A model generated the notes under the pieces. It searched no databases. It had not been told where the DNA came from and was given only the letters and a program-made list of their open reading frames with translations. From Acidimicrobiales bacterium (GTDB lineage Bacteria; Actinomycetota; Acidimicrobiia; Acidimicrobiales; RAAP-2), in contig JASHUY010000233.1 of the NCBI GenBank assembly GCA_030039755.1, positions 1 through 64,000 of the forward strand: a stretch of 64,000 nt of DNA, read 5' to 3'. Both the position numbers and the translations under genes were made by a program. The first letter of the stretch is position 1. Each line of letters begins with the position of its first letter. Shown here piece by piece: positions 1 through 64,000 of the stretch.

Positions 1-789
1 GACCGCTACCGCGCCCTGCTCGAGACCGACGAGGACCGCGCCGCGTTCGATCAGATGCTCGGCCTCTGCCGGACGACGTTCCCGTACATCGAGGAGCACA
101 AGTTCTTCTGCGAGCACTGGTTCACGACCCGGTTCTTCGCCAAGATGCGCGAGTTCGGACAGCTCCTCGTGGACTTCGGCGTGCTCGACGAGGCCGAGGA
201 CCTGTTCCAGCTCCAGCACTACGAGATCGACCAGCAGCTCGCGAACGTGATGCTCGCCTGGTCTGCAGGATCGGCACCTGTCGGCACCGACGCCGTGAAG
301 GCGCTCGTCGCCGAGCGCAAGGCGATGCTCGAGGTGCTCGCCACCTGGCCCGCGCCGCCCGCGCTCGGCCCGCTCCCCGAGGCGCTCAACGACCCGGCCG
401 TCAAGCTCCTGTGGGGGATCAATTCCAAGACGGTCCGCATGTGGGCGGAGGCAGCCGACCCGAGCTCGGCCCGGATCGAAGGGCTCGCCGCCTCGCCGGG
501 CATCGCCGAAGGGGTGGCCCGCGTGCTCATGAGCGTGAACGAGATCGACCACATCGAAAGTGGCGAGATCCTCGTCTGCCCCGTCACCTCGCCGAGTTGG
601 GGCCCGGTCTTCGGAAAGATCAAGGCGGCCGTGTCGGACAGCGGCGGCATGATGTCGCACGCGGCGATCGTGGCGCGCGAGTACGGGATGCCCGCCGTCG
701 TCGGCACCGGGACCGCGACCCGGCGGATCAAGACCGGCGACCGCCTGCGGGTGGACGGCGATCAAGGAGTCGTGGTTATCCTGTCCTGA
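1..789 (+). CDS. PEP-utilising enzyme, mobile (phosphohistidine) domain protein, partial; 5' end lies outside the window
   Basis: Frame is open from base 1. C-terminus GLAASPGIAEGVARVL...ILVCPVTSPSWGPVFGKIKAAVSDSGGMMSHAAIVAREYGMPAVVGTGTATRRIKTGD is the PEP-utilisers mobile-domain signature (SGGMMSHAAIVARE). Confidence 0.85.
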   Translation, partial: DRYRALLETDEDRAAFDQMLGLCRTTFPYIEEHKFFCEHWFTTRFFAKMREFGQLLVDFGVLDEAEDLFQLQHYEIDQQLANVMLAWSAGSAPVGTDAVKALVAERKAMLEVLATWPAPPALGPLPEALNDPAVKLLWGINSKTVRMWAEAADPSSARIEGLAASPGIAEGVARVLMSVNEIDHIESGEILVCPVTSPSWGPVFGKIKAAVSDSGGMMSHAAIVAREYGMPAVVGTGTATRRIKTGDRLRVDGDQGVVVILS

Positions 790-847
790 CCGCGCGAGAG
801 AGGGTCGCGACAATGGCGGGATCGGCCGCGAGGAGCGTGTTGCTGTC

Positions 848-1903
848 ATGAGCGACCTCGTCGTCCGGATCACAGAGGTGGGGCGGCCCGACGTCCTGCT
901 CGTCGGCGGCAAGGGCGCGAGCCTCGGCGAGATGGTTCGCCTCGGCCTCCCCGTACCTCCGGGTTACGTCGTGACGACGCAGGCGTTCCGCCAGGCGCTC
1001 CTCGAGCTCGACCCGGACGCACGGCGGTCGACGACGATCTCTGCCCTCGAGCCCGACGACCGCAAGGCGGTCGAGGCGGCGACCGCTCCGCTGCGCGAGG
1101 CGATCACGAACTGCCCCCTCCCGGCCGCGCTGGAAGACGCGGTCCTCCGTCACCACATGGACCTCCGGAGCGGTCGCGGCTCGGTTCCGGTCGCCGTGCG
1201 GTCGAGCGCCACCGGGGAGGATGCACTGGACGCGAGCTTTGCGGGGCTCCAGGACACGTTCCTTTGGGTCCACGACGAAGCCACGCTCCTCAGCCGGCTC
1301 CGAACGTGCTGGGCGAGCCTGTACTCGGTGGAGTCCGTCTCCTACCGCCTCCAGCGCGGCATCGCGGAGGAGGACGCAGCGATGGCCGTCGTCGTCCAGC
1401 AGATGGTCGAGGCGCGAAGCGCCGGGGTGATGTTCACCCGCTCGCCGAGCACCGGCGACCGCTCGGTCGTCGCCATCGAGTCGTCCTGGGGCCTCGGATC
1501 GGCCGTCGTCGGTGGCGAGGTCACCCCGGACTCGTTCACGGTGAGCAAGGTCACCGGGGAGGTGCTCCGCCGGCAGGTGTCCGAGAAGCTCCGACGCCAT
1601 GTCCCGGCCGGTCCCGGCGGCGGAGTGCTCGACGAGGAAGTCCCCGTCGAGCTCCGGTCGGTGGCGAGCGTCACCGACGAGGAGCTCGCCCGACTGGTCG
1701 CGCTCGCCCAGGCGGTCGAGGGACACTACGGCATCGCTCAGGACGTCGAGTGGGCGGTCGCGGTCGACCACCCCTCCGGCGACGGTCTCTTCCTGCTCCA
1801 GAGCCGGCCCGAAACCGCCTGGTCGAGGCGCGCGACCGAGCCGATCGCCGCGCCGAAGGCCCGGGCCTTCGACCACGTGATCGACGCGATGGGCCGCGCG
1901 TGA
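848..1903 (+). CDS. PEP/pyruvate-binding (PPDK N-terminal, ATP-grasp) domain protein; PEP-synthase-like N-terminal half
   Basis: VGGKGASLGEMVRLGLPVPPGYVVTTQAF, AVRSSATGEDALDASFAGLQDTFL, VQQMVEARSAGVMFTRSP and VEWAV...LFLLQSRPET motifs. Confidence 0.88.
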   Translation: MSDLVVRITEVGRPDVLLVGGKGASLGEMVRLGLPVPPGYVVTTQAFRQALLELDPDARRSTTISALEPDDRKAVEAATAPLREAITNCPLPAALEDAVLRHHMDLRSGRGSVPVAVRSSATGEDALDASFAGLQDTFLWVHDEATLLSRLRTCWASLYSVESVSYRLQRGIAEEDAAMAVVVQQMVEARSAGVMFTRSPSTGDRSVVAIESSWGLGSAVVGGEVTPDSFTVSKVTGEVLRRQVSEKLRRHVPAGPGGGVLDEEVPVELRSVASVTDEELARLVALAQAVEGHYGIAQDVEWAVAVDHPSGDGLFLLQSRPETAWSRRATEPIAAPKARAFDHVIDAMGRA

Positions 1904-1931
1904 CCCAGGCCGTCCGGGCGACGGGCCGCGC

Positions 1932-2453
1932 GTGAACCTTTCGCCTGAAGACGTCCAGGACATCTTGAAGGTCCTCGACTCGACCGACTACGACGAGCTG
2001 CACCTCGAGACGGACCGCTTCGTGTTGCGGCTCCGTCGAGCTCCAGGTGGCTGGACCGAAGAGCGCGAAGCGCTGGGTGAGGCGCGCCTCGTCCCCGGTC
2101 AGGCTGTCGAGGAGGGCGTGCCAGCCGAGGAGCCGAACCGGGCCCGGGACTCCACCTCGGCCGGAGAAGACGCAGACCCGCAGCGCCAGGGGATGCACGC
2201 GGTCCGCGCCCCGCTCCCGGGCGTGCTGTACCGGGCCCCGAAGCCCGGCGAGCCGCCCTTCGTCGAGGTCGGCGACCATGTCGAAGCCGACACGGTCGTG
2301 GCGATCCTCGAGACGATGAAGCTCATGAACCCCGTCCGCGCCGGAGCCGCCGGCACCGTCTCCCACTTCGCCGTCACCAACAGCGAGCCGGCCGGGCAAG
2401 GCGACGTCCTCTTGTGGCTGCTGCCGGACGCTCCGACCCCTGGCGAGCCTTGA
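1932..2453 (+). CDS. Biotin carboxyl carrier protein-like subunit
   Basis: GTG start. Biotinyl motif ETMKLMNPVRAGAAGTV followed by GQGDVLLWL. Confidence 0.85.
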   Translation: MNLSPEDVQDILKVLDSTDYDELHLETDRFVLRLRRAPGGWTEEREALGEARLVPGQAVEEGVPAEEPNRARDSTSAGEDADPQRQGMHAVRAPLPGVLYRAPKPGEPPFVEVGDHVEADTVVAILETMKLMNPVRAGAAGTVSHFAVTNSEPAGQGDVLLWLLPDAPTPGEP

Positions 2454-3868
2454 GGATCCGACGCCTCCTCGTCGCCAACCGAGGCGAGATCGCCCTCCGG
2501 ATCCTGGGCACCTGCGAGCGGCTCGGCATCGAGACGGTCCTCGCCGCCTCCGACGCGGACCTCGACTCTCCCGCCGCGCGCCGGGCGGACTCGGTCGTCC
2601 GCCTCGGGCCCGCACTCCCTGCTCACAGCTACCTCTCGGTCGGCGCCGTCCTGCGCGCGGCGCTCGCGTCGGGGGCTGGCGCCGTGCACCCCGGATACGG
2701 CTTCCTCTCCGAGAGCCCGGCGCTCGCGGACGCCTGCGCGAGCGCCGGGCTCTCCTTCGTCGGGCCGTCCGCCGAGCACCTGCGCGCCCTCGGCGACAAG
2801 CTGCGTGCCCGTGCCGCCGCCGTCGCCGCGGGCCTCCCCGTCCTTCCCGGCGGTGAGGTCACGAGCGTGGCCGAAGCCGAGTCCCTTCTCGACCGCACCG
2901 GTCTGCCCGTCCTCGTGAAGGCGGTCGGCGGTGGCGGCGGACGCGGGATGCGGCTGGTGGAGCACGCCGGCGAGCTCGCCCGCGCCCTCGAGCTGTCGGT
3001 GGCCGAGGCGCACGCCGCCTTCGGGGACGGCCGCGTCTACCTCGAGCGCTACGTCGCCCCCGGTCGCCACGTCGAGGTCCAGCTCCTCGCCGACGGCGAG
3101 CGCGTGCTGCACGTCGGCGAGCGGGACTGCTCGGTCCAGCGCCGCTACCAGAAGCTGCTGGAAGAGGCCCCCGCGGCGGGGCTGCCCGAGACCCTGCGAC
3201 TGTCGATGCACGCCGCGGCCGTTCGTTTGGGCCGCCATCTCGGCTATCGCGGGCTCGGCACGGTCGAATTCCTCGTCGACGTCGGCCGCGAAGACTTCTT
3301 CTTCCTCGAGGTCAATCCCCGGATCCAAGTCGAGCACCCGGTGACCGAGGCGACCACGCACCTCGACCTCGTCGCCGAGCAGCTCTACGTCGCCGAAGGA
3401 CGTCCGCTGAGGCTCGGCCAAGGGGACGTCGCCTTCGACGGCCACGCCATCGAGTGCCGGGTCAACGCCGAGGATCCCGAGCGTGACTTCGCCCCTTCGC
3501 CCGGCACGGTCACGAGCATGCGGCTGCCCGCCGGCGAGGGCATCCGCGTCGACGCAGGCGCACAGAGCGGCTCGACGGTGCCGCCGTACTACGATTCGCT
3601 CCTCGCCAAGCTCGTCGTCTCGGGCCCCGACCGGTCCGCAGCGATCGCGCGCCTTGCCGGCGCGCTCGACCGTTTCACGGTGGACGGCGTCCCGACCACG
3701 ATCCCGCTCCACCGACGCCTCGTCGCCGACCCGGCGTTCCGCGCCGGTGGCGTCGACACCGGCTGGCTCAGCCGCGTGCTCGCGCCGGGAGCGGGCGGTG
3801 CGCACCAGCCCTCCTTCCCCGGCGCTCCCGGCGCGCTCGAGGAGGCCGAGGTGAGCACCCGTGGCTGA
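2450..3868 (+). CDS. Biotin carboxylase (AccC-type)
   Basis: RRLLVANRGEIALRILGTCERLGI, HPGYGFLSES, KAVGGGGGRGMRLV, FLEVNPRIQVEHPVTE. Probable TTG start overlaps the BCCP stop. Confidence 0.9.
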   Translation: MRIRRLLVANRGEIALRILGTCERLGIETVLAASDADLDSPAARRADSVVRLGPALPAHSYLSVGAVLRAALASGAGAVHPGYGFLSESPALADACASAGLSFVGPSAEHLRALGDKLRARAAAVAAGLPVLPGGEVTSVAEAESLLDRTGLPVLVKAVGGGGGRGMRLVEHAGELARALELSVAEAHAAFGDGRVYLERYVAPGRHVEVQLLADGERVLHVGERDCSVQRRYQKLLEEAPAAGLPETLRLSMHAAAVRLGRHLGYRGLGTVEFLVDVGREDFFFLEVNPRIQVEHPVTEATTHLDLVAEQLYVAEGRPLRLGQGDVAFDGHAIECRVNAEDPERDFAPSPGTVTSMRLPAGEGIRVDAGAQSGSTVPPYYDSLLAKLVVSGPDRSAAIARLAGALDRFTVDGVPTTIPLHRRLVADPAFRAGGVDTGWLSRVLAPGAGGAHQPSFPGAPGALEEAEVSTRG

Positions 3869-5381
3869 GGTGCGTCTCGTCGACGTGTCGATCCGGGACG
3901 GCAACCAGTGCATGTGGAGCGCGACCGGGCTGCGGACTCCGCAGATCCTCCAGGCGGCGCCGCTGCTCGAGCGCGTCGGCTTCCACGCGCTCGACTACAT
4001 CTCGAGCACGTTCATGGGGATCGCCGCCCGGACGCACCGGGAGGACCCGTGGGAGCGGATCCGCCTCACCCGCGCCGCGGCGCCGACGACGCACCTGCAG
4101 TTCATCGGGACCGGGTTCCGATTCATCTCCTGGGAAGAAGCGAGCCCCGAGCTCATGCAGCTCATCTACGACCGCCTCGTCGTCGCGGGCATCTCCCGGT
4201 TCATCGTCCTCGACCCGATGCACGACGTCGAGGCGATGCGCAAGTCCGCCGGCATGGTGAAGCGTGCGGGCGCACCGGAAGTGATGGGGGCGCTGACGTT
4301 CACCCTCAGCCCCGTCCACGACGACGCCTTCTACGCCGGCATCGCACGGGTGATCGCCGAGGACCCGAACTTCGACCGCGCCTACATCAAGGACCCTACG
4401 GGCATGCTCGACCTCGAGCGCGCCCGCTCCCTCGTCCCGGCGGTCAAGGCGGCGCTCGGCCGCAAGCCGCTCGAGCTCCACTCGCACTGCACGATCGGGC
4501 TGTCGCCCATCACCTACCCGCGGGCGCCGGACCTCGGCGTCGACGTCCTGCACGTGGCGCCCGGACCGCTTTCCAACGGGTCGTCGCTGCCGGACGCCCA
4601 GCGCGTCGTGGCGAACCTGCGGGAGCTCGGTCACACCGTCGACATCGACGACCGCGCCCTCGACCTCGTCGCCCGCTACTTCCACGCCCTCGCCCGGGCG
4701 GAGGGGCTGCCGGTCGGGGCTCCGCAGGATTACGACGCGGCGTTCCTGCGTCACCAGGTCGCCGGTGGCGTCCTCACGACGACGCGCCGCCAGCTGCACG
4801 AGGTCGGGCTGGAGGACCGCTTCGACGAGGTGCTCGAGGAAGTGCCCCGCGTCCGCGCGGAGCTCGGGTACCCGATCATGGTGACGCCGTTCCCCCAGAT
4901 GGTCTGCACCCAGGCGCTCTACAACGTCTTGAGCCCCGAGCGTTACGAGCACGTCCCCGACGAGGTCGTCCGCTACGTGCTCGCCCGCTTCGGCCGTCCG
5001 ACCTCACCGGTCGACGCGGAGGTGAAGGACAAGATCCTCTCGAGCCCGCGCGCGAAGGAGCTCGAGGCCGAGCCCCCACCGCCGACCGTCGCCGAGCTGC
5101 GCCGGCGGTTCCCCCGGGTCGGCGACGAGGAGCTCATCCTGCGGGCCACCATGCCGGGCAACCAGGTGGACGCGATGAAGGCTGCAGGTCCCGCCCGCCG
5201 CCATTACAACCCTGCGCTGCGCCCCGTCCTCGGCCTGCTCGAAGAGCTGAGCCGCCGGCCGGCGCTCGCAGAGCTGGTCGTCGAGCGCCCCGGTACGCGG
5301 CTTCTCCTCCGCCGCGACGCGCGCGACCGTCGGGACGCCGACGACACCCACCGCGAGCACAAGGAGGCACATGCGGTCTGA
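3861..5381 (+). CDS. HMGL-like biotin-dependent carboxyltransferase (pyruvate carboxylase/oxaloacetate decarboxylase alpha-like)
   Basis: RLVDVSIRDGNQCMWS, YIKDPTGMLDLERA (carboxylated-Lys region), LELHSHCTIG metal-ligand region. Overlaps the biotin carboxylase stop. Confidence 0.82.
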   Translation: MAEVRLVDVSIRDGNQCMWSATGLRTPQILQAAPLLERVGFHALDYISSTFMGIAARTHREDPWERIRLTRAAAPTTHLQFIGTGFRFISWEEASPELMQLIYDRLVVAGISRFIVLDPMHDVEAMRKSAGMVKRAGAPEVMGALTFTLSPVHDDAFYAGIARVIAEDPNFDRAYIKDPTGMLDLERARSLVPAVKAALGRKPLELHSHCTIGLSPITYPRAPDLGVDVLHVAPGPLSNGSSLPDAQRVVANLRELGHTVDIDDRALDLVARYFHALARAEGLPVGAPQDYDAAFLRHQVAGGVLTTTRRQLHEVGLEDRFDEVLEEVPRVRAELGYPIMVTPFPQMVCTQALYNVLSPERYEHVPDEVVRYVLARFGRPTSPVDAEVKDKILSSPRAKELEAEPPPPTVAELRRRFPRVGDEELILRATMPGNQVDAMKAAGPARRHYNPALRPVLGLLEELSRRPALAELVVERPGTRLLLRRDARDRRDADDTHREHKEAHAV

Positions 5382-6261
5382 CCCCGCCCCCGACGACGCG
5401 CCCGGCGCAGCTCGGGCGCACGACCACGCTGCCGTCGCGCACCTGCGCGAGCTGGGCGCGTTCCTGCTCGATCTCGACGGCACCCTCGTCCTCGGCGACC
5501 GCAGGAACCACGGGCTCGTGCCGCTGCCGGGCGCGGTCGAGCTCGTCGACGCCCTCCACGAGGACGGCGTCGCCGTCGCGGTCCTGACGAACGGCACCGC
5601 GCGCCCGCCGGCTGCCCAGGCCGCCGTATTGCGCGGGATCGGCTTCGATCTTGCCGACGACGCGGTGCTGACGCCGGCCTCGGCCGCGGCAGAGGTGTGC
5701 GTGCGGGCCGGGCACACGCGGGTGATGGTGCTCGGAGGGGAAGGCGTCTTCGCCCCCCTCCTGGAGGCAGGCATCGAGGTGCTCGCGCCGGAGGGGCGGC
5801 CGAAGGTCGACGCGGTGTTCGTCGGTTGGTTCCGAGAATTCGGGATCGACCATCTCGAGGCCGCCGCCAACGCGGTCTCCGACGGCGCCGCGTTCTACAG
5901 CGCGAGCCAGTCGCTGTACTTCGCCACCGCCGACGGCCGGGCGCTCGGCACCTCGCGGGCCATCTGCGCGGTCGTGAAAGACCTGACCGGGGTCCGGCCC
6001 ACCGTCGTGGGCAAGCCCTCGCCCCATGCGTTCCGCACCGCGGTCCACCGCCTCGGCGTGCGGCCGCGCGAGCTCGCGGTCGTCGGGGACGATCCCGAGC
6101 TCGAGGTCCCGATGGCGCTTCGCGGCGGCGCGTTCGCGATCGCGGTCAACTCGGGCACCGGGCACGCGGGTTCCTTCGACCACCTGGAGGCCCGACGGCG
6201 TCCCCACCTCATCGTGAACGGCGTCGACGAGCTGCTGCAGCTCTACCGTTCCGCCGGCTGA
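5371..6261 (+). CDS. HAD-IIA (NagD-like) hydrolase
   Basis: FLLDLDGTLVLGD...AVLTNGTARPP...VVGKPSPHAF...LAVVGDDPELEVPMALRGG. Overlaps the preceding CDS. Confidence 0.85.
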   Translation: MRSDPAPDDAPGAARAHDHAAVAHLRELGAFLLDLDGTLVLGDRRNHGLVPLPGAVELVDALHEDGVAVAVLTNGTARPPAAQAAVLRGIGFDLADDAVLTPASAAAEVCVRAGHTRVMVLGGEGVFAPLLEAGIEVLAPEGRPKVDAVFVGWFREFGIDHLEAAANAVSDGAAFYSASQSLYFATADGRALGTSRAICAVVKDLTGVRPTVVGKPSPHAFRTAVHRLGVRPRELAVVGDDPELEVPMALRGGAFAIAVNSGTGHAGSFDHLEARRRPHLIVNGVDELLQLYRSAG

Positions 6262-6308
6262 TCGTCGCCGTGCGGCGCGGTGCGCAGGCGCGGGCCGGCA
6301 AGCGCGGT

Positions 6309-7859
6309 TCAACCGGGCAGCACGGGCACCCGCAGGCGTGAGCCGCCTTCGCCGAGGACCACGGTCACGGTGCTCTCGGGGGTGTCGGGCACGAGCGCGG
6401 GTGCGTCGCCCCCGGAGAGGCTCACCCGGAGACGGTGACCGGCCCGGATGCGCCAGTGGGCCGGCTGGAGGACGACCGCGAGATCGCCCACCTCGCCCTT
6501 CGGGACCGCGACGACCCTGTCGTGGCCCTCGCGGTGGCTCGCCCGCAGGTACCCGACGGTGATCTCCTGCGCGCGCCCGTCCGGGGAGTAGTCCATGAGC
6601 CTCGCCACGATGCTCGCGTCGATCCCGCTCAGCGCGGCGCGAAGGAACAGGTGTGCGGTTCCCACCAGCGTCACGTCGGTCTCGAACGGCCCGGTCTCGA
6701 AGCCGAGGCGCTCGGCGTCGCGCGCTCGCCGGTCGACTCCCGGGTCGTCGGGGAGCGTCGCTTCCGGTGTGAAGACCACGATCGCGGGGGGACCGTCGGA
6801 GGGGTCGGCCACGAACGTCGCGGTCTCCTGCACGCCGGCCTCCGCGGCGGGCAGAAGACCGCCGCCCGACAGCGCGAGGTCGAGCTCGGCGGCTCCTGCC
6901 GGAGGGAACCCGTCGAGCTCGGTCCACCCGTGGCTCGCCGGCCGGGGGAGCTCGTAGCTCGTCACCCGCGCCGACGGACCGGGAGCGCCGTCGCCCTCGT
7001 CCCAGCCGTCGCCCGTGCAATGGCCGTCGAGGAAGGCGAGCACCGCTCCGAGGGGAAGGGGCTCGAGCTCCATCTGGTCGAGCGGGCCATGCGTCCACGG
7101 ACCCATCACGAGGAACGAGCGCTCCCCGAGACCGTCGTGGTTCTCGACCATCCCTTCCCGGAACACGTCCAGCCAACCGCCGCAGCACAGGGCTGGCACG
7201 GCGATCGCCGCGTACTTCGTGTCGATGTCGACCTGGCGCCAGAAATCGTCGATGAGCGGATGGACCGCCCAGAGCTCCTTTTGGAACTCCGTGCTCACCC
7301 TGCCGCCGGTGTAGGTCGGCACCCCGTCCGCCCAGTTGCGCCCCGCCCCCGCCGGGATCCCACCGGGGAACGCCGTGTGCCGGTAGTAGCTCGAGTAGGC
7401 CTCCTGCGGGACGATCGCCACGAGATGGGGCGGGCGCAGCGACGCGACCCGGAGCGCCGCCATGCCCCCGTAGCTCTGGCCGTACTGGGCCACCCTCCCG
7501 GTGCAGAACGGCTGCGCGGCGAGCCACTCGACGACGTCCGCGTTGTCCTCGTTCTCGCCCGCGGACAGGCACCCCGGGAACATCCCGGGCGAGTCGCCCG
7601 TCCCCCGGATGTCGCACACGAGGACGGCGTACCCCCGTTGCGCCCACCACGCCGCCTCCGGCCTTCTCCCGGCGCGGCCGTACGGGGTGTAGTGGGCGAC
7701 GAGGCCGGGGAAGGGGCCGGGTTCGGGCACGTCACCCGATGCGGGCAGGGTCAGATCGGCCACGAGGTGCATCCCGTTGCGCAGCGGCACCTCCACGGTC
7801 CTGCACCGCGCGCCGTGACGCGGAGGGCGGTCGTAGTCGAAGAACGCCGGGCGTGCCAT
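6309..7859 (-). CDS. CocE/NonD family hydrolase (S15-type alpha/beta hydrolase)
   Basis: VPLRNGMHLVADLTLPA, YAVLVCDIRGTGDSPG, GRVAQYGQSYGGMAALRVA motifs. Confidence 0.88.
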   Translation of the reverse strand: MARPAFFDYDRPPRHGARCRTVEVPLRNGMHLVADLTLPASGDVPEPGPFPGLVAHYTPYGRAGRRPEAAWWAQRGYAVLVCDIRGTGDSPGMFPGCLSAGENEDNADVVEWLAAQPFCTGRVAQYGQSYGGMAALRVASLRPPHLVAIVPQEAYSSYYRHTAFPGGIPAGAGRNWADGVPTYTGGRVSTEFQKELWAVHPLIDDFWRQVDIDTKYAAIAVPALCCGGWLDVFREGMVENHDGLGERSFLVMGPWTHGPLDQMELEPLPLGAVLAFLDGHCTGDGWDEGDGAPGPSARVTSYELPRPASHGWTELDGFPPAGAAELDLALSGGGLLPAAEAGVQETATFVADPSDGPPAIVVFTPEATLPDDPGVDRRARDAERLGFETGPFETDVTLVGTAHLFLRAALSGIDASIVARLMDYSPDGRAQEITVGYLRASHREGHDRVVAVPKGEVGDLAVVLQPAHWRIRAGHRLRVSLSGGDAPALVPDTPESTVTVVLGEGGSRLRVPVLPG

Positions 7860-7973
7860 CTGTCCCCCCTCGGTCCCGCCTCGTGCGGTCGTGTGCTAGC
7901 ACTAGCACAGGCGGCGCGTGCCTGTCGGTGGCGCGGGCCCGAAGAGCAGGGGCAAGGCCCAGGGGAGGTCGCG

Positions 7974-8744
7974 TTGGCGCCCGATGAGAGCGGTGCGAAG
8001 CGATCCGTCGACGTGGTCTCGGAGGCGGACCGCCTCGAAGCCGAGGCTGCAGCCGCCCTCGAAGACCAGACGGTCCTGAAGTCGGTCCTCTACGTCTCGG
8101 GGGAGATCGACCCGCGTGGAGGCGTGGCGGCGCCGGCCGGACGGCGGCGGTTCCTCATCGGCGAGGACCCGCGCCTTCCCGCCATGCCCGAGGCGCCCAC
8201 CATCGCCGACTTCTTCGCGCTCCGCTTCGGTCCGTCGTCCCACCTGCTCCAGAGCGCCCGGCGCGCGAGGAAGGCGGGGTGCGACGAGAAGGTGGTCCTC
8301 GCCTGCCTTCTGCACGACATCGCCGTCATCGGCTTCATCCGCGCCGACCACGGCTTTTGGGCGGCTCAGCTCGTCGAGCCCTACGTCGATCCGGAGATCG
8401 CCTGGGCGATCCGGATGCACCAGGTGCTCCGCTTCTTCCCCGACGACGAGGCGGGCTACGAGTACCCGCAGATGTACGTCGACTTCTTCGGCGAGGACTT
8501 CGAGCCACCCCGCTGGCTCGTCGCCGAGTACGAGCGGGCTCGCAAGCATCGCTGGTACATGACCGCCCGCCAGATCACGCTGAACGACGAGTACTCCTTC
8601 GACCCGAACGCGGTGGTCTCACTCGACGAGTTCGTCGATGTCATCGGTCGCAACTTCCGTCAACCCGAAGAGGGACTGGGCTTCGACGGCAGCCCGGCGG
8701 CCCACATGTGGCGGACCATCATCGCCCCCACGCGCTTCTTGTAG
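7974..8744 (+). CDS. HD-domain-containing protein
   Basis: Probable TTG start with AGGGGAGG upstream. HD-type motifs HLLQSARRARKAG, ACLLHDIAVIGF, ADHGFWAAQL, IRMHQVLRFF. Confidence 0.7.
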   Translation: MAPDESGAKRSVDVVSEADRLEAEAAAALEDQTVLKSVLYVSGEIDPRGGVAAPAGRRRFLIGEDPRLPAMPEAPTIADFFALRFGPSSHLLQSARRARKAGCDEKVVLACLLHDIAVIGFIRADHGFWAAQLVEPYVDPEIAWAIRMHQVLRFFPDDEAGYEYPQMYVDFFGEDFEPPRWLVAEYERARKHRWYMTARQITLNDEYSFDPNAVVSLDEFVDVIGRNFRQPEEGLGFDGSPAAHMWRTIIAPTRFL

Positions 8745-8780
8745 CCGGCGCGGCGCGACCGACGGGTTCGACGGGGCGGC

Positions 8781-9918
8781 CTACGCGGGCTCCCCGGGCG
8801 GTCGACGCTTGGGTCGCACCACCGAGTGGCCGGGGAAGCGGGGCGGGAAGCCGAGTGGCTGCGCGACGGCGGACACGCCCGCGTTCGGCGCACCGGCGAC
8901 GACCACGAGGACGTCGTCCGGCGACCGCAGCACCCCGACCCGTCGATCCCAACCCGGGTCGTCCTCGGCGCTGCCGGAGGGCTGCGCCCAGCCGTGCATG
9001 GACCCGGTCGAGACCGGTGCGTTGCTCGGGGTCGGCCTGACCCCGTCCTTGCCGGTGCGCCGGAGGTCGCCCAGCCTCCGCACGGCGTTCTCGACGAGGT
9101 ACTCCTTCACGTCGCGCTTGGTCATCCCCTGCGTCGCGAGCAACTGGGCGTGCTCGGGGCCGATGATCACGGCGATGCGCTTCTCGGCCCGCAAGATCGT
9201 GCCGGTCCGGGCGATCGAGTCGCCGATGTCGTTCAGGATGTGGTGGGCATCGGCCGTCTGCCGGTTGTCGATGAAGTCGATGCCGCGGGTGTGCAGCGCC
9301 GAGACCGCGCTCTCGTCGGAGGAACCGCCGAGCTCCACGTGGAGCGGCTCCCAGGGGCTCTCCTCCTCGTTCTCGGCGATGCACAGGCTGTACTTGCCGG
9401 GATTGCCCTGCGTCGACTGGTCGAGCTCGTGCGGGCTCACCCCGAAGACGTCGATGATGACGAGCCGCATCGTCCGGCCGACGGTCGCGTTCGCGCGGAA
9501 GCCCGGGCCGAAGACGTTGCCTCTCGAGTTGAAGCCGAGCTCGGTGCGCACCGGGCCGTTGACGATCAGCAGCGGCCCGCCTCCGGTGGTGCTCTGCCAT
9601 GCCCCCGCCTCCGGCCACCCCTCGTCGATGACCGCCTCGAAGGCGGCGAGGACGACGGGAAGGTACTCGGGTCGGCAACCCGCCATCGCCGCGCAGACGG
9701 CGATCTGGCGCACCGTCGCGACCCGTCGGAATTGGCTGATGTTGGCCAGGATCTCGTCCGGGTCCCGGTCGGTCGCAGAGAGGAACCGCTCGACGAGCTC
9801 CGGCGTCGGCGGCACGACGGGCAGGCCGTCGGTCCAACCCTGCTCGTAGCAGTGCTCGATCGCCTGGAGGAGGGGGTCGAGGTCGACCGGTGGTTCGTCC
9901 CGCGCCTCGTCGACGGCC
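8781..9918 (-). CDS. Conserved partner protein of the UGSC selenoprotein (copy 1; function unknown). ORF start codon is 9918-9920
   Basis: ATGA overlap with the upstream UGSC gene (ATG 9918-9920, stop 9920-9922). Closely similar to 20343..21413 (AIEHCYxQGWxDGLPxVP, ELGFNSxGxxFGPGFRxNAT, PHExDQxTQGxPGxxSxCxxENEEESPWEPL). Confidence 0.8.
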
Positions 9919-9919
9919 A

Positions 9920-10474
9920 TCAGCTGTGCCGCCCGGGCTCGCCGCCCGCGCCGGGGCCGCGCAGGATCTCGAGGACCTGGGGAGCGGCCAACTCCGCGTG
10001 GGCGCGCAGCCCGTCGGCGTCGAGGCTGCTCACCGGGTGCGGGACGATCGCGTAGCGGTACCCCGGGGCCCCGTGCAGGGCTGCCATGGCGTTCGCGCTC
10101 GCTTGGAGCGCATCGGTGCAGATCGCCGCGGACGGCACGCCGCGACGCTCGAGAAAGATGACGTCGGCCACACTGGCCGCGCTACAGCTCCCTCAATCGC
10201 CTATCGCCTCGATGACGAGGTCGCACTCCGCGGCGATCTGGTCGAGCACCTCGTCGGACGCCGGCAGCGTCCCGGGAACGCTGTACCGGTTGACGATCGC
10301 GGGCTCGAGCTCGTCCCGCAGGAAGGCCTCCACCTCCTCGAGCAGCGCGGCGGCGTTGGCCTTGGTGTTCTCCATGAGGCCGAGACGCAACCCGCGCAGT
10401 TCGGCCGGACGGGCTGCCAGGGTCACGGCGAGGCCGGTCGGCTGCTGAGTGGGATCGACGAGCACGAACTTCAT
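9920..10474 (-). CDS. UGSC-motif selenoprotein candidate; in-frame TGA at 10193-10195 proposed to encode selenocysteine (184 aa if read through)
   Basis: ORFs 10193..10474 and 9920..10171 share a frame and are separated by one TGA: MKFVLVDPTQQPTGLAV...CDLVIEAIGD-[TGA]-GSCSAASVADVIFLERRGVPSAAICTDALQASANAMAALHGAPGYRYAIVPHPVSSL. It aligns with the Cys paralog at 19789..20343, which has TGT at this position. Confidence 0.85.
10161..10182 (-). promoter_or_regulatory. Candidate bacterial SECIS hairpin downstream of the UGA
   Basis: Minus strand GCGCGGCC-AGUGU-GGCCG(a)CGU: 8 pairs including one G-U, one bulged A, 5-nt loop with G at its second position, loop starting after 18 nt from the UGA. Confidence 0.5.
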
Positions 10475-10524
10475 TACGCCATCCTCCTTCTCCCGTCGGA
10501 CCGCGCCCGACACGTGGGACTCTA

Positions 10525-10609
10525 TTCGACGCCGCGTGCCGCAGGCCCGGACCCCGTTCGACGCCGCGTTCCGGGGTGAGACCGTTCCCGTTCGACGCCG
10601 CGTGCCGGG
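10525..10609. repeat. Imperfect direct repeats (core TTCGACGCCGCGT, three copies) between the ABC ATPase stop and the selenoprotein start
   Basis: Copies start at 10525, 10557 and 10591. The latter two share CCGTTCGACGCCGCGTNCCGGGGTNAGACCGTT. Confidence 0.8.
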
Positions 10610-10610
10610 G

Positions 10611-11870
10611 TCAGACCGTTGCGCCGATCGGTTCGTCGCAGGGGTGCCAGCAGGCGAAGCGGTGACCGTCGCCCCCGGGGGCGACCAGCTCCGGGGTGCT
10701 CGTCCGGCAGCGCTCGTCCGCCCGGTCGCAGCGCGGCGCGAAGGCACACCCGGCCGGTAGACGGCTGAGGTCCGGCGGGCGACCCTCCACCACGGGTAGC
10801 AGCAGGTGCGACGGGCGGTCGAGGCGGGGGATCGCCTGCAGCAACGCCCGGGTGTAGGGCATCTTCACGTTGGCGAAGAGCTCCCGCGTCAACGCCTGCT
10901 CGACCGCCCGCCCGCCGTACATCACGATCACCTCGTCGACGTAGGAGGCCGCCAGCCCGAGATCGTGGCTGACGAGCACGAGCGCCATGTTGCTCTGCTC
11001 CTGCAGCTCGATCAGCAGCTCCATGATCTGGGCCTGGGTGGTGACGTCGAGCGACGTGGTCGCTTCGTCTGCGATCAGCAGCTTCGGGTCGCACGCCAAG
11101 GCGATGGCGATCATGACCCGCTGGCGCATGCCCCCGGACAGCTGGTGGGGGTAGTCGAGGTAGCGGCGGGCCGCAGCCGGGACGCGCACGCGCTCGAGCA
11201 GGTCCACCGCCCGGTCCCGGGCCTCGTCGCGGCTGACCGGCAGGTGGGCGCGCACGGCCTCCGCGACCTGCCGCCCGATCCGCATGGTCGGGTTGAGCGA
11301 ACGGGAGGGGTCCTGGAACACCATGGACACCCCCGTCCCCCGGTAGCGGCAGAGCTCCTTCTCCGAGAGCCCGACCAGCTCGTCGCCCCCGAGGCGGACA
11401 GACCCCGTGACCCGGGCGGTCGGCGGGAGGAGGCCCATCACCGCCCGGCAGCTCACCGTCTTGCCCGAGCCGGACTCGCCGATGATCGCGAGGCTCTTGC
11501 CCGCTGCCAGCTCGTAGCTGATCCCGTTGACGGCGTAGACCTGCCGCCTCCGCTGGACGAAGCGCACGCGGAGGTCGCGTACGACGAGCAACGACTCGCG
11601 ACCGACCTGCCCGTCTCCCGTCCCCGTCGCGCTAGCCGCCACGCCGACGTCCTGGTTCGTGTGCAGCGCCAACCGTTCCTCCAGGGCGCCGGGTGCGGGT
11701 ACCGTGGGATTTCGCGGGCTCACCGTAGCCACCGCCTCCTGGGAGCACAAGAACTCCCCGGAGCCCGCCGGGTGCGTGGTGCCGTCGGGTCCCGGCGACG
11801 ACGGGGGGCCTCCGTGGACGCGACGTGGACGCGACGTGGGGCTACGTGACCCGGGCGGGCCGATGTGCAC
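10611..11870 (-). CDS. Oligopeptide/dipeptide ABC transporter ATP-binding protein (DppD/OppD-like); start uncertain
   Basis: Walker A GESGSGKT, signature LSGGMRQRVMIAIALACDPKLLIADEATTSLD, C-terminal CAFAPRCDRADERC. N-terminal ~80 residues of the ORF look non-coding; a GTG near 11723 is plausible. Confidence 0.85.
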   Translation of the reverse strand: MHIGPPGSRSPTSRPRRVHGGPPSSPGPDGTTHPAGSGEFLCSQEAVATVSPRNPTVPAPGALEERLALHTNQDVGVAASATGTGDGQVGRESLLVVRDLRVRFVQRRRQVYAVNGISYELAAGKSLAIIGESGSGKTVSCRAVMGLLPPTARVTGSVRLGGDELVGLSEKELCRYRGTGVSMVFQDPSRSLNPTMRIGRQVAEAVRAHLPVSRDEARDRAVDLLERVRVPAAARRYLDYPHQLSGGMRQRVMIAIALACDPKLLIADEATTSLDVTTQAQIMELLIELQEQSNMALVLVSHDLGLAASYVDEVIVMYGGRAVEQALTRELFANVKMPYTRALLQAIPRLDRPSHLLLPVVEGRPPDLSRLPAGCAFAPRCDRADERCRTSTPELVAPGGDGHRFACWHPCDEPIGATV

Positions 11871-11876
11871 CCAATG

Positions 11877-11906
11877 TTGACATTCCTGTAAACAAAGCGA
11901 TACGTT
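11877..11906 (+). promoter_or_regulatory. Candidate promoter in the divergent intergenic region upstream of alcohol dehydrogenase 1
   Basis: TTGACA (11877-11882), 18-nt spacer, TACGTT, in a locally AT-rich stretch. Confidence 0.35.
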
Positions 11907-12132
11907 TCAGCTGTCGTTTGCAGATGTCCAACGTGCGGGGCTTGGGGGGCTATGACGCCGATCGGATCACACCGTCCCCCGCGAGGGCGCGGAGCGGACG
12001 CAGCCGGGCCTGTCTGCGACTCGAGGCACGTGAGCCGAGCGGTGGCCGTGCGGTGACCGAAGGACACGAGCTGCTCGCAGGCGGTGGACCGGTGGACCGA
12101 CGCACCTCGGCCCCCCTTCGTCGAGACCGGAG

Positions 12133-13269
12133 GTGGCCGCGATGACGGAAACCGTCAGCAGGACCCGAGCAGCCGTGCTTCACGAGTTCGGCAAGCCGTG
12201 GGACATCGTCGAGCTCGACCTCGACCCTCCCAAGGAGACCGAGGTCCTCGTCAAGTTCAAGGCGGCGGGGCTGTGCCACTCCGACGAGCACATCCGCTCA
12301 GGCGACAGCCGCGCCCGCCTCCCGATCGTCGGCGGCCACGAGGGCTCCGGCGTGGTCGTGGCTGCGGGCTCCAAGGTCACCCGGGTGGCCGAAGGCGACC
12401 ACATCGTCTGCTCGTTCATCCCGGTCTGCGGCGCATGCCGCTACTGCCAGACCGGCCGCTCCAGCCTTTGCAACCGAGGTTTGTACGCCGCGGTCGGCTG
12501 CCTCCCCGACCAGACCTTCCGCTTCCACGAGAACGGCGAGGACGTGGGCGGCATGTGCGTGCTCGGCACCTTCTCGGAGTACGCCGTCCTCTCCGAGTGG
12601 TCGGTGACCAAGATCCACGACTGGCTCCCCTTCGACGTGGCGGCGCTGGTGGGTTGCGGCGTCACCACCGGGTGGGGCTCGGCCGTCTACGCCTCGCAGG
12701 TGCGCGCCGGGGACGTCGTCGTCGTCTTCGGCATCGGCGGGGTCGGGATCAACGCCGTGCAGGGCGCCCGGTTCGCCGGGGCCAAGCATCTCGTGGCCGT
12801 CGACCCGGTCCCCTTCAAACTGGAGATGGCCGAGAAGGTCGGCGCCACCCGTACGTTCACCGACCCCGACGAAGCGCAGAAGTTCATCACCGAGGTCACC
12901 TGGGGCGAAGGAGCGGATCACGCCATCTTGACCGTCGGCGTGATGACGGCCGACGTCGTCGACCGGGGGATCAAGATCGTCGGCAAGGGCGGCACGATCA
13001 CCATCACGGGCATCCCGAAGCAGGGCGAGATGACCATCGTCCAGAACAGCGCCGCCATCACCGGCTGGCAGAAGCGCATCCAGGGGACCATCTTCGGGTC
13101 GTCGAACCCCCTCCACGACATCCCCCGCCTGCTCTCGCTCTGGGAGAACGGCGACCTGATGCTGGACGAGCTGATCACGAGGCGCTACACGCTCGACGAG
13201 GTCAACGAGGGGTACCAGGACATGCTGGACGGCAAGAACATCCGCGGCGTCGTGATCTACGACGGGTGA
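12133..13269 (+). CDS. NDMA-dependent (mycofactocin-associated type) Zn alcohol dehydrogenase, copy 1
   Basis: GLCHSDEHIRSG, GGHEGSGVV, CGACRYCQTGRSSLCNRG, VVVFGIGGVGINAVQGA, EGYQDMLDGKNIRGVVIYD. Confidence 0.85.
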   Translation: MAAMTETVSRTRAAVLHEFGKPWDIVELDLDPPKETEVLVKFKAAGLCHSDEHIRSGDSRARLPIVGGHEGSGVVVAAGSKVTRVAEGDHIVCSFIPVCGACRYCQTGRSSLCNRGLYAAVGCLPDQTFRFHENGEDVGGMCVLGTFSEYAVLSEWSVTKIHDWLPFDVAALVGCGVTTGWGSAVYASQVRAGDVVVVFGIGGVGINAVQGARFAGAKHLVAVDPVPFKLEMAEKVGATRTFTDPDEAQKFITEVTWGEGADHAILTVGVMTADVVDRGIKIVGKGGTITITGIPKQGEMTIVQNSAAITGWQKRIQGTIFGSSNPLHDIPRLLSLWENGDLMLDELITRRYTLDEVNEGYQDMLDGKNIRGVVIYDG

Positions 13270-13400
13270 GCCCGAGCCCGCGGCGTCGCCCGGCACGTGC
13301 AGTCGTGGGTGGGCGACCCTGCCGGCTCCCTGCCGAACCCCGCCAGGGGAGCTCGAAGGAGCTCGAAGCAGTCAGCAGCAGTCAGAAGAAGGCAGACAAA

Positions 13401-13446
13401 AAGGGGGTAGTTCAGTGAGACACAAGGGGGTAGTCCAGTGAAAGAG
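13401..13446 (+). repeat. Tandem 23-nt duplication of the RBS/start region upstream of the substrate-binding protein gene
   Basis: AAGGGGGTAGTTCAGTGAGACAC / AAGGGGGTAGTCCAGTGAAAGAG. Confidence 0.85.
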
Positions 13447-15141
13447 CACTCTGCAAGAGTTCGCGCAGAGCGGGGGCACAGGCGGGTGTTCATCGGGGCC
13501 GGCATGGCGTCGCTCGTCGTGGCGATGGTGCTCATGCTGATCGGCACCGGTTCGATGGCCTCGGCGGCGCGCTCGCACGATCTCGCGAACGTTGCGGCGG
13601 CGCACACGACCTCGTCGGCGCACACGACCTCCTCGGCACCGCCGTGCCCGTACTGCGGCGGCGTCACTCCGAAGGAGGGAGGCTCGATGACGGTGCTCGA
13701 GTGGACGGGTTACGAGGGCAGCTGGCCCGGACTCGACCCGGAGACCGACACCGACGGCGGTGCGGACATCAGCTATCTGGACGCCATCTTCGGTGAGCTG
13801 TTCGAGCTCGGCCCGACAGGCGCGAACGTCGACGACCTCGCCACCGGTTACAAGTTCACGAACGGCACAAAGACGATCGACGTCTTCATCCGGAAGGGAG
13901 TGAAGTTCTCCGACGGCGAGTCGTTCACGCCCACAGCCGTTGCCGCCGACTGGAAGGCCGACCTCACGACCAGCTGTTCGTGCAAGCCGACCTTCGACCA
14001 GAAGACAACGCCGGTCATCAAGGTGATCCCGGGCGGGGTGTCGATCACGCTGCAGTACGTCGACGCCTCGTTCATCAGCGCGATGCAGGGGAGCATCTTC
14101 AACTGGATCGTGGCGCCGGGAGCGCTCGCCAAGGAGGGTGCGGCGAAGTACGCCATCACCCCGGTCGGCGCAGGCCCCTTCGAGGTCGTGAGCGACACGC
14201 CGAGCTCGGTCCTGGTGCTGAAGAAGAACCCGCACTACTGGCAGACCGGGCTTCCCTACCTCAACAACCTGACGTTCAAGTCGGTGGCCAACACAGAAGC
14301 GGCCTACGAGGCGATGCTGGCGGGGGCCGGGCAGGCGTACGAGGACATCTCCTCGCCGTCGCTGGCGAAATCGTTCGGGTCGCACTTCACCCTCACGAGC
14401 GAGCCCTCCACGTCGCCGTACGACATCCAGGTCAACACGTCGATCAAGCCGTTCACAAACATCACAGCGCGCAAGGCCATCTACTACGCCACGACAGCCA
14501 AGCTGCTCGACACAAAGCTGTTCGGCGGGAAGACCCCCGTGGGTGAGTCCTTCGAAGCCCCTGCCGGCAAGTTCTACGAGCAGAAGGTGCCCGGTTACAT
14601 CGGCTACACACTCAGCAAGGCCAAGGCGATCGTGAAGAAGCTCGGCGGACTCTCCTTCACACTCTTCACGATCGAGAACGTCCAAGCGCAGGAGATGGAC
14701 GAGGCGCTGCAGACGATGTACGAGGACGCGGGCATGCACGTGACGCTCAAGGAGTACACACTCACCGCGTTGGTGGCGGAGTTCGAGACCGGCAAGTGGC
14801 AGATCGCGCTGCAGACGGCGGGTGCCTACACACCGGCCACCGGCGTCGGCGTGGCCTTCCGCTTCACATCGCACTCGCCGTTCTCGGGCGTGCACTCCAC
14901 ACAGCTCGACACCCTGCTGGAGGAGGCCGCCGGGACGACCGACACATCCGTCCGGCAGAAGTACTACGACGATGCGGCCGCCCTCATCGCCAAGGAGGCC
15001 TGGGGGCCGTTCCTCTTCCCGATCAACGGCTACGACACGGTGATCCACAACGCCGGCGGCCCAGGTCTGTCGACCCCGCTCGCGGCGGTGGACGTGGTTC
15101 CGGCGATCCTGTGGGAGTACGCCTACAACAACAACTCCTAG
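13438..15141 (+). CDS. ABC transporter substrate-binding protein, family 5 (peptide/nickel type)
   Basis: GTG start; N-terminal hydrophobic signal segment; VLEWTGYEGSWPGLDP, KGVKFSDGESFTPTAVAADW, GAGPFEVVSDTPSSVLVLKKNPHYW typical of SBP_bac_5. Confidence 0.85.
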   Translation: MKEHSARVRAERGHRRVFIGAGMASLVVAMVLMLIGTGSMASAARSHDLANVAAAHTTSSAHTTSSAPPCPYCGGVTPKEGGSMTVLEWTGYEGSWPGLDPETDTDGGADISYLDAIFGELFELGPTGANVDDLATGYKFTNGTKTIDVFIRKGVKFSDGESFTPTAVAADWKADLTTSCSCKPTFDQKTTPVIKVIPGGVSITLQYVDASFISAMQGSIFNWIVAPGALAKEGAAKYAITPVGAGPFEVVSDTPSSVLVLKKNPHYWQTGLPYLNNLTFKSVANTEAAYEAMLAGAGQAYEDISSPSLAKSFGSHFTLTSEPSTSPYDIQVNTSIKPFTNITARKAIYYATTAKLLDTKLFGGKTPVGESFEAPAGKFYEQKVPGYIGYTLSKAKAIVKKLGGLSFTLFTIENVQAQEMDEALQTMYEDAGMHVTLKEYTLTALVAEFETGKWQIALQTAGAYTPATGVGVAFRFTSHSPFSGVHSTQLDTLLEEAAGTTDTSVRQKYYDDAAALIAKEAWGPFLFPINGYDTVIHNAGGPGLSTPLAAVDVVPAILWEYAYNNNS

Positions 15142-15380
15142 TCCGCGCTCGGGGAGCAGCGGTACGACACGGACGGACGAGAGCAAGAAACGGCTCGTGA
15201 CCGAAGGAGCAGTGCGAGGTCGAGTAGGAAGGCGCTTGTGACAGCGTGCTGCTCGAGAGGGTTGCTCGGGGGTGCCGGGACACCGGCGCCCCCGAGCGGT
15301 CCCGACCTCGCGCCGGTCGCCAACCGGGTGGTGACCGCCTGCGGGCACGGCGCCGGCGAGGAACGGCACGGCAGGTCGCG

Positions 15381-16463
15381 TTGAGCACGTCGGTGATCGC
15401 GCCGTCGAGGGGGGCGGGGGGGAACGACCCGTCCCGGGCGGCGGGCGGGGACAAGGGGGACGGGAGCGGCCTGCGGTGGTGGGCGGCGTTCTCCTCGTCG
15501 CCCACCCTCCGACTCGTCGTCCGCCGTATCCTCGTCGCCATCCCGGTGATGGTCGGGGTGACCTTCCTCACGGCCGTCCTCTTGAACCTGCTGCCGGGGG
15601 ACGCCGCCTCAGCCCTGCTCGGGGCGGACGCCACCCCCCAGGAGGTGCACCAGCTCTACCTCAAACTGCACCTGAACGAGCCGTTCTTCGTGCGGTACTG
15701 GCAATGGATCGTGGGGGTCTTCCACGGGCACCTGGGCGCCTCGTTGCAGAACGGCCAGCCGGTCGCCCAGATCATCGGTCAGCGGCTGCCGATCACCTTC
15801 GAGCTCATCGTCTTCGCCTCGATCGTGATGCTGCTGATCTCGATCCCCCTGGCGATGCTGTGCGCGCGCCGCCCGGGAGGGGTCGTCGACCGGATCACGA
15901 TGGTCCTGTCGATGGGCTTCCTTTCGGTCCCCCAGTTCGTGCTCGGGCTCATCTTCGTGCTCGTCTTCGCGGTGATCTTCCGCGTCTTTCCGGCTCTCGG
16001 CTACACGCCGATCACCCAGAGCGTGGGCGAGAACCTCCGGGACTTCACCCTCCCCGCCTTCAGCATCGCGCTGCCCTTGGCCGGGTTCTACGTCCGGCTG
16101 CTGCGGGCGGACCTCATCGAGCAGATGGAGTCGCAGGACTACGTGGTCACCGCCCGCGCCAAGGGCTTCGGCTCCTGGTACATCCTCACCCGCCACGCGT
16201 TCAGGAACTCGCTCATCGGCTTCGTGACCATCTTCGGGCTGAACGTGGCCACGCTGTTCGCGTACACCGTCATCGTCGAGGAGATCTTCGGCCTCCCCGG
16301 TCTCGGGTACGCGCTCATCAACGGTGTGGGCGACCGGGACGCTCCGCTCGTCCAGGGCATCGTCCTGGTTCTCGCCGGCATCGTCGTCATCGTGAACCTG
16401 CTCACCGACCTCACGTACGGCGTCATCGACCCGAGGGTCCGCTATGGCCGCTCTGCTGTCTGA
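15381..16463 (+). CDS. ABC transporter permease (DppB-like)
   Basis: RRILVAIPVMVGVTFLTAVLLNLLPGD...; EAA-loop YVVTARAKGFGSWYILTRHAFRNSLI. Probable TTG start. Confidence 0.85.
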   Translation: MSTSVIAPSRGAGGNDPSRAAGGDKGDGSGLRWWAAFSSSPTLRLVVRRILVAIPVMVGVTFLTAVLLNLLPGDAASALLGADATPQEVHQLYLKLHLNEPFFVRYWQWIVGVFHGHLGASLQNGQPVAQIIGQRLPITFELIVFASIVMLLISIPLAMLCARRPGGVVDRITMVLSMGFLSVPQFVLGLIFVLVFAVIFRVFPALGYTPITQSVGENLRDFTLPAFSIALPLAGFYVRLLRADLIEQMESQDYVVTARAKGFGSWYILTRHAFRNSLIGFVTIFGLNVATLFAYTVIVEEIFGLPGLGYALINGVGDRDAPLVQGIVLVLAGIVVIVNLLTDLTYGVIDPRVRYGRSAV

Positions 16464-17337
16464 GACCGAGACGCAGATCCTGCCGGAGGCGGTGCTCGAA
16501 GAGATCCCGGTGCGCCGCGGCCGGGGCTGGGTGCGCTCGCTCGACATCTACATCCCCGGCGTCTTCCTCCTCGCCCTCTTGTTCGTCTGCTTCATCTGGC
16601 CGTACCTCTACACGATCCCCCCGCCCGTAGGGGGCAGCATCCTCGACGCCGGCCTGCCGGTCGGCTCGCCGGGACACATCTTCGGGACGACAGCGGTGGG
16701 TAACGACGTCATGTCCCGACTCATCTACGGCGGCAGGACCTCCTTCGAGATCGTCTTCGCCGTCCAGGGCTTGGGCCTCGCCGTTGGGGGCCTGATCGGC
16801 GTGATGGCGGCCATGATGCGGGGGGTGGCGGAGACGGTGGCGATGCGCCTTCTCGACGTGATCATCGCCTTCCCCGCCTTCGTCCTCGTCGTCGTCATCG
16901 TCCTGGGTCTCGGCGCCAGCGAGATCAATCTCATCTGGGCGCTCGCCGTGATCAGCGTCCCGACCTTCGCCCGGGTCGCGCGGGCCGGCGCGGTGACCGT
17001 GAGGGAGCGGACCTACGTCGTGGCGGCGGAGCTGTCGGGCTCGAAGCGCTGGCAGATCGCCCTGCGCCATGTCGTCCCGAACATCATCACGTCCCTGCTC
17101 ACCTTCGCCGTCCTCGGCGCCGGCGTGGTGGTCATCCTCGAGGCGACCGTCAGCTACTTCGGCTACGGGATCCCGCCGCCGGGGCCCAGCTGGGGCAACA
17201 TGATCGCGACCGGCCAGACCACAATGTCCGCACGGCCGTCGCTGCTGCTCATCCCGTGCATCACGCTGCTCATCACGGTCATCGCGCTCAACACCCTGAG
17301 CGAGGGGATGCGCCGGCGCTGGGGGGCGGTCCGGTGA
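16444..17337 (+). CDS. ABC transporter permease (DppC-like)
   Basis: HIFGTTAVGNDVMSRLIYGGRTSFEIVF, YVVAAELSGSKRWQIALRHVVPNI, PPGPSWGNMIATG. Confidence 0.87.
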   Translation: MAALLSETETQILPEAVLEEIPVRRGRGWVRSLDIYIPGVFLLALLFVCFIWPYLYTIPPPVGGSILDAGLPVGSPGHIFGTTAVGNDVMSRLIYGGRTSFEIVFAVQGLGLAVGGLIGVMAAMMRGVAETVAMRLLDVIIAFPAFVLVVVIVLGLGASEINLIWALAVISVPTFARVARAGAVTVRERTYVVAAELSGSKRWQIALRHVVPNIITSLLTFAVLGAGVVVILEATVSYFGYGIPPPGPSWGNMIATGQTTMSARPSLLLIPCITLLITVIALNTLSEGMRRRWGAVR

Positions 17338-17398
17338 GGCCGAGCCGTGCGACCGGGGGCGAGACGGTCGTGGCCGCGCACCGCGGGAGCGCCGGCCC

Positions 17399-18517
17399 AT
17401 GACCGTCAACGGATCGGGCACGACCGCCGGCACGGGCACGCTCCCGGGCGACGTGCCGGCTGGTCGCACCCCGGGAGGGGGGAAGGTCCTCCTCGAGGTG
17501 CGCCACCTCGTGCAGGAGTTCCCCGTCCGCAATGCCGGAGGGGTGAAGGGCGGCATGCTCCAGGCAGTCTCGGACGTCTCGTTCTCCTTGCACGCCGGAG
17601 AATCGCTCGGGGTCGTGGGCGAGACCGGCTCGGGCAAGTCCACCCTCGCCCGCTCCATCGTCCAGGCGCCGCCGCCCAGGTCGGGCGAGGTGATCTTCGA
17701 CGGCGTGGACCTGGTCAAGCTCAAGCGCCGCCAGATGGAACGTCTGCGGCGCCACATGCAGATGGTCTTCCAGGACCCCTTCGGCTCGCTCGACCCGAAG
17801 TGGCGGGTCAGCGACATCGTCGCCGAGCCGCTCGTCGCCTACAGAGTGGGCGGTCGGCAGGAGCGCCGGGCGAGAGTCGACCTGCTCCTGGAGCTCGTCG
17901 GTCTCGATCCGGAGGTGCACGGCGTACGGCACCCGGGACAGCTGTCGGGAGGGCAGGCCCAGCGTGTCGCGATCGCGCGGGCGATCGCGCTCAGTCCGCA
18001 GCTGCTGATCTGCGACGAGCCCGTCTCCTCGCTCGACGTGCTGGTGCAGGCGCAGGTGTTGAACCTGTTCGAAAAGCTCCGGCAGGAGCTCGACCTCGCC
18101 TACCTGTTCATCGCCCACGACCTCGCCCTCGTCAAGCAGGTCAGCGACCGGGTGGCCGTGATGTACCTCGGCAAGTTCTGCGAGGTGGGGCCGTCCGAAA
18201 GCCTCTACGAGGAGCCGCTCCACCCGTACACGTTCGCCCTGCTGAAGTCGATCCCCGACCCGGACCCCGAGACCGGCAGGGTGCGGTCGAAGGACGTCAT
18301 CAGTGGCGAGCTCCCCTCGCCGCTCGACCCGCCCAGCGGTTGCCGCTTCCGCACGCGGTGTCCCCGGGCACAGGCCCGCTGCGCCGAGGAGGTGCCGGAG
18401 CTCCGCATGGTCGGCGAGGACCACCTCGTCGCCTGCCATTTCCCCTTGTCCGTGAAGAGCGGTGGGGACCTCACCGCCGTAGGCTCGGCCGTCGCACCCG
18501 ACACGGCGTCGTCGTGA
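17399..18517 (+). CDS. ABC transporter ATP-binding protein (OppF/DppF-like)
   Basis: GETGSGKSTLARSI, VFQDPFGSLDPKWRV, LSGGQAQRVAIARAIALSPQLLICDEPVSSLDV, CRFRTRCPRAQARC. Confidence 0.9.
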   Translation: MTVNGSGTTAGTGTLPGDVPAGRTPGGGKVLLEVRHLVQEFPVRNAGGVKGGMLQAVSDVSFSLHAGESLGVVGETGSGKSTLARSIVQAPPPRSGEVIFDGVDLVKLKRRQMERLRRHMQMVFQDPFGSLDPKWRVSDIVAEPLVAYRVGGRQERRARVDLLLELVGLDPEVHGVRHPGQLSGGQAQRVAIARAIALSPQLLICDEPVSSLDVLVQAQVLNLFEKLRQELDLAYLFIAHDLALVKQVSDRVAVMYLGKFCEVGPSESLYEEPLHPYTFALLKSIPDPDPETGRVRSKDVISGELPSPLDPPSGCRFRTRCPRAQARCAEEVPELRMVGEDHLVACHFPLSVKSGGDLTAVGSAVAPDTASS

Positions 18518-18626
18518 CGTCGGGCCCCGACCGTTCGAGCCGGTCCGTCGGCCCGGCGCGGCGCGCCAGCATGGGGAGAGCCGATCGCGGGATCACCTCC
18601 GGTGGCTCGACGAGACAAGGAGCCAA

Positions 18627-19745
18627 GTGATGAAGACGACCGCCGCAGTCCTTCGGGTCCCGGGCAAGCCTTGGGAGATCACCGAGCTCGACCTCGACGA
18701 GCCGAAACCCCACGAGGTCCTCGTCAGGTTCATGGCGTCGGGGATGTGCCATTCCGACGAGCACATCCGGGAGAGCGGGGGGTCCCACATCCGCATGCCC
18801 CTCGTGGGCGGGCACGAAGGTTCCGGCATCGTCGAGGCGGTGGGCTCGGCGGTGCAGCGGGTGCAGCCGGGCGACCACATCGTGACCTCCTACATCCCTG
18901 CCTGTGGCCACTGTCGCTACTGCTCGACGGGGCGGCAGAACCTGTGCGACCGCGGCCTGTACGCGGGGAAGGGGTGCCTGCAGGACGAGACCTTCCGCTT
19001 CCACCAGGACGGGGAGGATTTCGGGGCTTTCTGCGTCGTCGGCTCCTTCTCCCAGTACTCGGTGGTCTCCGAGTACTCCTGCATCAAGATGGACGACGAC
19101 ATCCCCTTCGAAGTGGCCTGTCTCGTCGGTTGTGGCGCGACCACCGGTTGGGCGTCCGCCGTCTACGCCGCGGACGTGAGGGTCGGCGAGACCGTCGTGA
19201 TCTTCGGCACGGGCGGGGTGGGGATGAACGCCGTCCAGGGGGCGAGGCTCGCCGGCGCGAAGAACGTCATCGCGATCGACCCCGTCCCCTTCAAGCGCGA
19301 GCAGGCGCTGCGCTTCGGGGCGACCCTCGCCTTCGCGGACCCGACAGCGGCGCGAACGAAGATCGTCGAGATCACCCGGGGCCAGCTGGCCGACAAGATC
19401 ATCCTGACGGTCGGCCTCCTCGCCGAGGCGGACGTCTCGAACGCCGTCTCGATGTGCGGCAAGGCAGGCACGGTCGTGATCACCTCGGTCAGCCCGCCCG
19501 ACGAGAAGACCGTGAGCCTGACGGGCAGCCCGCTCGTCGGCTACGTGCGGCGCATCCAGGGCGCCTTGTTCGGGAACGCGAACCCGCTCTACGACATCCC
19601 GAAGATGCTCGGCCTCTACAAGTCCGGCGACATGAAGCTCGAAGAGCTCATCACCCGGCGCTACCCCCTGGAGGAGATCAACGAGGGCTACCAGGACATG
19701 CTGGACGGCAAGAACATCCGTGGCGTGATCGTCCACGAGCATTGA
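18627..19745 (+). CDS. NDMA-dependent (mycofactocin-associated type) Zn alcohol dehydrogenase, copy 2
   Basis: GMCHSDEHIRESG, CGHCRYCSTGRQNLCDRG, FGTGGVGMNAVQGARLAGAKNVIAIDPVPFKRE, EGYQDMLDGKNIRGVIV. Close paralog of 12133..13269. Confidence 0.85.
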   Translation: MMKTTAAVLRVPGKPWEITELDLDEPKPHEVLVRFMASGMCHSDEHIRESGGSHIRMPLVGGHEGSGIVEAVGSAVQRVQPGDHIVTSYIPACGHCRYCSTGRQNLCDRGLYAGKGCLQDETFRFHQDGEDFGAFCVVGSFSQYSVVSEYSCIKMDDDIPFEVACLVGCGATTGWASAVYAADVRVGETVVIFGTGGVGMNAVQGARLAGAKNVIAIDPVPFKREQALRFGATLAFADPTAARTKIVEITRGQLADKIILTVGLLAEADVSNAVSMCGKAGTVVITSVSPPDEKTVSLTGSPLVGYVRRIQGALFGNANPLYDIPKMLGLYKSGDMKLEELITRRYPLEEINEGYQDMLDGKNIRGVIVHEH

Positions 19746-19788
19746 AGGACCGCGGGAACTTGACACGACGCGAACCGAGGAGGAGACG

Positions 19789-20343
19789 ATGGGCAGCCTG
19801 ATCATGGACCCGACCGGACAGACGACGCGGGCCGAGGCCGAGATGCGGCTCGCGCGCCGCCCCGAAAGCCTCCGCGGCAGGACCGTGGGTCTGCTCGACA
19901 ACGGCAAGCAGAATGCCGGCCGTTTCGTCGACGAGCTCGGCAAGGTGCTCGCGGAGCGCTACTCGATCGGCGGCGTGGTCCTGCGCAAGAAGCCCGTGGC
20001 GACGGTGGACGCCCCCGCCGAGCTGCTCGACGACCTCCACGACTCTGTCGAGCTCGTGGTCATCGCGGTCGGCGACTGTGGCTCGTGCAGCGCCGCCGCC
20101 GTGGCCGACGGCATCGCCCTGGAGCGGCTCGGCACCCCGACGGCGGTGGTCTGCACGGAGTCCTTCAAGGCGACCGCCGACGCCATGGCCGTGGTGCGCG
20201 GCGCGTCGGGGTACCGCTACGCCACCGTCGAGCACCCGATGGCAGGCCTTCCGGCGGACGAGGTCCGAGCACGCGCCGAAGGTGTCGCCGACGAGGTCGT
20301 GTCGTTGCTGGTCGACGCCGCGGTACGCCGCGGCGCCGCCTGA
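19789..20343 (+). CDS. CGSC-motif (Cys) paralog of the UGSC selenoprotein, 184 aa
   Basis: MGSLIMDPTGQTTRAEAEMRLARRPESLRG...VIAVGDCGSCSAAAVADGIALERLGTPTAVVCTESFKATADAMAVVRGASGYRYATVEHPMAGL; aligns along its length with 9920..10474. Confidence 0.85.
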   Translation: MGSLIMDPTGQTTRAEAEMRLARRPESLRGRTVGLLDNGKQNAGRFVDELGKVLAERYSIGGVVLRKKPVATVDAPAELLDDLHDSVELVVIAVGDCGSCSAAAVADGIALERLGTPTAVVCTESFKATADAMAVVRGASGYRYATVEHPMAGLPADEVRARAEGVADEVVSLLVDAAVRRGAA

Positions 20344-21413
20344 TGGGAGAGGCCGCCCCGGCGCTGGATCTCGACCCCGAGGCCGCCCAGGCGGCGATCG
20401 AGCACTGCTACGACCAGGGTTGGTCCGACGGCCTCCCACTGGTCCCGGCCACCCGCGAGCTGGTCGACCGCTTCCTCGCGGAGACCGACCGCCCGCCCGA
20501 CGAGGTGATCGGCAGGATGGATCACCTGGGCCGCGCCTGCACGGTCGAGCTGGCAGCGGTGAACGCCGCGATGGCGGGGTGCCTGCCCGAGTACTTCCCC
20601 GTGGTGCTCGCGGCCTGGGAGGCGGTGATGCGTGACCGGGCCGCCAAGGGAGGCGGTTGGCAGAGCACGAGCGGGCCTGCGCCGATGATCGTCGTGAACG
20701 GCACGGTGCGCGAGGAGCTGGGGTTCAATAGCACCGGGGGGGCGTTCGGACCCGGGTTCCGTCCGAACGCCACGGTGCCCCGGGCGATCGGGCTGATCGT
20801 GCGGAACGCCTTCGGGATCAGACCGCACGAGTTCGACCAGGCGACCCAGGGCCTGCCCGGACGCTTCTCGATCTGCTTCGGGGAAAACGAGGAGGAGAGC
20901 CCCTGGGAACCCCTGTCGGTCGAGATGGGGCTGCCCGAAGGTCAGAGCGCGGTGTCGGCCACGCTGCTCCGGACCTGCGAGTTCGTGGACAACCGCCACA
21001 CCGTCGATCCGGACCAGGTCCTCTTCGACTTCGCCGACACCATCGTGCGGACCGGGTCGCTCATCTTCCGGGACCAGTCCTGCTTCGTCGTCTTCGGCCC
21101 GGAGCACGCGCAGCTCCTGGCCAACGCCGGGTACTCGAAGACGGACGTCAAGGACTGGTTCATCGACCACTGCGTGCGCCGGGAGGCCGACCTGCGACGG
21201 GCCGGCAAGGACGCGGTCGGAGAAGGGGGCCTGGGCGGGCGGGGGCCCAGCGACGGGGAGCGGGTGAGCCCGGATACGCTCACCTCGATCATCCCGACCA
21301 GGGCGCAGATCCCGATTACCGTGACCGGCGCCCGGAACGCCGCGATGTCGCTCGTCTGCAGGGTCTTCGGCACGTGGTCGAACACCTCGTGCCCGATCGA
21401 GCGCCGTCGGTGA
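20343..21413 (+). CDS. Conserved partner protein of the CGSC protein (copy 2; function unknown)
   Basis: TGATG overlap with the CGSC gene. Strong similarity to 8781..9920. Confidence 0.82.
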   Translation: MGEAAPALDLDPEAAQAAIEHCYDQGWSDGLPLVPATRELVDRFLAETDRPPDEVIGRMDHLGRACTVELAAVNAAMAGCLPEYFPVVLAAWEAVMRDRAAKGGGWQSTSGPAPMIVVNGTVREELGFNSTGGAFGPGFRPNATVPRAIGLIVRNAFGIRPHEFDQATQGLPGRFSICFGENEEESPWEPLSVEMGLPEGQSAVSATLLRTCEFVDNRHTVDPDQVLFDFADTIVRTGSLIFRDQSCFVVFGPEHAQLLANAGYSKTDVKDWFIDHCVRREADLRRAGKDAVGEGGLGGRGPSDGERVSPDTLTSIIPTRAQIPITVTGARNAAMSLVCRVFGTWSNTSCPIERRR

Positions 21414-21550
21414 GGCGCCGCGTCCGCAGGTCGGCGCCGGGCACGACAGCGAGAGCCGAGCCGGCCACGCAAACGAGAGCAGAGCCGGGCACGCAAATAG
21501 GAACAGAGCCGGGCACCCAAACGAGAGAAGAACAAGGAGCGGAGCAGTGA
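21410..21550 (+). other. Possible 46-aa small ORF with 8-residue repeats, overlapping the stop and start codons of its neighbours
   Basis: GTG at 21410 overlaps the upstream TGA; TGA 21548-21550 overlaps the downstream GTG at 21547. Translation VRRRVRRSAPGTTARAEPATQTRAEPGTQIGTEPGTQTREEQGAEQ. Confidence 0.3.
21433..21528 (+). repeat. Four tandem 24-nt repeats
   Basis: GGCGCCGGGCACGACAGCGAGAGC / CGAGCCGGCCACGCAAACGAGAGC / AGAGCCGGGCACGCAAATAGGAAC / AGAGCCGGGCACCCAAACGAGAGA. Confidence 0.9.
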
Positions 21551-21774
21551 TCGACTTGGAAGGACTCGCCGGAATCCGTACCTCGCTCGAGGCGGACGGC
21601 TACGAGATCGACGTGACCGAGGGCGAGCGCGTGGAGGTCGTCATCTCGGCCACCCCCGACGCCTGTGCCGAATGCCTGGTGCCGGCGAGCGTGATGGTGC
21701 CGATCCTCGAGCACGCGCTGAAGGTCCCCGGCGACCGCATCGACCTCACCTATCCGGAGGGCCATGAGACATGA
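21547..21774 (+). CDS. Small (75 aa) protein with CxxC, possibly NifU-C-terminal-like
   Basis: GTG start with AAGGAGCGG upstream; LEADGYEIDVTEGERVEVVISATPDACAECLVPASVMVPILEHALK. Overlaps the start of the downstream SDR ORF. Confidence 0.6.
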   Translation: MIDLEGLAGIRTSLEADGYEIDVTEGERVEVVISATPDACAECLVPASVMVPILEHALKVPGDRIDLTYPEGHET

Positions 21775-21784
21775 GCGCCGCGCG

Positions 21785-22660
21785 ATGAGCGCAGTGAGTC
21801 CGGAACGTCGGGTGGCCCTCGTCACCGGCTGCGGAAAACGGGACGGCGTCGGTCGGGGGATCGCCCGGCGCCTGGCCGCCTCGGGGGCCACGGTCGTCGT
21901 GGCCGACCGCAAGTCGACCGGCGTGCTGAACCGGCGCCAGGAGGTCGTCGGGGTCGAAGACGACGGCTGGCGAGGTCTCGACAGCCTCGTCGAGGAGATC
22001 ACGGCCGCGGGGGGCACCGCGAGCTCGGTCACGGGGGACATCGGCGAGGTGGCCGACGCCGACGCCATGGTCGCCGCCGCGGTCGCCGCGCACGGTCGTC
22101 TCGACATCCTGGTCAACAACGCGGCGGCCCCGCAGGGGCTCGACCGCCGTGAGATCGCAGAGGTCCCCGTCGAGGTGTTCGACGAGGTCGTGCGCATCAA
22201 CCTGCGGGGCACCTACCTGATGTCGCGCGCTGCGGTCCCGGTCATGCGCGAGCAGCGGTGGGGGAGGATCGTCGCCGTCTCGTCGATGGCCGGCGTCATC
22301 GGCGCCGCCTACTCGACGGCCTACTCCGCGTCCAAGGCCGGGATCCTCGGCTTCACGCGGGCGCTGGCGATGGACGTGGCCCGCTGGGGCATCACCGTCA
22401 ACGCCGTCGCCCCGGGCGCGGTCGGCACGAGCCGCGCGTTCCTCAGCGAGGACCCGGATCTCGACGTCGACGCAGAGATGGCGCGCAGGGCGCAGGGGAT
22501 CCCGGTCGGGCGCGTGGGGCGACCCGAGGACATCGCCGGCGCGGTCGCCTACCTGGCGAGCGACGACGCCGGGTACATGACCGGCCAGTACCTCGTGCTC
22601 GACGGCGGGGGTCGCGCCGGTTTCCTGCCCGAGCCGGCCCCGGAGCCTTCCGGCAGCTGA
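21785..22660 (+). CDS. SDR family oxidoreductase (possibly mycofactocin-coupled type)
   Basis: ALVTGCGKRDGVGRGIARRLA, NNAA, YSASKAGILGFTRALA; extra segment after the first Rossmann strand (DRKSTGVLNRRQEVVGVEDDGW). Confidence 0.82.
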   Translation: MSAVSPERRVALVTGCGKRDGVGRGIARRLAASGATVVVADRKSTGVLNRRQEVVGVEDDGWRGLDSLVEEITAAGGTASSVTGDIGEVADADAMVAAAVAAHGRLDILVNNAAAPQGLDRREIAEVPVEVFDEVVRINLRGTYLMSRAAVPVMREQRWGRIVAVSSMAGVIGAAYSTAYSASKAGILGFTRALAMDVARWGITVNAVAPGAVGTSRAFLSEDPDLDVDAEMARRAQGIPVGRVGRPEDIAGAVAYLASDDAGYMTGQYLVLDGGGRAGFLPEPAPEPSGS

Positions 22661-22835
22661 GCTCCGGGTCCCCCGGCCCCGCCCTCGACCGGAGTCGGGA
22701 CGGGCGGCGCACATCGCGCGCGTTGCGTCGACGCGCGCCGGTGCTCTACGGTGCGTCGCAGCCCGCTCTGCGCGGACGACGAGCGTCGACACCACGCCAG
22801 AGCCCGCAAGCGCAGGCACAACCGGAGGGCGTCGC

Positions 22836-24272
22836 GTGGGGACGACCGTTGGTCGCAGCATGGACAAGATCGTCGCCTCCCCTGCGGAGGCGGTCGCCGA
22901 CGTCGTCGACGGTTCGAGCGTCGCGATCGCGGGCTTCGGGCTCGCGCACCGCTTTCCCTCGAGCCTGATCATGGCGCTCGCCGACCTCGGGTCGAAGGAC
23001 CTGACCGTCTACTGCAACGGCCTCGGTCAGCCTGGACACCCGACGGCCCACCTGCTGGCGGAGAACCATCAGCTGGGCAAGCTCGTCGCCTCTTTCTCCG
23101 CCCGTCCGGGGGTGCGCGAGTCCGAGGCCGAGACCCAGATCACCGCCGGCCAGCTCGAGTTCGAGGTCGTCCCGCAGGGCACCCTGGTCGAACGGATGCG
23201 CGCCGGGGGGGCGGGGCTGGCGGCGATCTACACGCCCACTGCGGTGGGCACCCCGCTCGCCGAGGGCAAGGAGGTCCGCTACTTCGACGGGAAGCCCTAC
23301 GTCCTCGAGCTGGCGATCACCACCGACTTCGCCTTCCTCCGCGGCTACCGCGGCGACCGTCTCGGCAACATCCAGATGCGCGGCGGCTCGCGCAACTTCA
23401 ACGTCAGCTTCGCCAAGGCGGCCCGCGTCGCCATCGCCGAGGTCGAGGAGATCGTCGAGCCCGGCGAGATCCCGCCGGACCTCGTGGACATCCCGGGAGC
23501 GTTCGTGGGCCGCGTCGTCCAGAGCACCTACACGATGGACACGAGGTCGCTGCCGATGCGCCCGAACCGTGCGGCGACCAGCGCGCGGTCCTACAACGAC
23601 AAGCCGGCGCTTGCCCGGAACGAGATCGCGCGGCGTGCCGCGCTGCTGCTCGAGGACCGCACGTACGTGAACCTCGGCGCAGGGCTCCCGAACCTCATCA
23701 CGAACCACCTCGGCGACCGGGAGGTCGTCCTCCACGCCGAGAACGGCATCCTCGACTACGGGTCCTTCGCGGAGGAAGACGACTTCGACCCCGACGTGCA
23801 CGACGCCGGAGGCTGGTTCGTCACGACCCGGCCCGGCACCTCGTTCTTCGAGAGCGTCACCTCCTTCGAGATCGCGCGCTCCGGCCGGCTGTCCGCCGTC
23901 GTGCTCGGCGCCTACCAGGTTGCCGCGAACGGCGACTTCGCCAACTGGGCGACGCCGGAGATGGCCGGGGGCGGGATCGGGGGGGCGATGGACCTCGCGG
24001 TGGGGGCCAAGCGCGTCATCATCACGATGGAGCACTGCGACAGCTCCGGCCGGCCGAAGCTCGTCGAGCGCTGCACCTACCCGATCACCGCGGTCGGGGT
24101 CGTGGACACCGTCGTGACGGACCTCGCCCTCCTGCGGCGCGTCGGGAGCACCTTCCGGCTGGAGGAGGTGGCACGGGGGTTCGGCGTCGACGAGGTGCTC
24201 GCGCTCACCGGCATGCACGTCGAGGTGCCGCCGCAGGTGCGCGTCATGCAGGACGCCTTCGAGTCAACGTGA
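22836..24272 (+). CDS. Fused alpha/beta CoA-transferase (3-oxoacid CoA-transferase-like)
   Basis: IAGFGLAHRFPSSLI, EVVPQGTLVERMRAGGAGL, YVNLGAGLPNLITNHL, HAENGILDYG, GGIGGAMDLAVGAKRVIITMEHCD. Confidence 0.88.
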   Translation: MGTTVGRSMDKIVASPAEAVADVVDGSSVAIAGFGLAHRFPSSLIMALADLGSKDLTVYCNGLGQPGHPTAHLLAENHQLGKLVASFSARPGVRESEAETQITAGQLEFEVVPQGTLVERMRAGGAGLAAIYTPTAVGTPLAEGKEVRYFDGKPYVLELAITTDFAFLRGYRGDRLGNIQMRGGSRNFNVSFAKAARVAIAEVEEIVEPGEIPPDLVDIPGAFVGRVVQSTYTMDTRSLPMRPNRAATSARSYNDKPALARNEIARRAALLLEDRTYVNLGAGLPNLITNHLGDREVVLHAENGILDYGSFAEEDDFDPDVHDAGGWFVTTRPGTSFFESVTSFEIARSGRLSAVVLGAYQVAANGDFANWATPEMAGGGIGGAMDLAVGAKRVIITMEHCDSSGRPKLVERCTYPITAVGVVDTVVTDLALLRRVGSTFRLEEVARGFGVDEVLALTGMHVEVPPQVRVMQDAFEST

Positions 24273-24285
24273 GAAGGAGCGGCAG

Positions 24286-25776
24286 ATGACCGTGACACTG
24301 GCGCAGGAGAAGGACACGCGCCGCCTGGATGTCGGCGCGCTGGTTCCCGAAGGGACGCACCTCGTCGGTGGCGAGTGGGTCCCTGCCGAAAGCGGCGAGG
24401 TCATCGAGGTGATCAACCCCGCCACGAAGGAGCTGCTCTCCACCGTGGCGCGGGGCGCAGCGGCCGACGTCGACGCCGCCGTCGACGCCGCCGCGGCCGC
24501 CTTGCGAGCATGGCGCGACACGAGCCCGACGGTCCGGGGCCAGCTCCTTTACAAGTGGGCGGAGGTCTGCCGGGCGCACGAGCAGGAGATCGACCTCCTC
24601 GAGCGCCTGGAGGTGGGCCGGCCGTCCTGGGGCCCCTCGGGCATCCCGGGCATCCTCACCTACGTCGCGGGGCTCGCCGACAAGATCACGGGTCAGACGC
24701 TTCCGACGTCGATGCCGAACATGCTCGGACTGACGCTGCGCGAGCCCTACGGGGTGGTCGGCAGCATCATCCCCTGGAACACGCCCGGTCCGCTCACGAT
24801 CGCAGACGTCGCCCCCGCCATCGCCGCGGGCAACACCATCGTCGTCAAGCCGGCCGAGGACGCGCCGCTGACGCCGCTGCTCCTCGGGAAGCTCGCGCTC
24901 GAGGCGGGCATCCCCCCCGGCGTGGTCAACGTCGTGACCGGCTACGGGCCCGAGGCAGGCGCCGCGCTGCCCGCCCACCCGGGGGTTCGTCGGATGAGCT
25001 TCACCGGCTCGCCGGAGACCGGCTCGAAGGTCATGGAGGCCTGCGCCAAGAACCTGATCCCCCTGCACGTCGAGCTCGGCGGAAAGTCGCCTCAGGTGGT
25101 GCTGCGCGATGCCCCGCTCGACCGGGCGATCCCGACGATCGTGCGGGCGATCACCTTCAACACGGGCCAGGTCTGCGCCGCGGGCTCGCGTCTCGTCGTC
25201 GACGCGACGATTCACGACCAGGTCGTCGAGGCGCTCGCCGGCGCCTTCGAGAAGGTGACGGTCGGACCGTGGTACGAGAAGGTCGACATGGGCCCGCTCA
25301 TCAGCGCGAAGCAAGAGGCCCGGGTCCTCGGCTACCTCGACGCCGGCCGGAAGGAGGGCGCCAAGGTCGTCACCGGCGGCCACAAGCTCTCGGGGGAGAA
25401 GTTCGACCCGGGCTTCTTCGTCGAGCCGACGATCTTCGACGCCGTGACCCCGCAGATGCGCATCGCCCAGGAGGAGATCTTCGGGCCCGTGCTCTCGGTG
25501 CTCACCTACGACGACGAGCAGGAGGCGCTCGCCATCGCGAACGGCACCCGCTACGGGCTCGTCTCGTCGATCTGGACGACGGACGTCGGCCGTGCGGTCC
25601 GCCTGGCGAGGGGAATCGAGGCGGGGCAGGTCGGCATCAACACGACCTGGTCGCGTGGGGTGATCGGGGCGCCGCACGGCGGCTACAAGCACAGCGGGTT
25701 CGGCCGGACGATGAGTGCCGACTCGATCCTCGACTACACCCAGCTGAAGAGCGTCGTGATCGACGGGAACGTCTGA
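24286..25776 (+). CDS. Aldehyde dehydrogenase family protein
   Basis: PWNTPGPLTIADVAPAIAAGNTIVVKPAEDAP, VELGGKSPQVV, FNTGQVCAAGSRL, EEIFGPVLSVLTY. Confidence 0.92.
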   Translation: MTVTLAQEKDTRRLDVGALVPEGTHLVGGEWVPAESGEVIEVINPATKELLSTVARGAAADVDAAVDAAAAALRAWRDTSPTVRGQLLYKWAEVCRAHEQEIDLLERLEVGRPSWGPSGIPGILTYVAGLADKITGQTLPTSMPNMLGLTLREPYGVVGSIIPWNTPGPLTIADVAPAIAAGNTIVVKPAEDAPLTPLLLGKLALEAGIPPGVVNVVTGYGPEAGAALPAHPGVRRMSFTGSPETGSKVMEACAKNLIPLHVELGGKSPQVVLRDAPLDRAIPTIVRAITFNTGQVCAAGSRLVVDATIHDQVVEALAGAFEKVTVGPWYEKVDMGPLISAKQEARVLGYLDAGRKEGAKVVTGGHKLSGEKFDPGFFVEPTIFDAVTPQMRIAQEEIFGPVLSVLTYDDEQEALAIANGTRYGLVSSIWTTDVGRAVRLARGIEAGQVGINTTWSRGVIGAPHGGYKHSGFGRTMSADSILDYTQLKSVVIDGNV

Positions 25777-25804
25777 ATGCTCAGTCCCGAGAGGAGCTGA
25801 CCAG

Positions 25805-26902
25805 TTGAGCGACAAGGTGAGGGCGATGGTCCAATCGGGGCCGCGCCAGATGGAGCTGCGTGAGTTCGAGCGGCCGACCATCGGCGACGACGACGCGTTG
25901 GTGCGGGTGGAGGCGTGCGGGATCTGCGGGAGCGACGTCGAGCAGTACAAGGGCCACCTCTGGCGGGAGGGCGCCAAGCCCTCCATCCCGGGGCACGAGC
26001 CGCTCGGCGTGATCGAGGAGATCGGGGAGCGTGCAGCCGCCCGCTGGGGGGTGGAGACCGGCGACCGCGTGGCGATCGAGATCATCATCCCCTGCCACAC
26101 CTGTGACCTCTGCCTGACCGGCCGCTACCAGGCGTGCCGCAATCGACGTGGTGGCCACGGCGTCACGCCCATCGAGAAGGAGCCGTCGCTCTGGGGCGGG
26201 TTCGCCGACTACATCTACCTCCACCCCGACTCCATCGTGCACAAGATGCGCAAGGACATCCCCGCCGAGGTCGCGGTGCTCTTCAACCCGCTCGGCGCAG
26301 GGTTCCGGTGGGCCGTCGACTACGGCAGGACGGGCATCGGCGACACGGTGCTCGTGCTCGGGCCGGGCCAGCGGGGGATCGCGGCGGTGATCGCCGCGAA
26401 AATTGCGGGTGCCGGCACCGTCATCGTCACGGGGCTCGCCAAGGACGGCGCCAAGCTCGACCTCGCCAGGGAGTTCGGGGCCGACCACACCATCAACGTC
26501 GAGGAGGAGAACACCGTCGAGAAGGTGATGGACCTCACCGGTGGTGTCGGAGCCGACGTGGTGCTCGAGCTCACCCCGATCGCGAGCGCGCCGGTGCTGG
26601 ACGCCATCGAGTCCGTGCGTCACGGCGGCCGGGTCGTCCTCGCCGGATTGAAGGGCGGAAAGGGGATCGAGATCACGACGGACCGTCTGATCAACAAGGC
26701 GATCACGATGGTCGGAGCCTTCGGCGTCGACGCCACGGCGTACGTCCAAGCCATCGAGGCGATCGAGTCCGGCCGCCTCCCGCTCGAGAAGATGCACACC
26801 CACACCTTCGAGCTGGCCGACACCGTCCGGGCCATCGAGACGCTCGCCGGCGAAGTCGAGGGCGAAGAGGCGGTGCACGTGGCGATCTGCCCGACGCCCT
26901 GA
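25805..26902 (+). CDS. Zinc-binding MDR dehydrogenase
   Basis: EACGICGSDVEQYKGHL, GHEPLGVIEEIG, CHTCDLCLTGRYQAC, VLVLGPGQRGIAAVIAAKIAG. Confidence 0.88.
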   Translation: MSDKVRAMVQSGPRQMELREFERPTIGDDDALVRVEACGICGSDVEQYKGHLWREGAKPSIPGHEPLGVIEEIGERAAARWGVETGDRVAIEIIIPCHTCDLCLTGRYQACRNRRGGHGVTPIEKEPSLWGGFADYIYLHPDSIVHKMRKDIPAEVAVLFNPLGAGFRWAVDYGRTGIGDTVLVLGPGQRGIAAVIAAKIAGAGTVIVTGLAKDGAKLDLAREFGADHTINVEEENTVEKVMDLTGGVGADVVLELTPIASAPVLDAIESVRHGGRVVLAGLKGGKGIEITTDRLINKAITMVGAFGVDATAYVQAIEAIESGRLPLEKMHTHTFELADTVRAIETLAGEVEGEEAVHVAICPTP

Positions 26903-26984
26903 GCGTCGGCAGCTCCGGAGAGGCCCTGCCGACCGGTAGTACCCGGCGCCTGCCTCCTGCGACCGGCGCCCTGGCAGTCTGCGC

Positions 26985-27034
26985 CTGCAGCCTGCGAAAT
27001 GAAATGCGACTGCAGCCTGCGAAAGGAAGGAGAA
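26985..27034 (+). repeat. Tandem ~25-nt duplication directly upstream of the amidohydrolase gene
   Basis: CTGCAGCCTGCGAAATGAAATGCGA / CTGCAGCCTGCGAAAGGAAGGAGAA. Confidence 0.75.
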
Positions 27035-27038
27035 GCGA

Positions 27039-28037
27039 TTGATCGTCGACCTGCACGCGCACGTGATCCCGGACCGGCTTTCGCCGGTCGGAAGGGGGGA
27101 CAGGCCGGGGCCGAGCATCGGCCCGGGGGAGGACGCCGCGAGCCGCGTGCTCGAGAACGGCCCGATGCGCTTCCCGGCCAAGGCGGTCTTCTTCGCTTCC
27201 GAGGCGCGGCTCGAGGCGCTGGACGCCAACGGCGTCGACGTCGAGGTGGTCACGCCGATGCCCCCGCTGCTCGACTACAACCTTCCCGGCGACGAGGGGC
27301 TCGAGCTGTCCCGGCGGGTGAACGAGTTCGTGGTCCGTTTGTCCGAGGCAGACCCCGGTCGCATCCTCGGCATGGGCATGGTGCCCCTCCAGGACGTCGA
27401 CCTCGCGACGAAGGAGCTCGCGACGCTCAGGGCGATGGGGCTCAAGGGAGTCGAGATCGCCTCCAACGCAGGCGGCCGCTCGATCGGCGACGACCACTTC
27501 TTCCCGTTCTTCGAGGAGGCCGAACGCCTCGGGCTGCCGGTCTTCGTGCACGCCCTCAACCCCACCTTCGGCGAGCGCCTGCCGCGTGCGGCGGGGCCGA
27601 CCTTCTCGGTGATGAGCGAGATCGCCGTCGCTGCCGCCTCGGTCGTCTCGGGTGGCCTCCCCGAGCACTGCCCGGACGTGCGCATGTGCTTCAGCCACGG
27701 GGCGGGCGGTTTCCCGCTCACGCTGCCGCGGGCCCATTGGTTCTGGGGCGGCACCTGGGACGAGCTGCCGCCCGAGCGCGAGACGCAGGGCAGGTCCCCG
27801 ATCGAGGTCGCCCGCACGTACTACTACGACTCGCTCGTGTTCGACCGCCGGGCGCTGCGCTTCTTGATCGACATGCTCGGCCACGACCGGCTCCTCATCG
27901 GGACGGACTTCCCGGCCATGCCGAGGGAGCAGCCGATCGGCCGGACGCTGCGTTCGATGGACCTGCCCGCGGAGGTCGTCGAGGACATCTGCTGGAACAA
28001 CGCCTTCCGGTTCCTCGGCGTCGAGCAGCCGAAGTAG
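27039..28037 (+). CDS. Amidohydrolase family protein (ACMSD/amidohydrolase-2-like)
   Basis: IVDLHAHVIPD, LPVFVHALNPTF, CFSHGAGGFPLTL, RLLIGTDFPAM; TTG start. Confidence 0.85.
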   Translation: MIVDLHAHVIPDRLSPVGRGDRPGPSIGPGEDAASRVLENGPMRFPAKAVFFASEARLEALDANGVDVEVVTPMPPLLDYNLPGDEGLELSRRVNEFVVRLSEADPGRILGMGMVPLQDVDLATKELATLRAMGLKGVEIASNAGGRSIGDDHFFPFFEEAERLGLPVFVHALNPTFGERLPRAAGPTFSVMSEIAVAAASVVSGGLPEHCPDVRMCFSHGAGGFPLTLPRAHWFWGGTWDELPPERETQGRSPIEVARTYYYDSLVFDRRALRFLIDMLGHDRLLIGTDFPAMPREQPIGRTLRSMDLPAEVVEDICWNNAFRFLGVEQPK

Positions 28038-28094
28038 CAGGGGCACCGCGTTGACGCGTCGGGCCCGGCGGTGGCCGGGAGGACTGGAGGAGCG

Positions 28095-29021
28095 ATGAGG
28101 GTACGCGTGCTGCTCGAGCCGCGCTACGGCGCGACCTACGACCAGCTCGCCGCGATGGCGAGGACGGCGGAGGAGGCAGGTTTCGACGCCTTCTTCAGGT
28201 CGGACCACTATCTCGGCATCGACGCCGACGACACCAGTCTCGTGCCGACGGACTCCTGGACCACCATCGGCGGGCTGGCACGGGAGACCAGCGTCGTGCG
28301 GCTCGGGACGCTGATGACGGCGGCCACCTTCCGCCACCCCGGTCAACTCGCCGTCGAGGTGGCCACGGCGGACGCGATGAGCGGGGGACGCGTCGAGCTC
28401 GGGATCGGCACCGGCTGGTACGAGCGGGAGCACCGGTACTTCGGGCTCCCCTTCCCGCCGACGGGCGAGCGGTTCGACCGCCTGGAGGAAGCGCTGGCGA
28501 TCGTCACCGGGCTCTGGACCACCCCGCCCGGGGAACGGTTCAGCTTCGAGGGGCGACACTGGCGCATCGACGGCTGCGCCAACTTCCCGCGCTCGTCGCA
28601 GCGTCCGCGCCCGAGGATCATCGTCGGCGGGGTCGGACCGAAGCGCACGCCCCGGATCGCCGCACGCTATGCGGACGAGTTCAACGCCGCCTTGTCGGGC
28701 TCGGACTCGGGCGTGGTCGACAATTTCCGCAGGATCTGTGAGGAGATGGGACGCGATCCGGCCACGGTCACCATCTCGACGGTCGTCCCGGTCAGCTGCG
28801 GCACGTCGCAAGAGGAAGCCGAGATGCGCCGGGACCGCCTCGGCGACGCGGGCAGGCGGCTGCTCGCCGCCGGCGTCGTCGGCACTCCGAACGACGTCAT
28901 CGCGCGGGTTGAGGCCTCGCGCACGCTCGGAGCCGACGTCGTCTACTTCCACGTCTACGACGGCGAGGACCTCGACCACATCCGGCTGCTGGGAGCAGAG
29001 GTCGTCCCCGCACTCGCGTAA
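28095..29021 (+). CDS. LLM-class (F420-type) flavin-dependent oxidoreductase
   Basis: MRVRVLLEPRYGATYDQLAAMARTAEEAGFDAFFRSDHYLGI; RVELGIGTGWYEREHRYFGLPFPP; RIIVGGVGPKRT. Confidence 0.87.
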   Translation: MRVRVLLEPRYGATYDQLAAMARTAEEAGFDAFFRSDHYLGIDADDTSLVPTDSWTTIGGLARETSVVRLGTLMTAATFRHPGQLAVEVATADAMSGGRVELGIGTGWYEREHRYFGLPFPPTGERFDRLEEALAIVTGLWTTPPGERFSFEGRHWRIDGCANFPRSSQRPRPRIIVGGVGPKRTPRIAARYADEFNAALSGSDSGVVDNFRRICEEMGRDPATVTISTVVPVSCGTSQEEAEMRRDRLGDAGRRLLAAGVVGTPNDVIARVEASRTLGADVVYFHVYDGEDLDHIRLLGAEVVPALA

Positions 29022-29116
29022 GGGCGGTCCTGCCGCAGCGTCCCGGGCGCGCCCGTCGCGTTGCGGCGCAACTCGTCGATCTCCGCCGTGGGCGGAGGAA
29101 AGGAGAAGGGAGTCCG

Positions 29117-30013
29117 ATGGAGCAGTTCCTCGAGGGGAGGACCGCGCTCGTCACCGGCGCAGGCCCCAACATCGGCAGCGGCATCGCCCTCGCGCTCGCG
29201 TCCTACGGCGCCACCGTCGCCTGCAACGACGTGGACCTGGACAATGCGAGAGCATGCGTGGCCCGCCTCGAGCGCAACGGGTACCGGGGCATTGCGCTCC
29301 AGGGTGACGTCACCGCGGAGGACGAGGTCGCCGCCAACGTCCAGGCGGTGCTGGACGCCTTTGGAAAGATCGACATCCTGGTGAACAACGCCGCCCTGCT
29401 CGGAGGGAAGGGAGTGCTGGACGAGACCGCCGAGGCCTTCGCGCGGGCCGTCCTCGTGAGCGGACTCGGCACCTTCTTGTTCACCAAGCACGTCGCGAGG
29501 TCCATGTGCGAGCGCCAGATCCGCGGCTCGATCGTGTGCATCTCGTCCTCGCACGGGTGGAGCGCGTCACCAGGGGTCGTCGCGTACGCCTTCCACAAGG
29601 GGGGGATCAACAACTTCGTCCGCGCGGCGGCGATGGACCTCGCCCCCTACGGCATCCGGGTGAACGGCTACAGCCCGACCGCCCCGACCCCGGACAACCC
29701 GGACCTGGTCGCCAAGGGCACCGCGCCGCTGCTCTCGGGGAGAGGCGGCCGCCTCGGGGGCGGGGGAGGGGACGAGGAGTGGCGCAGGCCGACCCACTAC
29801 ACCGGCGACCGTCCCCCCCTCGTGCCCATGGGCACGACCGGTACGCCGACCGACATCGGGCACTGCGTCGCCTGGATGTGCTCGGACTACGCACGGCTCA
29901 TCACCGGATGCGACTTCGTCGTCGACGGCGGCGCCCGCGCCAAGAACTTCTCCTACATGCCCGCCCCTGCGAGCGACCTGTTGGGCCCGCTCCCCGTCGT
30001 CCCGATGGAATAG
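29117..30013 (+). CDS. SDR family oxidoreductase
   Basis: ALVTGAGPNIGSGIALALASYGA, ILVNNAAL, AYAFHKGGINNFVRAAAMDLAPYGIRVNGYSP. Confidence 0.87.
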   Translation: MEQFLEGRTALVTGAGPNIGSGIALALASYGATVACNDVDLDNARACVARLERNGYRGIALQGDVTAEDEVAANVQAVLDAFGKIDILVNNAALLGGKGVLDETAEAFARAVLVSGLGTFLFTKHVARSMCERQIRGSIVCISSSHGWSASPGVVAYAFHKGGINNFVRAAAMDLAPYGIRVNGYSPTAPTPDNPDLVAKGTAPLLSGRGGRLGGGGGDEEWRRPTHYTGDRPPLVPMGTTGTPTDIGHCVAWMCSDYARLITGCDFVVDGGARAKNFSYMPAPASDLLGPLPVVPME

Positions 30014-30070
30014 GGCGCGGCCGCCCGGCGCTGGACGCCAGGGGGGGCGAAGTCGAAGAAAGGGTCGCCG

Positions 30071-30448
30071 ATGAGCGATGGCATGAGGGTCCCCGACGGG
30101 TGGCACCCGATCACGATCGAGCCCGGCTCGGTGCACGTGCGGGTAGAGGTCGACGGCCGGACGGTGGCGGAGAGCTCCAAGGTGCTGGTCCTGCGGGAAG
30201 CCAGCCACCCCCCCGTCTACTACGTGCCGCTCGAGGACGTCGATCCCGAGCTGCTGCGCCGGTCGGAGACCACCAGCCACTGCCCCTACAAGGGGGACGC
30301 CGCCTACTACAGCGTCGTCATCCCGAACGGCCGAGAGGTGCCCGACGCCCTGTGGGCGTACGAGGACCCGTACCCGGCCGTCGCCGAGATCGCCGGTCAC
30401 GTGGCGTTCTACCCGGATCGGGCGACGATCTCGGTCGCCCCCGACTGA
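30071..30448 (+). CDS. DUF427 domain-containing protein
   Basis: HVRVEVDGRTVAESSKVLVLREASHPPVYYVPLEDVD...TSHCPYKGDAAYYSV...GHVAFYPDR. Confidence 0.85.
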   Translation: MSDGMRVPDGWHPITIEPGSVHVRVEVDGRTVAESSKVLVLREASHPPVYYVPLEDVDPELLRRSETTSHCPYKGDAAYYSVVIPNGREVPDALWAYEDPYPAVAEIAGHVAFYPDRATISVAPD

Positions 30449-31269
30449 CCGGCCGACGGTCGGGCGGCCGGGGCACCGGTCCGATCCCGGCGCCAGACGG
30501 CGTAGGCCCGTCCGGTGAGGAAGAACGCCGCCCCGAGCACACCCACGAAGAACCCGATCGGCCATGTGGTCGTGTAGGACGCCGCGATGGCGGCCCACAC
30601 GGTCGCCAAGGCGAACGAGACGGCCAGGACGACGGCGAAGAAGGGGTTCGTGGTGAACGAGCGGGCCGCCGCGGGGGGACCGATCATCAGGCTGAACATC
30701 AGGAGGGCCCCGACCACCGGCACGCTCAGGCTGGTCGCCACCGCGACGATCAAGAGGAACACCAACTCGACCCGGTAGGTGTGCACGCCGCGCGCTTCGG
30801 CCAGTTCCGGCATGACCGAGGTGAGAAGGAGGAGCCGCCAGCAGGTTGCGACGGCCACGATGGCCAGAAGGGCGAGTACGACGGTCGGCATCAGCTCGCT
30901 GCTCGAGATGCCGAGCACCTCGCCGAAGAGGAGTGAGTACGTCTCCGCGGCGTACTCGGTGCTGAAACTCAAGAAGAGCGCGCCCAGCGCCAGCATCAGC
31001 ACGACGGCCAGCGCGGTGGCGACGTCACGGCGCCCACGCTTCGAGAGGAAGGCGATGCCCAGGGCGCCGGCGACGGCGAAGACCAGGAGCCCGCCGACGG
31101 CGTTCGCCCCGACCAGGTTGGCGCCTGCCGCACCCGCGAACGAGGCGTTGGGGATGGCGTGGGCGGCGAACGAGGAGCCACGCAGGACGACGAAGAACCC
31201 GACGACCCCGGCCACGATCGCCACGATGGTGGCGACGATCCACGTGTTGACCATGAAACCGGCGAACAT
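30409..31269 (-). CDS. Metal (Zn/Mn) ABC transporter permease, ZnuB-like
   Basis: Multi-TM ABC-3 family; VGFFVVLRGSSFAAHAIPNASFAGAAGANLVG; VVGALLMFSLMIGPPAAAR. Confidence 0.85.
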   Translation of the reverse strand: MFAGFMVNTWIVATIVAIVAGVVGFFVVLRGSSFAAHAIPNASFAGAAGANLVGANAVGGLLVFAVAGALGIAFLSKRGRRDVATALAVVLMLALGALFLSFSTEYAAETYSLLFGEVLGISSSELMPTVVLALLAIVAVATCWRLLLLTSVMPELAEARGVHTYRVELVFLLIVAVATSLSVPVVGALLMFSLMIGPPAAARSFTTNPFFAVVLAVSFALATVWAAIAASYTTTWPIGFFVGVLGAAFFLTGRAYAVWRRDRTGAPAARPSAGQSGATEIVARSG

Positions 31270-31270
31270 C

Positions 31271-32245
31271 TCAATCCGTCCGGGGACTGCCGAGGACTTC
31301 TGCGTCGTGGGTCGACGACTCGTGGAGAGGACGTGCCGCGGCCGCGGCCGGGTCCTGCGAGCCCGCCGGGACGTTCGCACGGCGGAGGCGGTGCCACCGC
31401 GCCGAGTCGACCACCAGGTACGAGACGAAGATGACGGCCACGATGCAGAAGCTCACCGGCCATCCGTGTTGGACGGGTGGCCAGTAGAAGCTGTCGTAGG
31501 CGAGCAAGCAGCCCACCCAGGTCGCCGCCACGCCGATCGCCACGGCCGCGACCATCGCGGTGACCGGCCGTCTGGTCATCCGAAGCGCGGTCGCCGCCGG
31601 TCCGATGAGGAGGGCCGTGCTCAAGATCGCCCCGATCGTGATCGCGGAGAGGGCGACGGTGATCGCCATCGTGAGGATGAAGAGCGCACCGATCACCCGG
31701 ACGGGCACCCCGCGCGCGGCCGCCACGTCCTCACCGATCGAGCTCAGGAGAAGTGGTCGGTAGAGCAGCAGGACGACGGCGAAGGCCCCGGCCGCGCAGG
31801 CGACGATGGCCGGCACGGTCGACGTGCTGACGACGAACAGCGAGCCGAAGAGCACGGTGATCGCCGCCCCGGACGTGCTGTGAAAGGTGGTGTCGAAGTA
31901 GAGGAAGAGCGCCGCGACTCCGAGGGCGGCACCGAGCACGATGCCGGTGGCGACGTCCCTGCCGCGCACGCGGCGGACGCCGATCGCCTCCATGCACCCG
32001 GCCGCGGCCAGGCCCATGCCGAGGAACCCGAAGAGCGGATTGATGCTGAGGAGAAACGCTCCCGATCCGCCGGTGGCGCTGATGTCCCCGAGCGCATGGC
32101 CGGCGAACGACTGACCCCGGAGCACCGTGAGCACCCCCACCACACCCGAGACTGCGGCGACGACGCCTCCGACGAGCAGCGCGACCTGGACGGTCTGGCT
32201 TTGGAAGAATCCGGGCTCCACGACGTGGGACCAGAAGCCGCCCAC
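31271..32245 (-). CDS. Second metal ABC transporter permease, ZnuB-like; probable GTG start
   Basis: VGVLTVLRGQSFAGHALGDISATGGSGAFLL; ALSAITIGAILSTALLIGPAATA. Confidence 0.83.
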   Translation of the reverse strand: MGGFWSHVVEPGFFQSQTVQVALLVGGVVAAVSGVVGVLTVLRGQSFAGHALGDISATGGSGAFLLSINPLFGFLGMGLAAAGCMEAIGVRRVRGRDVATGIVLGAALGVAALFLYFDTTFHSTSGAAITVLFGSLFVVSTSTVPAIVACAAGAFAVVLLLYRPLLLSSIGEDVAAARGVPVRVIGALFILTMAITVALSAITIGAILSTALLIGPAATALRMTRRPVTAMVAAVAIGVAATWVGCLLAYDSFYWPPVQHGWPVSFCIVAVIFVSYLVVDSARWHRLRRANVPAGSQDPAAAAARPLHESSTHDAEVLGSPRTD

Positions 32246-32247
32246 CC

Positions 32248-33120
32248 TCAGACCGCCATGATGTCGTCGAGAGGGTTCGACAACCGTCCGAGCTCTTGTG
32301 CGAGCGGCGGGTCCGCACCCCGGCCCTGGCCGGCGACGACGAGGATCCGGCCGTGGAGCCGGATCACGTCGACGTGGTGGCCGTAGAGGCGGGTCAGCAC
32401 CTCGGTCGTGACCACCTCGTCCGTGGTCCCGCTGGCTACGTGACCGTGCGCCACGTAGACGACCCGGTCCACGACCGGCAGCAACGGGTTGAGGTCGTGT
32501 GCCGAGATCAAGACGGCAAGCCCCTTTTCCTTGGCGATCCGCGCGAGAAGCTCCACCACCTCCTGCTCGCTCCGCAGGTCCAGGTTGGCCAGCGGCTCGT
32601 CGAGGAGCAGCAGCTCGGGGCGACTGACGAGCGCGTGGGCGATCATCACCCGTTGCTGCTCGCCGCCCGAAAGGCTTCCGACTCTCGAGTCGGCGAAGCG
32701 CGTGGCGTCGACGGCGTGGAGCATCTCGTCGACCAGCTCGCGACGTCGCCGAGACGGGAGTGGCACACCGAGCCGGTGGCCGTCCAGTCCCAATGCGACG
32801 AGGTCCCGGGACCGCAGGGGCATGTCCGGGTCGAGTGCGATCTTCTGGGGGACGTAGCCCACCGAACGGTTCCGTCGAGGTCGGGGACGGCCGTCGATCA
32901 GCACTCTCCCCGAACTCGGCGCAAGGAGGCCCAGGACGACGCGAAAGATGGTGGTCTTTCCCGCGCCGTTCGAGCCGATCAGCCCGACGAGCTCGCCGGG
33001 ACCGACGCCGAACTTGACGTCGTCCAGGATCTCCCGGCCCGACAACCACACCCCGATGCCGTCGAGCTCGAGGATCGGCGGTCGGACGCCGGCGGAAGCG
33101 CCTTGTGCGAGATCGGCCAT
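32248..33120 (-). CDS. Metal ABC transporter ATP-binding protein, ZnuC-like
   Basis: GLIGSNGAGKTTIFRVVLGLL, VGYVPQKIALDPDMPL, LSGGEQQRVMIAHALVSRPELLLLDEPLANLD. Confidence 0.9.
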   Translation of the reverse strand: MADLAQGASAGVRPPILELDGIGVWLSGREILDDVKFGVGPGELVGLIGSNGAGKTTIFRVVLGLLAPSSGRVLIDGRPRPRRNRSVGYVPQKIALDPDMPLRSRDLVALGLDGHRLGVPLPSRRRRELVDEMLHAVDATRFADSRVGSLSGGEQQRVMIAHALVSRPELLLLDEPLANLDLRSEQEVVELLARIAKEKGLAVLISAHDLNPLLPVVDRVVYVAHGHVASGTTDEVVTTEVLTRLYGHHVDVIRLHGRILVVAGQGRGADPPLAQELGRLSNPLDDIMAV

Positions 33121-33133
33121 GCGCCCCCCTTAT

Positions 33134-34114
33134 CTACAGCTTGGGCGATGACTTGCCGCTGGCCAACGCGTTGTACACGGCGTCGGCTTCGGCAAGCATC
33201 CACGATTGATAGTCGTACCCGGGGGTCGGCATCGTCTCGTAGACGCCGACCACCGGGATGCCTTCATGCTGCGCGAGCTTGTAGAAGGCCTTGGTCACCG
33301 AGCTGGTGACCTGCTGGTTGTACACGAAGACCTTGACCTTCTTCGACGTGAACAGGGCGTCTTGGATCGACACGTCCTGCGGCGAGGGGTCGGTTGTGTT
33401 CATGATGTCCGCCTGCAGCGCCCACGGCGTCATGTTGTCGATCCCCGACGCCTGGAGCATGTAGTCGGCCACAGGCTCGGTGGTGGCCACCGCGGCGTCC
33501 GGGAAGGTCGCCTTGATCCCCGCCATCTCCTGGTAGTAGGGCGCCAGCGAGGCGTCGAAGATCTGCAGGTTCTGCTGGAAATAGGCCGCGTGGTCGGGTT
33601 GGAACGCCGTGAGGTCCCGTGCGACCGCCTTGGCCACGGCCGGCATCGTCGTCGGCTTGTACCACAGGTGGGGGTTCGGAGTTGAATCCGGCAGACCCAG
33701 CAGATGCTGGACGTCGATCACCTTTCGAGAGGAGCTCGGTGACGCCGACTCGATCTTTGTCATGAAGGTGTCGTAGCCGACGCCGTTCTGGACGACGAGC
33801 TGGGCGGCGCTCACCACGCGCGAGACGCTCGCACTCGACTCGAAGGTGTGCGGGTCGGTGTTCGGGTTGCTCATGATCGCGGTCGCCCTGACGTACTGGC
33901 CACCGATCTGGGAGACGACGTCGGCGTACTCGTTCTCGGCGCCGACCGCCACGATCGTGCCGGACTTGCCGCTCGACGCGGCTCCGGCTGAGGACGCGAG
34001 CGCACCGAACGCCCCGAACGCCGCGAACGCCCCGAGGACCGCCGCAGCGCTGGTGGCCGCCACGGCCGCAGTCCAGGGCCGTGGCACACGACGTTTTCCC
34101 ATGGTGACCATCAC
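33134..34114 (-). CDS. Metal ABC transporter substrate-binding protein, ZnuA-like
   Basis: Signal peptide; VGAENEYADVVSQIGGQYVRATAIMSNPNTDPHTFESSASVSRVVSAAQLVVQNGVGYD; NPHLWY; TTEPVADYML. Confidence 0.87.
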   Translation of the reverse strand: MMVTMGKRRVPRPWTAAVAATSAAAVLGAFAAFGAFGALASSAGAASSGKSGTIVAVGAENEYADVVSQIGGQYVRATAIMSNPNTDPHTFESSASVSRVVSAAQLVVQNGVGYDTFMTKIESASPSSSRKVIDVQHLLGLPDSTPNPHLWYKPTTMPAVAKAVARDLTAFQPDHAAYFQQNLQIFDASLAPYYQEMAGIKATFPDAAVATTEPVADYMLQASGIDNMTPWALQADIMNTTDPSPQDVSIQDALFTSKKVKVFVYNQQVTSSVTKAFYKLAQHEGIPVVGVYETMPTPGYDYQSWMLAEADAVYNALASGKSSPKL

Positions 34115-34251
34115 TCCTTCCGGTGGCAGCCGGCCTCCTGCCGGCCCACCCTAGCGGAATGATAATCACTCTTATAACGTCGGTCTACCCCGACACGTCT
34201 CGGGCCGCTCGCCTGCGCACGGTTCGACTCTCGGTGAGACGGAAAGAGGGG

Positions 34252-34698
34252 TCAGGCCGTCGTGCACTCGGGGCAGAGCCCCAACAACTCGACGCGGTGC
34301 TCGGTCACCCGGTACCCGTGGGCGTCGCCGAGGGCACGGACGGCCTCGCCCAGCGCCCGCTCCAAGGGCTCGGACGCCACGACGTCCTCGACCTTGCCGC
34401 ACGCCAGGCAGACCAGATGGTGGTGGTGGCCGGAGAACTCCTCAGCGAGCTCGAACAGCCCGTGGTCCTCAGGGCCGGCGATCCGGCGCACGACGCCCGC
34501 GTCGATGAGGGCGGTGACGTTCCGATAGGCGCTCGACTGGGGCAGCTCGGGCGCAGCCTCCAGGATCTCGGGGATGGTCAGCGGGCGCGCCGAAGCCGCC
34601 AGGGCTTCGACGAGTACCCGGCGTAGCCGGGTGTAGCGCTGGTCCAACCTGGCGAGGCGAACGGCGATGGCGTCGTGGAGCGACGGCGCGAGGGTCAC
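34252..34698 (-). CDS. Fur-family regulator, probably Zur
   Basis: LPQSSAYRNVTALIDAGVVRRI, GHHHHLVCLACGKVEDV, LCPEC. Sits next to the Zn ABC genes. Confidence 0.85.
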   Translation of the reverse strand: MTLAPSLHDAIAVRLARLDQRYTRLRRVLVEALAASARPLTIPEILEAAPELPQSSAYRNVTALIDAGVVRRIAGPEDHGLFELAEEFSGHHHHLVCLACGKVEDVVASEPLERALGEAVRALGDAHGYRVTEHRVELLGLCPECTTA

Positions 34699-34743
34699 CC
34701 GGACGACCCTAGGACTCGACCGGCGCGGCCCGACGGGCCATGT

Positions 34744-35046
34744 TCAGTGCTCGTCCCAGTGTCCCGCGTGGGCGGCGTGCCGGTGTCCTTCGTGGACGTA
34801 GTCGGTGTGATCGCGATGGGGCGCGGCTGCGTGGCCGCAGTCCGGCCCGTGCTCGTGAGCGTGGTCGTCGTGCACCACATGGGTCTCGAGCGAGCACTCG
34901 TCCCAGTGACCTTCGTGGCCGTGGTGTGCGTGGCCGTCGTGGAGGTAGTCGGCATGGTCTCCGTGGAGCACGGCAACGTGCCCGCACCCCTCGCGGTGGA
35001 CGTGGTCGTGGTCGTGTGCCTCATGGGTTTCGTGAGTGGTCGTCAT
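34744..35046 (-). CDS. Histidine-rich metal-binding protein (100 aa, duplicated module)
   Basis: Two modules: HREGCGHVAVLHGDHADYLHDGHAHHGHEGHWDE and HEHGPDCGHAAAPHRDHTDYVHEGHRHAAHAGHWDE. Confidence 0.8.
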   Translation of the reverse strand: MTTTHETHEAHDHDHVHREGCGHVAVLHGDHADYLHDGHAHHGHEGHWDECSLETHVVHDDHAHEHGPDCGHAAAPHRDHTDYVHEGHRHAAHAGHWDEH

Positions 35047-35399
35047 CTGCTTCCTTCCTCTCTTGTCCGTGATCTCGGCTCGCTTCCGTGCGTCAACGCG
35101 TCGCGAGCGATGTGGGCGACGTGTGCGTCCGCAAGCGAGTACGCCATCTCCTTACCCCGGCGCACGCCCACGACGAGGCCACCCGTCCGGAGCACCCGGA
35201 GGTGCTGGGAGGTGAGCGATTGCGAGATGCCGAGCACCGCCACGAGCTCGTGGACGCAGCGCGTCCCCTCGGCGAGCTCGAGGACGATCGCCAAACGGTG
35301 CGGCGCGCTGAGCGCACGGAGGAGCTCGCCGGCAGAGTGCAGAGCGTCGGAGCTCGCACCGGACCGGGCGTCGACCGCCGTGGATCTCCCGGTGCTCAC
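35043..35399 (-). CDS. ArsR-family metalloregulator
   Basis: LLRALSAPHRLAIVLELAEGTRCVHELVAVLGISQSLTSQHLRVLRTGGLVVGVRRGKEMAYSLAD; overlaps the His-rich CDS. Confidence 0.87.
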   Translation of the reverse strand: MSTGRSTAVDARSGASSDALHSAGELLRALSAPHRLAIVLELAEGTRCVHELVAVLGISQSLTSQHLRVLRTGGLVVGVRRGKEMAYSLADAHVAHIARDALTHGSEPRSRTREEGSR

Positions 35400-35462
35400 A
35401 CAAACATATTAGCAGAACTTCATATACCAGATCGGCCCCTCGGGTGAAGGGACGGGCGGCGC

Positions 35463-35804
35463 TCACCAGCCGAGCTCGCGCAGGCGCGGGTCGCCGATAC
35501 CGAAGTAGTGGCCCACCTCGTGCAGCACGGTCCGGCGGACCTGTTCTTTCACCTGGTTTTCGGTCCTGCTCCGAGCGAGGATCGGAAGTCGGAAGATGGT
35601 GATCCTGTCCGGTGCCACGCCGGTGTAGCCGGCCGTCCGCTTGGTCAGGGGAATGCCCTCGTAGAGCCCGAGCAACGGGCTCTCGGTCGTGCCGTCCTCC
35701 ACCATGACGGCCACGTTGTCGATGCGGCTGGCGAACTCTTGGGGTAGCGAGTCGAGGGCTTCCGACACGAGCTCTTCGAACCGATCCTTGCTCACGTCGA
35801 TCAC
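35463..35804 (-). CDS. Metallopeptidase family protein (zincin-like)
   Basis: RTVLHEVGHYFGIGDPRLRELGW (HExxH) with FEELVSEALDSLPQEF N-terminus; GTG start. Confidence 0.82.
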   Translation of the reverse strand: MIDVSKDRFEELVSEALDSLPQEFASRIDNVAVMVEDGTTESPLLGLYEGIPLTKRTAGYTGVAPDRITIFRLPILARSRTENQVKEQVRRTVLHEVGHYFGIGDPRLRELGW

Positions 35805-36010
35805 GGCGCCTCTCCCGGGCACCACCGGGAGGCCGGCTCGCGGTCCCACGACTGGGGTGGGTCGCTCGCGGGAAACGATTCGGCGATCCATTCGTCGACG
35901 ATGTCGAAAGGTGGCGACGGCGGGTCTTCTTCCTCGTCTGCGAATTGGCGCAACTCTCCTCCTCCCGGGTCGTGGTCCTCATGCCCGTCTCCGCCCGATC
36001 CATGCGTCAT
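35801..36010 (-). CDS. Small acidic conserved protein (69 aa)
   Basis: MTHGSGGDGHEDHDPGGGELRQFADEEEDPPSPPFDIVDEWIAESFPASDPPQSWD; FPASDPP motif; overlaps the downstream gene start. Confidence 0.5.
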   Translation of the reverse strand: MTHGSGGDGHEDHDPGGGELRQFADEEEDPPSPPFDIVDEWIAESFPASDPPQSWDREPASRWCPGEAP

Positions 36011-36036
36011 CACGACGCCGGACGTCTTCTGCACGC

Positions 36037-36663
36037 CTACGGAGCGAGAAGGTCGTGGATCGCGTCGCGAAGGAGCGGGGCGAGCTCCTCCGACCCGGGG
36101 TCCAGGGCATCGCGTCCGATGAAGAGCACACTGAAGATGGCACCGAGTGAGGAGCACATGCGCACGCGATCGCGAAGGGGGAGCGAGGGATCCGACAGGA
36201 TCTGAACCAGGCGCACCTGGAGATCTTCGTGCTGCGCGTCGTGCTCCTCACGGTGAAGCCGCTCGAGGACCGCCTGGTTCCGCTCGTGCATCAGGAACAG
36301 AGGGCGCTGCGCCACCATCTCGTCGAGCAACGACGAAAGAAGGGTCTCCCACATCTCGAGCGTGACCACACGCTGCTCGCGCAATTGCTCCAAGGCCTCC
36401 ACGCCCAATTGGTGCATGCGCATGTGCAGCGCCATGAGGATGTCTTCCTTGGAACGGTAGTGGTAGTAGATCGCAGCCTTGGTGAAACCGAGCCGGTCTG
36501 CGATCTCCTGCAGCGTCGTCGCGTCGAACCCTTTCTCCGTGAAGAGCTGCAGGGCCGTGTCGAGGATGCGGTCGCGAGTGGAGGTCGGTCGTGCCTCGCC
36601 ACGGGGCGGGGCCGACGAGTCCTCGCCCGCACCCGTCGCGCCGGCGGGACTCGATCGGCTCAT
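36037..36663 (-). CDS. TetR-family regulator
   Basis: RDRILDTALQLFTEKGFDATTLQEIADRLGFTKAAIYYHYRSKEDIL. Confidence 0.92.
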   Translation of the reverse strand: MSRSSPAGATGAGEDSSAPPRGEARPTSTRDRILDTALQLFTEKGFDATTLQEIADRLGFTKAAIYYHYRSKEDILMALHMRMHQLGVEALEQLREQRVVTLEMWETLLSSLLDEMVAQRPLFLMHERNQAVLERLHREEHDAQHEDLQVRLVQILSDPSLPLRDRVRMCSSLGAIFSVLFIGRDALDPGSEELAPLLRDAIHDLLAP

Positions 36664-36770
36664 CCCGGCGCCCTCCTCGCACTCGTGGGGCCACTTACTT
36701 GACAGCTAGTTAGGAACCTACTTACCATGTGGCCAGTGCAGCTTACTGGTTGGCTAGTCAGGTGAGGCGG

Positions 36771-37778
36771 ATGACGCGAGACATGATCGAAGTCGAGGCG
36801 CTGACCAAGCGGTACGGCGAAACCCGGGCCCTGGCGGGGGTGGACTTTTCGGTGGCGCCGGGAACCGTCCTCGGGCTCCTCGGCCCGAACGGCGCCGGCA
36901 AGACGACGGCGGTCCGGGTGCTGACGACGCTCGCACTGCCGGATTCGGGGCGGGCGGCGGTGGCCGGCATCGACGTCGTGCGCCACCCCGCCGAGGTTCG
37001 TCGCCGCATCGGGGTCGCCGCGCAGGACGCAACGCTTGATCGGCTCCTCACCGGACGCCAAAACCTCGTCCTCGTGGCGGAGCTCAGCGGGATCAGCGGC
37101 CGGCGCGCGAAGGCGAGGGCGAAGGAACTGCTGGAGCAGTTCGAGCTCTCCGACGCCGCCGACCGGGTCCTGAAGGGCTACTCGGGCGGGATGCGTCGCA
37201 GGCTCGATGTGGCGGCAAGCCTGGTCGCCCGACCGCCCGTGTTGTTCCTCGACGAGCCCACGACGGGCCTCGACCCGTCCAGCCGCCTGCGGGTGTGGGA
37301 GGCGGTGCGCCAGCTGCTCGCGGAGGGCATCACGGTGCTGCTCACCACCCAATACCTCGAGGAGGCGGACGAGCTGGCAGATCGGATCGTCGTCATCGAC
37401 CACGGGCGGGTCGTCGCCAACGGCACCCCTCTCGAGCTCAAGCACGCGAGCCGAAGCGCGCGGCTGGAGGTCACGCTGGCGAGCCCGCACTCCGAGGCCG
37501 CCTCGGCGATCGCTTCGCTCGTCAACGGGCCGGTGCGCGTCAGCGACGACGGGCGCGTTCTCGACGCGGGGGTCGATCCGGTGCCCGGCTTGGCGACGTC
37601 GGTCATCCGCGCGCTCGACGTGGCCGGGATCCTCGTCGACAACGTCGAGGTGCGCCAACCGTCGCTCGACGACGTCTTTTTCTCGCTGACCGGAGGTCAA
37701 CTCGAGGACGAGTTGCTCCCCGGGAGGCCGAAGTCCGGTGACGATGGGGACAAGGTGCTGGAAGGAGCGCGGTCATGA
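36771..37778 (+). CDS. ABC transporter ATP-binding protein (DrrA-like)
   Basis: GLLGPNGAGKTTAVRVL, YSGGMRRRLDVAASLVARPPVLFLDEPTTGLDP. Confidence 0.9.
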   Translation: MTRDMIEVEALTKRYGETRALAGVDFSVAPGTVLGLLGPNGAGKTTAVRVLTTLALPDSGRAAVAGIDVVRHPAEVRRRIGVAAQDATLDRLLTGRQNLVLVAELSGISGRRAKARAKELLEQFELSDAADRVLKGYSGGMRRRLDVAASLVARPPVLFLDEPTTGLDPSSRLRVWEAVRQLLAEGITVLLTTQYLEEADELADRIVVIDHGRVVANGTPLELKHASRSARLEVTLASPHSEAASAIASLVNGPVRVSDDGRVLDAGVDPVPGLATSVIRALDVAGILVDNVEVRQPSLDDVFFSLTGGQLEDELLPGRPKSGDDGDKVLEGARS

Positions 37779-38629
37779 CGGTCACCACGGAAGCTCCGCC
37801 GTTCGTCACGACGCCGCTCTCGGAGCGGAGCTCCGCCACCAGCCGGCGGATCCGTGACGTCTGGGCGATGACCCGCAGGAACCTCGTGCACATCTCGCGC
37901 GAACCCATGCAGCTATCCGACGTCACCCTTCAGCCCGTGCTGTTCACCGTGTTGTTCGTGTACATCTTCGGCGGCGGCATCCCCATCCCGAACGGGAGCT
38001 ACAAGGACTTCGTTCTCGCGGGCCTGCTCGCTCTGAACCTGGTCACGTCGACCATGGGCACCGCCGTGGGACTTGGCACCGACATCCACGAGGGCATGAT
38101 CGACCGCTTCCGGGCGTTGCCGATGTGGCGCGCGTCGGTTCTCGTGGGGCGCTCTTTCGCCGACCTCACCACCTCGTGCATCTGCGCGCTCATCGTCGGG
38201 GTGACGGGTCTCGTGGTCGGATGGCGACCTGACGCAGGCGTGGCGTCGATCGTCGGCGGCTTCGCGCTGGTGCTGTTCTTCGCCTACTCCCTCACCTGGA
38301 TCGCGATGTGCGTGGGGCTCAAGAGCAAGAGCCCGGAATCCGCGGCCTCGTTCGGGTTCATCGTGCTCTTCCCGCTGGCGTTCGTCTCCAACGCGATGGT
38401 TCCGACGCAGCACATGCCGATCTGGCTCAGAGACGTCGCCGACTGGAACCCGGTGAGCGCGGTCACCGCGGCTGCCCGGCACCTCTGGGGGAACCCCAAC
38501 CCGTCCGCGGCCATCAACGCGTGGCCGATGCAGCACCCGGTTCTGGCGGCAGCTGCGTGGTCGACGTTCATTCTGGCGGTGGCCGCGCCATTGGCCGCCT
38601 GGACGTTCCGGCGGCGCACGACCGAGTGA
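37775..38629 (+). CDS. ABC-2 type permease (DrrB-like)
   Basis: Overlaps the ATPase; TLQPVLFTVLFVYIFGGGI, EGMIDRFRALPMWRASVLVGR, ABC-2 membrane pattern. Confidence 0.88.
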   Translation: MTVTTEAPPFVTTPLSERSSATSRRIRDVWAMTRRNLVHISREPMQLSDVTLQPVLFTVLFVYIFGGGIPIPNGSYKDFVLAGLLALNLVTSTMGTAVGLGTDIHEGMIDRFRALPMWRASVLVGRSFADLTTSCICALIVGVTGLVVGWRPDAGVASIVGGFALVLFFAYSLTWIAMCVGLKSKSPESAASFGFIVLFPLAFVSNAMVPTQHMPIWLRDVADWNPVSAVTAAARHLWGNPNPSAAINAWPMQHPVLAAAAWSTFILAVAAPLAAWTFRRRTTE

Positions 38630-38675
38630 CCGGGGGCGCCCCTGCCGCCCACCGAGCGGCAGCGGGCCTCCGCCG

Positions 38676-39419
38676 TCAGGCCCCGAGGGTGGAGCCGAAG
38701 AAGTGCTCCGTGGCCTTCCAGTGGCGTTCGGCGGCGGCTTCGTCGTAGCTCGGGTTGTCGGGGACCGCGAAGCCATGGTGCGCCTGGTAGGTCTCGATGG
38801 TGTGCACCACCCCCGCCTCGGTCAGTGACTTCTCGAGGAGCTCCTTCTGCTCGTCTGAGAACGACTGGTCCTCGATCGCCCCCGCGACGTAGACCGCGGC
38901 GTCGATGTCGCGGGCCTTGTGGTGAGGGCTGTCGGGGTCGTCGGAATTGGCGAGGTTCCCGCCGTGGAAGGAAGCCGCAGCGGCGATGGCCGTGCCGAGG
39001 TTCGCTGCGGCCAGGAGCGAGAGCCGGCCGCCCATGCAGTAGCCGGTCGTGCCGACGCCACCCTGCTTCTTCTCGGGAAGCGATTCGAGGTAATCCACGA
39101 AGCTGCGGGCATCGCGTACCGCCAAGTCGACCGTGTAGCTCCGGATCATGTTCATGAGCTTCTCGGCGTTGTCCTTTGTGGAGAACGCCGTGCGCATGTC
39201 CAGGGGGCCATAGGGCCCGTTGCGGTAGTAGAAGTCCGGCACGAGGACCACATAGCCGAGATCCGACAGTCGCGCACCCATCTCCCGCATGGTGTCCCGC
39301 ATCCCTCCGGCGTCGGGAAACATGATCACCGCCGGCCAGGGGCCACCTCCAGCGGGAACACTGAGCGAGGCGGGGCAGGACCCGTCTGCTGCCTGGATCT
39401 CCACAGAGCGTTGCGTCAT
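38676..39419 (-). CDS. Dienelactone hydrolase family protein
   Basis: WPAVIMFPDAGGMRDTMREMGARLSDLGYVVLVPDFYYR, GTTGYCMGGRLSLLAAA. Confidence 0.9.
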   Translation of the reverse strand: MTQRSVEIQAADGSCPASLSVPAGGGPWPAVIMFPDAGGMRDTMREMGARLSDLGYVVLVPDFYYRNGPYGPLDMRTAFSTKDNAEKLMNMIRSYTVDLAVRDARSFVDYLESLPEKKQGGVGTTGYCMGGRLSLLAAANLGTAIAAAASFHGGNLANSDDPDSPHHKARDIDAAVYVAGAIEDQSFSDEQKELLEKSLTEAGVVHTIETYQAHHGFAVPDNPSYDEAAAERHWKATEHFFGSTLGA

Positions 39420-40028
39420 GGTGGTTCCCTCCCTCGTGGTAGCGGTGCGCGGACCCTATCGACCGGAGCGGCTCCCGAGCCAGGCGGGGGAGGGCGGTCA
39501 CGCGAGCTCCGGCCGCAGGTGCGAGCTGGGTACAGGCACACCGTGGCACTCCGCCGCCGCGGCGGGCCCCTACCGGACCCCTCGTCGCGCACACCGGCCC
39601 GGCGGCTCCTGCCGCTTCTTTCCGTGGCGCATCATGACATCGCACTATCTGATGCAGTGATGCAGAGCGGTCCACACCAGAACCCTCGAGCCGCTGCGCC
39701 GTTTGGCTCCCTCTTGTGCCTCAGTTGGCCTGATCTTGGGCTGCCCCCGGTTCGATTTAAACGGGGGTTGACGAAGAGTCGGACGGACCAGCGCTGTCCG
39801 GCGCGGAAGGAACCAGGGCACGATTTCCAGGTGGCGGCCGCATCTGCGGGGTGGCAGCCGGCGCGGAAGGGGCGGAACCCGCCGTGTCGGCGCGTGCTCA
39901 GGACGTTGCCTGGGTGGCGCGCGCCGCTGGACGGGTGCCGGAGCGGGCCCGGGACGTAACGGGCCGTCACCGGCCCCAGGCGCAGGGACGGCGGGAACCG
40001 CTGACCGCACGGGCGGACGAACCCCCCC

Positions 40029-43000
40029 GTGAACCGCATGAACGGAGTCCGTTTGCGAGTCCCCAGGCTCCTTCTCGCGTCGTGGGTGATCGTCGGAACG
40101 TCCGTCGCAGCCCTCGTGCTGACCGGCGAGGTCGCTGGCGCCGATGCGCCCACAGGCACCTCGATCACCGCAACGGTGACGCAGACATCGACGAATACCG
40201 GCAGACAAGTCGTGACCCTCGAAGGCACGTGGAGGTTCACAGGAGAGAGGTGTGCATCCGGCGGCAGCACCGGCCGCGGCGAGCCGAGCTCTCGCACAGG
40301 TGTCGGCTGGTCGGTGAACTGGTGGGGGATAGGAACGTCGTCAACGGGGCCGTCCCCCTTCTTCGACCTCTACACAGCGACCTTGGTGACAACGGCCAAC
40401 TCCAACGGGAGGGGGGCAACGAAGTTCACCGGCACGATCAGTGAAGTGGAGAACGACCTGAGGATCGGGTCCACCTCCACATTCTTCTACGAAGGGCCCA
40501 ATCTGGACGGGTACACCACAAACAAGAACGCAGCGACATGCACGGACACAGGCGACAGCTCGACGGGGCCATGGAAAGCGGAAGCGACCTATCCCAGTGC
40601 GACAAAGATCCCGGCCTCGGTTTGCGTGAACTTCTACGATCTTCACGAATTCTCTTCGGGCACATTCACACTGACGCACAACACCGACAGCACCGTGCAG
40701 CGCGACGGCGGTCGCAACTTCGACAGAGCGGAGGACTGCTTCGTCGTCAAGGCGACGCCGACGCTCGATACGACAGCTGGCACGGGCGTCATGTTCGGAT
40801 CCTCGATAGCGGATACGGCGAATCTCAGCGGGGGGAGCACGCCCAGCGGGACGTTGACCTTCACCCTCTACAAGACAACGTGCACCACGAAGGTCGCGGC
40901 GTTCACGACACACGGTGTGGCGGTGAGCGGGGACGGCACGTACCGGTCGCCGTCCTACGATCCGACGTCAATCGGCACGTACCTCTGGGCGGTCAGCTAC
41001 TCGGGCAACGCCACCAACAACGCCGTGACAAGTCTCTGCGGCGCGTCGCACGAAGAAGTCACCGTGGCCGCGGTCACAGCGCCGGTCACGACCACCCCGT
41101 CGGTCACCGGCACCGTCACCTTGGGCTCGAGCTCCAACAAGGTCCACGACACAGTCAGCGTGGCCGGCAAGGCGGGCGCCTCCGCGCCGACAGGCACCGT
41201 CACACTCCTTGAGTGCTTCAGCCCCGGCTCTACCGCCGCGGCCACGTGCGGCCCGACCGGCGCCACCAGCACCGAGCAGAAGACCCTCGCCCCGCAGACA
41301 TCGGGCGGACCGGTGCCCCACTCGACGGCCGAGACGACAACATTCACACTCGACGCGGCCGGGGAGTACTGCTTCGGGGCGGTCTTCACCCCGTCGGCGG
41401 GCACAACGAACTACACGAGCTCCCACGACAACACGGCGTCGACAACGGCCGTGGTCACAGGGGAGTGCCTCACCGTGGCCGCGGTCACAGCGCCGGTCAC
41501 TCCGGCTTCGGCCCCTCCGCCTCCGCCACCACCCCCGACTCCGCCGCCGCCGACCCCGCCACCCCCGACCCCCCCGCCCCCACCGCCCCCGACTCCGCCG
41601 ACCCCCCCGCCGCCGACTCCGCCGACCCCACCGCCACCGACTCCGCCGACCCCACCGCCCCCGACTCCGCCGACCCCACAACCGACTCCCCCGCCACCGA
41701 CCCCGCCGCCGTCACCGACTCCGCCAGTGGTCCCGGCGCTCTCCAGCGTGGCCGCGCCGTCATCCGGGGTCGCAGGGTTGGAGGGCAGGTTCGGCGACAC
41801 GCTCACGGTGACGGGAGGCAACGGCAGGGCGACGGGGACGGTGACGTTCGCCTTGTACACAGCCGATTGCAGGACCGTCGAGCTCGGGCCGAGCTCGAGC
41901 GTCGAGTTGGCAGGCACAGGCTCGGCTCCGACCGCCGGCTACGTGACCACGTGGGTACCTCCCGCACCCGGCACCTACTACTGGAAGGTGACCTACAGCG
42001 GCGACGCGGCGTACAAGGCCGCGATCGACGACGCCGGGTGCAACGTTCGAGCCGAGTCGGTCGTGATCGGCGCGCCACCGCCGCCCACGAAGAAATCGTT
42101 GCCGGTGACGAACCCCGACTTCATCGTCGCAATGAGTGACGCGCCCGGCGACGGGCTCCCGGTCCCGGCGGGGGCGACCACGTCCTACACGATCTCGGTT
42201 CGGAACGCGGGTACCGCGAGCGGATACACCGTGGTCTCCGACGCGCTCCCTTCGGACTTGACCCTGACGGCGCCCGAGCCCCACTGCGCGGGAGCCACCG
42301 CAGCGGACCGCTGTCGCGTCTCGGTCGAAGGGAATGCGGTCGTCCTCAACGCGTACCTCCCCGTCGGACATGCGGTCGACATGGTCGTGGCTGCGGTGGT
42401 CTCTCCCGCTGACCGGAGGAGCGTCGTCAACACTGCGGTCGTCGTGTCGGGCCTGTGCACGACCTGCCGGGCCACGACCGTCAACGCCGTGATCGCGCTG
42501 GGCGCCCACGAGCGCTCCACCCCGCCGGACGGGCCGACGGTGCCGCCCGGCACACGGGTCGGGTACGACGTCGTCCTGTCCGACGGTGGGAGCGGGCCCG
42601 CCTCGGCGGTTCGCGTCGCCGACGTCTTCCCGCTCGGGACCGGCTACGTACCGGGCTCCGGATCCTGTGCAGGAGACGGCGGCTGCTCGGTGTCCGGCAA
42701 CGGCTCGAGCGTGACGTGGACCGGCGTCACCGTTCCCCCGCACGGGACCGTCACCCTCAGGTTCGCGCTCACGGTGAGCGCGATCGACCGGTCCGGCGAG
42801 CGGATCTCCGATGTCGCGGTGTTCACCAACGAGGGCACGCCCGGCTGCACGTCACCGACGTGTCGTACGAACACGGTGACCGTCGCAGTAGGTGCGGTTC
42901 CCGCGCTCCATCTCAGCCGTTCGCTCATCTCTCCCGGACAGATGACGATCGCCACGGGTGTCGGCTGCCCCGCAGGAGCAGCGGTCCGACTCGAGGTCGA

Positions 43001-43292
43001 CGGGAAGGTCGTAGGGCTCACGCGCGCAGACCCCAGTGGCTCCTTCACGATGTCGATCAGCCCGCCGAACCAGCTGCCGGGAGAGGAGACGGTGACCGCC
43101 ACGTGCGGCTCCGTCCGCATGCATTCGACGCTGTCGATCGTGGACAATGCGAAGGCGTCGTCGCCTGCGGGTAGCGCAGGGGTTTTCGCGGTGTTCGTGC
43201 TCCTCGGCGGTTTCCTCGTGAAGGGGCAGTTCCCGAACGCTGCAGCAGCTCGACGCCGTCGCAAGAAGCGTCCGAAGGGGAGCGGGAAATGA
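40029..43292 (+). CDS. Large secreted/surface protein with Ig-like repeats, proline-rich linker, DUF11-like repeats and C-terminal TM
   Basis: N-terminal signal segment; repeated GTVTLxxC / YxWxVxYSGxA units; PPPTPPPPTPP stretch; AGxxxxYxIxVxNxGxA units; C-terminal hydrophobic segment followed by RRRRKKRPKG. Confidence 0.8.
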   Translation: MNRMNGVRLRVPRLLLASWVIVGTSVAALVLTGEVAGADAPTGTSITATVTQTSTNTGRQVVTLEGTWRFTGERCASGGSTGRGEPSSRTGVGWSVNWWGIGTSSTGPSPFFDLYTATLVTTANSNGRGATKFTGTISEVENDLRIGSTSTFFYEGPNLDGYTTNKNAATCTDTGDSSTGPWKAEATYPSATKIPASVCVNFYDLHEFSSGTFTLTHNTDSTVQRDGGRNFDRAEDCFVVKATPTLDTTAGTGVMFGSSIADTANLSGGSTPSGTLTFTLYKTTCTTKVAAFTTHGVAVSGDGTYRSPSYDPTSIGTYLWAVSYSGNATNNAVTSLCGASHEEVTVAAVTAPVTTTPSVTGTVTLGSSSNKVHDTVSVAGKAGASAPTGTVTLLECFSPGSTAAATCGPTGATSTEQKTLAPQTSGGPVPHSTAETTTFTLDAAGEYCFGAVFTPSAGTTNYTSSHDNTASTTAVVTGECLTVAAVTAPVTPASAPPPPPPPPTPPPPTPPPPTPPPPPPPTPPTPPPPTPPTPPPPTPPTPPPPTPPTPQPTPPPPTPPPSPTPPVVPALSSVAAPSSGVAGLEGRFGDTLTVTGGNGRATGTVTFALYTADCRTVELGPSSSVELAGTGSAPTAGYVTTWVPPAPGTYYWKVTYSGDAAYKAAIDDAGCNVRAESVVIGAPPPPTKKSLPVTNPDFIVAMSDAPGDGLPVPAGATTSYTISVRNAGTASGYTVVSDALPSDLTLTAPEPHCAGATAADRCRVSVEGNAVVLNAYLPVGHAVDMVVAAVVSPADRRSVVNTAVVVSGLCTTCRATTVNAVIALGAHERSTPPDGPTVPPGTRVGYDVVLSDGGSGPASAVRVADVFPLGTGYVPGSGSCAGDGGCSVSGNGSSVTWTGVTVPPHGTVTLRFALTVSAIDRSGERISDVAVFTNEGTPGCTSPTCRTNTVTVAVGAVPALHLSRSLISPGQMTIATGVGCPAGAAVRLEVDGKVVGLTRADPSGSFTMSISPPNQLPGEETVTATCGSVRMHSTLSIVDNAKASSPAGSAGVFAVFVLLGGFLVKGQFPNAAAARRRRKKRPKGSGK
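41508..41730 (+). repeat. Proline/threonine-rich low-complexity repeat within the surface-protein gene
   Basis: Repeated CCGCCGACCCC/CCACCGACTCC units encoding PPPTPPTPPPPTPP. Confidence 0.9.
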
Positions 43293-43318
43293 TGGCATGT
43301 GACCCGGTAAAGGGTGAA

Positions 43319-44284
43319 CTATCGGCCGAGAGGGAAGACGCCGAAGATGGTCTCCTCCCCGATCCGACCCTTGACGGTGACCGTCTGTGGGGCCTCGAAG
43401 GTGAAGGGCCCGCGCGCCGCCGCCCGAATCGCGTCGATGGCGAGGATCGAGGCGCGACCGTCGCGCCCGGCGAGCGCAGAGACCCGGAAGCCGAGGTTCA
43501 CCGCGTCCCCGATGGCCATCACCACTGCACCGGGCATGAGGCGCAGCACGACGGTGCCGATCACCACCCCCCATCCCATGCGCAACGGGGAGCCGTCCTC
43601 GTAGCGGAGCTCGAGGTCGCGGACCCACTCCTGCACGCGTTGCGAGGCGTCCACGACGAAGGCCAGCGCGTGGTGGACCGCGTCGGGGTCGCTGTCGACC
43701 TCCCAACTCGCGAAGAACGCGTCGCCGACGTAATCGATGAGCGTGCCCCTGTGTGCACGGAGGAGCTCCCGGAGGTTGCGGTAGAGCCGGTCGACGTCGC
43801 GAGCGAGCACGGTCTGGTCGGCCTGCTCGGACACGGTCGAATAGTTGATGAGGTCGCCCATCACCATCGCCATCGTGAGCGGCGCCTCGATCGACATGGT
43901 CGCACGGGAGCCGCCGGGCGCGGCCGCGCGCGGCGCCACGCTCTCGCTGTGGAACTCGACGACGTGCCCGCCCACCTGGATCCGGTCCCCGTCGTTCAAG
44001 GGGACCGCGACGGCGCGCTCGATGCGAACGCCGTTCACCCTCGTCCCATTGCTGGACGTGTCGACGACCACCGCTCGGGACGTGTCCGGGTCGACTCTGA
44101 CCTCGAGGTGGTTGCGCGACACTTCGAGGTCGTCGGTCACGAGGATCCGCCGGGAATCTTCGACGCCGGCACACTCACGCCCCACGAAGACGCGGTCGAC
44201 GAGAGGCACCGGGACCGCGTGTGCTCCGCCAGGGTCGAGGACCAGGTACCCGATGGCGCCGGTTCCGTCCCGCTCCGCCTCCAT
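43319..44284 (-). CDS. FHA domain plus adenylate/guanylate cyclase-type catalytic domain protein
   Basis: VSRNHLEVRVDPDTSRAVVVDTSSNGTRVNG (FHA); MVMGDLINYSTVSEQ...YVGDAFFASWE...VVIGTVVLRLMPGAVVMAIGDAVNLGFRVSALA (cyclase). Confidence 0.87.
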   Translation of the reverse strand: MEAERDGTGAIGYLVLDPGGAHAVPVPLVDRVFVGRECAGVEDSRRILVTDDLEVSRNHLEVRVDPDTSRAVVVDTSSNGTRVNGVRIERAVAVPLNDGDRIQVGGHVVEFHSESVAPRAAAPGGSRATMSIEAPLTMAMVMGDLINYSTVSEQADQTVLARDVDRLYRNLRELLRAHRGTLIDYVGDAFFASWEVDSDPDAVHHALAFVVDASQRVQEWVRDLELRYEDGSPLRMGWGVVIGTVVLRLMPGAVVMAIGDAVNLGFRVSALAGRDGRASILAIDAIRAAARGPFTFEAPQTVTVKGRIGEETIFGVFPLGR

Positions 44285-44337
44285 CGCGGAGATCGTAGAT
44301 CGAGCCCCTCAGCTCTTCGCTCGACGGGTGGCAGGAG

Positions 44338-46227
44338 ATGACCGGGCCGCCCACCGGGTGGGCAGGCGCCGCCGAGGACCGGGGGCGCCTGCTCGAACTG
44401 GTGCTCCCCGGCTACGAGGTCTTCGCAGAGCTCGGCCGCGGGGCCTACGGCGCCGTCTTCGCCGGGCGTCACCGACAGCTCGACAGGGACGTCGCGATCA
44501 AGCAGCTCCTCCTCGGGCACGCGAACAACGAGGCCGTTCGTGCCCGCTTCCGCGCCGAGGCGCAGGTGCTCGCTGCGATCTCGCACCCCCACGTCGTGCC
44601 GATCTACGACTACGTCGAGAGCGAAGACGTCTGTGTGCTCGTGATGGAGCGTCTGAACGGCGGGACCGTGTGGCGACGTTTCGTCGAGCAGGGGTTCAGC
44701 CAACCCACGTCGTGCGCCGTCGCCCTCGTGGCGTGCTCCGGGCTCCACGGCGCACACGCCCACGGCGTCCTGCATCGGGACATGAAGCCGGAGAACGTCC
44801 TCTTCGGCTCGGACGGCAGCCTCAAGGTGACCGACTTCGGGCTGGCAAAGGTCCTCAGCTCCGAAGACACCCTGGCGTCCCCGGAAGGCGAGCTCCTCGG
44901 GACGCCTGCGTACATGGCGCCCGAACAGGCTTCGGGCGCCCAGATCGGACCGGCGACGGACGTGTACGCGGCCGGCGTGATGCTCTACGAGATGCTGTCA
45001 GGGCAGCTGCCGTACCCAGAAGAAGGCGGGCCGCTCGCGATCGTGCTGAGACATTTGAACGAGGAGCCGACCCCTCTCGTGCAGGTCGCGCCGCACGTCC
45101 CGAAGGAGCTCGCGGACGTGGTGATGCGCGCGCTCGGGCGCTCACCCGGGGACCGCTTCGGCTCCGCCGAGGATTTCGGCGTGGCCATCGCCGACGCCGC
45201 GTCGAGGGCGTGGGGGTCCCGGTGGCTGGACGGGCTGACCGTCTCGTTGCGCGAGCCCGGCCCCATCCTCGACACCGCCCGCCGAGGGGGTGAGGTGCGC
45301 GTGACGCACAGCGACGTCGGCATGGTGCGGCCGGCCGTCGATCTCCACGTCGCAGGTGTGGCTGGCGGCCTGGTGTTGGACGACATGCTGCCGCTTCGCC
45401 GCGCGCCGGTGGAGATCCCTTCGTTTCCGACCCGGCTCGCCTGGGCTGCGAGCATTCTCGCAGTCCTCGCTGCGGTGTTCGGCCTGCTCGGCATCGGCTC
45501 GTCCATACCGCACACGTCCAAAGGGGCGGTGACCGTCGCCGGGCGGGATCCCGCCGCCGGAACCGTGGACGTCGATCTCGGGAAGACCATTCGTGTCGTA
45601 GTACGCAGGTCCCCGGCGGGAACCGGGACGCCCACCTCCGCAGCGCTCGACCTCTCCCTCGGGGGTGTCACGATCGTGCACTCGACGGCGTCGACCGTGA
45701 GCGGCAGCACGACCGGGACCGTCGCCGTGCTCGATGCGAGCGCGGGCCGTTACGTGGTGGGCGGGATGCTGGACGCAAGCTTGGCGTTGACGGGGCCGCG
45801 TGGCACTGTGCACGACGACTTCGAAGTGCATGCGACCCGTTCGCCCTTCGCCACGCTCGTCGGCGCCGCGTGCATCATCCTCCTTCTCGTGGTTGTTGCG
45901 TACGCCGAGTCCCTGCTTCGGGGGCTCCGGCGGGGACGGCGGCGCGAGACCCGCCAAGCAATCGCCGGAACGTCCGTGGTCGGGGCGGTCGGAGGTTTGA
46001 CCTTCGCCCTCTGGGGGTGGATGCTCGGCGCCAGCGTGCCCACCTTCCCGGGACTGCTCGTTCCGGTCGTCGTGGGCGCCGCCGCCGGGCTCGTGGCGGC
46101 GCTCGCGGCGCGGCGTGCAGGGGACCGGGCGCGAGCGAAGCGTCAGGCCAACCGCCTGGTCCTCGTGGCCAAACGCAGGTCGGCGCCGGCGCAGTCGCAG
46201 CCCGTAGCGGTGAGGACGACCAGTTGA
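44338..46227 (+). CDS. Serine/threonine protein kinase with membrane-spanning C-terminal region
   Basis: FAELGRGAYGAVFAGRH, VAIK, HGVLHRDMKPENVLF, VTDFGLAK, GTPAYMAPEQASG; hydrophobic segments after residue ~370. Confidence 0.92.
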   Translation: MTGPPTGWAGAAEDRGRLLELVLPGYEVFAELGRGAYGAVFAGRHRQLDRDVAIKQLLLGHANNEAVRARFRAEAQVLAAISHPHVVPIYDYVESEDVCVLVMERLNGGTVWRRFVEQGFSQPTSCAVALVACSGLHGAHAHGVLHRDMKPENVLFGSDGSLKVTDFGLAKVLSSEDTLASPEGELLGTPAYMAPEQASGAQIGPATDVYAAGVMLYEMLSGQLPYPEEGGPLAIVLRHLNEEPTPLVQVAPHVPKELADVVMRALGRSPGDRFGSAEDFGVAIADAASRAWGSRWLDGLTVSLREPGPILDTARRGGEVRVTHSDVGMVRPAVDLHVAGVAGGLVLDDMLPLRRAPVEIPSFPTRLAWAASILAVLAAVFGLLGIGSSIPHTSKGAVTVAGRDPAAGTVDVDLGKTIRVVVRRSPAGTGTPTSAALDLSLGGVTIVHSTASTVSGSTTGTVAVLDASAGRYVVGGMLDASLALTGPRGTVHDDFEVHATRSPFATLVGAACIILLLVVVAYAESLLRGLRRGRRRETRQAIAGTSVVGAVGGLTFALWGWMLGASVPTFPGLLVPVVVGAAAGLVAALAARRAGDRARAKRQANRLVLVAKRRSAPAQSQPVAVRTTS

Positions 46228-47351
46228 CCTCCCGAGCATGGTCCAAGGTCGGGAAGCGCCGGCTCGCCCGGGCGGCGCTCGTTGTCGGGATGACCTGGTC
46301 CGCCTTTCTCTGGATGCCGCTCGGTGGCGCCGTCGCAGGCGCCGCGCACGTCCCCGTCCGGGTACGGATCGTCGTCAACGGACAGCCCGCGGCAACGTCC
46401 TCGGACGCGCATCCGGTTCGCCTCGATCCGCGGAGCACCGCCCGGGTCCATGTCGTCCTCACTGCCGTCAGCTCGGAAGTGCGTGTCTCGACGGTGCGGT
46501 TCGAAGGGGACGTGATGGCGCTCCCGCTGTTCTCCTACGACAGCACGGTCGACTTCGTGGTCCCCGCGGGAGCGACGAGATCGTTCACATTCGAGATAAG
46601 CCTCACGGGGATCGGCAACGAAGCCACCGGGCTCGTCGACGCGACGTTCACGCTGCTCTCACCGAGTGGTGCGCCACTCGTGTCGCAGGGTGCGGTCACC
46701 GACGTCAATGGTTCGATCGTGTCCCTCTACGGTCTCTTCGGCCTCGCCGTGCTCCTGCTCACCGTGTCGTCGCTCCTCTTCGGGCTCCTCGCGATGGCCA
46801 GGCACCAACTTCCCCAGAACCGCTGGATGCGTGCGCTGCGGTTCCTCGTCCCCGGTTTCGGGGTCGGCTTGGTCCTCATCTTCACCATGTCCTCCCTGGG
46901 CGTCTTCGATCCGGGAACCGGCCACTGGCTTCCGCTCCTGATCATTCCGAGTGCGATCGGCCTCGCAGGTGGTTACCTGACTCCTGCACCGGACGAAGAG
47001 GAATTCGACGACTACGACCCGGACGTGCTGATCGCGCAGATCATGATCGTGGACGAGGACCCGCTCGAGGAACAGCCTGCGCGCGAGCCCGAGTTCGCGT
47101 ATTCGGGCGTCGTGCGGCCGACGGGGCTCTCCGCCGCCTCGACGGAGAGCTCGGGTGGCCGCGACGGGAGGGCCACGGCCGGACCACCGCCGGAGAGCCG
47201 GGCGTCCGCCGACCCGCCGTGGTCGAGCTCCGACAGCCGGGCCACGGTCGCACCCGCCGCGGGGATCCCCGAGCCCGACGGCCGGGCCACGGCCGCACCT
47301 GCTCCCGACGCAGACGCGCCGGCCGAAGACGACCACCGCTCGTCGGGTTGA
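46224..47351 (+). CDS. Putative exported/membrane protein; probable TTG start overlapping the kinase stop
   Basis: Signal-like LARAALVVGMTWSAFLWMPLGGAVAGA, extracytoplasmic beta-rich segment, several TM segments, acidic and Ala/Pro-rich tail. Confidence 0.6.
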   Translation: MTSRAWSKVGKRRLARAALVVGMTWSAFLWMPLGGAVAGAAHVPVRVRIVVNGQPAATSSDAHPVRLDPRSTARVHVVLTAVSSEVRVSTVRFEGDVMALPLFSYDSTVDFVVPAGATRSFTFEISLTGIGNEATGLVDATFTLLSPSGAPLVSQGAVTDVNGSIVSLYGLFGLAVLLLTVSSLLFGLLAMARHQLPQNRWMRALRFLVPGFGVGLVLIFTMSSLGVFDPGTGHWLPLLIIPSAIGLAGGYLTPAPDEEEFDDYDPDVLIAQIMIVDEDPLEEQPAREPEFAYSGVVRPTGLSAASTESSGGRDGRATAGPPPESRASADPPWSSSDSRATVAPAAGIPEPDGRATAAPAPDADAPAEDDHRSSG

Positions 47352-48748
47352 CGGCCGGCAGTCGTCGGCCTTCGCCCGATGCCGAGGCTGGCGAGCCCGC
47401 TCAGGGCGGCCATGAGCGCACAGAACAGCCAGAGATGGTGGGCCGAGGCCACGGCGCCGTCGAGCGACCGGGGCGTGCCCAAGATCACCACCAGGATCGC
47501 CACCCCGAACGAGCCGCCGACCTGGCGGGCGGTCTGGTTCACGGCACTGCCCACGGCGAAGCGTTCGGGGTGGAGGGAGGACACGGCGGCCGCCCCGAGC
47601 ACCGGCAAGGTGAGCCCGATCCCGAGCCCTCCGAGCAGGGTCGCGGGGAGCCACCCGGTGAGGTACTCGGGGTGGGGCCCTACCCGGAAGGCGTAGAAGA
47701 GCAGGCCCGCCGCCATGAACGTTGCGCCGATGACGACCATGCGCCGGAACCCGTACCTGGTGGCCAGCCTCCCGGCCGGACCCGAGACGGCGGCCACCAC
47801 GACCGGTCCCGGAGTGATCGACAGTCCGGCTCGGAGGATCGAGAAGTGCCACACGCTCGTGAGGAACAAGATGTTCCCGAGCAGCATGGCGAAGAAGCCC
47901 ATGGCGTAGAGCAAGGTCGCGAGATTGGCGAAGGTGAACGATCGAGCCTTGAACAGGGTCAGGTCGAGCACCGGCTCGGGGTGACGCCGACAGCGGACGA
48001 GGAAGGCGGCGCCGACGACCACTCCGGCGGCGAAGCACGTGAGAACGCGAGCGCTCGTCCAACCCCATGCCGGCCCTTCGGAGATCGCGAGCACCGACGC
48101 GGCGAGCGACGCGCTCACCAGCACGACGCCGAAGTAGTCCGGGTGCGGGCGCGTGGCATCGGCCCGATGTGCCACGAGCACTCGCCGGCCGGCGAGAAAG
48201 GCGGCCGCCGCGACCGGGACGTTGACGAAGAAGGCCCAGCGCCATCCTGCCGCGGTGATGAGCGCCGCCCCCAACGACGGCCCCGTGGCGACGGCCAGCG
48301 CACCGACGCCGGCCCAGAGGGCCACGATCTGCGATCGTCGCTCGGGTTCGAATGCGGCGAGCAGCAGCCCGAGAGAGGAGGGCAGCAGGGCAGCGGCGCC
48401 TGCGCCTTGGAGCACGCGTCCGAGGACCAGTACGGCGACGCTCGGAGCAAAGCCGCACAGCGCCGAGCCGAACGTGAAGACGCCGAGCCCCACGAAGAAC
48501 ACCAATCGCTTCCCGATGCGGTCTGCGGTGCGACCGCCGGTGACGAGCAAGGCGGCGAAGACGATGGCGTACCCGGTGATCACCCACGCGAGGGCTGCCC
48601 TGGTGTCGTGGGGAAACGAGCGTTCGAGGGCGGGGAACGCCACGTTCACGATCGAGAGATCGAGAGACGCCATGAAGGTGCCGAGCGCCGTCACGGCGAA
48701 CACCGCACCCCGGTGGGAACCCGGAGACGCCACCGCGAGTTCACTCAT
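47012..48748 (-). CDS. MFS transporter, DHA2 (14-TM drug exporter) type
   Basis: GTFMASLDLSIVNVAFPALER, WVITGYAIVFAALLVTGGRTADRIGKR, LGRVLQGAGAAALLPSSLGLL; long low-complexity C-terminal tail. Confidence 0.87.
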   Translation of the reverse strand: MSELAVASPGSHRGAVFAVTALGTFMASLDLSIVNVAFPALERSFPHDTRAALAWVITGYAIVFAALLVTGGRTADRIGKRLVFFVGLGVFTFGSALCGFAPSVAVLVLGRVLQGAGAAALLPSSLGLLLAAFEPERRSQIVALWAGVGALAVATGPSLGAALITAAGWRWAFFVNVPVAAAAFLAGRRVLVAHRADATRPHPDYFGVVLVSASLAASVLAISEGPAWGWTSARVLTCFAAGVVVGAAFLVRCRRHPEPVLDLTLFKARSFTFANLATLLYAMGFFAMLLGNILFLTSVWHFSILRAGLSITPGPVVVAAVSGPAGRLATRYGFRRMVVIGATFMAAGLLFYAFRVGPHPEYLTGWLPATLLGGLGIGLTLPVLGAAAVSSLHPERFAVGSAVNQTARQVGGSFGVAILVVILGTPRSLDGAVASAHHLWLFCALMAALSGLASLGIGRRPTTAGRQPDERWSSSAGASASGAGAAVARPSGSGIPAAGATVARLSELDHGGSADARLSGGGPAVALPSRPPELSVEAAESPVGRTTPEYANSGSRAGCSSSGSSSTIMICAISTSGS

Positions 48749-48769
48749 GGAACTGAGCCTACGGGATCG

Positions 48770-48786
48770 AGTAGCATCATGCAACT
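48770..48786. promoter_or_regulatory. Candidate HxlR operator (imperfect palindrome AGTaGCAT-C-ATGCaACT)
   Basis: Only substantial palindrome I noticed in the 57-bp divergent MFS/HxlR intergenic region. Confidence 0.45.
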
Positions 48787-48805
48787 GACCGGCTATCCTG
48801 GCCGG

Positions 48806-49297
48806 ATGGAACGGACGAGCTTCTCAAAATGGAACTGCTCTGTGGCGCAGTGCCTCGAGGTCGTCGGCGAGTGGTGGAGCATGCTCATCGTGCGCGATGC
48901 GTTCATGGGCATCCGGCGCTTCGACGACTTTCAGCGTGACCTCGGGATCTCGCGCAACATCCTGAACCAGCGGCTCAACCATCTGGTCGAGTTCGGGGTG
49001 CTGAGCAAGGAGCCCTACTGCGAGCGGCCACTTCGATACCAGTACCGACTGACCGAGAAGGGGAGGGACCTGTGGCCCGTTCTCACCGCCATCCGCCAGT
49101 GGGGCGACACCTACCAAGCCCCTGATGGTCCGCCGGTCGAGCTGGTCCACAAGGGGTGCGGCCACACCAGCACGGCGGTGATGCACTGTTCGGTCTGCGA
49201 TGAGCCCATCGAGGCCGGCGACATGAAGGTGGCGCCGGGTCCGGGCTACAAGGGGGATTCGATCCTGCCGGTTCTCCGGGCGGTCTCCCGCTCCTGA
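48806..49297 (+). CDS. HxlR-family transcriptional regulator
   Basis: CSVAQCLEVVGEWWSMLIVRDAFMGIRRFDDFQRDLGISRNILNQRLNHLVEFGVLSKEPY. Confidence 0.92.
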   Translation: MERTSFSKWNCSVAQCLEVVGEWWSMLIVRDAFMGIRRFDDFQRDLGISRNILNQRLNHLVEFGVLSKEPYCERPLRYQYRLTEKGRDLWPVLTAIRQWGDTYQAPDGPPVELVHKGCGHTSTAVMHCSVCDEPIEAGDMKVAPGPGYKGDSILPVLRAVSRS

Positions 49298-49353
49298 GGG
49301 GAGCGGAGTGCTCCCATGCGCGTCTGGTGGCGGGCGCATGTGTACATGGCAAG

Positions 49354-50292
49354 TTAGGGAACCAGCACGATCCGGTCGTCGGACCCGGCGCTGTCGGTCC
49401 ACACCTTCTCGACCTCGGAGAGCGGTACAGCCTTGGCCCTGACGTCGAACGCGCCGTCGGCGACGGCTTTCGCGAGCTTCGGGATCTCCTCGACGAAGTC
49501 GCGGCCGGCGACCGACCCGATGCCGCTGCCGACGATCTCCAGGCGCGCCGAGCGAAGCGCGGCCGCCGGGACCGCGGCCTCCGGGCCGGCGACCGCGCCG
49601 ACCTCGATCCAGGTCAGCTGCTTGCCACGGTCGGCGCGGTTGGTGAGGATCTCGACCATTGCCTTCGCCGTGGGCTCGCCCCACAGGTAGTCGATCACCA
49701 CGTCGACATCGGCCGCCTGCGCAAGCTGGTCGAGGGTGCAGGTGAGGTCGGCGCCCAGTACCGAGAGTTCGGCCAGCTTGGCCGTGTCGCGGCCCGCGGC
49801 GATCACTTCGGAAGCCCCGAAGCGTTTGGCGACCTGGATCGCCATGCGCCCGGCGTTGCCCGTCGCCCCCAGGACGGCCACTCGCTGCCGGCGCCCGAAC
49901 TCGATCCGCCGCCGCAGCGCCACCCATGAGGACATCGCCGGATTCATCGCGGCCGCTACCGCGACCGGATCGGTGCCATCCGGGAGCACCACGCTGCGGT
50001 CGAGGTCGATCACCGTCCGCTCGGCCATCGTCCCGAGCGTCGTCTCGTCGACGTCGATGATCGCGTAGCGGATCTTTCCCTTCGGGTCGCGCACGACGGC
50101 GTCCACACCGGGGATGAGGGGCAGTTCGCCGGTACTCGTGTAATGGGACCCTCCCGCCTGGGAGCGCACCCGCGGATGCAAACCGGCCGCCAGAACGCCC
50201 ACGACGACCTCACCCCTGCCTTTTGCGACAGGGTCGGGAAAGTCCTGGTAGTGAGGTGGCCTTGAGAAATCGTCGACGACTGCGGCCTTCAT
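49354..50292 (-). CDS. Zinc-type/quinone oxidoreductase-like MDR protein
   Basis: MKAAVVDDFSRPPHYQDFPDP; RVAVLGATGNAGRMAIQVAKRFGASEVIAAGR. Confidence 0.85.
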   Translation of the reverse strand: MKAAVVDDFSRPPHYQDFPDPVAKGRGEVVVGVLAAGLHPRVRSQAGGSHYTSTGELPLIPGVDAVVRDPKGKIRYAIIDVDETTLGTMAERTVIDLDRSVVLPDGTDPVAVAAAMNPAMSSWVALRRRIEFGRRQRVAVLGATGNAGRMAIQVAKRFGASEVIAAGRDTAKLAELSVLGADLTCTLDQLAQAADVDVVIDYLWGEPTAKAMVEILTNRADRGKQLTWIEVGAVAGPEAAVPAAALRSARLEIVGSGIGSVAGRDFVEEIPKLAKAVADGAFDVRAKAVPLSEVEKVWTDSAGSDDRIVLVP

Positions 50293-50352
50293 GGTCGTCC
50301 TCCTTCGGGCGCTGCCACCTGAGCGCGCGCATCTCCCAGGACTAGTTCTTCC

Positions 50353-50373
50353 TACCAATCAATATAGTTGGTA
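50353..50373. promoter_or_regulatory. Candidate MarR operator, inverted repeat TACCAA-N9-TTGGTA
   Basis: TACCAATCAATATAGTTGGTA between divergent oxidoreductase and MarR genes. Confidence 0.5.
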
Positions 50374-50402
50374 CTTCCAATCATCTCAAGTAGGATCGCC
50401 TC

Positions 50403-50864
50403 ATGGCTACCTCCAACCCCGAGGCGCGGCCGCTGTCGCGAGGTCAGGTGGAGTTGATCGACGCCATGGTCCGCGCGTCGTTCGTCACCATGGCCGTACT
50501 CACCAGGACCGCCGCTGAGCACGACCTTTCGCTGACCCAGTTGCGCATGCTCGCCATCCTGCGCGACCGCCAGGGCGCGATGAGTGAGCTGGCCGACTAC
50601 CTCGGGCTCGACCGCTCGACGATCTCGGGATTGGTCGATCGGGCCGAGAAGCGGGGGCTGCTGCGGCGAACCCCCAATCCGCTGGACGGTCGCGGCGTCG
50701 ATGTCGCCCTCACCTCTGAGGGGATCGAACTGGCCCATCGTGGCGCTGAGCAGATCGCCCAGGCGCTGTCGCCGATGACCCGCGTTCTCAGTCGCGTGGA
50801 AGCACGCCGCCTCGTGGCACTGCTGGAGCGGATGTTCGGTCCCGACGGGGCGTACGAGCCGTGA
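50403..50864 (+). CDS. MarR-family transcriptional regulator
   Basis: LSLTQLRMLAILRDRQGAMSELADYLGLDRSTISGLVDRAEKRGLLRRTPNPLDGRGVDVALT. Confidence 0.92.
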   Translation: MATSNPEARPLSRGQVELIDAMVRASFVTMAVLTRTAAEHDLSLTQLRMLAILRDRQGAMSELADYLGLDRSTISGLVDRAEKRGLLRRTPNPLDGRGVDVALTSEGIELAHRGAEQIAQALSPMTRVLSRVEARRLVALLERMFGPDGAYEP

Positions 50865-51006
50865 GCGCACCCGGAAAGGCGATCGCGCGGGGGGCGACGA
50901 ACCGTCCGCGGTCGGCGTTCCGTCGGGTGGTTGAACGGTTCCGGCCGGTGGCAGGTACGGTCCTGTCCGTGACCGCCACACCGGGCTCGAGCGGCTCTTC
51001 CCCTCG

Positions 51007-52386
51007 ATGACACACGCGCCGAGCCCGAGTTACTCCACGACCGCTCGCGTCGAGGCACCCACGTCGGCCCACCTCCTCATGGATCTCGCCCGATCGATCA
51101 GCCAGCACGGCGGCGACGTCGTCGCCATCGACCTCGTGGAGGTCACCACCACCGGGGCGCGGGTCGACGTCACCTTCAACGCGGTGGACGAGCCGCACGT
51201 CGGGCGCATCGGTGCCGGGCTGCAAGCCGACGGTTATCAGGTGCGCAGCGTCTCCGACCGCACCTTCCTCTCCCATCTCGGCGGCGTCATCGAGGTGATG
51301 CCACGCATCAGGATCCGCACGCGCGACGACTTGTCGCGCGTGTACACGCCCGGCGTGGCCCGTATCTCCCGCCAGATCGCCGCCCGGCCGGAGGCAGCCT
51401 GGAACCTCACCGGCAAGGGCAACACCGTCGCGGTGGTGACCGACGGTACGGCCGTGCTCGGGCTGGGGAACGTGGGGCCTCTCGCGGCCCTGCCCGTGAT
51501 GGAAGGGAAGGCGGCCCTCTTCAAGTCCTTTGCCAACGTGAACGCCTTTCCCATATGCCTCGACACCACGCGAACCGACGACACCGTGGCTGCGGTGCGA
51601 GCGATCGCCCCCGGCTTCGGCGGCGTGAACCTCGAGGACATCGCTGCGCCGCAGTGCTTCGAGGTGGAGGCCCGGCTGCAGGAGGCGCTCGACGTGCCCG
51701 TCTTCCACGACGACCAGCACGGCACGGCGGTGGTCGTCCTCGCCGGCCTCGTCAACGCGTGCCGCATCACCGGCCGGCGGCTGGAGGACCTGCGGGTCGT
51801 CGTGATCGGGATCGGGGCGGCCGGCACGGCGATCTCCAAGATCCTGCTCGACGCGGGTGTGCACGACCTTGTCGCCGTCGACCGCAACGGGCCGCTGAGC
51901 CCGGACGATCCCGGGTTGCCGCCGCACCAGCGCGAGGTGGTCGCGCGCAGCCGTGCTCGACCGGTGACGACCCTCGAGGAGGCGGTGACCGGGGCCGACG
52001 TGGTGGTGGGGGTGAGCCGCCGGGGGGGATGGGATCCGAACGTGCTGTCCAAAATGGCCCCCAACCCCATCGTCTTCGCGCTCGCAAATCCAGAGCCTGA
52101 GGTCTACTTGGAGGAGATGCCACCGGGCGGCCTGCTCGCGACCGGGCGCTCGGACCTTCCGAACCAGGTGAACAACGCGCTCTGCTTCCCCGGGATCTTC
52201 CGCGGTGCGCTGAACGCGAGGGCTTCCCAGATCACCCCGCGCATGCAGGAAGCGGCCGCGCACGCCATCGCCGGCGCGGTGAGCGACGCCGAGCGGGCGA
52301 TCGGTGTCATCGTCCCCTCCCTCTTCCATCCCGACGTCCACCGTGCGGTCGCGACAGCGGTGGAGGCGGTCGCACTCGGCCGGTGA
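51007..52386 (+). CDS. NAD(P)-dependent malic enzyme with N-terminal ACT-like domain
   Basis: RVYTPGVARIS, TDGTAVLGLGNVGPLAALPVMEGKAALFK, DDQHGTAVVVLAGL, ALANPEPEV, TGRSDLPNQVNNALCFPGIFRGAL. Confidence 0.93.
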   Translation: MTHAPSPSYSTTARVEAPTSAHLLMDLARSISQHGGDVVAIDLVEVTTTGARVDVTFNAVDEPHVGRIGAGLQADGYQVRSVSDRTFLSHLGGVIEVMPRIRIRTRDDLSRVYTPGVARISRQIAARPEAAWNLTGKGNTVAVVTDGTAVLGLGNVGPLAALPVMEGKAALFKSFANVNAFPICLDTTRTDDTVAAVRAIAPGFGGVNLEDIAAPQCFEVEARLQEALDVPVFHDDQHGTAVVVLAGLVNACRITGRRLEDLRVVVIGIGAAGTAISKILLDAGVHDLVAVDRNGPLSPDDPGLPPHQREVVARSRARPVTTLEEAVTGADVVVGVSRRGGWDPNVLSKMAPNPIVFALANPEPEVYLEEMPPGGLLATGRSDLPNQVNNALCFPGIFRGALNARASQITPRMQEAAAHAIAGAVSDAERAIGVIVPSLFHPDVHRAVATAVEAVALGR

Positions 52387-52402
52387 CCGGCCCGGGAGTT
52401 TC

Positions 52403-52987
52403 TCAGGTGGGGGCAGCGTCCTCGAGGGTCTCCACCTCCTGGGGCCGGAGGCGCGACAGCAGCGGCCGTACGGCGGTACTCAGCGCGTCCTTGGCCTGCG
52501 AGAGCCTCGCCCGGTCTGTGTCGGTGAGCTCGTCGCCCCGACGTCGCAGCATCCGGACCAACAAGGTGGAGAACCGCTCGACCTTCTCCATGAAGACCCG
52601 CGCCGCCGGGTCCTCGAAGAGGGCCGGAGCCGCGACGAGCACCATCGAAGCGAGCGCCTGCACCTCGCTCTCCGGATCGCGCTCACGCGGCTGACCGGGT
52701 GCACCGATCAGGGCGCTCTCCGTCCGCAAGGCCTGGCCGTAGACGATCAGGGCCTGGACGGCGGCGACACGCTTCCGCTCCCTGACCTTGCGGCGGGCGG
52801 CCACCTGGTCCACCACCTGGACCGTGACGCCCAGGATCAACGTGCTCGTGACGAACGAGCCGATCAGTGAGTGCCGGTCCCACCACGCGCCTACTCCGGG
52901 GACGGCGAGATCGGTGACCACCACCACGGCGATCGCAAGCAGCGTCGCGGTCCCACCCGCGGCCGTGATGCGGTTCACGGGTCTCAT
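52403..52987 (-). CDS. Hypothetical membrane protein
   Basis: Two hydrophobic segments (TATLLAIAVVVVTDLAV; SFVTSTLILGVTVQVV) followed by a charged helical region. Confidence 0.55.
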   Translation of the reverse strand: MRPVNRITAAGGTATLLAIAVVVVTDLAVPGVGAWWDRHSLIGSFVTSTLILGVTVQVVDQVAARRKVRERKRVAAVQALIVYGQALRTESALIGAPGQPRERDPESEVQALASMVLVAAPALFEDPAARVFMEKVERFSTLLVRMLRRRGDELTDTDRARLSQAKDALSTAVRPLLSRLRPQEVETLEDAAPT

Positions 52988-53113
52988 TTGATACCAAGGA
53001 TCGTCCGTGCGTGACCGGCTCGACTCGTCGGGCTCGTGGAGGCGAGGTGTAGGACCCGCTTTGATAATCTGCGGCCACTTGCGAACGAAGGCGCGAGGCA
53101 CGGGTAGGCGACG

Positions 53114-53518
53114 GTGGTGGCGAACAAGAGCGGACGGCAAGAAGGGAATGCTTCGCGTCTCATCGATGCGAGGATCGAGGAGTTCGACGACTGGCGCGGC
53201 AAGACGCTCTCGCGGCTGCGAACGCTGATCAGGGAAGCGGATCCCGAGGTCGTCGAGGAGTGGAAGTGGGTGAAACCGAGCAGTGGCGGAACTCCCGTCT
53301 GGCACCACAACGGCGGCATCTGCACCGGTGAGGTGTACAAGGGCGTCGTGAAGCTCACCTTCTTCAAGGGCGCGTCCCTGGAAGACCCCTCGGGCCTCTT
53401 CAACTCGAGCCTCGAAGGCAAGGTCAGAAGGGCCATCGACGTGCACGAGGGCGATCGCATCGATGAGAAGGCCTTCAAGGCGCTCGTCCGTGCGGCCGTC
53501 GCCCTGAACCTGTCGTAG
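53114..53518 (+). CDS. DUF1801-type protein
   Basis: WRGKTLSRLRTLIREADPEVVEEWKWVKPSSGGTPVWHHNGGICTGEVYKGVVKLTFFKGA. Confidence 0.75.
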   Translation: MVANKSGRQEGNASRLIDARIEEFDDWRGKTLSRLRTLIREADPEVVEEWKWVKPSSGGTPVWHHNGGICTGEVYKGVVKLTFFKGASLEDPSGLFNSSLEGKVRRAIDVHEGDRIDEKAFKALVRAAVALNLS

Positions 53519-53579
53519 TCCCCGAACGTTCCCGTTGGACCGTGGGCGAGTGGGTGGCCGAACAGTTCGAGGAGTGAAG

Positions 53580-53936
53580 ATGACCAGCTCTTCCACCGGG
53601 GGGATCAAGACCGTGCTCCACCCCGTGTCCGACACGGCGAAAGCCAAGGCCGTCTACACGGCCCTGCTGGGCGTTCCGCCACAGGTCGACGAGCCCTACT
53701 ACGTCGGCTTCGACGTCGCAGGCCAGCACATCGGGCTGGTTCCGGGCGGCGGGGCGCAGGGCATGACCTCGCCCGTCGCGTACTGGCACGTGCCGGACAT
53801 CGAGGCGAAGCTGGCCGAGGTGACCGCGGCCGGTGCGACCCTCAAGGAACCGGCGCACGACGTCGGCGGCGGACGCCTGGTGGCCAGCGTCACCGATCCC
53901 GACGGCAACGTCCTCGGTCTCATCCAGGACCCGTGA
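53580..53936 (+). CDS. VOC family (glyoxalase-like) protein
   Basis: HPVSDTAKAKAVYTALLGVPPQVDEPYYVGFDVAGQHIGLVP; DPDGNVLGLIQDP. Confidence 0.87.
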   Translation: MTSSSTGGIKTVLHPVSDTAKAKAVYTALLGVPPQVDEPYYVGFDVAGQHIGLVPGGGAQGMTSPVAYWHVPDIEAKLAEVTAAGATLKEPAHDVGGGRLVASVTDPDGNVLGLIQDP

Positions 53937-54385
53937 GCCCCGAACCGCGACCACGCGCGCGACGTCGTCACGACACCGAGCAGCGGCTGGCTCACGACGA
54001 CGACGTCTGGCTCGCCAGCTCCTCGCCGGACGGGGTGCCGTGGCTGGTACCGCTCTCCTTCGAGTGGGACGGCGAGACGTTGCTGGTGGCGACCCTGACG
54101 GACAGCCGGACCGGCCGGAACCTGGCCGCCAACCCGACCGCCAGGTTGGGCTTGGGCAACACCCGCGACGTCTCGACGATCGAGGGAGACGTCGAGGTCC
54201 TCGAAATGGACGAGCTGGCGGCGGAACGGCGACAGCGCTTCGTCGAGCGCACCGGCTGGGACCCCTCGACCGAAGCCGTCGCGTACCGGTGGTTCCGGGT
54301 GTCTCCTCGTCGCATCCAGGCTTGGCGTGAGGTGAACGAGATGGCAGGCCGCGAGTTGATGCGCGATGGGCGCTGGTTGGTGTGA
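53933..54385 (+). CDS. Pyridoxamine 5'-phosphate oxidase-like (split-barrel, possibly F420-dependent) protein
   Basis: DVWLASSSPDGVPWLVPLSFEWDGETLLVATLTDSRTGRNLAANPTARLGLGNTRDVSTIEGDVEVLE. Confidence 0.8.
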   Translation: MSPEPRPRARRRHDTEQRLAHDDDVWLASSSPDGVPWLVPLSFEWDGETLLVATLTDSRTGRNLAANPTARLGLGNTRDVSTIEGDVEVLEMDELAAERRQRFVERTGWDPSTEAVAYRWFRVSPRRIQAWREVNEMAGRELMRDGRWLV

Positions 54386-54413
54386 ACCCGCGCACGCCGC
54401 GGCGAACCTCGAG

Positions 54414-55511
54414 TCACGCCATCCTGCGTAGGACGGCGACCGTGCTCTCCAACCCGTCCATGTCGGCGTAGCAGCCCTGCAGGTGCCGCCCGCCGGACGC
54501 CCCCTCGGAGAAGGCCGTCCGCGAGTGCAGCAGTCGCACGTTGTCGAAGATGACGCAGTCGCCGGGATCGAGCCGGAAGGTCAGCTGCAGCTCCGCCCGC
54601 GACACGATCTCACTGAAGCGGCGGTACGCCGTGTAGAAGTCCGCCGCGTCGCGGGGAGAGAGCCGAACGGTCTCCATCGAGCGATGGTTGAGGCGGACCT
54701 CCCGGATCCGACCGAGGGCGTCGAGCCCGATGATGGTCCGCTCGGCGCGGAGAGCAGCGTAGGCGTCGCTCCACGCAAACAAGACAGGAGTGCGGGCAAG
54801 CACCCCGAAGGCCTCCACGTCCTCCTCGCGGAGGAGGGCCGCGGCCGCGAAGCCGTCGACGAGCCCCGAGTCTCCGCCGTCGACGGCGTTCGAGAGGCAG
54901 TGCAGCAACTGCAACGTCGGCACGGGATCCCGGTAGGGGTTGTCCGTGTGGGGCGCGATCGCAAGACCGGTGTACGCGAGGTTGTTCGGGTTCACCTCGG
55001 CCCGCACGTCGAAGAGCCGGCCGTAGTTCGTCTCGCGCACGTAGCCGAGGGTGCCGGCGATGTCGAGTACGGTTCCCTCGACGGCCGGCGTTCGCCGGAG
55101 GATCGCAAAGCCGAGCAGCTCGACCAGCTCGAGCGTGCGCAACCGGACCGCGGGTTCTTGCACGTACTGCGCCCAGTCCTCGACCGGCATGCAGCCGGCG
55201 AGGTCGGCCGCCTGCCAACGTCGTTTGCCCCGCTCGCTGCGTCCGTCATGTTCGGGACGTCCCGCCTGCTCCACCAGCCAGTCGCGCCGGAACGTGGCGA
55301 CGTGCCCGTCAGGAGCGAACCGGACCGACACCGTCCCCTCGGCTTCCTCGACGCGTTCGACCGAGAGATCTTGCGGGAGGTCGCGCACCGAGGTGAGCCT
55401 CTGGCCGCTCCAGGGGTCGCGACAGCGCTCGCATGCGCAATTGTCCCGAAGCCACACCGCCGGATAGGACCGCACGACCTCGACGGCCGACGCCCCCGGC
55501 TCTACCCCCAC
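54414..55511 (-). CDS. Gamma-butyrobetaine hydroxylase-like Fe(II)/2OG dioxygenase (TauD family with DUF971-like N-terminus)
   Basis: AVWLRDNCACERCRDPWSGQRL; LAIAPHTDNPYRDPVPTLQLLHCL; LDPGDCVIFDNVRLLHSRTAFS. Confidence 0.87.
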   Translation of the reverse strand: MGVEPGASAVEVVRSYPAVWLRDNCACERCRDPWSGQRLTSVRDLPQDLSVERVEEAEGTVSVRFAPDGHVATFRRDWLVEQAGRPEHDGRSERGKRRWQAADLAGCMPVEDWAQYVQEPAVRLRTLELVELLGFAILRRTPAVEGTVLDIAGTLGYVRETNYGRLFDVRAEVNPNNLAYTGLAIAPHTDNPYRDPVPTLQLLHCLSNAVDGGDSGLVDGFAAAALLREEDVEAFGVLARTPVLFAWSDAYAALRAERTIIGLDALGRIREVRLNHRSMETVRLSPRDAADFYTAYRRFSEIVSRAELQLTFRLDPGDCVIFDNVRLLHSRTAFSEGASGGRHLQGCYADMDGLESTVAVLRRMA

Positions 55512-55602
55512 CCCGCCATCATGGCGCGTGCCCGGTACCAGGCGGGGGCCCGACAGCCGGACAACGTGCCCGCGGGCCCGATCTGGGGCAAGATTCCCCC
55601 CC

Positions 55603-55875
55603 GTGGTCGAAGAGCCGCAGCACCTGACCGGTCGCCATCAGGACACCCTCCGCCACGTCCTCGCGCACCCGCTGAGCCACAACGTCGAATGGCATTCTCT
55701 CGTTTCGCTCCTGCGAGAGGTCGGGTCTGTCGAGGAGCACGGGGAGGTCGTGACGATCGAAGCCGGCGGGCAGAGGATCGTGCTCACGAAGCCCCGCGGC
55801 AAGGACGTCGAGGCCGACGACCTCGTCGAGGTCCGCCGCCTGCTCGAAGACCTCGGGTACCGGGCGCAGGGCTGA
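55603..55875 (+). CDS. Small conserved hypothetical protein; probable GTG start
   Basis: VVEEPQHLTGRHQDTLRHVLAHPLSHNVEWHSLVSLLREVGSVEEHGEVVTIEAGGQRIVLTKPRG. Confidence 0.55.
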   Translation: MVEEPQHLTGRHQDTLRHVLAHPLSHNVEWHSLVSLLREVGSVEEHGEVVTIEAGGQRIVLTKPRGKDVEADDLVEVRRLLEDLGYRAQG

Positions 55876-55920
55876 CCGGCCTCGGCGCGGCGGCGGGGGC
55901 CGCGGCTCTGCAGCACGGCG

Positions 55921-56631
55921 TCATCCAGCGAGCTCCGGTGCGCGGGAGAGAACGCGTGGATCGAAGTCGAGCAACCCGGTGAGCTCGCGTGCGCCTCGGT
56001 CGGTGAGCCGGAGCCCGCGCCCGTGGGCGCTCCGCACGAACCATCCACGATCGAGCATGGCCCGGCACAGCGCGGCGCCCAGAGCGCCTGCGAGGTGAGG
56101 GCGTCGTTCCGTCCCGTCGAGGCAGGGTTTGGCGAAGGGCCGCCGCTGGCGGCTCACCTCCACGGGGTCGATCCCGAGCCCGCCGAACCTCCCGCCTTCG
56201 GGCCCGAGCGCGTAGAGCTCGCCCGCCGGAGCGACCCACTTCGCGTCGAGGAGCGCGTCGAGGAGCGCGACGCCGACCTGCCCGGCGAGGTGGTCGTAGC
56301 AAGTCCTCGCGAAGCCGAGTCGCGTCGCCTCCTGCGAAGCTCGCAACGACCGGATGGAGGCGCGGGGGCACACCCGCCCGAGTGCCTCCAGCGCGTCGGC
56401 GATCTCGGGACCTGCAATCTGGTAGCGACGTCGCCTCCCGTCGGCGACGACCGAGACGAGCCCCCCGTCCACGAGGGCTCGGAGGTGCTCGCTCGCCGTC
56501 GACGGTGCCACGCCGGCGCGACGCGCGAGCGCCGTGGCGCTCACCGGCTGGCCGTCGAACAACAGCCCGAGCATGGCCGAGCGCGCGGCACTCGAGAGCA
56601 ACCGTCCGATCCCCGTGTAGTCGACGTCCAC
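55921..56631 (-). CDS. ArsR/winged-helix transcriptional regulator with extended C-terminal domain
   Basis: LLSSAARSAMLGLLFDGQPVSATALARRAGVAPSTASEHLRALVDGGLVSVVADGRRRRYQIA; GTG start. Confidence 0.82.
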   Translation of the reverse strand: MDVDYTGIGRLLSSAARSAMLGLLFDGQPVSATALARRAGVAPSTASEHLRALVDGGLVSVVADGRRRRYQIAGPEIADALEALGRVCPRASIRSLRASQEATRLGFARTCYDHLAGQVGVALLDALLDAKWVAPAGELYALGPEGGRFGGLGIDPVEVSRQRRPFAKPCLDGTERRPHLAGALGAALCRAMLDRGWFVRSAHGRGLRLTDRGARELTGLLDFDPRVLSRAPELAG

Positions 56632-56717
56632 CTCGACAAACCTACGACGGCGGGACTTCGGAGATCGCCGAAGGTTGGTCGCGCGCCGGCGCGCCGGAAG
56701 CTGGCAATCTCGGTCGC

Positions 56718-57458
56718 GTGAGAGAGCTCCTCCCGTCGCCGAGATCCGACGTCGACCTCGCCGAGGCCTACGCCGTCCCGGTGCACGTCGCCGGCGCGCC
56801 GTTCGTGCGCTGCAACATGATCTCGACCCTCGACGGGGCCATCTCGCTCCAGGGCGGATCCGGGTCGCTCGGGGGCCCTGCGGACCGGCGCGTCTTCCGG
56901 GTGTTGCGGTCGCTGACCGACGTGGTGCTCGTCGGCGCGGGAACGGTGCGCGCCGAAGGATACGGGCCCGCGGTCCTCGATGACGAGCTGCGCGCTCAGC
57001 GTGTCGCAGAAGGCAGTCCACCGGTTCCGCCCATCGCGGTCGTCACGGGATCGGGCAACCTCGACTGGTCGTCGGGGTTCTTCACCCAGGCGGAGGTCCG
57101 GCCGATCATCTTCGTACCGCGTGCTGCCTATTCAGGCGCGAGCGCGAACGGCCGAGCCGTCGCCGACGTCGTCTCCGCAGGGGAGGCACGTGTGGACCCC
57201 CGCCTCGTGCTCGACCACTTCCGGCGCGCCGGCTACCGGTCCGTCCTCCTCGAGGGCGGTCCGGGTCTCAACGCCGACTTCATCCACGCCGGGCTTCTCG
57301 ACGAGCTGTGCCTCACGATCTCCCCGCGCCTCGTCGCGGGGGCGGGCCCCCGGGTGCTCGCGGGGCCGGAGTTCGCCCGGCCGCTCGAGCCCGAGATCGT
57401 CCACCTTCTGGAAGAGGAGGGGTTCTTGTTCTATCGACTGGCGTTGCCTCGTCGGTAG
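56718..57458 (+). CDS. RibD C-terminal/dihydrofolate reductase family protein; GTG start
   Basis: PFVRCNMISTLDGAISLQGGSGSLGGPADRRVFRVLRSLTDVVLVGAGTVRAEGYGPAV; YRSVLLEGGPGLNADFIHAGLLDELCLTISPRLV. Confidence 0.87.
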   Translation: MRELLPSPRSDVDLAEAYAVPVHVAGAPFVRCNMISTLDGAISLQGGSGSLGGPADRRVFRVLRSLTDVVLVGAGTVRAEGYGPAVLDDELRAQRVAEGSPPVPPIAVVTGSGNLDWSSGFFTQAEVRPIIFVPRAAYSGASANGRAVADVVSAGEARVDPRLVLDHFRRAGYRSVLLEGGPGLNADFIHAGLLDELCLTISPRLVAGAGPRVLAGPEFARPLEPEIVHLLEEEGFLFYRLALPRR

Positions 57459-57479
57459 CGCCTCGCCGCCCGCGGGGGG

Positions 57480-57953
57480 CTACGGGACGGTCACCATCTC
57501 GTCGCCCGCCGTCCCTCGTCTGTCGCCCGTTGCCCGGTGGCGTCGCGCGCAGGCGGGACACAAGCCGCGGTAGGTGATCTCCACGCCGGTCACGAGAAAG
57601 CCGCCGCGCGCACGCTCGGCGATCTCGGGCGGCGGCCCTGCACGCGGCACGTCACGGATCGCCTGGCACCCCTCGCAAACCAGGTGATCGTGGCGCTCGA
57701 CGACGTTCGGGTCGTAGCGCTTGGGGCCGTCTGCGACGTCTACCTCGAGGAGCTCTCCCATCGCGACCAGCTCGTTCAGCGTGTTGTACACGGTCGCCCT
57801 GCTGATCTCGGGGAGGCGCTCCCTGGCCAGGTCGTGCACCTGCTCGGCCGTAAGGTGGACGTGCTCCCCGACGAGCACCTGGGCGACGGCGCGGCGCTGG
57901 GCGCTCAGGCGCCAGTCCCGCGTCCGCAGGCGGGTGAGCAGGTCCGACGTCAT
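57480..57953 (-). CDS. Fur-family regulator (FurA/PerR-like), divergent from katG
   Basis: RLSAQRRAVAQVLVGEHVHLTAEQVHDLARERLPEISRATVYNTLNELVAMGELLEV; HDHLVCEGCQAI; CPAC. Confidence 0.87.
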   Translation of the reverse strand: MTSDLLTRLRTRDWRLSAQRRAVAQVLVGEHVHLTAEQVHDLARERLPEISRATVYNTLNELVAMGELLEVDVADGPKRYDPNVVERHDHLVCEGCQAIRDVPRAGPPPEIAERARGGFLVTGVEITYRGLCPACARRHRATGDRRGTAGDEMVTVP

Positions 57954-58013
57954 CCCAAGCAGAATATCTCTTGACTTGCTTTGCGTCGAGCATTAGAAGA
58001 AGTCCAGGAATAG

Positions 58014-60233
<2,220 letters not shown>

Positions 60234-60287
60234 CCGCGGGCAGCCGCCTGCGTTGCGGCGCGGGGCGACGTCGGCGAGGCTGTGCCG

Positions 60288-60989
60288 ATGCTCCGGCGCC
60301 TCATCCTCTGGGACATCGATGGAACGCTCGTGTCGACCGGTCCTGCGGGGCGTCTCGCGCTCGAGCTCGGTGTACGCCGGGCTGCGGGTCTCGACGAGGT
60401 CCCGCACGTTGCGATGGGCGGGAAGACCGACCCTCTCATCGTCCGCGAGCTCCTCACCCTGGCAGGTCTCGCGCCCGCAGACGTCGACCGGGCGGTGCCC
60501 GTCGCGCTCGAGTGGGCCCGCGAGGCCCTCGCTGCCCAGACCGAACGCTTACGCGTCGAGGGTGTGGTCCACCCGGGCGTCCGTGAGCTGCTCGATGCGC
60601 TCTCCGGCGTCGATGGGGTCCGCCAGAGCCTCCTCACCGGCAACATCTTTCCCAACGCGCTCGTGAAGGTGCGCACGTTCGGGCTCGAACGCCACCTCGA
60701 CCCGGAGATCGGCGCGTACGGGACAGATCATGCCGACCGCGACGGCCTCGTTCCCATCGCGCTCGAGCGTGCGAAAGGGCGGCGCGGCGAGACCTACCGG
60801 CCCGAGGAGGTGTGGGTGATCGGCGACACCGCCCGCGACCTCAGCTGCGCCCGTGCCGGAGGCGTGCGTTGCCTGATCGTCGGGACCGGCCACGACGGCT
60901 TCGACGCCGTGCGCGCGCTCGAAGCCGATGCGGTCGTCGAGAACCTTGCCGACACCGATCTCGTCCTCGAGACGTTGGTCGGAGCGTAG
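60288..60989 (+). CDS. HAD-superfamily hydrolase (phosphoglycolate phosphatase-like)
   Basis: LILWDIDGTLVSTGPAGRLALELG; QSLLTGNIFPNALVKVRTFGLERHLDPEIGAYGTDH; EVWVIGDTARDLSCARAGGVRCLIVGTG. Confidence 0.87.
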   Translation: MLRRLILWDIDGTLVSTGPAGRLALELGVRRAAGLDEVPHVAMGGKTDPLIVRELLTLAGLAPADVDRAVPVALEWAREALAAQTERLRVEGVVHPGVRELLDALSGVDGVRQSLLTGNIFPNALVKVRTFGLERHLDPEIGAYGTDHADRDGLVPIALERAKGRRGETYRPEEVWVIGDTARDLSCARAGGVRCLIVGTGHDGFDAVRALEADAVVENLADTDLVLETLVGA

Positions 60990-61002
60990 TGGCGTGCCCG
61001 CA

Positions 61003-61275
61003 CTAGTCCCGTCCGGTGAGCCGCACCGTGACGGTGTCACCCGCTTCCTTGCCGATCGCGGCGCGCAGATCGGCTCTGACAGGGAGCTTGTGGTGGCCGT
61101 CGCCGAGCGCCGTGAACGCGCTCTCGAAGGGGATTCCGTCGATCGTGCCGCGCACCTTGACGAGCCCCCTCCTCCCGAAGAAGACCGTGGAGCGGGGAAT
61201 GACCACGTACGTCCATCCTCCTTTGGACGGGCTCTTCACCAACTCCGCGGTGAACGTGGTGTCGAGCGGCTGCAC
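61003..61275 (-). CDS. DUF1905 domain-containing protein
   Basis: [79 protein letters not shown]. Confidence 0.87.
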
Positions 61276-61491
61276 CTCCGCGCTCCTCTCCGCGGCCCCG
61301 ACGGGACCGAGCGGAGCTTTCCCGGTCCTTTCGAGCCTCGTCGTTCCGACGCAGCAATCCCCGGGAAATCATCGGAGCGCCGAGACGGTCGGTGCCGCGA
61401 TGAGTTCTCCCTCCGGATCCCGTCGGAACTCGCGACCCGCCGTTCGCTGACGTGCAAGAGCAGCCGTCAGACCCAGGAAGGGAGATGCCGG

Positions 61492-61995
61492 ATGGCCGAA
61501 ATCGCCAACGTCGTGTCCGTGACCCGCAGGATCCCTGCGCCGGCCACGCGCATCTTCGCCGTGCTCGCCGACCCCGCTCGCCATCCGGAGATCGACGGCT
61601 CCGGAATGCTGCGGCACGCGCTCGAGCCGCGACCGTTGAGCCGCGTCGGTGATGCGTTCGTGATCGCCATGCACAACGACGAGATGGGCGACTACGAGAT
61701 GACGAACCACGTCGTCGAGTACGAGCCGGGCCGCCGCCTCACCTGGGAGCCGGTCCTGAGCAGGGCGTCACGCGAGGAGGACGTCGCAGGGGTCGGCGGC
61801 TCCGCGCATCAGCGGTGGTCGTACACGCTCGTCCCCGAGAGCGCGGACGTCACGGTCGTCACGGAGACGTTCGACTGCACGGAGTCGCCTGAATGGCTCA
61901 AGAACGCGGTGCGCGGGGGCAAACGCTGGGAGGGGGCGATGTCCGCCACGCTGGAGCGCCTTGAATCGCTGACGACGTCGATCCCGACCGCATAG
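61492..61995 (+). CDS. SRPBCC family protein
   Basis: VTRRIPAPATRIFAVLADPARHPEIDGSGMLRHA...GDAFVIAMHNDEMGDYEMTNHVVEYEPGRRLTWEP. Confidence 0.87.
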   Translation: MAEIANVVSVTRRIPAPATRIFAVLADPARHPEIDGSGMLRHALEPRPLSRVGDAFVIAMHNDEMGDYEMTNHVVEYEPGRRLTWEPVLSRASREEDVAGVGGSAHQRWSYTLVPESADVTVVTETFDCTESPEWLKNAVRGGKRWEGAMSATLERLESLTTSIPTA

Positions 61996-62039
61996 GACGT
62001 GGAAGCGGGCCCGGCGAACGTTCTCTAACATTCGCGGCC

Positions 62040-63050
62040 ATGACGGTAACCCCACTTCTGCTCGAAGCGGACCTCGAGCCCTACCGCCGGGAGCTCACCG
62101 GCTACTGCTACCGCATGCTCGGATCAGGGTTCGAAGCGGAGGACGCGGTCCAAGAGACGCTCGTGCGCGCGTGGCGCCACTCGACGGGCTTCGAGGGCCG
62201 CTCGAGCGTCCGTTCATGGCTGTACCGGATCGCGACCAACGTCTGCATCGACATGGGTCGCCAGGTTCAACGCCGTGCGAGGCCGATGGAGATGGGACCT
62301 TCGTCGCCACCTGACGAGACGCTCCTCGGTCCGCCGATGCCCGAGGCGACCTGGGTGACGCCGATCGGGGACGGCCGGGCGGGCGGGGAGTACGGCGACC
62401 CCGCCGAGCGCGCCACGTACCGCGAGTCGATCCGCCTGGCGTTCATCACCGCCCTCCAACACCTTCCCCCGCGCCAGCGTGCGGCGCTCATCCTGTGCGA
62501 GGTGCTGCGCTGGTCCGCTGCTGAGGTCGCCGAGTTGCTCGACACCACGGTGCCGGCGGTGAACAGCGCGCTGCAGCGCGCGCGAGCGACGCTCGCGTCG
62601 GCGCCGGGGCCCGTGCCGTCGGGACCGCTCGACGAGGTCGACGAGCAGCTCCTCGCACGCTACGTCGACGCCTTCGAGCGTTACGACATCGACACGCTGG
62701 TCACGTTGCTGCACGACGACGCGGTGCAGTCGATGCCACCGTTCGCGCTCTGGCTTCAGGGAGCGGAGCACATCGGAGCCTGGATGCTCCAGCCTGAACC
62801 CAGCCACTGCAGGGGTTCGCGCCTCGTCGCCACCTCGGCCAACGGGTGTCCCGCCTTCGGGCAGTACCGGGTGGATCCGGACGGTGGCTACGCGCCGTGG
62901 GCGCTCCAAGTCCTCGAGATCTCGAGGGGAAAGATCGCGGAGATGACCTTCTTCCTCGCATTCATGGACCCCGAGCGTCTCTTCCCGTCCTTCGGATTGC
63001 CGCTTCATCTGGATGTCCGAGCCTCCCCAACCCCGGACGACCCGCAGTGA
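62040..63050 (+). CDS. ECF-type sigma-70 factor with C-terminal SnoaL-like extension
   Basis: YRRELTGYCYRMLGSGFEAEDAVQETLVRAWRH; LPPRQRAALILCEVLRWSAAEVAELLDTTVPAVNSALQRARATL; C-terminal DAFERYDIDTLVTLLHDDAVQSMPPF. Confidence 0.92.
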   Translation: MTVTPLLLEADLEPYRRELTGYCYRMLGSGFEAEDAVQETLVRAWRHSTGFEGRSSVRSWLYRIATNVCIDMGRQVQRRARPMEMGPSSPPDETLLGPPMPEATWVTPIGDGRAGGEYGDPAERATYRESIRLAFITALQHLPPRQRAALILCEVLRWSAAEVAELLDTTVPAVNSALQRARATLASAPGPVPSGPLDEVDEQLLARYVDAFERYDIDTLVTLLHDDAVQSMPPFALWLQGAEHIGAWMLQPEPSHCRGSRLVATSANGCPAFGQYRVDPDGGYAPWALQVLEISRGKIAEMTFFLAFMDPERLFPSFGLPLHLDVRASPTPDDPQ

Positions 63051-63111
63051 CGACGAAACGACGACGACAGGCAAAAGAGACGACCCGGACCACGAGAGCG
63101 AGGAGCACGAG

Positions 63112-63891
63112 ATGCCGACGCGAGCAACCCCTCCGAACGGGGCGCCCTGTTGGGTGGACCTCTGGACCTCCGACGTGGAGGCGGCGCGTCGTTTCTACGG
63201 CGAGCTCTTCGGTTGGGAATCGGGCGATCCCGCGCCCGATTTCGGCGGCTACTTCATGTTCACTCGCGACGGAGTGCCGGTCGCGGGCGCGATGGGGGAC
63301 ATGGGGGACCTGAAGGCGAACGACCGCTGGAAGGTCTATTTCGCCACGGACGACGCCGACGCGACGCTGAAGACGGCATCGGCTGAGGGCGCGCAGGTCG
63401 TGGCCGGCGCGAGTGCGGTCGCCGACCTCGGCGTGCAGTCGGCCTTCGTCGACCCGACCGGAGCCGACTTCGGGACGTGGCAGCCGGGGAGCTTCGTCGG
63501 TTTCACGGTGCTCGAAGAGGCTCGGGCACCCTTCTGGTTCGACCTCGCCACCCGGGACCACGGCCGTGCAGTCGCCTTCTACGGCGCGGTGCTGGGTTGG
63601 GAAGTCGACCGGCAGATAGAGAACGCGCAGACGACCTACACCCTGCTCCGCCCTTCGAGTGGCGGTCCCCCTGTCGCCGGCATCGCAGACGCGTCCGGGT
63701 TCCTCCCCGCAGGCGCCCCCGGAAGCTGGACCACGTACTGGCAGGTCGACGACACCGCCGCGGCCGTCGCGACGGTCGAGCGCCTCGGTGGATCCGTCCG
63801 GATGCCTGCGCAGGGCACGCCGTACGGCATGGTCGCCGAGGTCGCCGACCCGACCGGTGCCGGGTTCAAGCTGCGGACTCCGCCGGGGTGA
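63112..63891 (+). CDS. VOC family protein (two glyoxalase-like repeats)
   Basis: PCWVDLWTSDVEAARRFYGELFGWESGD and PFWFDLATRDHGRAVAFYGAVLGWEVD. Confidence 0.9.
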   Translation: MPTRATPPNGAPCWVDLWTSDVEAARRFYGELFGWESGDPAPDFGGYFMFTRDGVPVAGAMGDMGDLKANDRWKVYFATDDADATLKTASAEGAQVVAGASAVADLGVQSAFVDPTGADFGTWQPGSFVGFTVLEEARAPFWFDLATRDHGRAVAFYGAVLGWEVDRQIENAQTTYTLLRPSSGGPPVAGIADASGFLPAGAPGSWTTYWQVDDTAAAVATVERLGGSVRMPAQGTPYGMVAEVADPTGAGFKLRTPPG

Positions 63892-64000
63892 TGGCCCGTA
63901 CCGGGGTGGCGTGCGCGTGCGCGCCCTGAACGGCCCGGTGGACCGTCCGTGGGGGGTTCGCACCGTGCGCTTCGAGGACCCGGGCGGACACGTCCGGGAG

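Follow-up and report, generated by a model that had tools for sequence, protein, structure and literature searches.

According to the 2008 GOS paper (PMC2398784), UGSC proteins count among the commonest bacterial selenoproteins of aquatic metagenomes, being represented there by 255 selenocysteine (Sec) sequences. The same paper assumes them to be thioredoxin-like, groups them with the Trx-like selenoproteins and describes, as UGSC/Unknown_1, a form in which UGSC is fused to a second conserved domain. UAG-encoded Sec in the UGSC proteins of Geodermatophilaceae is likewise already known (PMC5330540, citing earlier work). In the literature found, up to 2026, no function is given for UGSC. The gene described here is located at 9920..10474 on the minus strand of the window, i.e., the whole stretch of 64,000 nucleotides that was analyzed. 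On sequence grounds, it is a new member of this known selenoprotein family, to which no function has been assigned. The part that adds something is the functional links rather than family membership: a relation to GrdB and PrdB of the glycine/proline reductase group, a near-constant partner and a linkage to thioredoxin turn UGSC from an unknown into a testable biochemical proposal.

The UGSC gene, its in-frame TGA and its paralogs

Read from its ATG at 10474, the minus-strand frame contains a single internal TGA at 10195-10193 (codon 94, motif U-G-S-C, context VIEAIGD-U-GSCSAASVAD) and continues to the final stop TGA at 9922-9920, resulting in 184 aa on read-through. In this respect, the initial annotation was correct to the base. 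It had also expected standard ORF calling to split the gene, and the default listing indeed gives only a truncated ORF, 10193-10747, ending at the TGA. A Shine-Dalgarno-like AAGGAGG (10483..10489, minus strand) precedes the ATG by 8 nt; scans for promoters and terminators found nothing. The read-through protein matches NF041046 with 145.7 bits (cut-off 125) and PF24696 with 187.8 bits (cut-off 25), in both cases at full length and across the internal TGA, so that the read-through frame represents more than chance. The family name given in the initial annotation, UGSC family (seleno)protein, is the right one, being that of NF041046, and the label of a CxxC-like redox motif holds in the form of UxxC.

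A TGA at this position might be an ordinary stop, the gene being a decaying pseudogene or the result of an assembly error. The presence of an intact paralog with Cys in the same cluster would fit such a reading. This paralog, located at 19789..20343 on the plus strand, also comprises 184 aa, as had been remarked from the letters, carries TGT at the Sec column (Cys97 in paralog numbering) and matches NF041046 and PF24696 at full length. Against a pseudogene, the sequence is conserved on both sides of the TGA and the TGA is kept in orthologs. Especially an ortholog with 87% identity from an independent MAG (L053:554-1075) has TGA at the same codon, and not the TGT or TGC that had been considered as a sequencing outcome for 10193-10195, which makes an assembly error very unlikely.

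The Sec and Cys paralogs of the window share ~45% identity and are old separate lineages and not recent copies. A third UGSC copy in the same genome (L010, G000:C114:14996-15508) has one TGA and is followed by the same partner gene; the gene before this copy likely encodes an FAD-dependent oxidoreductase. A similar Sec/Cys pair was observed in Geodermatophilus sabuli, which has TAG-Sec and Cys paralogs of UGSC (L104 and L098).

Selenocysteine insertion at codon 94

Of the 296 genomes examined from this class, 106 contain UGSC, most copies having exactly one internal TGA. Every aligned homolog with the UGSC motif has Sec or Cys at the Sec column (the matches read comprise 36 with U and 75 with C), and D93, U/C94, G95, and C97 are invariant in this alignment. 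Met occupies this column only in distantly related fusion proteins of Sporomusa and Vibrio. An alternation of Sec and Cys among homologs, which the initial annotation had proposed to look for, is borne out by the conservation of U/C at the column and by a UGSC tree that requires five or more switches between Sec and Cys. TAG serves as the Sec codon in five loci of Geodermatophilaceae, four of them from Geodermatophilus records and one from Blastococcus tunisiensis, and the tRNA-Sec of Blastococcus has the anticodon CUA. The codon thus changed together with the tRNA, providing an independent confirmation of the Sec column and a further argument against a pseudogene. Such UAG-encoded UGSC selenoproteins of Geodermatophilaceae were reportedly described by Mukai et al. 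in 2016.

The search for a SECIS element downstream of the TGA, likewise suggested from the letters, yielded a bacterial SECIS-like hairpin with a loop G and a covarying stem, CGGCCA-GUG-UGGCCG, at 10165..10179 on the minus strand. It begins 13 nt downstream of the UGA, and its apical loop, with G as the first base, starts 19 nt after the Sec codon. A hairpin with a GU(N) loop is found at the same distance in UGA and UAG forms, its stem showing compensatory changes between clades. Of 39 distinct Sec forms, 35 have the complete set of six inner pairs, compared with 5 of 73 Cys forms, and the loop begins with GU in 36 of these Sec forms and in none of the Cys forms (0/73), representing a degradation of the element where Cys is used. 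The mean folding energy showed no difference between Sec and Cys forms, so that the signal is to be seen in a position-specific hairpin.

The genome assembly (2.98 Mb, 247 contigs, 70% complete) was examined for the Sec machinery, as had also been advised, and all components were present. A tRNA-Sec was detected with 67.2 bits, ARAGORN giving its anticodon as UCA, the genes for SelA (312.9 bits) and SelD (322.2 bits) lie side by side, and a SelB homolog scored 227.6 bits, just under the TIGR00475 cut-off, with a match to the SelB beta-barrel domain PF25461. The same genome encodes a formate dehydrogenase alpha subunit (FdhA; L211, G000:C134:14702-16561) with one in-frame TGA in the motif SCNRTUHAPSVAG; as far as can be read from the sequence, FdhA is a second selenoprotein family of this genome. 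All tested genomes with Sec UGSC contain a tRNA-Sec that scores above the Rfam cut-off, and none was found in five genomes of Microbacterium, Agromyces, and Actinomadura that were included for their Cys forms.

On the basis of the TGA conserved in orthologs, the covarying SECIS-like hairpin and the full Sec machinery, a pseudogene or sequencing error was rejected, its probability being negligible in our estimation. We regard it as close to certain from these data that the TGA at codon 94 is read as Sec and that the gene encodes a genuine UGSC selenoprotein. Delivery by SelB at the UGA, directed by the hairpin, would lead to one 184-aa protein and not to two fragments.

The family also illustrates annotation loss. 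Sec UGSC genes with a SECIS-like hairpin lie under truncated or split public ORFs of Paracoccus ferrooxidans pFER4 (L202:8423-8992) and Acidovorax sp. T1 p2-T1 (L207:6401-6940), the public records of both cutting the Sec forms at the UGA. On pFER4 (L202:1-15170), the UGSC-partner pair is flanked by selA, selB, DsrE, TusA, and a cysteine desulfurase, and the Sec trait is possibly plasmid-borne in this strain.

Fold of UGSC and its relation to GrdB and PrdB

The predicted model of UGSC (pLDDT 90.1) shows a domain of alternating alpha/beta type with five strands, in which Sec is located just before the third of the helices that follow a strand. Its 50 best PDB matches include flavodoxins and other alpha/beta proteins and no thioredoxin. 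A comparison with the viral fold library gave nothing at E <= 0.001, and PDB sequence searches with the UGSC and partner profiles returned chance matches only, or none.

A profile of 80 UGSC proteins was compared by hhalign with one of the Sec domains from 28 proteins of the GrdB family, all of the same class. The two aligned Sec on Sec with a probability of 94% (E 1.2e-7), and with 92% (E 5.9e-7) after masking both Sec columns, whereby these E-values apply to one pairwise comparison and the homology is remote, spanning about 80 columns. Among the controls, 60 column shuffles reached at most 3.3%, reversal 0.1% and thioredoxin 0.9%. This supports, at sequence level, an assignment of the C-terminal half of UGSC as a remote homolog of the GrdB/PrdB (PF07355) Sec domain. 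PF07355 did not appear among the Pfam matches of the two UGSC queries of the window (P0001/P0003), the families listed for the 80 aligned UGSC proteins did not include it either, and none was found in this genome. A search of the PDB for a Grd/Prd relative with solved structure for fold comparison found none. As a side observation, GrdB-like proteins that are short and stand alone are encoded in many genomes of the class (L135-L161); their PVUPxC motifs contain an in-frame TGA, at which ORF calling would likewise cut the genes.

These comparisons bear on a reading that accepts the Sec as real and sees in UGSC a thioredoxin-like fold with a general thiol/selenol redox function, such as that of an oxidoreductase or peroxidase. 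The UxxC motif and the grouping with Trx-like selenoproteins in the literature speak in its favor, but the topology of the predicted model, the PDB fold search and the profile control with thioredoxin (0.9%) led to the rejection of a thioredoxin fold for UGSC. Neither the fold nor the profile comparison thus supports the published assumption, and the relation to the GrdB domain argues against it. Considering in addition that a fixed partner and catabolic gene clusters are ill suited to a housekeeping redox protein, we judge this reading improbable.

Partner gene, genomic company and proposed chemistry

The gene directly downstream of UGSC (8781..9920, minus strand; 379 aa) belongs to an uncharacterized family, and its ATG shares one base with the UGSC stop (TGATG). 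A second partner gene (20343..21413, plus strand) overlaps the stop of the Cys paralog in the same manner, a sign of translational coupling in both pairs of the window. Among about 110 loci, only L028, L034, and L054 lack a partner next to UGSC; one subfamily has it downstream of UGSC and the other has it upstream. In Variovorax boronicumulans the two are fused. Fusions devoid of the redox residues, with the motif DMGTS, are found in Sporomusa termitida (L203:8239-9963) and Vibrio europaeus (L209:6206-7891). Both of these fusion genes are located near aconitase X/DUF126 genes. We consider it very probable that UGSC and the product of the directly downstream gene are the halves of one two-subunit enzyme.

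The partner (~380 aa), whose invariant residues include C82, T111, R149, and E183, has no Pfam or NCBIfam match, which includes any match to a pyruvoyl subunit (GrdE/PrdA) family in Pfam, and reaches a probability of 0.3% against the GrdB profile. Its predicted model is confident (pLDDT 90.6, pTM 0.90), yet the best match by fold in the PDB has E 0.033 and a TM of about 0.2, allowing no assignment; the modeled fold may therefore be new.

In the window, an oligopeptide-type ABC transporter ATPase (10611..11870, minus strand; PF00005, PF08352) is followed on the plus strand by a zinc-binding alcohol dehydrogenase (ADH; 12133..13269), a peptide-type ABC transporter with binding protein, two permeases and ATPase (13438..18517), an NDMA-dependent ADH (18627..19745; TIGR03989), probably of the same cluster as the zinc-binding one, and an SDR oxidoreductase with a CoA-transferase (21764..24272). 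Several of these recur beside UGSC elsewhere. NDMA-dependent and related ADHs are recurrent neighbors, related ADH genes occurring in 41 of the examined loci. The others comprise peptide-type ABC transporters, SDR, amidohydrolase, aldehyde dehydrogenase, LLM oxidoreductase, CoA-transferase, and IclR regulators, with several of the neighbor-cluster names read from sequences and others taken from profile matches and annotated plasmids. Importers within the clusters are of the ABC, TRAP or TTT type.

TrxB (>240 bits) was detected in 8 of 109 UGSC loci (1.58 Mb) compared with 0 of 69 loci of a small control (0.22 Mb). Given that trxB is typically present in one to three copies per genome, we estimate an expectation of about one or fewer in 1.58 Mb. 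On annotated plasmids, partner-UGSC is immediately preceded by trxB and trxA in Arthrobacter and followed by trxB in Roseovarius, and trxB lies near it in Variovorax SRS16. This linkage concerns a minority of UGSC loci only.

In the mechanism we propose, SelB would bring Sec-tRNA to UGA codon 94, steered by the hairpin, and the resulting UGSC would pair with the product of the directly downstream gene as a two-subunit enzyme. Sec94 would attack as nucleophile a small substrate held together with the partner and cleave or reduce it, and the Se-adduct or Se-S(Cys97) bond would be recycled by thioredoxin, with Cys97 as the resolving residue. We infer this sequence of attack, reductive cleavage or reduction, and recycling from the homology to the GrdB/PrdB Sec domain combined with the linkage to thioredoxin and thioredoxin reductase. 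As the fused relatives with DMGTS lost both redox residues, part of the superfamily presumably does something else, and we hold the mechanism to be evenly poised between right and wrong. The step would belong to the catabolism of an imported organic compound, as suggested by the importers, NDMA-dependent ADH, aldehyde dehydrogenase, SDR, amidohydrolase, and CoA-transferase of the clusters. In the explanation as a whole, i.e., a Sec-containing UGSC in a two-subunit enzyme with Grd-like, thioredoxin-recycled chemistry in catabolism, we place moderate confidence.

The same data can be read with a real Sec and a UGSC-partner pair that is not a Grd-like reductase, Sec or Cys serving as nucleophile or as metal/substrate ligand (in a racemase, lyase or desulfurase) and the thioredoxin genes being incidental. 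The existence of fused homologs without both redox residues, the many chemistries served by flavodoxin/Rossmann-like folds and the low share of loci with thioredoxin genes are compatible with it; the Sec-on-Sec alignment with GrdB, the enrichment of TrxB at UGSC loci and the invariance of Cys97 are not easily accommodated. We hold this reading to be possible and rather doubtful. Returning to the Grd-like, thioredoxin-recycled enzyme, we tentatively suggest, with somewhat less than even confidence, that UGSC and its partner constitute an unrecognized class of thioredoxin-fed reductases. It would combine a stand-alone GrdB/PrdB-type Sec domain with a partner of no known family and of a fold absent from the PDB, and would have a catabolic role in actinobacteria, proteobacteria, Bacillota, and haloarchaea, also in organisms with Cys in place of Sec.

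In comparison with the described UGSC family (NF041046/PF24696), the gene shows the same full-length match, the same U/C-G-S-C motif and Sec or Cys at the same column, without essential difference, the genome investigated here having Cys in one of its three copies and Sec in the other two. The UAG-encoded UGSC proteins of Geodermatophilaceae share family, codon position and hairpin with it, whereas they use UAG with a CUA tRNA-Sec in place of UGA with UCA. In the UGSC/Unknown_1 fusion of PMC2398784, UGSC is joined to a second conserved domain as well, and Unknown_1 is probably the partner described here. Set against glycine/sarcosine/betaine reductase component B and the D-proline reductase protein PrdB, UGSC lacks a direct match to their Pfam family and the full-length GrdB architecture, and its partner is unrelated to the known Grd/Prd subunits; common to all of them is the Sec domain, with U..C followed by the E..G-P and [HF]P motifs.
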